The position numbers and the translations under genes are program-made. The notes below the pieces were generated by a model. That model searched no databases, was not told the DNA's origin, and saw only the letters and a program-made list of their open reading frames with translations. From Candidatus Magasanikiibacteriota bacterium (GTDB lineage: Bacteria > Patescibacteriota > Patescibacteriia > Magasanikbacterales > UBA922): DNA of 36,253 nucleotides. The stretch spans positions 1 through 36,253 of the forward strand of contig CAILTG010000087.1 in NCBI GenBank assembly GCA_903837125.1, written 5' to 3'. Below are positions 1-36,253 of the stretch, one piece after another. Position 1 is the first letter of the stretch; the number at the start of each line of letters is the position of its first letter.

Positions 1-54
1 ACAAAAAATTAATTTATTGTTTAAAAATTATAAATTACAAATTAAAAATTGTTA

Positions 55-1815
55 TTACTCTATCACTCTAAACACTTCTTCTAAACTGGTAATTTTGTCT
101 AATGCTTTTAACACACCATCTTGTACCATAGTAATCAGACCTTGACTTACAGCAATTTCTTCTATAATATATTCAGAAACTTTATTACTCAAAATCACTT
201 CCTCTATTTCTTTACTCATGGAAAAAATTTCATAAATACCCACCCGGCCTTTGTAACCCAAGCCATTACAGTTAGTACAACCACGACCATGATAAAACTT
301 TAAATTATTTACATCAATCTTCATTTTCTCTTCTGGAGGCAAAGCTCCTAAAATTTTTCCCAACCGCTCCAATAAATGAGAATCAATTTCAGCTTCTTCT
401 AAACAATTAGGACAAATTCTCCGTACCAAACGTTGACCAATTACACAATTTAAGGCTGGTGCCAAAAGAAAAGGCTTAGTACCCATAGACATAAAACGAG
501 GAATAGCTCCTGAGGCGCTGTTGGTATGAATGGTAGAAAGAATAAGATGACCTGTTAAAGCTGCCTGTATGGCAATTTCAGCTGTTTCTAAGTCACGAAT
601 TTCGCCCACCATAGCGATGTCTGGATCCTGACGTAAAATTGATTTCAAACCCTTGGCAAAAGTGTAATCTTTACTATAATCCACCTGACTTTGATTAATT
701 CCCGGCATCTTATATTCCACCGGATCTTCCAAAGTAATAATTTTTACGCCCGGTTTGTTTAAAATTTGCATGACAGCATACATGATAGTGGTTTTACCAG
801 AGCTGGTTGGACCAGTGGTAATAATCATACCATTTGGCCGTTCAATTTCCTGTTTCAAAACAGCATAAGCCCTGCCACGCAAACCCAAACTATCCAAACT
901 TATTCCCTCATGCGTTTGATTTAAAAGACGCATCACTACGCTTTCACCATAAATTGTGGGCATTGTAGAAACGCGTACATCCACTGTGCCTTGTGGCGGT
1001 TTAATAGTAAACCGTCCATCCTGTGGTTTATCAAAAATATTAATTTTTAATGAAGAAACCAATTTAATGCGTGAAATTAATTTACCAAAACTTTCTTTGG
1101 GTAAATAGGCAGCGTCATGCAAAATGCCATCCAAACGAATTCTTACTAACACCCGTTTTTCTTCCACTTCCACATGCACGTCAGAGGCATCAAGTTTTAA
1201 AGCTACCCCCAAGATAAGCGTCAACATATCGGAAGCAGTTTTTTTATCCAACAACTTTTGAAAAGATTTAAAATCCGTAACATCAGCTTGCACTTTTGCC
1301 AAATCATCAGTATGAATTTCTATATCCTTGGTAATAGGCTTAATCACTGGTAAATTTTCATACAATTTAAACACCCGATCTAAACTTTTTTGAGAAATAA
1401 CATAACAACTACCTGAGGCATGATTACGTTCTTCTATTTCGTGTATTAATTCTTTCACTGATTCTTTCTGAGGATCCATAGCCCCAAACCGGAGCTCATC
1501 AGGAGTAGCTAAAAAACAAACCATCTTTTCTTTATTTGATTGTTCTTTGGTTAGCTGACGCAAAGCCTCTTGGCTAATAGGAAACTTCTCTAAATCAATA
1601 TGTGGAAAACCTATTTTAGTGGCCAATTTCTGTGTTTCTCGTTCTTTTTCCACAAAAGAAACATTGGCAATTTTTTTATTAAATTTGTCCTCTGTTTCTT
1701 TGGAAGCAATATGCAAAACAGGATGATCTACTTTTTCAGTATCATCTTTTTTATTTTTTAAATTCTTTTTTAACAAATCGTTAATATTTGGTAGACCATT
1801 CATAACAATATTCAA
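55..1815 (-). CDS. pilB: PilB/GspE-family type IV pilus/type II secretion ATPase
   Basis: 586 aa ORF; Walker A GPTSSGKTT, LRQDPDIAMVGEIRD, zinc CxxC pairs (CPNC...CTNC). Confidence 0.9.
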   Translation of the reverse strand: MNIVMNGLPNINDLLKKNLKNKKDDTEKVDHPVLHIASKETEDKFNKKIANVSFVEKERETQKLATKIGFPHIDLEKFPISQEALRQLTKEQSNKEKMVCFLATPDELRFGAMDPQKESVKELIHEIEERNHASGSCYVISQKSLDRVFKLYENLPVIKPITKDIEIHTDDLAKVQADVTDFKSFQKLLDKKTASDMLTLILGVALKLDASDVHVEVEEKRVLVRIRLDGILHDAAYLPKESFGKLISRIKLVSSLKINIFDKPQDGRFTIKPPQGTVDVRVSTMPTIYGESVVMRLLNQTHEGISLDSLGLRGRAYAVLKQEIERPNGMIITTGPTSSGKTTIMYAVMQILNKPGVKIITLEDPVEYKMPGINQSQVDYSKDYTFAKGLKSILRQDPDIAMVGEIRDLETAEIAIQAALTGHLILSTIHTNSASGAIPRFMSMGTKPFLLAPALNCVIGQRLVRRICPNCLEEAEIDSHLLERLGKILGALPPEEKMKIDVNNLKFYHGRGCTNCNGLGYKGRVGIYEIFSMSKEIEEVILSNKVSEYIIEEIAVSQGLITMVQDGVLKALDKITSLEEVFRVIE

Positions 1816-1872
1816 TATACATGGAAAAATATACAGATTATATTTTATTCCGTGTATCTTACATTTTGTTTA

Positions 1873-2853
1873 CTATTCATTTTTCCACGTCAAAATATGC
1901 ACTATTCTACTTTTAATTCCCTGATGATGCATTTTCATAAACAAATAGGTCCAAACTGTAGTGGTAAAAGTACTGAATATTGAACCCAAAAAAACTATCA
2001 ACAAGGCAAAAAATAAAAAGGCAACTACCACGCCCACCAACCACAAAGTACTGCTTAAAGTATAAGCAGCAAAAAACCACAACACTATTGATGGCAATAA
2101 ACAAATAAATAAACCAAAAATGGCTACCAGACCCAATACCAAATTGAGTAATATTACCACCAAAGCTATTTCCATTGATACTAACCAATGATCTAAAAAT
2201 AATTTCCAGGAAGCCCGCAGGGCCTTACCTAAAGAATAATCCTCTATCACTATATAACCAGCTGTATAAATTAACCAAAAAGAAACCATTATACCAACCC
2301 CAGTAGCTAAAATAAATAATATCAAAAACAAAAATAAGTCTGCTACACTTGGCTGATTAATTGCCGCCAAAGTTCCCCAACCCACTACCACTGCCAAAAC
2401 CACAAAAATTAACTTTTTAAAAATATTAATAAATAATAACCGCCAAAAATGTTTAATTCCAGATTTCCAAGCATTACCCAAATGTGGCAGATGACCTTTT
2501 TTAACAAATTGTCCAGCCGCACGAATCAAAGCGCCTTGTGAACATACAGCTGTAAAAATTAAAAGTAACACCAAACCTAAAAAAATAAATAATAGCCAAA
2601 TTAGCCAAACCCAACCTACGACCGACAAACTGTAGTGACCACCGGCAAATAAATTATGAACTAAACCAGGAGCAGCCAACCAGGTAGGATATAATGCATA
2701 AGTACTGGCAGCCATACCCACTTTGGTTAATAATTCCAAAATACCTAACTGTCCTAAGAAAGCCGCAAACAAACCAAAAATCCACAATCTTTTATGATGC
2801 CAAGTTAAATCCCAGCTAGCACGCAGGGCCTGGCGGTAAAGTGGTTCATGCAT
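1873..2853 (-). CDS. multi-pass membrane protein, unknown function
   Basis: ORF 1873..2904; likely start at internal Met (MHEPLYRQALRASWDLTWHHK) because codons upstream lie in a repeat/inverted repeat; several hydrophobic segments. Confidence 0.7.
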   Translation of the reverse strand: MHEPLYRQALRASWDLTWHHKRLWIFGLFAAFLGQLGILELLTKVGMAASTYALYPTWLAAPGLVHNLFAGGHYSLSVVGWVWLIWLLFIFLGLVLLLIFTAVCSQGALIRAAGQFVKKGHLPHLGNAWKSGIKHFWRLLFINIFKKLIFVVLAVVVGWGTLAAINQPSVADLFLFLILFILATGVGIMVSFWLIYTAGYIVIEDYSLGKALRASWKLFLDHWLVSMEIALVVILLNLVLGLVAIFGLFICLLPSIVLWFFAAYTLSSTLWLVGVVVAFLFFALLIVFLGSIFSTFTTTVWTYLFMKMHHQGIKSRIVHILTWKNE

Positions 2854-2996
2854 AAAATTGAAGTTAAAAGTCTGTAAAGTCCCTAAAGTCATAAAGTAAA
2901 TCAAAAAACTTTATGGACTTTACAGACTTTATGAACTTTCAGATTTTATTATACCACAAAAAAATAAAAACGGCTAAACTGAAAGTTATTAACACA

Positions 2997-3025
2997 ACAA
3001 AATCCGCTTCATCAGCGGATTTTGT
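2997..3025 (-). terminator. Rho-independent terminator after ftsH
   Basis: ACAAAATCCGC-TTCATCA-GCGGATTTTGT. Confidence 0.75.
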
Positions 3026-3050
3026 TTTCCCATTCTTTTGATCTTTAATT

Positions 3051-4895
3051 CTACGCCACACTCTTTTTAACATCCCCCATTATCCTTACAAATTCTTCCT
3101 GCTCTACCGTCTCTTTCTCTAACAACTCTTTCACCATTTCATCCATTTGTGCACGATGTTCAGTAATAATTCTTTCTGCGGTCTTTTTACTATCTTCTAA
3201 TAAACGATTTATTTCTGCATCAATAGTTTCGGCTGTTTTTTCGGAATAATTTTTCTTCTCATGAATTTCTTGTGCCAAGAAAATCAATTCTTCATTGTCG
3301 CCATAAGCACGTGGCCCAAGTTTGTCACTCATACCATAACGCATAATCATACTAGTTACCATTTGGGTGGCTTGTTTTAAATCATTTGAAGGGCCAGTAG
3401 ACAACTGTTCATCTCCATAAACTAAACGCTCTGTCACATAACCTCCAAGTGTCATAGCTAATTCATCTTTAAATTTTGCTAATGTTTTGTAGCGCACATC
3501 AGTTTCTGGCATAGAAAGTGTATAACCACCAGCCAAACCACGGCCAATTATTGATACTTTACGAATAGAATCACAATTTGGTAAAAAATGCCCCACTATT
3601 GCGTGTCCAGCTTCGTGATAAGCAGTCATTTCTTTGTCTTTAATGGTCATTACCCGAGATTTTTTCTGAGGCCCGAGCATTACTTTTTCAATACTTTCCA
3701 ATACTTCTATTTCAGTAATTTGTTTTTTATTACTGCGTACGGCCAAAATTGCGGCTTCATTCAAAAGATTGGCTAAATCCGCACCAGAAAAACCTGGCGT
3801 TCTCTCGGCCAATTTACGAATTGAAACATCTTTAGCAATTGGCTTGCCTTTAGCATGCACTTTTAAAATTTCTTCACGATCAGCAATATCGGGCAAATCA
3901 ATTACTACTCGACGATCAAAACGCCCAGGACGAAGCAGAGCTGAATCTAAAACATCGGGACGATTGGTAGCCGCTATCACAATTACACCCAAATTAGGAT
4001 CAAAACCATCCATTTCCACCAATATTTGATTTAAAGTTTGTTCACGTTCATCATGTGATCCGCCAAGACCAGAACCACGTTTACGACCAACAGCATCTAT
4101 TTCATCAATAAAAATAATAGCAGGTGCTGCTTTTTTAGCTTTCGTAAATAAATCACGCACACGAGAAGCACCAACACCCACAAACATTTCCACAAATTCT
4201 GAACCACTAATATGGAAAAATGGTACATTGGCTTCTCCAGCCACAGCTTTGGCCAACAAAGTTTTTCCAGTTCCCGGTGAACCCATGAGCAACACTCCTT
4301 TAGGAATTTTAGCACCCATTTCAGTAAATTTTTTGGGATCTTTCAAAAAATCCACCACTTCTTCCAGTTCTTCTTTAGCTTCTTTGGCTCCAGCCACATC
4401 CTTAAAAGTTTTTTTGTCTTTTTCTTCAGGTTTCACCTCACGCGCGCCAGACTGACCAAAACCCATAGCTCGATTATTTACGCCCTGCACCTGCCGAGTC
4501 ATAAAATAAATAATCAAAATAATTACCAGCATGGGAATAAGTATGGGCAAAAGTTGTTTTAGCCAAAAAGACCAACCTGATTCTTGTTTGATAATTAAAT
4601 CCACTTGGCTTAATTTATCCGGAGCCACACTAAAATTAGACATTAATTCAGAAAAAGATTGGGTGGATTCTTTTTGCGTTTGTTGTGGTTTGGCTTTATC
4701 ATCTTTTAAGATTATGTCTAAATTGTCTCCGTTAACCGTAACACTTTTGACTTGACCAGCATTAATTTCTTGCACCATTTTACTAACACCAATTTGCTCT
4801 GGTCCTTCTTTAGTTAAAGGTGAAAAACTTAATAATCCTGCTATTAACAGCAAAGCCAAAAAAATAATAATAAAATTTTTAACTAGATTTTTCAT
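3051..4895 (-). CDS. ftsH: ATP-dependent zinc metalloprotease FtsH
   Basis: 614 aa; two N-terminal TM segments, AAA Walker [12 protein letters not shown] region, HEAGH. Confidence 0.97.
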
Positions 4896-5004
4896 AATAA
4901 AAAGGCTTAAAAGGCCTAAAAGGCTTGAAAAGCGTAAAGGCCTAAAATATTTATTAGTTAGGTAACTATACGCTGAAAAAAAGTCTTTGTCAATTGGTAA
5001 TATT

Positions 5005-5040
5005 AAAAACCACCCCGCTTTTACGAGGTGGTTTTTGATC
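5005..5040 (-). terminator. terminator after rpsA
   Basis: AAAACCACCCCGCTTTTACGAGGTGGTTTTT. Confidence 0.7.
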
Positions 5041-5050
5041 TTCTGATCTT

Positions 5051-6352
5051 TTAATCTTTCTTCTCTTCAACCTTCTCTTCAGCTTTCTCTTCAGCTTTCT
5101 CTTTAGTTATTTCTGCCTTTACTTTTTTGCTCTTTTTTTCTTTAACTTCCTCACCTGGGGCGGACTTTTCTTCAACTGGAACTTCGGCCTCTTCAGAATC
5201 TTTTTTATCATCCTCTTTTTTAGCCTTGGCTGCCTTTTTGCCTTTTACACCTTCCAATTTTAAGCCCAAACGATGTTCAGATGGTTCAATAGAAATGATT
5301 TCAAAACTATGACGTTCGCCAACTTTAAACTTTTCACGAATTTTTTCCACACTAACATTACCTTCATCAAATAATTCAGAAACGTGAGCCAGCCCATGAA
5401 TATCATCATCTAATTTTACCATTAAACCAAATGGCTCTACTTTATGTACATCACCTTGTACAATGCCGCCTACTTTAAATCTATCTTTTACAGTCTTCCA
5501 AGGATCTTCTATTAAACGTTTAATGGAAAGATAAATTTTTGATTTATTTAAATCAATAATTTGAGCTTTTACTCGTTGGCCAACTTTCAACACATCTTTA
5601 GGATGGTCAATTCTCTGCCAAACGATTTCAGAAATGTGCACCAAGCCCTCTAAACCTTCACCAAAACGAATAAAGGCGCCAAAAGAAGTTAACACACTTA
5701 CTTCTCCTTCCACAATATCACCAATTTTATATGATTCCAACACTGCTTTTTGTTCATCTTCCCAAACTTCTTTTTCAGAAACAATTAATTTATTATCATT
5801 TTCATTAACATCAATCACTTTTACTTGTAAATCTTTATTAATCATTAAACGTAATTGTTCCAAAATTCTGTTTTTATCACCACCAGGTACGCGTGGATAA
5901 TGATCAGGGTTTAATTGTGACACTGGCAAAAAGCCATCCACACCCTCTAACTGCATCATTAAACCACCTTTATTGGCAGCAGTAACTTTGGCAGAAATTG
6001 TTAAGCCATCTTTCATCCATTCTTTAAATTTTTCCCAAATCATTTGGTTGCCGGCCACACGGAAAGATAATTCCATTTCGCCATTCTCATTTTCTTGTTC
6101 CATTACCGTAGCTTCCACTTCATCACCAATTTTTAAATCAGCAAACTGGCGAGATTCAGAAAATAATTCTTTACCACGCACCACACCCACAGCCACGCCG
6201 CCAATATCCACGCGCACCGCGCTGTTTTCTGCGGAAATTACTTTACCTTTAACTAGGTCGCCAACTTTTGGTAATTGCAAATTGAAATCTTTTAATAAAA
6301 TAGCAAAATTACTTTTACTGTTAGTTGTTTCCTCTTTTTCTTTAATAGTCAT
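5051..6352 (-). CDS. rpsA: 30S ribosomal protein S1 (multiple S1 domains, K/E-rich tail)
   Basis: Repeated S1-domain patterns (VEGEVSVLTSFGAFIRFGEGLEGLVHISEI); likely start MTIKEKEE at 6352. Confidence 0.9.
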   Translation of the reverse strand: MTIKEKEETTNSKSNFAILLKDFNLQLPKVGDLVKGKVISAENSAVRVDIGGVAVGVVRGKELFSESRQFADLKIGDEVEATVMEQENENGEMELSFRVAGNQMIWEKFKEWMKDGLTISAKVTAANKGGLMMQLEGVDGFLPVSQLNPDHYPRVPGGDKNRILEQLRLMINKDLQVKVIDVNENDNKLIVSEKEVWEDEQKAVLESYKIGDIVEGEVSVLTSFGAFIRFGEGLEGLVHISEIVWQRIDHPKDVLKVGQRVKAQIIDLNKSKIYLSIKRLIEDPWKTVKDRFKVGGIVQGDVHKVEPFGLMVKLDDDIHGLAHVSELFDEGNVSVEKIREKFKVGERHSFEIISIEPSEHRLGLKLEGVKGKKAAKAKKEDDKKDSEEAEVPVEEKSAPGEEVKEKKSKKVKAEITKEKAEEKAEEKVEEKKD

Positions 6353-6364
6353 AAAAATAATAAA

Positions 6365-6454
6365 ACGCACTCAAGTGCGTAAAGTCAACGCTATTTGGTT
6401 AAGAATAAAATTAACCTGCGGGTAGCGTTTGCCACACAAGTCCCCGGATGGGGA
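6365..6454 (-). promoter_or_regulatory. structured 5' leader of rpsA
   Basis: Three stem-loops: 6365-6380, 6387-6429 (nested), 6441-6454. Confidence 0.55.
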
Positions 6455-6469
6455 AAAGTAAGTAGAGAG

Positions 6470-6498
6470 AGTGTATCATACTGTACGGTAGGTGTCAA
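6470..6498 (-). promoter_or_regulatory. sigma70-like promoter of rpsA
   Basis: minus strand TTGACA-17-TACACT. Confidence 0.65.
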
Positions 6499-6569
6499 GC
6501 TCTTAATGTTGATAATTTTCTGTCCAAAATTTGTATATTATTATGTGTATTTTGTATATTGTTTAGCCC

Positions 6570-6598
6570 TTGCACCCCTCTAAAAAAAATGGTATAAT
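6570..6598 (+). promoter_or_regulatory. sigma70-like promoter of the MBL-fold gene
   Basis: TTGCAC-17-TATAAT. Confidence 0.6.
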
Positions 6599-6644
6599 TT
6601 CGTCGTAATTTTCAATCTTTTAATTATTCAATCTTTTAATTATT

Positions 6645-7259
6645 ATGCATATAAGCTGGCTCGGCAACACGGCTATAAAACTACAAACCAAACCTTTTGA
6701 TCAAGATATTATAATTATTATTGATCCTTATCGCCCAACCACTGGCGAATTTCCCAGAAGCTTAATGCCAGACATTGGACTATATACCAGAGGCGAAGAT
6801 GGCAGTATTACTCTATCTGGCAACCCTTTTGTAGTTTCCGGCCCTGGTGAATATGAAAACAAAGGCGTATTAATTACGGCTGTACCTGGCTCAGATGAAA
6901 ACAATATCATGTTTAGAGTTGATGCTGAACAATTAAGTGTGGGGCATCTAGGTTTAACCAACAAACAACTAACCGATGAACAACTGGAAGCTTTGTCTGA
7001 TGTAGATATTTTAATTGTACCGGTTGGTAATGGCCAAGGTTATGACGCAGAAAATGCGGCCAAAGCTGTAAACATTATTGAACCACGGATTGTTATTCCT
7101 ATGGCTTTTAAATCAGAAAATGATCCTAAGGCCCTGGGTGTAGAAGCATTTTTAAAAGAAATGGGCGCCTCGGCTAGCACACCAGAAAAGAAAATTATTA
7201 TTAAGAAAAAAGATTTACCACAAGAAGAAACGAAGGTTATTGTACTCGCTAAGGAATAG
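6645..7259 (+). CDS. metallo-beta-lactamase-fold (UlaG-like) protein with degenerate metal site
   Basis: MHISWLGNTAIKLQ..., VVSGPGEYE, IVIPMAFKSEND; HxHxDH region reads YTRGEDGS. Confidence 0.7.
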   Translation: MHISWLGNTAIKLQTKPFDQDIIIIIDPYRPTTGEFPRSLMPDIGLYTRGEDGSITLSGNPFVVSGPGEYENKGVLITAVPGSDENNIMFRVDAEQLSVGHLGLTNKQLTDEQLEALSDVDILIVPVGNGQGYDAENAAKAVNIIEPRIVIPMAFKSENDPKALGVEAFLKEMGASASTPEKKIIIKKKDLPQEETKVIVLAKE

Positions 7260-7310
7260 CTGACAAACTGCATTATAAATTGAAAAATTATTTTGCAAAA
7301 AAAATCCTAT

Positions 7311-7424
7311 CAATTTCAAATTCACCTAATTCACCTAATTTCTAATAAAATGCCGAATAAAAAATTACCAATTAGACATTTTAAATTTTATTAGGTGAAT
7401 TATAAATTAGTAAATTAGAAATTT
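7311..7424. repeat. dispersed inverted repeat family 1, copy 1
   Basis: AATTCACCTAAT...ATTTTATTAGGTGAATT. Confidence 0.7.
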
Positions 7425-7431
7425 ACAAAGT

Positions 7432-8028
7432 ATGCCTGTCAAAAAACATTCAAAAAAAAATCATACCAAAGATACAGAGAAAAAAGTTGCTGAAATACAA
7501 AAAGAAATTAAAAAAGCTGAATTGGCTGTACCACCAGTGGCTGAAACTGTTGAAGAGATTTTTCCTATTCTACAAAATAAACCTACCACCCCCAAAGAAA
7601 ACATTATTAATGAATACCAAGACCGGAAAAAAAAGAAAACTTGGGTTTGGGTTTCGGTAATAATTTTTTCAGCTGTTATTTTTTTTATCTGGGCCTGGAA
7701 TTTATATGTTTTAACAGTTGATATTTCTCAGAAAAAAAATAATAATCCTTTTGGGGATGCCAGTCAAGAATTTAATAAAATCATCACGCAGGCCAACAGC
7801 CCAAGTGATAATCTACAAAAAACAACCACTACTATCAAAGATCAAAATAGTGAACAAGTAAAAAATTCTTTAAAACAAGCGCTGTTGCAAGCAATCGCCG
7901 TAAATATTAATTCAGCCATTACCACTTCAACCACCTCCACCACTACTGTTTCATCCACAATTTCCACAACCACTTCCAAAACTTTTCCAATTAGCGATAA
8001 AAAAACTAACAAATCAATTATCAAATAA
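7432..8028 (+). CDS. single-pass membrane protein with Thr/Ser-rich C-terminus
   Basis: 198 aa; Lys-rich N-term, one TM (VWVSVIIFSAVIFFIWAWNLYVL), TTSTTSTTTVSSTISTTTS. Confidence 0.65.
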   Translation: MPVKKHSKKNHTKDTEKKVAEIQKEIKKAELAVPPVAETVEEIFPILQNKPTTPKENIINEYQDRKKKKTWVWVSVIIFSAVIFFIWAWNLYVLTVDISQKKNNNPFGDASQEFNKIITQANSPSDNLQKTTTTIKDQNSEQVKNSLKQALLQAIAVNINSAITTSTTSTTTVSSTISTTTSKTFPISDKKTNKSIIK

Positions 8029-8050
8029 CAGATAGCAAATAGTAACTTTT

Positions 8051-10531
8051 ATGAAAGAAAAACAACCTATTCAAGATAAATTAATTCAACCAAACATCGG
8101 CAGAATTGAACCAATTCAACTGGTTCAAGAAATGCAAACATCTTATTTGGATTATGCCATGAGTGTAATTGTGGCCCGCGCCTTGCCTGATGTTCGAGAT
8201 GGCTTAAAGCCGGTACACCGCCGTATTCTTTATGCTATGTGGCATATTGGTCTGCGCCACACTTCCAAATTCCGTAAATCAGCTCACGTGGTTGGTGAAG
8301 TGATGGCTAAATATCATCCACATGGCGATAGTAGTATTTACGAAGCCATGGTGCGTATGGCACAGGATTTTTCCATGCGTAACCCCCTAGTGCAAGGCCA
8401 AGGAAACTTTGGCTCCATGGATGGTGACTCAGCTGCTGCCATGCGTTATACCGAGGCTCGGCTTTCAGCCATTGCCGAAGAAATGGCCTTTGATATTGAA
8501 AAAAATACTGTAGATTTTTCCCCCACCTATGATGGCTCACACCGAGAACCAAAAGTATTACCCTCAAAATTACCTAACTTATTATTGAACGGCACCATGG
8601 GTATTGCAGTAGGCATGGCCACCAATATTCCACCACATAATTTAGGAGAATTATGCGACGGCATAATCGCTTTAATTGAGAACCCAAAAATTACTGTGGA
8701 AGATTTAATGGAGTTTGTTAAAGGACCGGATTTTCCCACTGGTGGCATTATTTATAATAAAAATGACATTCTTACCGCTTATGCCACAGGCAGAGGTGGA
8801 ATTGTCATGCGTGCCAAGGCAGAAATTGTAGAAACTAAAGCCGGAACTTTTCAAATTATTGTTACCGAAGTGCCTTATCAAGTTAACAAAGCCACTTTGA
8901 TTGAAAAAATTGCTGATTTAGTGCAAGAAAAAAAATTAGAAGGCATTAAAGATTTGCGCGATGAATCTAATAAAGATGGCGTACGGGTAGTTATTGATTT
9001 AAAAAAAGATTCCTACCCTAAAAAAGTCCTAAACAAACTATTTAGTGTAACTGAACTACAAACCACTTTTCACGTAAACATGCTGGCTTTAATTGATGGC
9101 ATTCAGCCCCGCGTTTTAAATCTTAAAACTGTTTTGGAAGAATATATCAAACACCGCCAAGAAGTAATTAAAAGAAGAACTGAATTTGATTTGGAAAAAG
9201 CCAAAGAACGTGCTCATATTTTAGCAGGTTTAAGCATGGCTTTAGACAAAATAGACGCCGTAATTAATACTATTAGAAAATCCAAAGACAAAGATGACGC
9301 CAAAAAGAATTTAATGGAAAAATTCAAATTTACCGAACGACAGACCGTGGCTATTTTGGAAATGCGCTTGCAACAATTGGCCAATTTGGAAAGACAAAAA
9401 ATTGAAGATGAATTAAAAGAAAAGAAAACTTTAATAAAAGAATTAGAAGAAATTTTAAACTCTGCCAAAAGAATACTCGGCATTATTAAAGACGAGGTCA
9501 AAAAAATAAAAGAAGATTTTGCCGATGTTCGTCGTACGCAAATTATTGCCGGTGGAGTTAAAGAATTTAGTGTGGAAGATTTAATTCCGAATGAGCCAAC
9601 CATCATCATGACCACTCGCGATGGCTATATTAAACGCATTCCACCAGATACTTTTAAAACTCAAGGCCGAGGTGGCAAGGGCGTAATTGGGGTAACTACT
9701 AAAGAAGAAGATATTGTTGACCAATTAATCTCCACCAACACCCACGACAGTCTACTTTTCTTCACGACCAGAGGTAGAGTGTTCCAACTTCAAGCTTATG
9801 ATATTCCCCAAGCGCAACGCACTGCCAAAGGCCAAGCGATTGTAAACTTCTTACAACTGGCCCCAAATGAAAAACTCTCAGCCATTCTTTCCATGAGTGA
9901 CATGAGCAAATATAAATTCTTAATGATGGTGACCAATAAAGGCACTGCCAAAAAAACCGCTATTGAAGATTTCAACAATGTCCGCCGTTCTGGCTTAATT
10001 GCCCTAAAATTAAAACCGGAAGATAATTTGGAATGGGTAAGACCCACTTCTGGAAAAGATGACGTAATGATTGTTACTTCCGGCGGTCAAGCCATTCGCT
10101 TTAAAGAAGCCAATATCCGCCCTATGGGCCGTACTGCTTCCGGTGTGCGCGGTATGCGTTTAAAGAGTAATGACCACATTGTGGGTATGGATATAGTTTT
10201 AACAGAATTGGTAAAAAATAAAGTTTTGGAATTATTAGTAATTTCCGAAAATGGTTTAGGAAAACGTACCCCACTTGATGAATACAAAGTCCAAAGCCGA
10301 GGAGGATCTGGAATCAAGACTATGAATATTACGCCAAAAACTGGTAAAATTATTAGTGTAGATGTAATTAATACCACTGAAGAGCGTGACCTAATGGCCA
10401 TTTCGGTAAAAGGACAAGTTATTAGAACCCCACTAAAATCCATTCCTAGTTTAGGCCGAGCTACCCAAGGCGTACGAGTAATGCGGTTTAAAGAAGAAGG
10501 AGATAAGGTTGCATCGATGACGCTACTCTAA
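8051..10531 (+). CDS. gyrA: DNA gyrase subunit A
   Basis: 826 aa; [39 protein letters not shown], GyrA-box QGRGGKG. Confidence 0.97.
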
Positions 10532-10563
10532 ACACGATACAAAATACACATAAAAATATACAA

Positions 10564-10592
10564 AAAAACACCGGCCAACAGCTGGTGTTTTA
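10564..10592 (+). terminator. terminator after gyrA
   Basis: AAAACACCGGCCAACAGCTGGTGTTTT. Confidence 0.7.
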
Positions 10593-10615
10593 AATTATTT
10601 AGAACAAGTCTGGGG

Positions 10616-10694
10616 TTCGGGGCGGAAACTGTTTGAGCTACACACGCTTGGCAGATCTAAATTTTATTAGCAGGGCGAGTTTTTCCGCCCCGAA
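10616..10694. repeat. long-armed inverted repeat (element A)
   Basis: TTCGGGGCGGAAA / TTTCCGCCCCGAA, 13 bp arms, 53-nt interior. Confidence 0.8.
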
Positions 10695-10730
10695 ACTTTT
10701 GGTACTTTTGGTTACAAAAGTACATAAAAA

Positions 10731-11309
10731 TTATCTACTCAACAACTTCAACGCTTCTTTCAATAAATCTTCACTTTTTTTATTTTCGCCGCTTAATCCT
10801 TTTGCTACTTGTCTCACTTCATCTTTGGAATAACCCAAACTCACCAACGCATCCACAACTTCGCCCAAATTCCCCGACATTTCGCCACTCTGAACTCCGA
10901 ACTTTGAACTCTGAATTTTACTTTTCAATTCCACCACAATTCGCTCAGCTGTTTTCTTGCCAACCCCACTCACTTTGGTTAAATACTCCACATCACCCCT
11001 GGCAATGGCACCAGAGATCTCTTCAACCGTGCCAAGCGATAACAAATGCAAAGCCGATTTTGGTCCAATACCAGAAACATCTAAAAATTTTAAAAACAAA
11101 TCTTTTTGATCCAAACTTTTAAAACCATAAAGTTCCAGACTATTTTCTCGCACTGCCAAATAAACATTCAATTCCACTTCCTGATTATTTTTTAATTCTA
11201 AAAACAAAAATGGCGGCAAATTTATTTCATAACCAACTCCACCAGTTGTTAATACAGTAATTTTGTTATTATCTTTGTTGATTATTTTGCCAGTGATATA
11301 TGAAATCAT
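10731..11309 (-). CDS. ruvA: Holliday junction branch migration protein RuvA
   Basis: MISYITGKIINKDNNKITVLTTGGVGYEI, HhH motifs (VSGIGPKSAL, VSGVGKKTAERIVVELK). Confidence 0.95.
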   Translation of the reverse strand: MISYITGKIINKDNNKITVLTTGGVGYEINLPPFLFLELKNNQEVELNVYLAVRENSLELYGFKSLDQKDLFLKFLDVSGIGPKSALHLLSLGTVEEISGAIARGDVEYLTKVSGVGKKTAERIVVELKSKIQSSKFGVQSGEMSGNLGEVVDALVSLGYSKDEVRQVAKGLSGENKKSEDLLKEALKLLSR

Positions 11310-11344
11310 AGTGAGGTTATAATACATCTATTTTGTAATATTTT

Positions 11345-11390
11345 CAAGACACAAAAAACACCACTCTTTCAAGCAGTGTTCAAGTGATAA
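11345..11390 (-). terminator. terminator after tsf
   Basis: minus strand AACAC...GTGTTTTTT. Confidence 0.5.
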
Positions 11391-11410
11391 AGTTATTAAG
11401 TGGTTAGATA

Positions 11411-12058
11411 TTATTTAAGTTGTTCTGCCACTTCCGCGGCTAAATCATTCACTTTCTTTTGCATGCCTTCACCCAATTCAAATCTTGCAAAACGTCGTAC
11501 TGAAATTTTCTCACCAATTTCTCCAGTTTTTGCTTGCAACAATTTTTCAATTGTAGTTGTTTCGTCTTTGATAAATGGCTGTTCTAACAAACAATATTCA
11601 CTGTAATATTTACTCATCTTACCTTCCAAAATTTTCTCAATCATTTCTGCTGGTTTGCCTTCGGCTTGAAGCTGAGCGCGATAAATTTCTTTTTCTCTTT
11701 GCAAATCTTCTGCACCAACTTCTTCACGTGATAAATATTTAGGATTGGCAGCCACAATATGCATGGCAAGATCATTAATTAAAGTTTTAAAGTTATCTGT
11801 TTTGGCCACAAAATCAGTTTCACAATTTACTTCCACCAACACGCCAATTCTACCACCACCGTGAATATAAGAATAAATCAAACCTTCAGCGGCAATTTTA
11901 TCAGCCCGTTTAGCGGCCTTTAAAATACCTTTTTTGCGCAACAAATCAATGGCTTGTTCAAAATTTCCACCTGTTTCTTCCATAGCATTTTTACAATCCA
12001 TCATGCCAGCACCAGTTTTGGCGCGAAGATTGGCAATATCTTGTGCTGTTATAGACAT
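11411..12058 (-). CDS. tsf: elongation factor Ts
   Basis: LRAKTGAGMMDCKNAMEE, EVNCETDFVAK. Confidence 0.97.
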   Translation of the reverse strand: MSITAQDIANLRAKTGAGMMDCKNAMEETGGNFEQAIDLLRKKGILKAAKRADKIAAEGLIYSYIHGGGRIGVLVEVNCETDFVAKTDNFKTLINDLAMHIVAANPKYLSREEVGAEDLQREKEIYRAQLQAEGKPAEMIEKILEGKMSKYYSEYCLLEQPFIKDETTTIEKLLQAKTGEIGEKISVRRFARFELGEGMQKKVNDLAAEVAEQLK

Positions 12059-12126
12059 AGTATAAATTTTTAATTTTTAATTTGAAATTTTTAAACAATT
12101 TACAGTCTTGATCTTAATCTCAATTC

Positions 12127-12870
12127 TTATTTCACCTGTCCCGCAACCTTCACCACAGCACTGGCTTGAGCCAATTTATTTCTCTCCCACTCTTTATTTC
12201 CTTCTTTTACTGCTTCAGCTACCAAATCAACCATCATTTTAATAGAATTTACAGCATCATCATTGGCTGGAATAAAATAATCAGCTTCATCTGGATTGGC
12301 ATTGGTATCAGCCACACCAACAATAGTTATGTGCATTTTTTTGGCCTCAGCGACAGCGGTTCTTTCCTTTTGAAGAGAAGGAATAAATAAAGCATCTGGC
12401 ATTTTTTCAATAGTAGCTAAACCAGACAAATATTTATCCATCTTTACCAATTCTTTAGTCATTTTTAGTTGTTCTTTTTTAGTATATTTTTCAATCTCTG
12501 GTTTACCTTGAATTGCGGTCATCTCATTATAGTGTCTAATCAATTTTTTAATTTCCACGAAATTAGTCAACATTCCACCCAACCAACGCTCCACCAAATA
12601 AGGCATACCACAACTCACTGCTGCTTCCTTGACGATTTCTTTAGCTTGAGGCTTGGTAGAAATAAATAAAATAACTTTGCCTTCTGCAGCAATTTTCTTT
12701 ACAGCTTCCAAAGTTTCCACAAGTTTAACTTGAGTTCTGTCTAAGTCAATTACATGCACTCCGCCACGATCGGTATAAATATTTGGCTTCATTTTTGGAT
12801 GCCATCTAGACGATTGGTGCCCAAAATGGACGCCGGCCTGGAGCATTTCCAGGATAGTTGGTGTTTTCAT
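12127..12870 (-). CDS. rpsB: 30S ribosomal protein S2
   Basis: MLQAGVHFGHQSSRWHPKMKPNIY, ERWLGGMLTNF; start at internal Met (12870). Confidence 0.97.
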   Translation of the reverse strand: MKTPTILEMLQAGVHFGHQSSRWHPKMKPNIYTDRGGVHVIDLDRTQVKLVETLEAVKKIAAEGKVILFISTKPQAKEIVKEAAVSCGMPYLVERWLGGMLTNFVEIKKLIRHYNEMTAIQGKPEIEKYTKKEQLKMTKELVKMDKYLSGLATIEKMPDALFIPSLQKERTAVAEAKKMHITIVGVADTNANPDEADYFIPANDDAVNSIKMMVDLVAEAVKEGNKEWERNKLAQASAVVKVAGQVK

Positions 12871-12974
12871 ATACAAGTTTCCTTTAACCTCTTCCCGCGT
12901 ACCTCTTAAACCACGAGACATGATTTAAGAAGAGGAAATTTTTAGTGCGGAAATGGGTGATTAATAATGGCGAT

Positions 12975-13003
12975 ATGATACTGGAATTCTGGTTACTTGT
13001 CAA
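12975..13003 (-). promoter_or_regulatory. promoter of rpsB-tsf
   Basis: minus strand TTGACA-17-TATCAT. Confidence 0.65.
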
Positions 13004-13023
13004 GAGAGGCGTGTTAATAATTA

Positions 13024-13134
13024 TCAATTCACCTAATACCTAATTCACCTAATAAAATACCAAATGTATAATTTAAAAATTTGATATTGGACATTTTATT
13101 AGAAATTAGGTGAATTTGAAATTAAAAATTAAAA
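13024..13134. repeat. dispersed inverted repeat family 1, copy 2
   Basis: AATTCACCTAATACCTAATTCACCTAATAAAAT...GACATTTTATTAGAAATTAGGTGAATT. Confidence 0.7.
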
Positions 13135-13155
13135 CGGTTATTTCCCCACAAATAA

Positions 13156-13184
13156 TTGTTTAAAAAACTTAATTTTGCTATAAT
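13156..13184 (+). promoter_or_regulatory. promoter of AI-2E family gene
   Basis: TTGTTT-17-TATAAT. Confidence 0.55.
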
Positions 13185-13212
13185 ACAGTCACTATTAATT
13201 AATCATTCTTTT

Positions 13213-14280
13213 ATGCCTTTCAAAAACGAAAAAATGGGTTTTAACAAAATGCGTACTATTTTCTTTTTTAGCTTAATTGTTATCTTTGGATTAATAATGC
13301 TTTATTTAGTTAAACCATTATTTTATCCTATTTTTTGGGCAGCAATTCTGGCTATTATGTTTTACCCCACTTATCAGTGGCTGCTTAAACATCTTAAATC
13401 CCCAATTCTGTGCTCCTTTTTATGTTTATTAATGATAATCTCTTTAATTATCATTCCCTTAGTTATTCTTTCCATCTTGGTTATAAATCAATCAGTAATT
13501 TTATACCAAACCGCTGCCCAAGGTGATCTATTAATACAAGTTAAAGGAATTGGCACCTGGCTCTCACAAAGTAGCTTTGCCCCCTATTTAGAAAATGTGA
13601 GGACTTATTGGAATGAAAATTTTCAAGACCTGGCCAAGACTACCAGCACTTTTCTCTTCAACAATTTACAAAACTTAACTCAAAATTCAATCACTTTTCT
13701 TGGACTATTCTTTACCATGCTTTATGCTTTATTTTATTTCTTAAAGGATGGAGCAAGAATTTTAAAAAGACTAATGCATTTATCACCTCTTGGCGATAAA
13801 TATGAAGAAATACTTTACTCGCGCTTCACTTCTACTGCTCGCGCCACTTTAAAAGGAACCTTGGTAGTAGGTGCGATTCAAGGATTGCTTGGTGGAATCA
13901 TCTTTTTTATCACCGGAATTAAAGGTTCATTAATCTGGGGAGTATTAATGGCCGTGGCCAGCATTATCCCAGTATTTGGCACTTCCCTTATTTGGCTACC
14001 TGCAGGAATCATTATGCTGGCCCTAGGCAATACCTGGCAAGGTGTCACCATACTAATTGCCGGTTTTGCCATGATTGGCACCATTGATAATTTAATCCGT
14101 CCCAAACTAATAGGTAGAGATACTCAGATACATCCCCTATTGGTTTTATTTGCCACCTTGGGTGGTTTAATTATGTTTGGAGTATCTGGCCTAGTAATTG
14201 GACCTGTTATCGCCGCGCTCTTTCTAGCCTTTATCAATATTTACGATCAACATTATTCTACTGAATTGAAAAATAATTAA
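13213..14280 (+). CDS. AI-2E family transporter (PerM/YdiK-like permease)
   Basis: multi-TM; GLLGGIIFFITGIKGSLIWGVLMAVASIIPVFGTSLIWLPAGI; start after the promoter at 13213. Confidence 0.88.
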   Translation: MPFKNEKMGFNKMRTIFFFSLIVIFGLIMLYLVKPLFYPIFWAAILAIMFYPTYQWLLKHLKSPILCSFLCLLMIISLIIIPLVILSILVINQSVILYQTAAQGDLLIQVKGIGTWLSQSSFAPYLENVRTYWNENFQDLAKTTSTFLFNNLQNLTQNSITFLGLFFTMLYALFYFLKDGARILKRLMHLSPLGDKYEEILYSRFTSTARATLKGTLVVGAIQGLLGGIIFFITGIKGSLIWGVLMAVASIIPVFGTSLIWLPAGIIMLALGNTWQGVTILIAGFAMIGTIDNLIRPKLIGRDTQIHPLLVLFATLGGLIMFGVSGLVIGPVIAALFLAFINIYDQHYSTELKNN

Positions 14281-14312
14281 ACGTCCAAACACCAAGGTAC
14301 AACAATTTTAAA

Positions 14313-14340
14313 AGACGCGCCACGGCGCGTCTTTATTTAT
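14313..14340. terminator. bidirectional terminator
   Basis: AAAAGACGCGCCACGGCGCGTCTTTAT. Confidence 0.65.
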
Positions 14341-14846
14341 TAATTTTTAACTTGTTTTATCATCTCTTCTACCATTTCCTCGGCTTTTTGTTGCATTTCG
14401 GCAGATGACAGACCAACACCAACACCATTTTTTCCCGCCACAGCGGGATCCCGCTCGCTGCGGGATAACTCCTTTACTTGTTCACGAATTAAATCACCAC
14501 GCATTTTTTCTAATTCATCGCCATAATCTCTAATTTTTTTCTTCAATTCTTCAACTCTTTTTTTATCTTGTTTTACCGAGTCAACATCATCATTTTGAGC
14601 CAGCTGTAATTGTTGACGCAACTGACGAATAGCCAATAACACACTTTGCATGTGTAAGACAATATTTTGCATTTGCTTTTTACCCTGCCTTACTTCTTTA
14701 ACAATAATATCAGCCCGCTCCATAGCTGCCCCAGCCTTTAATTCATTATCTACTTCACCTTCCTTACTTTCTCTATTTTCAGCAGCCGCTTCCGCAGCTT
14801 CACGCGAATGCCTGCCAAATTCTGCTTGTTGGGTTTCTAAAGACAT
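14340..14846 (-). CDS. coiled-coil-rich hypothetical protein
   Basis: 168 aa, heptad-like K/E/Q/L pattern. Confidence 0.6.
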   Translation of the reverse strand: MSLETQQAEFGRHSREAAEAAAENRESKEGEVDNELKAGAAMERADIIVKEVRQGKKQMQNIVLHMQSVLLAIRQLRQQLQLAQNDDVDSVKQDKKRVEELKKKIRDYGDELEKMRGDLIREQVKELSRSERDPAVAGKNGVGVGLSSAEMQQKAEEMVEEMIKQVKN

Positions 14847-14953
14847 AATCTAACAAGATACAATATACCTGGAATAAAATACAAAGATATATTATCACTT
14901 TAAAGAACACTTGCCAAATCTAAAAAAGCATGATATATTTTGACTTAGTTTAA

Positions 14954-15037
14954 GCCCGGATGGCGGAACTGGTAGACGCACAGGACTTAAAATCCTGCGG
15001 TAGTAATACCGTGCGGGTTCGATTCCCGCTCTGGGCA
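14954..15037 (+). tRNA. tRNA-Leu (UAA)
   Basis: GCCCGGA/TCTGGGC acceptor, loop CTTAAAA, long variable arm, GGTTCGATTCC. Confidence 0.95.
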
Positions 15038-15072
15038 CAGGGCTTCGCTAAGGCTACGCCCTGTAAGCAAAT

Positions 15073-15104
15073 AAAATAACTCTACTTCAGTAGAGTTATT
15101 TTTT
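15073..15104 (+). terminator. terminator after tRNA-Leu
   Basis: AAATAACTCTACTTCAGTAGAGTTATTTTTT. Confidence 0.8.
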
Positions 15105-15120
15105 ATTCTTAATCTTAGTC

Positions 15121-15165
15121 TTAATCTTTTTTCCATTTAACCTCTGCCACTCCACTTTTCAAATT
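15121..15165 (-). pseudogene. remnant of the cob(I)alamin adenosyltransferase 3' end
   Basis: minus strand reads NLKSGVAEVKWKKD*; intact gene ends NWQSGVVEVKWKK*. Confidence 0.5.
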
Positions 15166-15172
15166 AAGAAAA

Positions 15173-18100
15173 CTAACTTAGCAATACCTTTATACCCGTA
15201 CTGGCCAATTTGGCCAATCTGCCCCAATTTTTTGGTTTTAATAAATCAGCAGAAAACAAATCTTCTAAATGATGCCCACCGGTAGGCAAAGCTTTAAGCA
15301 AATAACGTAAACCAGGCGCAGGCTTTACAAAAGACAAAATTTGAAAAGAAATTTGCGAAACTTTTTCCGCAAGCAAACCATCAGATTCAAGAATGAGTTT
15401 TAAAGTTTGGACTAATTTTGCTCGTTTTTCAACATCTATACTTGTCTCGGACATCTCTAAAATACTGGCAGTTACTGATTCCGCATTTTTAAACAAAATA
15501 CCTTTAAAAAATTTCCTCACTTGTTTAACTTGATCAGGCATTTCACCCACTGCCCCAGTATCAATCAACGTTAAAGTTGCATGGTCTTTGTCCACAAAAA
15601 TATTGCCATCATGCATATCAGCATGAAAAACTCCTGTCTCAAACAATCCCTCAAAAAGCAGTTCACCAGCTTTCCGCGAAGCAAGCGCATAAAGCTTGGG
15701 ATCACTTTTGGCCAATTTTTCTAAAGATATACCTGAAGCAAATTTTTCAATCAACATATCTATCGTGGCCTTTAAAACTTCTGGCACCTTCACTTGCCAT
15801 TCTCCTACCTCAGTGGGCAAACTGGCCCGCAAAGTATTAGCTCTTTTAGCTTCCAACTCAAAATCTACTTCATCATTCAATATGGCTCTTAATTCACCCA
15901 ATAAATTTTCCGGCACTTCTTTTCCGTGCCTACGCAACAAGTCAAAAATTTCTCCCACCACTTTTAAATCATGCTCTAAATATTTATAAGTTGGCCGCCG
16001 CGCTTTCATTACTTCCTTTTCTCTACCTCTTTTAAGCTCATGCACCTGCCCCATAGAACCAGTTGATAACATTTTACCTATCTTGGTTGTTTCCTCTGCA
16101 CCTGCTGAATTTTCATAAATTTGTGCCACTCCCAATTTGCTAAAAGGTGTTACTCCATCTTTAAGACGTGACAATTTTTCTTTGAGCTTAACAGACATTA
16201 CTGTTTTACCTTCGGCAAAGGGCATATGTTTGCTTTGTGATAATATTTGCCCCAATTTTACCCCCACAGCGCCAGATTGTTCCAAAAACAAAGTTATAAA
16301 TTCTTCAAATTCCAATTTCTCTTTACCTTTTTCTTCCATGGCCAAATACAAAGCAGTAAACAACTGCGACCGACGTTCGGGAATTGATGATTTAAACACT
16401 TGAACAAAAACCTCTTTCAATAAACTCCCCTCATTTTCTCCTAAATCAAATTTACTATCAAAAATATTTACTAAAAATTTCTCCATCAATTCACCCTCTT
16501 CTTCATTGGTTGGTTCCAAAACTCCTTTATCAAAAATCATCAACTCATTCAATGTTTGTTTTTTTTCTTTTTTGGTCATGCGCGCAAACTTTTCTCTTAA
16601 ATTTCCAAAATCTAAACCATACAGTCCAGAAGAAATCATTAATTCTTCTGGTGGTTCTTCGTTAATTCCCAAAAGCCAATTAATGTATTCTATCCTCTTT
16701 TTGGGTTCCAAACGCTTCATTTCAGTACGAATTACCTCTACTGCCACCACTTGAATTTCCTTTTCTTCTCCACCACCACGCATAATACCCGCTGTAAATA
16801 AGTTGCCTATTTTATTAACTTCCTTGGGAGTAAATTCATATTTTTCCAAATATTCAGACAAATATTGATCTCGGGCCAAAGACGGGTCTGGTAAATATTT
16901 TTTAATTAAACGCAAATGATCATCTGCATCTTTTGGTTCAATTTTTGATAATACCATTCTGCCCAAAATAATTTTCATTTCCGTAGAATCCAAAACTGGT
17001 AAAATTTGATCAAATAAATGTCGTAAAATTAGCGGATCAATTTTTTCTAATAATTTTTCACTAGGAAAATCCAAAGTATCTATAAATGAAACAAAAGCAG
17101 GCATTTCTTGGGCGTAAAGAGCTTTAAAGCCTAAATCTTCTATATGATCTGCCAAATCAGTAATACTTGAATCAGGTTTTTTTTCTAATCGCTTCCAAAG
17201 TTCTAATTTTAAACTTCTAATAGCCAAATAGTCCCTAAATTCATTGGTTGGCAATGTTGAGTTAATTTTGGCCAAATTCAACTCCAAACTTTTACTTTGA
17301 TCACAAAAATACTCCGGATTTCCACGATATAATTTCAAAACAGCCAATTGATATCCTTCTAACTGAAAAGAATAGGCACAATCATCACTTATCAATTCAC
17401 CTGATTCTTTCAATCTCACATACCTCTCTTTACAACCCTCAGCCAGCGCAGGTAATTCATCTTCAAGTTGTGTAGCCATCCTCATCATTTCGCCAACATT
17501 CAAACTATCATGTCCATCATGATAACCGCGATTTCTTAATTTACTCCATTTATAAAAATAATCCTTAATTGATTCAAACAATTCTTGGCTTGAACCATTT
17601 CTAATCCACCACTCATATAACAAATCATCTCTAAACTCAGAAGCTGGAAAATTTTCAGTTAAATCATTAATATTTAAATCTAAATCTTTAAAAATTTTCT
17701 TTAAGTTTTCATGTTCAGTATAACCCCAATAAGTGCGGTCACTATTAGCAGATAAAAAATTATTTAATTCATCATTATTTATTATTTTGGCAATTCTTTT
17801 TACTCCACTAACAATAATACTGTCTTTAATTTTTTCATACCCCATACTTTTCTTATTTTTTTCCTTTTTTTCCAAATTTTCATAAATAGCTGATAAGTAA
17901 TCAAATAATTTTTTTCTTACTTCCCAACCAATATTTTCATCCTCCATTATATTACTTAAATCTTCATGGGATACTTTGGCACCTAAATCCAAAACCAAAT
18001 AAACACAATCTATTGATTCTATTCCTAGTCTCACTGCATGAGCTCTTAAAGCTGTTTCATGCCAAGAACCTGAATCAAAAAAAGTTTCTTTAGACAAACT

Positions 18101-20605
18101 TCTGTCCAAAGAACTATAAAAAATTTCCCGCTCCGGTAAATTACGTTTAGCATTAGAAACAAATTTATCAATAATTTTCTTGGTAATTTGTTCATCAAAA
18201 CCATCGGCCAAAATTTTTTCAATCATTCTTTCGGATGTCTCTTGGCTCATTTTTGCTCCCCACTCAACCTCTCCAGCTTCACCATAAACTTTTAAAAGTG
18301 TTTCATAAAAATCATTCTCACTTTTACCATAGGTTAACATTGTTTGGCACAATTCAATATATTTTAAACGCAAGGCTCTTAATTCAATTTCTTTGGTTCC
18401 CTGATTAAGTTGTTCTTGATAATAACCAAAAAAAGATTCTGGAGCAAAATGTCCGTTAGATTTTTTTAACATTTCCAAACAGCCTGGGCCGGAAATATTA
18501 GAAGCTGTAAGCTCCATCCTTTTTTTTAATTCGTCTACTGGCTCGTCCTCTTGTGTAAAAAAATATTCCTGATTCTGAAAAATTGAAGTTAAACTTTTAG
18601 GCAAAAGGAAATAAGGTTGTTCTTTTACCATCTCACCAAAATTTATATTAAGTTGTTTAACCAAAAAAGTTAATCTAGTTGTTAACTTAATAAGCTGAGG
18701 CAAATATTCAACTGGAATAATTATTCGCTTATCATAAGTATCCCCTTCAGTAACTAATTTCAAAATATTAGATTTTACCTCATCTGGTATCTCAGCCGGC
18801 AATCCTGTTTTAAGTGAATTATATAGTAATTCTTGTAATTTATTTCTTAATTCTACTGAATTTGCGTTAATTATTTTTTTTAATTTTTTATTTAAATCTT
18901 CATTATCAAAAACCAGGTTATCCTCAAAATTATTTTTCAACAAATAGCTAACAAAATCATGACCAGCCTTTTGCCTATCTTCAGCCGTTTCCATTTTTGC
19001 AGGTGCTGTACCACGACCATAGGATTTTCTGCCCCAAACTTTCATGGCCATGGCTATTAATTTAGTTTCTCGCTCTGGCAAGGTCTCACCGCTTAACCAC
19101 CTTTCCGACAATTCTTTAACTTCCGGTGTAATTTGAGAGGTGTTAAAACTTTCAGATTTTTTACTGCTATAAGTTCTAACTGAAAAACTTTTTGCCTCTA
19201 ACAATATATCCACGCCATCTTTTACAAAATCATCCTCAGCGGTTGTTAATTCCACCCTTCCAGAAACATGTTTAGACCAATCCACCAACCAAGCATCTTC
19301 ATGAGTTTGTAAAATATTTTCACCTACTTCGTTACGAGTGGTAAAATCAAATTCCTCTAAATCTTGTCTATTTTTAAATAATTTTGACTCCAATTCAATT
19401 AACTCAACTTCTTCACCACCGGTTAAGTTGGATTCACTTTTCTTCTTTTTTAATTCAACCACCCTGGCCTCATTTTCTTCTAGTTTAGCTTTTTCTTTCA
19501 AATAGGCAATCTCACACTTTTTTCCCAATTCTAAAATATGAGCAAAAAAATAATGTTTAAAAGAATCATTTTTTGCCACTTCAGAAAATAACTTAAATAA
19601 ATTCATTTCTTCAAACAATCTGGCGTCAAGATTAAGTGCCTGAAAATCCAGACCGGCAGTCTGCAAGGCCCCCAACAACTCATCAGTATTTTTACCTTTA
19701 CTCAAGCTTAAAAACTCCTGAAATGCTTTATCACTTTTTGACATGGCTTCAACTTCAAATTCCCAAGCAGGATCTTTTTTATCTAATCCTAAAAGAGACA
19801 AATCCTCGTTTGACAATCTCTGGGACACTTCCACCAATCTACTCTGACTGGCAGGATGGGTTAAAGAATAGGGAATATCACCACCAAGAGATTTGAAAAA
19901 CATTTCAATTTCTTGTTCAGCACGCGGGTTAAAACCCGCTTTATCCAATAAATCCACGGCTCGTAAATCTGCATCATATTCATCTTGACGTCGGGTAATT
20001 CTTTGTCTTTCAGGATCTCTTTGTTGCAAAATATGTCCCAACTCGTGGCCAATCACCGACGCCACATGTCCTTCGGTCAGCACTTCTCCGCGACTTTTAA
20101 AATATTCCTGTGCCTTTTTTATTAAACCAGAATAATAAAATATTTTTCTATTATATTGCCCTTCATGATAAATGCTCGGCCCCTCCTCCTTAAATTTTTC
20201 ATCAACATCTTTTTCATCAATCAAATATACAAAAGCATTGATAACTTCACTATTAATAGCCACAAGCTTAATTTGTCCTTTAAAACCAGCGGCTTTTGCC
20301 AAGCGATCAGTTAGCTCCTGTATTTTTTGGAGCATGGCCTCATTTTGTTCCAAACCAATTTGCTCGGTAAAAATCTGCTCAGCACCGTCTTCCAATCTGT
20401 GGTATCCAGCTTGGGCTCTTTTTTTATCACTATTTTTATATCTTTCTCTAGCCTCTCGGTACTTCTCCATTATTGAATCTTTTTCTGCTTTTAATTTTTC
20501 CAATAACACAACATGAGGTGGTCTGGTATCACCTTTTTTAACGGCTTCCTCACTTTCAACTGATTTTTCTACTGGTTCGTCGCCAGGTCTCTGAGGATCT
20601 GCCAT
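15173..20605 (-). CDS. giant multidomain protein: M48-like metallopeptidase, long helical middle, UbiB/ABC1-like kinase
   Basis: HELGH (20033-20047) with downstream DEYDADLRAVDLL; C-term GVKLGQILSQ, LSTGSMGQVHEL, HADMHDGNIFV, LIDTGAVG; start MADPQRPG at 20605. Confidence 0.85.
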   Translation of the reverse strand: MADPQRPGDEPVEKSVESEEAVKKGDTRPPHVVLLEKLKAEKDSIMEKYREARERYKNSDKKRAQAGYHRLEDGAEQIFTEQIGLEQNEAMLQKIQELTDRLAKAAGFKGQIKLVAINSEVINAFVYLIDEKDVDEKFKEEGPSIYHEGQYNRKIFYYSGLIKKAQEYFKSRGEVLTEGHVASVIGHELGHILQQRDPERQRITRRQDEYDADLRAVDLLDKAGFNPRAEQEIEMFFKSLGGDIPYSLTHPASQSRLVEVSQRLSNEDLSLLGLDKKDPAWEFEVEAMSKSDKAFQEFLSLSKGKNTDELLGALQTAGLDFQALNLDARLFEEMNLFKLFSEVAKNDSFKHYFFAHILELGKKCEIAYLKEKAKLEENEARVVELKKKKSESNLTGGEEVELIELESKLFKNRQDLEEFDFTTRNEVGENILQTHEDAWLVDWSKHVSGRVELTTAEDDFVKDGVDILLEAKSFSVRTYSSKKSESFNTSQITPEVKELSERWLSGETLPERETKLIAMAMKVWGRKSYGRGTAPAKMETAEDRQKAGHDFVSYLLKNNFEDNLVFDNEDLNKKLKKIINANSVELRNKLQELLYNSLKTGLPAEIPDEVKSNILKLVTEGDTYDKRIIIPVEYLPQLIKLTTRLTFLVKQLNINFGEMVKEQPYFLLPKSLTSIFQNQEYFFTQEDEPVDELKKRMELTASNISGPGCLEMLKKSNGHFAPESFFGYYQEQLNQGTKEIELRALRLKYIELCQTMLTYGKSENDFYETLLKVYGEAGEVEWGAKMSQETSERMIEKILADGFDEQITKKIIDKFVSNAKRNLPEREIFYSSLDRSLSKETFFDSGSWHETALRAHAVRLGIESIDCVYLVLDLGAKVSHEDLSNIMEDENIGWEVRKKLFDYLSAIYENLEKKEKNKKSMGYEKIKDSIIVSGVKRIAKIINNDELNNFLSANSDRTYWGYTEHENLKKIFKDLDLNINDLTENFPASEFRDDLLYEWWIRNGSSQELFESIKDYFYKWSKLRNRGYHDGHDSLNVGEMMRMATQLEDELPALAEGCKERYVRLKESGELISDDCAYSFQLEGYQLAVLKLYRGNPEYFCDQSKSLELNLAKINSTLPTNEFRDYLAIRSLKLELWKRLEKKPDSSITDLADHIEDLGFKALYAQEMPAFVSFIDTLDFPSEKLLEKIDPLILRHLFDQILPVLDSTEMKIILGRMVLSKIEPKDADDHLRLIKKYLPDPSLARDQYLSEYLEKYEFTPKEVNKIGNLFTAGIMRGGGEEKEIQVVAVEVIRTEMKRLEPKKRIEYINWLLGINEEPPEELMISSGLYGLDFGNLREKFARMTKKEKKQTLNELMIFDKGVLEPTNEEEGELMEKFLVNIFDSKFDLGENEGSLLKEVFVQVFKSSIPERRSQLFTALYLAMEEKGKEKLEFEEFITLFLEQSGAVGVKLGQILSQSKHMPFAEGKTVMSVKLKEKLSRLKDGVTPFSKLGVAQIYENSAGAEETTKIGKMLSTGSMGQVHELKRGREKEVMKARRPTYKYLEHDLKVVGEIFDLLRRHGKEVPENLLGELRAILNDEVDFELEAKRANTLRASLPTEVGEWQVKVPEVLKATIDMLIEKFASGISLEKLAKSDPKLYALASRKAGELLFEGLFETGVFHADMHDGNIFVDKDHATLTLIDTGAVGEMPDQVKQVRKFFKGILFKNAESVTASILEMSETSIDVEKRAKLVQTLKLILESDGLLAEKVSQISFQILSFVKPAPGLRYLLKALPTGGHHLEDLFSADLLKPKNWGRLAKLASTGIKVLLS

Positions 20606-20618
20606 ATAATATATTATA

Positions 20619-21215
20619 TTATTTTTTCCATTTAACTTCAACCACTCCGCTCTGCCAATTAATCCATCTGGCCAAAACAAACAAACAATCACTCAAACGA
20701 TTTAAATATTGTTTAATTTCTAGAGAGACTGAATATTTTTCACTCAACTTAATCATACATCTTTCAGCCCTTCGACAAACTGCTCGGGTTAAATAACTTT
20801 GGGCTGCAGCCAAATCGCCACCTGGCAAAATAAAATTTTTCAATTCTGGAAGATCGTTGGTCATTTCATCAATCCACTTTTCAAGCATTACTACATCTTT
20901 TTTCCCCAATTTAGGAACTTTTTTTACATTTGTCTGTAAAGTTGCCAAATTAGAGCCAACTACAAATAAATTATTTTGCACTTCAACAAGTTTAATTCTT
21001 ACTTCTGTGTAAGGATCAGCACAATCTTCACTCTCATGTTCATGTTCCTCTTCACAAACTACCCCTGCTAATTCTGCGACCAACAACCCTAAATTTGCGT
21101 TAAGTTCATCCACTTCCCCAATCGCTTCCATTTCTAAACAAGACTTATCCACGCGTTTTCCGTCAAGTGTACTGGTTTTACCTTTATCGCCGGTTTTAGT
21201 GTAAATTTTTGGCAT
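20619..21215 (-). CDS. cob(I)yrinic acid a,c-diamide adenosyltransferase, PduO type
   Basis: MPKIYTKTGDKGKTSTLDGKRVDK, FILPGGDLAAAQSYLTRAVCRRAER, YLNRLSDCLFVLARW. Confidence 0.92.
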   Translation of the reverse strand: MPKIYTKTGDKGKTSTLDGKRVDKSCLEMEAIGEVDELNANLGLLVAELAGVVCEEEHEHESEDCADPYTEVRIKLVEVQNNLFVVGSNLATLQTNVKKVPKLGKKDVVMLEKWIDEMTNDLPELKNFILPGGDLAAAQSYLTRAVCRRAERCMIKLSEKYSVSLEIKQYLNRLSDCLFVLARWINWQSGVVEVKWKK

Positions 21216-21327
21216 ATATTTATATCTCAATTCTAGTAAACAAGTAACTTCCAATGCCAATGAAAAATATGGAAAACTTCAATCATAGTGGAGTTATTTT
21301 ACCAGAAAAAACTCTTTAATTAAAGAG

Positions 21328-21372
21328 GACAACAAAATCCGTCCCGCATATTGCGGGACGGATTTGTTTTTA
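21328..21372 (-). terminator. terminator after nrdJ
   Basis: ACAAAATCCGTCCCGCATATTGCGGGACGGATTTGT. Confidence 0.8.
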
Positions 21373-21403
21373 TTGTATTTTATTATGTGTATTTTGAATC
21401 TTG

Positions 21404-24400
21404 TTATGAGCACCCAAGTGACTCACCACAATTCAAACACTTATAACAACTGCCATTTCTTACAGTAATATGTCCACAAGTAGGACAAGCTGGAGCGTCT
21501 CCCATCATTTCTGAAAGTGCGGCGTCTGAAGCATTAATTGTTGACACTACTTTTTCTTCCAAAGTTGGCAAAGACGACTGCAAATCAGGCATTCTCTCTA
21601 CTTGAATAACGTTATTTCCTTCAACCAAATTCATACTTTCCTGTTTATTTTGCATTTCCGCAAGTTTAGCTAAATTCTCAAATTTATTTTTTTGAATTCC
21701 TTTAGGTTTTACTTGTACAAAATCTGTACGGCCTAAATATTCCATGCCAAGTACCCGAAAAACAAAGTCAATCACTGAGGTACAATTTTTAACATTAGGA
21801 TGATCAGTAAAACCGGCTGGATCAAAACGAGTGAAAGTAAATTTCTCTACATATTTTTCCAAAGGTATACCATACTGCAAACCAAGTGACACCGAAATAG
21901 CAAACAAATTCAACATGGAACGAAAAGCTGCACCTTCTTTATACATATCAATAAAAATCTCCGCCACGCGTCCATCTGGATATTCGCCAGTACGCAACCA
22001 TACTTTTTGTTGGCCAATGCGCGCGGAAATAGTTATACCGCTCCGCTTGGCTGGCAATTTACGTTTTTCACCATGCACATAAATTCTTTTTTCCGTAACT
22101 GAACCATCTTGGTTATAACTTTCCATAGGTTTAGCTGCGCCATTATACTGCTGAAAAATTTCAGCTGCTCTAGCCATGGCCGCTGACATATCTGAAACAT
22201 TTACAAAGTCCAGTCCATGATTTTCTGGGTTGGCAGTCGGTTCTTCTTTGTTAATAATATTTTCTATTCCAGTTTTTATTTCAGTTTTAGTCTCAATCTT
22301 AATCTCAATCTTCTCTTCTTTTTTAACCTCGCTTTTTTCATCACCTTTATTTTTAGAACTAGTTGAGAGCGGTTGACTTAATTTACAACCATCACGATAC
22401 AAAGCCACGGCTTTTAAACCCAAACGCCAACCCTCTTTATAAGCATATTTAACTTCTTCTAAAGTAGCTTCATTAGGCATATTGATAGTTTTGGAAATAG
22501 CCCCAGAAAGAAAGGGTTGTACTGCGGCCATCATTCTAATATGCCCTAAATAATGAATAAATCTACGGCCTTTTTTACCACATTTATTGGCGCAATCAAA
22601 AACTGGGTAATGTTCTATTTTTAGATACGGGGCGCCTTCAATAGTCATAGCGCCACAAGTATAATCATTAGCCTCCATAATTTGTTCATCAGAAAAACCC
22701 ATAGCCCGAAGCATATTAAAATTAGGGTCATTATATTCTTCAGCTTTAAAACCCGCACGCGTTAAACATTCTTCTCCTAAAGTCCAAACATTAAATGCAA
22801 ATTTAATATCAAAAGCGCCTTTAAGAGCTTTGTTAACATTTTGAATATCACCATCATTAAAACCTTTACTCTTTAAAGTTTGAGTATTAATTTGAGGAGC
22901 GGTAGTAATATCAGCAGTGCCTTGCATATAATCCAAAATCGCCCGAGCTTCTAGTTCATTATAGCCCAAACTTTTTAAAGCATTAGGCACACCTTCATTA
23001 ACAATTCTAAAATATCCCCCACCAGCTAATTTCTTAAATTTAACTAAAGCAAAATCAGGTTCTACACCTGTTGTGGCACAGTCCATAAGTAAACCAATGG
23101 TTCCGGTTGGTGCGAGTAAGGTGGTTTGAGCATTTCTAAATCCAAATTTTTCTCCCCAACTCAGTGCTTCATTCCACAATTCTCTGGCCGCGGTTAATAG
23201 ATAAGCTGGAGCATGTTCTGGTTTAATACCAACTGGCGTAATAGTTAATTTTTCATATTCATTTACTGGCGCATTAAAAGCTGCCCGACGGTGATTTCTA
23301 ATTACTCGCAACATCTCCGGACGATTCATTTCAAATTTAGGGAAAGTTCCTAAAAACTTAGCCATTTCCGCGCTGGCATGATAACTTTCAGCCGTCATAA
23401 TAGCAGTAATTGACCCAGCAAAAGCATAAGCTTCTTCTGATTCATAAGGAATACCGAGCATCATTAAAACTGAACCTAAGTTGGCATAACCCAAACCCAA
23501 AGTCCGAAAATCATAACTACCTTGAGCAATTTCTTTAGAAGGAAATTGAGCCATTAATACTGAAATTTCCAAAACCACAGTCCATAATCTTACGGCATGC
23601 TTATAACCTTCCACATCAATAGTTTGTGCTTCATTATTAAAAAACTGAGCTAAATTTAAAGAAGCTAAATTACAAGCTGTATTATCAATAAACATGTACT
23701 CTGAGCAAGGATTACTGGCATTGATGCGCCCTGATTCTGGACAAGTGTGCCATTCATTAATATTACCGTCATACTGCACTCCTGGATCAGCACAAGCCCA
23801 AGCAGCATAAGCAATTTTATTCCATAAATCACGAGCCTTAAAAGTTTTACAAATTGTGCCATCCACCCGCCAAGTCAAATTCCAAGAAGCATCATTTTCT
23901 ACTGCTTCCATAAATTTATGCGGCACACGTACTGAATTATTAGAATTTTGTCCGGCCACAGTTTGGTAAGCTTCACCCTCATAGTCTGAAGGATAACCTG
24001 CAGCAATTAAAGCTGCCACTTTTTTTTCTTCTTTGGCTTTCCAATCAATAAAAACTTCAATATCCGGATGATCCAAATCCAAAATCACCATTTTGGCGGC
24101 ACGTCTAGTAGTACCACCAGATTTTATGGCGCCAGCTGCCCGGTCACCAATTCGTAACCAACTCATTAATCCTGAAGATTTTCCACCACCAGACAAAGGT
24201 TCACCATTGCCGCGAAGCCCAGAAAAATTAGTACCCGTACCAGAACCATATTTAAATAACCTAGCTTCACGCACCCACAAATCCATAATTCCACCTTCAT
24301 TCACCAAATCATCAGAAACTGATTGAATAAAACAAGCGTGCGGTTGCGGGTGGGTGTAAGCATCTTTAGCCCGAGTCATTACTCCAGTATCAGGATCTAC

Positions 24401-24964
24401 ATAATAATGCCCCTGCGAAGTACTATTAATTCCATAAGCCCAATTCAATCCTGTGTTAAACCACTGTGGAGAATTAGGAGCGGCCATTTGTTTGAGCAGC
24501 ATTACCACTAATTCATCATAAAAAATTTGGGCATCCTGAACACTCGCAAAATAACCATATCTCTCCCCCCAATAACGCCAAGTACCAGCCAATCGATGAA
24601 CAATTTGTTTAGCGCTTTTTTCAGGTCCAAGCACAGTAGACCCGTCGCTATTTTTCTTAATTGTTCCGTCTTCATGATATTGAGGGACTCCAGTTTTACG
24701 AAAATATTTTTGAGCCAAGATATCAGTAGCCACTTGTGACCAACTTTTAGGAATTTCAATATCCTTCATTTCAAACACTACTGTGCCATCTGGTTCACGG
24801 ATTACCGAAGTGCGCTTTTCATATTCCACCAAATCAAAAGAACTTTTACCATCAATGCTAAACAGGCGCTTGAAACGAAGGCCGTTTTCATTATAAATAA
24901 AATCAACCTTTTCAGACTGCCCTAAGTGTAACTCGGACACAAACTTTGAATCTGTTGGACCCAT
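21404..24964 (-). CDS. nrdJ: adenosylcobalamin-dependent (class II) ribonucleoside-diphosphate reductase
   Basis: 1186 aa; PNSPQWFNTGLNWAYG, NPCSEYMFIDNTACNLASLNL, LLAPTGTIGLLMDC, C-term CPTCGHITVRNGSCYKCLNCGESLGCS. Confidence 0.95.
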   Translation of the reverse strand: MGPTDSKFVSELHLGQSEKVDFIYNENGLRFKRLFSIDGKSSFDLVEYEKRTSVIREPDGTVVFEMKDIEIPKSWSQVATDILAQKYFRKTGVPQYHEDGTIKKNSDGSTVLGPEKSAKQIVHRLAGTWRYWGERYGYFASVQDAQIFYDELVVMLLKQMAAPNSPQWFNTGLNWAYGINSTSQGHYYVDPDTGVMTRAKDAYTHPQPHACFIQSVSDDLVNEGGIMDLWVREARLFKYGSGTGTNFSGLRGNGEPLSGGGKSSGLMSWLRIGDRAAGAIKSGGTTRRAAKMVILDLDHPDIEVFIDWKAKEEKKVAALIAAGYPSDYEGEAYQTVAGQNSNNSVRVPHKFMEAVENDASWNLTWRVDGTICKTFKARDLWNKIAYAAWACADPGVQYDGNINEWHTCPESGRINASNPCSEYMFIDNTACNLASLNLAQFFNNEAQTIDVEGYKHAVRLWTVVLEISVLMAQFPSKEIAQGSYDFRTLGLGYANLGSVLMMLGIPYESEEAYAFAGSITAIMTAESYHASAEMAKFLGTFPKFEMNRPEMLRVIRNHRRAAFNAPVNEYEKLTITPVGIKPEHAPAYLLTAARELWNEALSWGEKFGFRNAQTTLLAPTGTIGLLMDCATTGVEPDFALVKFKKLAGGGYFRIVNEGVPNALKSLGYNELEARAILDYMQGTADITTAPQINTQTLKSKGFNDGDIQNVNKALKGAFDIKFAFNVWTLGEECLTRAGFKAEEYNDPNFNMLRAMGFSDEQIMEANDYTCGAMTIEGAPYLKIEHYPVFDCANKCGKKGRRFIHYLGHIRMMAAVQPFLSGAISKTINMPNEATLEEVKYAYKEGWRLGLKAVALYRDGCKLSQPLSTSSKNKGDEKSEVKKEEKIEIKIETKTEIKTGIENIINKEEPTANPENHGLDFVNVSDMSAAMARAAEIFQQYNGAAKPMESYNQDGSVTEKRIYVHGEKRKLPAKRSGITISARIGQQKVWLRTGEYPDGRVAEIFIDMYKEGAAFRSMLNLFAISVSLGLQYGIPLEKYVEKFTFTRFDPAGFTDHPNVKNCTSVIDFVFRVLGMEYLGRTDFVQVKPKGIQKNKFENLAKLAEMQNKQESMNLVEGNNVIQVERMPDLQSSLPTLEEKVVSTINASDAALSEMMGDAPACPTCGHITVRNGSCYKCLNCGESLGCS

Positions 24965-25120
24965 AAAAAATAGTTAAAAATTTATAAAGATTAGGACTGC
25001 TACTCTACTCTAATTTTAATGATTTTGTCCAAATTACTTATTAACCCCCTGTGGAAGAGCTGTGGGTCAATTTCCCGATAAAAAAACGCCACTTAGTGAC
25101 AATTTTCTTCACGACTGTAA

Positions 25121-25136
25121 ACACTATATATAGTGG
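25121..25136 (-). promoter_or_regulatory. NrdR-like box 1
   Basis: ACACTATATATAGTGG, near consensus, overlaps the -10. Confidence 0.7.
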
Positions 25137-25153
25137 TCTAAGAATAAATTCAA
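25125..25153 (-). promoter_or_regulatory. nrdJ promoter
   Basis: minus strand TTGAAT-17-TATATA. Confidence 0.6.
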
Positions 25154-25169
25154 CCACAACATATTGTGT
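25154..25169 (-). promoter_or_regulatory. NrdR-like box 2
   Basis: CCACAACATATTGTGT, 33 bp from box 1, abuts the -35. Confidence 0.65.
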
Positions 25170-25290
25170 ATTTTAAAAAACTACCATTAGTATAGCACAT
25201 CCACAAAATACCTCACAACTATTAATGCGACATGCAAATTTTATCTCTGTTAACAGTAAAAAAAATGTTGCTAATTTAGTATGAAATAGG

Positions 25291-25299
25291 TTATCCACA
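25291..25299 (+). promoter_or_regulatory. perfect DnaA-box sequence
   Basis: TTATCCACA. Confidence 0.4.
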
Positions 25300-25397
25300 G
25301 CGTAAAGCTCACTAGGTTCGCCACGCTGTCCGACACCAATTAAAAAATCAATCCCCAACTTGTAAATAAGGTGCCAAAAGGATACAATAGCATCAAC

Positions 25398-25475
25398 AAA
25401 ATACAATATACACATAAAAATATACAAACTGTATTTTAATATGTGTATGTTGTATATTGTTTTGTATATTATTCC
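25398..25475. repeat. dispersed repeat family 2, inverted copy
   Basis: AATACAATATACACATAAAAATATACAAA...ATATGTGTATGTTGTATATTG. Confidence 0.6.
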
Positions 25476-25496
25476 AGGTATTTTGTCTATTGTTTT

Positions 25497-26525
25497 ATGA
25501 TTTCCGAAGAAATAATTGAACAAGAAAAAATAACTGATCCTGAAGCTTCTACCGAAGAAGCCATTATTGAAGTTACCTTACGACCACAAACCTTAGCTGA
25601 ATTTGTAGGCCAAGAACAAATTAAAGAACCTTTAAAAATCTCCATTGAGGCCTCACAAAAAAGAAAAGAACCAATTGAACATATTTTACTCTATGGCAAC
25701 CCTGGATTAGGCAAAACTACCCTGGCCAATATTATTGCCCGAGAGCTTGGTGTAAATTTTAAAATTACTGCTGGACCGGCTTTGGAACGAGTAGGTGATT
25801 TGGCAGCCATACTATCCAACTTAAATACTGGAGATGTGTTATTTATAGACGAAATACACCGCATGAACAAAACTATTGAAGAAATTTTGTATACTGCCAT
25901 GGAAGATTACGCTATTGATATTATTGTAGGCAAAGGCCCAGCCGCACGGACATTACGCATGCCTTTAGAAAAATTTACTTTAATCGGCGCCACTACCAAA
26001 ATCAGTTTACTGTCAGGACCATTACGCGACCGCTTTGGACACGTTTACCATCTTAATTTTTATGAGCCAGAAGACATTGAAAAAATTATTAAACGTAATG
26101 CCAAACTTCTAGAAACCGAAATTGCCAAAGATGCCAGCCAATTGATTGCTGAAAGATCACGCCGTACTCCACGCGTGGCCAACCGCCTCTTAAAACGAGT
26201 ACGCGACTATGCACAAGTGCGTCATAATGGTAAAATAGACAAAGAAATTGCTGATCAAGCTTTACAAATGCTCAAAATTGATCAATTTGGTTTGGATGAT
26301 GTGGATCGCAAATTATTGACCAGTATTATTGATAACTTCCAAGGTGGACCCGTAGGCCTTAATACTTTAGCTGCTGCTTGTGCTGAAGAAATGGATACCA
26401 TTGAAACAGTATATGAACCATATTTAATGCAAATTGGCATGATTGAACGAACTTCCCGCGGACGCTGTGCTACTAAACAAGCGTATGAACATTTGGGGAA
26501 AAAATGGAAACAGACACTTTTGTAA
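25497..26525 (+). CDS. ruvB: Holliday junction branch migration helicase RuvB
   Basis: LRPQTLAEFVGQEQIKEPLKI, HILLYGNPGLGKTTLA, DEIHRMNKTIEEILYTAMEDY; likely start MISEEIIE at 25497. Confidence 0.96.
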   Translation: MISEEIIEQEKITDPEASTEEAIIEVTLRPQTLAEFVGQEQIKEPLKISIEASQKRKEPIEHILLYGNPGLGKTTLANIIARELGVNFKITAGPALERVGDLAAILSNLNTGDVLFIDEIHRMNKTIEEILYTAMEDYAIDIIVGKGPAARTLRMPLEKFTLIGATTKISLLSGPLRDRFGHVYHLNFYEPEDIEKIIKRNAKLLETEIAKDASQLIAERSRRTPRVANRLLKRVRDYAQVRHNGKIDKEIADQALQMLKIDQFGLDDVDRKLLTSIIDNFQGGPVGLNTLAAACAEEMDTIETVYEPYLMQIGMIERTSRGRCATKQAYEHLGKKWKQTLL

Positions 26526-26528
26526 AAA

Positions 26529-26645
26529 TTTTAAATTTCTAATTCACCTAATTCACCTAATAAAATTTTAAATTTCTAAATAGCCAAATTTGTCATTTGA
26601 CATTTTATTAGGTGAATTGGAAATTAGGTGAATTGGGAATTTGGT
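26529..26645. repeat. dispersed inverted repeat family 1, copy 3
   Basis: TAATTCACCTAATTCACCTAATAAAATTT...GACATTTTATTAGGTGAATT. Confidence 0.7.
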
Positions 26646-26648
26646 TCT

Positions 26649-26915
26649 ATGATAACTATTCCTCTCTACATCATCCTCTTTATCTACTTCGGCTTCTTGG
26701 CAGTCTTTGCCCTATTCTCCATATTCAATTTTTATCACATTATAACTACTGGTGCATTCACCATTAGTAGTTTTGTTTTTAGCTTTTTTACTTTTGCCCT
26801 TACCATGCTCACCCTTTATTTTACCTGGCAACTTCTAATGGATATAGATTGGAAAACTCCGCTACTGACTATTGACACCAGTGGTTTTGGTTTTACTTCA
26901 CAACACTTTAATTAA
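26649..26915 (+). CDS. small membrane protein
   Basis: hydrophobic 89 aa from MITIPLYIILF. Confidence 0.6.
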   Translation: MITIPLYIILFIYFGFLAVFALFSIFNFYHIITTGAFTISSFVFSFFTFALTMLTLYFTWQLLMDIDWKTPLLTIDTSGFGFTSQHFN

Positions 26916-26921
26916 AACAAT

Positions 26922-27464
26922 ATGATTCTCCGCAATCTCATTCATCAAAAACCCTACGAAAAAATTGAATACTTCTTACACCGGCACCCAATAACTTTTT
27001 TACCAAAGTTAGTTTTATTTCTTTTAATTATGGCTATGCCAGTGGGAGTTTATTTTTTAATAAACAATTTATATCCTGGCATCTTTTTAGAACCAATAAT
27101 TTTGTCTCTTTCAGTACTGGGTGCCAGCATATTTTATTTAGGAATTTATTTGTTTATTTACGCCCAATTTGTGGAATTTTATTTGGATTCCTGGGTAGTC
27201 ACCAATGACCGCATCATAGACATCAATCAATTAGGCCTCTTTGCCAAAAGCGTTTCGGAAATGGATTTATACCGAATTCAAGATGTAACCGTGGATGTAA
27301 AAGGTTTTTTCCGCACTATTTTAAATTATGGCAATGTAATTATTAAAACCGCTTCTGGTAACTCCCATTTAATTTTTTTTAATGTTCCTAACCCCAATGA
27401 AATTGGCCAAGCCCTAATTCAACTTGCAGAACATGATCGCAAATTTCATCATGACGGAGGATAA
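26922..27464 (+). CDS. PH-domain (bPH/YdbS-like) membrane protein
   Basis: two TMs then WVVTNDRIIDINQLGLFAKSVSEMDLYRIQDVTVD. Confidence 0.75.
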   Translation: MILRNLIHQKPYEKIEYFLHRHPITFLPKLVLFLLIMAMPVGVYFLINNLYPGIFLEPIILSLSVLGASIFYLGIYLFIYAQFVEFYLDSWVVTNDRIIDINQLGLFAKSVSEMDLYRIQDVTVDVKGFFRTILNYGNVIIKTASGNSHLIFFNVPNPNEIGQALIQLAEHDRKFHHDGG

Positions 27465-27515
27465 AATTGTTCCTCCCCTTTTAGGGGAGGTTAGGAGAGG
27501 TATTTAATTCCAATC

Positions 27516-27806
27516 ATGCAATCATTTTTCAATCTTCCACTCTCTACCCAACTCCTGTTGGTTTATTTTTTGTTAATTAACATCATTACTTTTATATATT
27601 TCGGTTTTGATAAGCTAGAAGCAGAAATGCACTATCGCCGCATACGAGAAATTACTTTGTGGATTTTATGTTTGATCGGCGGCTCGCTTGGTGGACTTAT
27701 TGGCATGCATTTTTTTCGCCACAAAACTAAAAAAATATCTTTTCAAGCGGTGCTAGCGGTAATATTGGCAGCACAAATTTGGATAATATATTACTTAATA
27801 AAATAA
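27516..27806 (+). CDS. DUF1294-like membrane protein
   Basis: YFGFDKLEAEMHYRRIREITLWILCLIGGSLGGLIGMHFFRHKTKK. Confidence 0.8.
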   Translation: MQSFFNLPLSTQLLLVYFLLINIITFIYFGFDKLEAEMHYRRIREITLWILCLIGGSLGGLIGMHFFRHKTKKISFQAVLAVILAAQIWIIYYLIK

Positions 27807-27833
27807 AATCCGCCATTTCGGCGGATTTATTAT
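27806..27833. terminator. bidirectional terminator
   Basis: AAATCCGCCATTTCGGCGGATTT. Confidence 0.7.
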
Positions 27834-27848
27834 TTAAAATTATTTTAA

Positions 27849-28784
27849 TCATTTTATCTCTTGTAATAACCATTTAATACTACTCCCATAAACCCTTATA
27901 CAATACCAATGCCACTTATTTCTTCGACCTTCATCAGCCTGACTCAAAGCATTAAAATACAAACGTCTATTTTGATATAAAAATAAAATCGGTGGATAAA
28001 CAAACTGCCATAGCATCCAATTAAACAGTAAACGCCCAATTCTACCATTACCATCCTCAAACGGATGAATACTTTCAAAACGTTGATGAAAATCCGCGGC
28101 CAGAGATAAGGGATGGCACCCACTTTTTTTGTTCTCATGCCACCAATCTAATAAATTTTTCATTTCTCGTCTTACTTGTCCAGCCGGAGTAGTTGTTTTA
28201 TTATTTACTATAATATTAACCTTTTTATAACCGGTATTTATTCCCAGTCCATCAACCAACAATTTATGTAAGTTAATTATGGTGTGCTGATTTAAAATAA
28301 ATTTATTATTTCTTACCAAATTAAAAGCCAAAATAGAATTTTTTACCTCCTTTACTTCTCTTTTTTCCACTGATTTGTTTATTAATTGTTTTTTAACAAT
28401 AGCATTAACCTCTGCTTGGTTCAGTTTACTACCCTCAATCGCGTTGGATTCAAAAATAAACTGCACAGCGTAGCGAGTCCATAATTGGTCTTTTTTAAAA
28501 TCTGATAATCCCAAAAATTTATATTTCCAATCCAGGCGCAAACTTTCTAGTTTCATTATTTGCTCGGCATTAAAAATTTTCTCCAACCTAAAAATTTTGT
28601 TTACATTTTTTTTAATTACTTCTTTTTCTTTTTCAGCCAAAAGCAAATTTTGATCCGCTAAATTATTAGGGTCCTTTTTACCTAGGTAAACCTGTATTTT
28701 CTTATATTTTCCATTTATCAAAATCCTTTCAACAAGGTAAAAATATGGCTTATTCTTGATAATTTTCTTGTATATTTTGGGCAT
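27849..28784 (-). CDS. Fic-domain protein (probable AMPylase)
   Basis: [12 protein letters not shown]; inhibitory-type SNAIEG. Confidence 0.93.
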
Positions 28785-28852
28785 AAAAGTTAGGGTCACA
28801 ATTTATGTACTTATTATATCAATATAAACATAGTCTGTCAACAGAAAACAAA

Positions 28853-28884
28853 AAACTTTCGCACATAACGAAAGTTTTTTGTTT
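28853..28884. terminator. terminator-like hairpin
   Basis: AAAAAACTTTCGCACATAACGAAAGTTTTTTG. Confidence 0.6.
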
Positions 28885-28994
28885 ACCTCTTAAATCTATA
28901 AACTAAATTTAAAAGTCTCCTGGTGCGTATCGTGCACCAGCCGCCGCGTCTGACGCGGAAAAAAGAACACCAACAGAAACACCTACTGCCATTC

Positions 28995-29408
28995 CTACTC
29001 CTTTTCCAGGAAGTAGAGAAACAGGGCGAGATAGAACAGATCCTTCGAAACCGCACACTCCTTGAAGTAAAGGTCCTCCCCTTTCAGTTCGACCACATTC
29101 CTTCCAGTTCTGAACATGCGTGAGAGGTACGGCACAAGTTCGGCAGGTTCGATTCCATTCTTGCGCAGGACCTTGGTCAAACCCGTTGGAAGCTGGCCAA
29201 TATCGCAAGAGATGCATGCCCTGTGGCCAGTATTTGCCCAGTATAAAACATCATCCTCGCAATTGAATATTGTCCAAACTGCCGAGTCCGCCGCGTCGTA
29301 AGCCTCCATTTTTCCCTCACTGTTTTCTCCGCACATGCGGAAGGCATAGTTGCCCACTTTGTCAAAGGACATGTCAAACCATCCTGGTTCAACTTGCCAT
29401 ATTATCAT
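28995..29408 (-). CDS. orphan hypothetical protein, GC-richer composition
   Basis: 137 aa ORF, Cys/acidic-rich, divergent from TrmB-like gene. Confidence 0.55.
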   Translation of the reverse strand: MIIWQVEPGWFDMSFDKVGNYAFRMCGENSEGKMEAYDAADSAVWTIFNCEDDVLYWANTGHRACISCDIGQLPTGLTKVLRKNGIEPAELVPYLSRMFRTGRNVVELKGEDLYFKECAVSKDLFYLALFLYFLEKE

Positions 29409-29477
29409 AAATATTAGAACAGGTCAAGATTTTTGGCTTAATTTAGTACAAAAATTGAATATATTAAAAAATGCTAC

Positions 29478-29506
29478 TTGACAATTTTAGCTAAATATAG
29501 TATAAT
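29478..29506 (+). promoter_or_regulatory. consensus promoter of TrmB-like gene
   Basis: TTGACA-17-TATAAT. Confidence 0.85.
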
Positions 29507-29513
29507 TATCTTG

Positions 29514-29528
29514 TTCTAAAATTTAGAA
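29514..29528. promoter_or_regulatory. palindromic candidate operator
   Basis: TTCTAAA-A-TTTAGAA near the expected transcription start. Confidence 0.5.
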
Positions 29529-29532
29529 TAAT

Positions 29533-30273
29533 ATGCTAGCAGAGGACTTAATAAAAATTGGCTTTTCCAAAAATCTGGCAACAGTTTATTTAACGCTACT
29601 TAAACTTGGCAAAGCCCGAGCTGGAGAAATAATTAAACAATCAGGACTCCAACGAAGTGTGGTTTATTCTGCTTTGGAAGAATTTATTGAGCGAGAATTG
29701 GTAAGTAAAGTGGAAGAAAAAAACGTAGCCACCTTTAGTTTAAATAATCCGGAAAATTTAATTAAAGAGAATAAAGAAAAAGAAGAAAAAATAAAAGCTG
29801 CAATTCTTGAAATAAAAAAATGGCATACACCAACACCCCGTGAAGTAACTGTTTCCGAAGGGTTAGATGCCATTATGCGCGCCACTGACCGAAGTTTATT
29901 GGCTCCAAAAGGTGAAACTATGTATGTGCTTGGCGCACCGGCCGCCAATGTCCAGCCAGAATTAGATAAACATTGGCACGACTACTATCATAAAATCAGA
30001 ATAAAAAAAGGCATAAATTTTAAAGTTTTATTTGATAGACAGGTTGAACAAACAGTAGTGGATTATCGCAACAGTATGCCAGGAAGCGAAGCCAAATTTA
30101 TGCCTGAAGGATTGGAAATGCCAATCTGGTTTAATATTTGTATGGATGTGGTATCAATCATGGTTCCTGGTGAAGATCCACCTTTAGTTTTTACCATAAA
30201 AAGCCAACCCACTGCCGAGGCGATTAAAAAATATTTTGATTATTTCTGGTCGCGAGGAACAAAGAGAAAATAA
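29533..30273 (+). CDS. TrmB-family transcriptional regulator
   Basis: N-term wHTH (LKLGKARAGEIIKQSGLQRSVVYSALEEFIERELV) plus TrmB-like C-term. Confidence 0.8.
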   Translation: MLAEDLIKIGFSKNLATVYLTLLKLGKARAGEIIKQSGLQRSVVYSALEEFIERELVSKVEEKNVATFSLNNPENLIKENKEKEEKIKAAILEIKKWHTPTPREVTVSEGLDAIMRATDRSLLAPKGETMYVLGAPAANVQPELDKHWHDYYHKIRIKKGINFKVLFDRQVEQTVVDYRNSMPGSEAKFMPEGLEMPIWFNICMDVVSIMVPGEDPPLVFTIKSQPTAEAIKKYFDYFWSRGTKRK

Positions 30274-30297
30274 AAATGTCTTAAAATTTATTTTAAT

Positions 30298-31194
30298 ATG
30301 TCTAATACTAGAAAAAAACAAGCTGTAAGAGTAACCGTGGTGGGAATGATTATAAATATCTTCCTTACAATTTTTAAATTTACCCTGGGAATTTTAGGAA
30401 AAAGTACTGCTATGGTAGCAGACTCTATTCATTCATTTTCCGATTTTGCCACTGACATTGTGGCTCTGCTAAGTTTTAGAATTTCCCACAAACCAGAAGA
30501 TGAAAACCATCACTACGGACACGGAAAATTTGAAACCTTAGCAGGTTTAACAATTAGTATAGTTCTTTTAATTGTTGGCCTGGGAATATTTTATTTCAGT
30601 TCGTTAAAAGTTTATAAAATTTGGCAAGGAGAGTTAGCTGTCAAACCCGAAGTAATTGCAGTTATTGCGGCTTTGGTGGCCTTTATTACCAAAGAATGGC
30701 TTTACCGCTACACAATTAAAGCTGGCAAGAAAATTAATAGCCAGGCAGTTATTGCTAATGCTTGGGAACATCGATCAGATGCTTTTTCTTCAATTGGTGC
30801 TTTTATTGGTATTGGTGGAGCAGTACTTTTGGGTGGCAAATGGGTTATTTTAGATCCCTTAGCCGGTGTGATTGTTAGTATTTTTATTATTAAAATGGGT
30901 TTTTCTCTAACTTATGAAAATGTAATTGAATTGTCTGAATCGGCCATGACGGAGGATCAAATAAAAACTATAGAGGAAATCGCCGGCAATGTGCGCGGGG
31001 TTCACAAACCACATAATATAAAAACCAGAAAGATTGGCCATTATTATGCTATTGATTTACATATTGGAGTAGCCTCGTCCTTCAATGTTACTCGCGCTCA
31101 TAACATTGGCAGCGAAGTAAAAAAACAACTAAGAAAAAAATTTGGCAGAAATACTTTTACTTCAATCCACATTGATCCATTTTTGGATAAATAA
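30298..31194 (+). CDS. cation diffusion facilitator transporter
   Basis: STAMVADSIHSFSDFATDIVAL, HHYGHGKFET, HRSDAFSSIGAFIGIGG. Confidence 0.94.
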   Translation: MSNTRKKQAVRVTVVGMIINIFLTIFKFTLGILGKSTAMVADSIHSFSDFATDIVALLSFRISHKPEDENHHYGHGKFETLAGLTISIVLLIVGLGIFYFSSLKVYKIWQGELAVKPEVIAVIAALVAFITKEWLYRYTIKAGKKINSQAVIANAWEHRSDAFSSIGAFIGIGGAVLLGGKWVILDPLAGVIVSIFIIKMGFSLTYENVIELSESAMTEDQIKTIEEIAGNVRGVHKPHNIKTRKIGHYYAIDLHIGVASSFNVTRAHNIGSEVKKQLRKKFGRNTFTSIHIDPFLDK

Positions 31195-31224
31195 ATATAC
31201 CTCTCTTCAATTTTATCATCAATA

Positions 31225-31256
31225 AAAAAACCCGCCATCAAGCGGGTTTTATTTAT
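31225..31256. terminator. bidirectional terminator
   Basis: AAAAACCCGCCATCAAGCGGGTTTT. Confidence 0.7.
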
Positions 31257-31292
31257 AGTTTTTTAATCTTTCGATCTTTTAAACTTCAATCG

Positions 31293-31859
31293 TTACTCCG
31301 TCACTCTTCCACCATACTCCCCTGTTTCAGTATTCACCAAAAGATCTTCACCTTCTTTAATAAAAATTGGTACAGCTACACTCAAACCATTATCCATTAT
31401 AGCTTCTTTAGTAACATTACCAGAAGCAGAATCACCACGCACTGCTGGCGGAGCATCTTTAACAGTATATTTAATTTTTTTAGGCAATTGCATCGCCACT
31501 ACCATTCCTTCGTGAGTAGCCATCATCACTTCCAATCCCTCTTTCAAATATTTTACATCATCACCCAACAAATCCGCGCTCACATCAATAGTTTCAAAAG
31601 ACTCCTGATTCATAAATGAATAATTGTTGGCATTTTTATACAAATACTGCATGGTTACATAATCCACACGCACCACGTCCACTGTTTCACCACTTTTATA
31701 AGTAATTTCAGTGCCCTTGGCAGAAGAAATACTTTTTAATTTTGTTTTAACAAAAGCCGACCCTTTGCCAGGATTTACAAATTGCGCAAAAGTAACCACA
31801 TACAAATCATTATTGTGACGAATAATTGCGCCTTTGTGAATATCAGTAGTATCTCCCAT
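31293..31859 (-). CDS. efp: elongation factor P
   Basis: FVNPGKGSAFVKTKLK with Lys at the modified position; three-domain length. Confidence 0.95.
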   Translation of the reverse strand: MGDTTDIHKGAIIRHNNDLYVVTFAQFVNPGKGSAFVKTKLKSISSAKGTEITYKSGETVDVVRVDYVTMQYLYKNANNYSFMNQESFETIDVSADLLGDDVKYLKEGLEVMMATHEGMVVAMQLPKKIKYTVKDAPPAVRGDSASGNVTKEAIMDNGLSVAVPIFIKEGEDLLVNTETGEYGGRVTE

Positions 31860-31865
31860 AAAAAT

Positions 31866-32891
31866 TTAATTAAAAAGTTTTGACATTGGCAATGTTATCA
31901 CATTATCAATGTTTTGTAAACCCCCAAATAACATCACCAACCGATCTACTCCCAAAGCAATTCCGGCTGATTCTGGCATATTTTTTAAGGCCTCAATAAA
32001 TTCTAAATCAACATCATAAACATCTTTTCCCAATTTTTCTTTTAACGTCTTCTCTTCTTGCAAACGTTTCAATTGTTCTCCGCTATCAGTTAATTCTGAA
32101 AAAGCATTAGCTAATTCCAAACCATTAATATAAATTTCAAAACGCTCTGCATAACGCGGATCAGCTTTAGCTAATTTTGACAAAGCCGCCATTTGTGCCG
32201 GATAATTGTAAACAATGGTTGGCTTAATTAATTTTGGCTCAATTTCATTCAAAAATATCCGATAAAACAAATCCTCATATTCTTCACTCTCGCCAGGATC
32301 ATAATCAAAATTTTTACATAACTCAAACATTTTTCCTTTAGTTAAATATTCATCCAGGTCCACTGACACATATTTCTTCCAAAGATCCTTCATTGTTATT
32401 TTATTAAATTTAATAATTTTGTCATTTGGATTTGATTGGAAATTGGAAATTGGAAATTGGAAATTATTCTTCAACTTATCCAAAATATAATTAATTAAAC
32501 TTTCAGTATCCTCCATTATTTTAAAATAATCCACCTGCGTCCGATACCATTCACACATGGTAAACTCCGGATTATGCGTCCCGCCAAAACTTTCATAATC
32601 GCGAAAACATTTGCCCAAATAAAATATCTTATCAAAGCCTGCTGCCAACATTTTTTTCATGGTATATTCTGGCGACGTATGCAAATAACCAAAAAATTCT
32701 TCACCTTCTTCATTGTGAATTTTTACACCCATTGGTGATAAATACGGCTCCTGACCAGGTAATTCCACAATCGTTGGTGATTCAATTTCAGTAAAACCTT
32801 GCGTCCAAAACCACTCGCGCATTAATTTTAAAATCGCAAATTTTAATTCTAAGTTTTTTTTATTGTTCAATAAGTGTGCCAATTGATCCAT
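31866..32891 (-). CDS. epmA: EpmA/PoxA-like EF-P--lysine ligase (LysRS-like catalytic domain only)
   Basis: HTSPEYTMKKMLAAG, HNPEFTMCEWYR, RFEIYINGLELANAFSELTD, GIALGVDRLVML; no anticodon-binding domain; 6 bp from efp. Confidence 0.88.
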   Translation of the reverse strand: MDQLAHLLNNKKNLELKFAILKLMREWFWTQGFTEIESPTIVELPGQEPYLSPMGVKIHNEEGEEFFGYLHTSPEYTMKKMLAAGFDKIFYLGKCFRDYESFGGTHNPEFTMCEWYRTQVDYFKIMEDTESLINYILDKLKNNFQFPISNFQSNPNDKIIKFNKITMKDLWKKYVSVDLDEYLTKGKMFELCKNFDYDPGESEEYEDLFYRIFLNEIEPKLIKPTIVYNYPAQMAALSKLAKADPRYAERFEIYINGLELANAFSELTDSGEQLKRLQEEKTLKEKLGKDVYDVDLEFIEALKNMPESAGIALGVDRLVMLFGGLQNIDNVITLPMSKLFN

Positions 32892-32981
32892 AACAACCAA
32901 ATTTTCCCACAATCAAGCCACAATGTCAACCATAAACTTGACTAAATAGATTTATCTTGGTATAATTTTCACGTTTTAACT

Positions 32982-33054
32982 GGGCCCTTAGCTTAGCTGG
33001 TAGAGCGCCTCCCTTGCACGGAGGAGGTCAGGAGTTCGAATCCCCTAGGGTCCA
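32982..33054 (+). tRNA. tRNA-Ala (UGC)
   Basis: GGGCCCT/AGGGTCC acceptor, TGC anticodon. Confidence 0.93.
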
Positions 33055-33059
33055 CTAGT

Positions 33060-33131
<72 letters not shown>

Positions 33132-33136
33132 CAAAT

Positions 33137-33209
33137 CGGGGTGTAGCTCAGTTGGTAGAGCGCGTGGTTTGGGACCATGAGGTCGCACGTTCGAGCCGTG
33201 TCACCCCGA
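33137..33209 (+). tRNA. tRNA-Pro (UGG)
   Basis: CGGGGTG/CACCCCG acceptor, loop TTTGGGA. Confidence 0.94.
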
Positions 33210-33231
33210 CAAATACAGTATCTCATTATAT

Positions 33232-33303
33232 GCGGGCATCATATAATGGTTATTATCCCAGTTTTCCAAACTGGTGACAGGAGTTCGATTCTCCTTGCCC
33301 GCT
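33232..33303 (+). tRNA. tRNA-Gly (UCC)
   Basis: GCGGGCA/TGCCCGC acceptor, loop TTTCCAA. Confidence 0.93.
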
Positions 33304-33304
33304 C

Positions 33305-33338
33305 TTAAAATAATAGCTTAACCAAGCTGTTATTTTTT
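33305..33338 (+). terminator. terminator of the tRNA cluster
   Basis: AATAATAGCTTAACCAAGCTGTTATTTTTT. Confidence 0.75.
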
Positions 33339-33380
33339 ATATCCGAAGTGCTCCGAATGTATGGTACCAATACAAAAATA

Positions 33381-33409
33381 TTGAATTACGATAATGAAAA
33401 TGATATAAT
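33381..33409 (+). promoter_or_regulatory. promoter of Bro-N/DinD-like gene
   Basis: TTGAAT-17-TATAAT. Confidence 0.65.
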
Positions 33410-33448
33410 TGAAAAATGAAGCTGATTGAAAATAAGTAAATTAATTTT

Positions 33449-34303
33449 ATGGAAAATCAATCAAAAAATAAGGCAATTGCTATTTTTGAGGGTACTCAAA
33501 TACGTCGCCATTGGAATGAAAAGAAAGAACTTTGGTATTTTTCTGTCTCTGATGTTATAGCTGTTTTGACCAAAAGTGTTGATCCTGTTGCTTATTGGAG
33601 AAAATTGAAAGAAAGATTGTTAAAAGAAGGCGGAAATGAAACCGTGACAAAATGTCACGCTTTGAAAATGATAGCACCTGATGGTAAAATGCGTCTTACT
33701 GATGTCGCTGATACTGAAGTAATGCTTCGTCTCGTCCAATCAATTCCTTCACCAAACGCCGAACCATTTAAGCTTTGGCTTGCTCGTGTTGGTTATGAGC
33801 GTTTGGAAGAAACCGCCGATCCGGAATTAGCTATCAATCGCGCGCTTAAAACTTATTTACAAAAAGGCTATAGCCCAGAATGGGTTAATCAACGTTTAAA
33901 AAGTATTGAAATTCGTAAGGCTCTTACGGATGAATGGGAAAAACGTGGCGCCAAAGAGGGTTTGGAGTTTGCTATCTTGACGAATGAAATTACCAAAGCA
34001 TGGACTGGTATGACAACTAAAGAATATAAAAATTTGAAGGGTTTGAAGAAAGAAAATTTACGCGATAACATGAGCAACTTGGAATTGGTACTAAACATGT
34101 TGGCGGAAACAGCCACAACTGAAATTTCAAATAAGCGAGAGCCGAAAGATTTGAATGAGAATAAATCAGTGGCGCATGAGGGCGGAAGCGTCGCTGGGAA
34201 TGCCAGACGCGAAATAGAATTTAAGACTGGTAGAAAAGTAATTACCAGTCAGAATGCTAAAATGTTATATACCAGGAAAAATTTAAAGAAATATGTCAAA
34301 TAA
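33449..34303 (+). CDS. Bro-N/DinD-like protein
   Basis: FEGTQIRRHWNEKKELWYFSVSDVIAVLT, SIPSPNAEPFKLWLARVGYERLEE. Confidence 0.8.
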   Translation: MENQSKNKAIAIFEGTQIRRHWNEKKELWYFSVSDVIAVLTKSVDPVAYWRKLKERLLKEGGNETVTKCHALKMIAPDGKMRLTDVADTEVMLRLVQSIPSPNAEPFKLWLARVGYERLEETADPELAINRALKTYLQKGYSPEWVNQRLKSIEIRKALTDEWEKRGAKEGLEFAILTNEITKAWTGMTTKEYKNLKGLKKENLRDNMSNLELVLNMLAETATTEISNKREPKDLNENKSVAHEGGSVAGNARREIEFKTGRKVITSQNAKMLYTRKNLKKYVK

Positions 34304-34484
34304 AATTGCCAATAAAACCAAAAAAGGAATTTATTATAAATGCAGTCATTGTGAAGATGAAATATATTGGAATACAAATAAAAAATTTACTGAATGCAAA
34401 TGTAAGGCCATTTATGTTGATGGCTGTGAAGATTATGTTCGAGTTGGTGGCGACAAAAAAGATTACGAAGAAATTTTTAAGTAA
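34293..34484 (+). CDS. small zinc-ribbon-like protein overlapping the Bro-N gene
   Basis: 63 aa; CSHCEDEIYW...CKCKAIYVDGCEDYVR. Confidence 0.6.
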   Translation: MSNKIANKTKKGIYYKCSHCEDEIYWNTNKKFTECKCKAIYVDGCEDYVRVGGDKKDYEEIFK

Positions 34485-34537
34485 GTCAAATTTTTGCTTT
34501 TAAATCAGGTGCTTACATACACTTACTTTGTCTTTGT

Positions 34538-34577
34538 AAAACCGTTTTAACATCCTCTACTAAGAAACTCACTGTAA
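34538..34577 (+). repeat. 40-bp direct repeat, copy 1
   Basis: AAACCGTTTTAACATCCTCTACTAAGAAACTCACTGTAAA. Confidence 0.75.
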
Positions 34578-34587
34578 ATAAAACACT

Positions 34588-34618
34588 AAAACTCTGCTAA
34601 ATCTGGCAGAGTTTTTGG
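34588..34618 (+). terminator. terminator downstream of repeat copy 1
   Basis: AAACTCTGCTAAATCTGGCAGAGTTTTT. Confidence 0.7.
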
Positions 34619-34749
34619 TTCTGATATTCACTACCCCTTTGGAGAAAAAAGGGCGAGAGTAGAACCGATTCACTCATAGCCATAAAATTTATGAACATGA
34701 GTGAATGCCGGGCTGACGCGCCGGCTGACGTTTGTCCTCCATGGATGGA

Positions 34750-35010
34750 TCACTTTTTTTGCTCTTTCATTTTTTTGAGTGCGATTTTTCGTTGCAGAAG
34801 TTGTAGATGCCGTATTTCAAGAGATGGATACTTGCTCCAATTATCCATATCCGAGTTTTGTCTTCTTCCGAGTTCGCGGTGAAGATCGACCTCCTCGTTG
34901 TGAATTTTTCCCTCCTCACTTTCTTCGTACTCCTTCAGTGGCCGCTTGGTCAGACGAAACATGAGCCAAAATACGAGTACAATCAGCACAATAGTCAGAA
35001 AGACATCCAT
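34750..35010 (-). CDS. orphan small membrane-anchored protein
   Basis: MDVFLTIVLIVLVFWLMFRL TM then charged tail; GC-richer than surroundings. Confidence 0.5.
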   Translation of the reverse strand: MDVFLTIVLIVLVFWLMFRLTKRPLKEYEESEEGKIHNEEVDLHRELGRRQNSDMDNWSKYPSLEIRHLQLLQRKIALKKMKEQKK

Positions 35011-35093
35011 GGTTGATCCCCCCAATTGTGAAAGAGCGCCTATGACACAGTTCTTGACTTTACCTTATACTAATGTTAATCTAGTGTAAACAA

Positions 35094-35111
35094 TGTCGAC
35101 ATAATTCGACA
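35094..35111. promoter_or_regulatory. candidate operator upstream of TrmB-like gene 2
   Basis: TGTCGA-CATAAT-TCGACA. Confidence 0.4.
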
Positions 35112-35125
35112 ACTAATCTAAACTT

Positions 35126-35890
35126 ATGGAAATAAAATCTTTTTTATCCTTCTTCAATTTATCAGATAAAGAAATCTCGCTTTACGAAATACTTTTTTAT
35201 GGTGGAGTAATGAGTGCTAGCGAACTTTCCAAAAGAATGGGAATTAGTCGTACGTCTGTTTACGACCAAGTAGCGATATTAAAAAAAACAGGCTTAATTG
35301 TTGAATCTTTAGAGGGTGGTATCAAAAAATTTCTTGTACAGCCACCCAATAAAATATCACAGTTAATCGGAGATAAAGAAAAAGAATTAAAAATTGCTAA
35401 AAATGATTTAGTGAGTCTAGAAAAAGAATATAATAGTAAGTTGCGAGTGATGATGCCTCGCATACAAGTATACAAAGGTAAAAGTGAACTTCAACAAATG
35501 ATTAAAGATGTTTTATTATATAGAGATATTACTTTGTATTCATATTGGTCAATTGGCGATACGATGGATCTATTAACCCCAACATTTTTTGCCAAATACC
35601 ACAAAGAACGTGCCGAAAGAAATATTGCACTAAAAGCTATTTGGTCTAAGGATCAAGCAACAACTAAAAAGGTGATCAGTTTTCTAAACGAACACATGAA
35701 AGAAAAAAAAGAAATTCGCATAGCACCTACTGATAAAAATTTCACTTTAGGCTATGAGATTTACGCTAATAAAGTTTGTTTTATTTCTTCGTCAAAAGAA
35801 AACTATGGTTTTATAGTCGAAAGTAATGAGTTAGCGGAAACCATGAAAATTCAACACGAAATTATCTGGAATATATCAAAACCGTTCTAA
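35126..35890 (+). CDS. TrmB-like transcriptional regulator
   Basis: wHTH YGGVMSASELSKRMGISRTSVYDQVAILKKTGLIVE. Confidence 0.75.
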   Translation: MEIKSFLSFFNLSDKEISLYEILFYGGVMSASELSKRMGISRTSVYDQVAILKKTGLIVESLEGGIKKFLVQPPNKISQLIGDKEKELKIAKNDLVSLEKEYNSKLRVMMPRIQVYKGKSELQQMIKDVLLYRDITLYSYWSIGDTMDLLTPTFFAKYHKERAERNIALKAIWSKDQATTKKVISFLNEHMKEKKEIRIAPTDKNFTLGYEIYANKVCFISSSKENYGFIVESNELAETMKIQHEIIWNISKPF

Positions 35891-35917
35891 CATCCTCTAC
35901 CAAGCAGCTCACCGTAA
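35878..35917 (+). repeat. 40-bp direct repeat, copy 2
   Basis: AAACCGTTCTAACATCCTCTACCAAGCAGCTCACCGTAAA, 35/40 identical to copy 1. Confidence 0.75.
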
Positions 35918-35985
35918 AACTTCGCTTAAACAGCGAGGTTTTTGTATATGTTTATATAATTCGGCTCGGACCTTTTTCCTTAACC

Positions 35986-36058
35986 CCGGACTTGCGAAAC
36001 GGGCTGACAAAGAGGTTATTTTTCCGAACTAATTTAGACGCCAGTTGAGCAAGTCCGG
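35986..36058. repeat. long-armed inverted repeat (element B)
   Basis: CCGGACTTGC / GCAAGTCCGG, 53-nt interior. Confidence 0.75.
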
Positions 36059-36069
36059 CAGTGGTCTTT

Positions 36070-36099
36070 TTGACGCAGAATATTGAATTGTGCTATGCT
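36070..36099 (+). promoter_or_regulatory. sigma70-like promoter
   Basis: TTGACG-18-TATGCT. Confidence 0.6.
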
Positions 36100-36105
36100 T
36101 AAGAC

Positions 36106-36192
36106 AACATGTTACTGTATGAACAGGTGTATGAATCAGTGTTCATACAGTAAAGGCTTAAAAAATTGCTAACGAAAGCCTTTTCTTCTTTT
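36106..36192 (+). ncRNA. candidate small RNA
   Basis: 13-bp perfect hairpin 36112-36153, then AAAGGCTT...AAGCCTTTTCTTCTTTT. Confidence 0.4.
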
Positions 36193-36253
36193 CAAAATTC
36201 ATTGACTATTATCTCACCAGAGAATCAACTGAACGGCAAAATATTATTATTAC

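Follow-up and report, generated by a model that had tools for sequence, protein, structure and literature searches.

A family of giant proteins linking an M48 peptidase to an ABC1/UbiB kinase-like domain in Patescibacteria

The window analysed here, a stretch of 36,253 nucleotides from a Candidatus Magasanikiibacteriota bacterium (contig CAILTG010000087.1), encodes a giant protein in which an M48 zinc-peptidase domain and an ABC1/UbiB kinase-like domain are set apart by about 900 helical residues that belong to no family. Such giants form a family of thin, scattered occurrence in the phylum; some members are encoded by two adjacent genes, and the window's own genome carries a second giant. Judged by the domain order in all 19 complete loci, the splits in two trees, the lack of a C-terminal hairpin and the lack of UbiA, the giant is an old, co-inherited protease-kinase unit and not a UbiB of the quinone pathway. 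In the reading that we hold with moderate confidence, it would be a soluble unit, either a single chain or two linked gene products, whose M48 zinc protease cooperates with its ABC1/UbiB kinase-like ATPase, the ABC1 domain controlling the protease through ATP and the middle serving as a scaffold. Open-access full texts yielded nothing relevant on an M48/ABC1 pairing in Patescibacteria, and the family is apparently undescribed so far, which we state provisionally. Both component families are known, so what is new is how they are arranged and linked, and not their folds.

A preliminary description of this DNA, made from the letters alone, had proposed one protein of ~1.8k residues with an M48-like N terminus and a UbiB/ABC1-like C terminus. 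The gene is uninterrupted, with no internal stop across its 1810 codons, and lies on the minus strand, which that description had not given. The full open-reading frame spans 15173-20692 with a GTG start, and the ATG at 20605, 13 nt past the stop of the preceding PduO gene, is the likely start codon. Pfam Peptidase_M48 (PF01435) matched with 46.9 bits (E = 3.7e-12) in two stretches, the better covering residues 93-195, and ABC1 (PF03109) matched with 97.7 bits (E = 7.9e-28), both above the curated cut-offs of 20.3 and 22.9 bits, respectively, while no convincing Pfam family was found between the two domains. The nearest solved structures by sequence are of the ABC1 family (5yjz, 7cy2), over residues 1442-1691. 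Ahead of the kinase-like domain lies a helical segment of ~200 residues that the giants have in common and that the A2 profile does not match in stand-alone UbiB. No segment of the window protein exceeds a hydropathy of 1.6, none reaches the transmembrane threshold, and no signal peptide is apparent. Given the lack of a transmembrane-grade hydrophobic stretch and the charged N terminus, the protein is probably cytoplasmic or membrane-peripheral, and it is best read as a soluble or membrane-peripheral M48 protease.

Both sets of active-site motifs are complete in the window protein (Table 1). In the M48 alignment, H187, E188 and H191, the E, Y and both D residues of EYDAD, and H250 and R256 past the zinc site are invariant in 11 relatives. 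All 19 complete loci carry HExxH; 17 of them also show a clear ExxAD-like motif for the third ligand, which in G766 and G481 is uncertain. In the ABC1 alignment, invariance in 14 relatives extends to K1450 and Q1453, to S1517, whose loop reads GSASIKQV or GAASIKQV in other giants, and to H1661, D1663, H1665, G1667 and N1668 of the catalytic loop. The ExD motif is also listed for COQ8A (PMC7877690). DTG does stand where DFG had been expected, as the preliminary description stated, but this is not peculiar to the window protein, since D-x-G with L, M, C, A, T or F at the middle position occurs across the family. In a divergent set of giants (L052, L129, L130 and L131), R-F/L-L-Q replaces KxGQ, GGGS replaces the nucleotide loop and DR(N/T/S) replaces DxG, so the ATP chemistry of their ABC1 domains may have changed. 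The fusion was correctly observed, and its interpretation as a protease joined to a UbiB-like kinase is supported by the profiles, by the complete motifs and by the relatives described below.

Table 1. Features of the giant gene and its neighbours in the window
Feature	Coordinates	Strand	Basis or comment
Single M48-ABC1 fusion gene, stop codon included	15173..20605	-	1810 aa
M48 zinc-peptidase domain, residues ~93-260	19826..20329	-	Pfam PF01435; alignment with relatives; low-confidence model
HELGH, residues 187-191	20033..20047	-	two zinc ligands and catalytic Glu
EYDAD, residues 209-213 (DEYDAD from 208)	19967..19981	-	M48 ExxAD motif; Glu209 = third zinc ligand
HPASQSR, residues 250-256	19838..19858	-	conserved H..R motif past zinc site
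Middle, residues ~270-1189, charged and helical	17039..19798	-	no known family; unalignable between subfamilies
Conserved helical pre-kinase segment, residues ~1205-1430	16316..16993	-	A2 profile positions 2-250
KLGQ, residues 1450-1453	16247..16258	-	UbiB-specific KxGQ motif
ABC1 kinase-like domain, residues 1482-1712	15470..16162	-	PF03109; 5yjz, 7cy2
GSMGQVH, residues 1516-1522	16040..16060	-	counterpart of A-rich nucleotide loop
Lys1534, counterpart of ATP-binding lysine	16004..16006	-	invariant in 14 relatives
EVD, residues 1579-1581, ExD motif	15863..15871	-	E1579 invariant in 14 relatives
HADMHDGN, residues 1661-1668, catalytic loop	15602..15625	-	motif
DTG, residues 1682-1684 (within IDTGAVG from 1681), metal-binding DxG	15554..15562	-	D1682 and G1684 invariant in 14 relatives
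PduO-type cobalamin adenosyltransferase	20619..21209	-	TIGR00636, 168.8 bits; 13 nt upstream of giant
nrdJ, B12-dependent ribonucleotide reductase	21404..24964	-	NCBIfam matches; TIGR02504, 590.7 bits
FtsH, gene separate from giant	3051-4895		

The middle of the protein had been described as charged and helical with no recognised family, and this picture persisted. AlphaFold, run on residues 1-700 and on residues 611-1810 with an eight-row alignment, gave models with mean pLDDT values of 46 and 45, respectively. They predicted the middle as helical at very low confidence (pLDDT mostly <50), added nothing beyond its helical character and were too poor for any contact between the two ends of the protein to be seen. 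Foldseek with the residues 1-700 model, at that mean pLDDT of 46, gave as its only sensible matches BepA and 3c37, both weak; the matches of the residues 611-1810 model, non-significant and to generic helical proteins, were set aside. Profiles of the middle regions, compared from one subfamily to the next, gave a match only between G000b, the second giant of the window's genome, and the Uhrbacteria B proteins described below, and we therefore make no claim of homology for the middles. In one close Uhrbacteria pair, the ABC1 half had dN/dS values of 0.10-0.21, whereas most segments elsewhere gave ~0.34-0.46 or were saturated, the zinc-site segment (0.44) changing at about the rate of the middle. 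In this pair, purifying selection was thus strongest in the ABC1 half, the middle changed faster but was still under purifying selection, and no sign of positive selection was seen there.

A search of genome contigs with the single window protein as query gave no match, and an order-level search gave one relative, G018, from the same family of genomes as the window. In G018, an M48 open-reading frame (751 aa) and an ABC1 open-reading frame (1639 aa) lie in different frames and share an overlap at nine consecutive G (L007 8076-8086). Since the single frame of G000b (2466 aa) aligns along both, a sequencing error in this homopolymer probably explains the break, although the run may instead be a phase-variable switch. 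A profile of the kinase half, built from two rows, found giant-type matches over nearly the whole or most of its length in ten of 381 genomes of the class, with two matches in the window's genome, and wider searches added further giants, both within this class and in other patescibacterial classes. By our own count, giants occur in 15 of 382 sampled genomes of the class (~4%), 11 of the main type and 4 divergent.

The preliminary description had proposed looking for the same architecture and synteny elsewhere; the architecture recurred while the neighbourhoods differed. The M48 domain precedes the ABC1 domain in all 19 complete loci, which come from 18 patescibacterial genomes of several classes; two further loci (G386 and G282) are cut by contig ends and stand outside this count. 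Candidatus Uhrbacteria and its close kin have the two-gene form: gene A (M48, ~920-1010 aa) is followed directly by gene B (ABC1, ~1410-1530 aa), the two overlapping by exactly 4 bases in two loci (L043 and L047) and abutting or overlapping by more in the other two-gene loci. One-gene giants are found in the window (1810 aa), in G000b, in G144 (1813 aa), G494 (1908 aa), G644 (1796 aa), G766 (1886 aa) and G481 (1607 aa), and in a more divergent group of 1458-1569 aa (G352, G033, G419 and G381). Pfam backs both domains in nearly all relatives; in G381 the ABC1 score of 17.8 bits falls short of the cut-off, though the family alignment supports the domain. No conserved neighbours were recognised by eye across the giant loci, where the neighbours are housekeeping genes (nrdJ, pduO, leuS, gyrA, purA and guaB) and not defence genes. 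In G212, two similar proteins in tandem (L134 958-3669 and 3736-6321) carry Ser/Thr-type protein-kinase motifs (HSDLKPGN or HTDLKPAN, with DFG), and a third similar frame, partial, comes after them.

Each domain also separates from its stand-alone kin. In the ABC1 tree, one branch (98/97) splits 17 giants from 22 stand-alone patescibacterial UbiB proteins, and in the M48 tree a branch (100/99) splits 19 giants from 9 HtpX proteins, including the HtpX of the window's own genome. The ABC1 and M48 trees both contain the pairs G144/G494, G644/G766 and G000b/G018, an agreement that joint inheritance of the two domains would predict. A single origin of the giants is likely, short of proven, because both trees are unrooted, have long branches in several rows and hold patescibacterial homologues only. 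G000b and G018 are placed between two-gene groups, with weak support, and more than one change between the one-gene and two-gene forms may therefore have occurred. A phage or plasmid origin was also looked for and is unsupported, the only matches there being to UbiB-type proteins.

In the window, nrdJ and the cobalamin adenosyltransferase gene precede the giant on the same strand, as had been noted, and the adenosyltransferase gene and the giant are likely on the same transcript. Downstream of the giant, 14340-14846 encodes a charged, coiled-coil-like protein of 168 aa without any NCBIfam match. Elsewhere in the window, 27849-28799 encodes a Fic-domain protein whose match to the NCBIfam protein adenylyltransferase Fic (E = 6e-11) is below the cut-off. 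The second giant of this genome lies in a single frame on contig C55 and is probably not contamination, because C55 and the window are alike in composition (tetranucleotide r = 0.98). Near it, on the same strand, is an 1830-aa protein (L051 723-6212) with only a weak nucleotidyltransferase match near its C terminus (DUF294, E = 0.0013). The two giants are the only ABC1 proteins of the genome, which has no stand-alone ABC1 and does have an ordinary HtpX. That no ubiquinone gene was visible in the window holds genome-wide as far as UbiA (PF01040) shows: no UbiA was found in the window's genome, in a search whose control was positive in 14 of 14 genomes.

The M48/ABC1 pair has been kept through deep divergence and through change between one-gene and two-gene forms, and by the Rosetta-stone argument this constant linkage suggests that both activities belong to a single process; it marks a functional association and does not show that one domain directly controls the other. 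In the model that we favour, the ABC1 domain would bind and hydrolyse ATP, probably when triggered by a lipid, a metabolite or a partner, and this ATP use would open, close or aim the M48 active site, with the fast-evolving helical middle acting as a scaffold that holds both ends or as a binder of substrates or partners. Here "kinase" may mean ATPase, because no trans protein-kinase activity has been demonstrated for UbiB, Coq8 or COQ8A, and the biochemical task of UbiB/ABC1 proteins, among the commonest microbial kinase-like proteins, is still disputed (PMC7263595). More tentatively, the giants of quinone-less Patescibacteria may be ATP-regulated proteases of a new type, with a zinc protease that would be switched or driven through a large, fast-evolving helical scaffold by an ABC1/UbiB kinase-like domain and not by an AAA+ ring; if true, this would be a second role for UbiB-type kinases. 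With UbiA absent from the genome, an ABC1 domain fused to a protease offers a handle on ABC1 roles outside quinone synthesis, and a gene of 5.4 kb is a large investment for a genome of 1.35 Mb.

The two domains could also cooperate without direct gating, in quality control at a lipid surface, where ABC1 would mobilise or sense a membrane lipid or isoprenoid and M48 would remove enzymes or damaged proteins. Plants provide a precedent: the M48 protease PGM48 occurs alongside ABC1K kinases in the plastoglobule core proteome and in one interaction cluster, and it degrades plastoglobule proteins such as CCD4 (PMC9725166; PMC12587418). UbiB proteins act on membrane-lipid processes (PMC8346625). We nevertheless regard this reading as rather unlikely, as the window protein has no apparent transmembrane segment or signal peptide, UbiA is absent from the genome and nothing in the sequence points to membrane binding. 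Improbable, too, is a conflict module directed against phages or competitors, in which the middle would sense an invader and the response would consist of ATP use and proteolysis. The patchy distribution, the fast-evolving middle and the lack of conserved neighbours, as of a self-contained unit, would suit such a role, yet PADLOC assigned no family to four giant members, the neighbours are housekeeping genes, the phage and plasmid searches returned only UbiB-type proteins and the middle is still under purifying selection. Joining for expression only, with the domains acting independently and their fusion or adjacency being neutral, would fit the persistence of both gene forms and a linker that cannot be aligned between subfamilies; we consider it quite improbable, because neutral adjacency should break over such distances, whereas the pair stays together in every complete locus despite unrelated neighbourhoods and each domain splits from its stand-alone kin. 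An artefact of assembly, raised in the preliminary description, or a chance fusion of two genes would be imaginable in a fragmented genome (101 contigs, 4.7% contamination), but both are ruled out for practical purposes by relatives with the same domain order in many independent genomes and by the second member on a contig of like composition.

Compared with known systems, the giant shares with UbiB/COQ8/ABC1 (ADCK) proteins the KxGQ motif, the serine of the nucleotide loop, the ATP-binding lysine, ExD, HxDxHxxN and DxG. It differs from the UbiB equivalog, the window protein scoring 120.5 bits against the TIGR01982 cut-off of 487.55, and from the UbiB family in its pre-kinase helical segment, its M48 partner and its UbiA-less host genome. 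Most stand-alone patescibacterial UbiB proteins end in one or two hydrophobic segments (a hairpin) that the giants lack, the sole hydrophobic segment noted among giants being a marginal, internal one in G264B. With M48 peptidases (HtpX, BepA and the Ste24/OMA1 group) the giant shares HExxH, the ExxAD third ligand and the H..R motif, and its N-terminal model bears a weak structural likeness to BepA and 3c37; in contrast to this group, it has no transmembrane segment or signal and is joined to ABC1. Its M48 domain forms a clade separate from HtpX, and the window protein falls below the BepA profile cut-off. Like FtsH, Lon and Clp, the giant joins an ATP-using domain to a protease in one chain or complex, but those systems use AAA+ unfoldases, whereas its ATP-binding part has a kinase fold. 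Plant plastoglobules likewise bring an M48 protease (PGM48) and ABC1K kinases together in one place (PMC9725166; PMC12587418), there as separate proteins on a plastid lipid droplet; the likeness to the giants is functional and suggests that the M48/ABC1 partnership of plastoglobules may have a bacterial counterpart.
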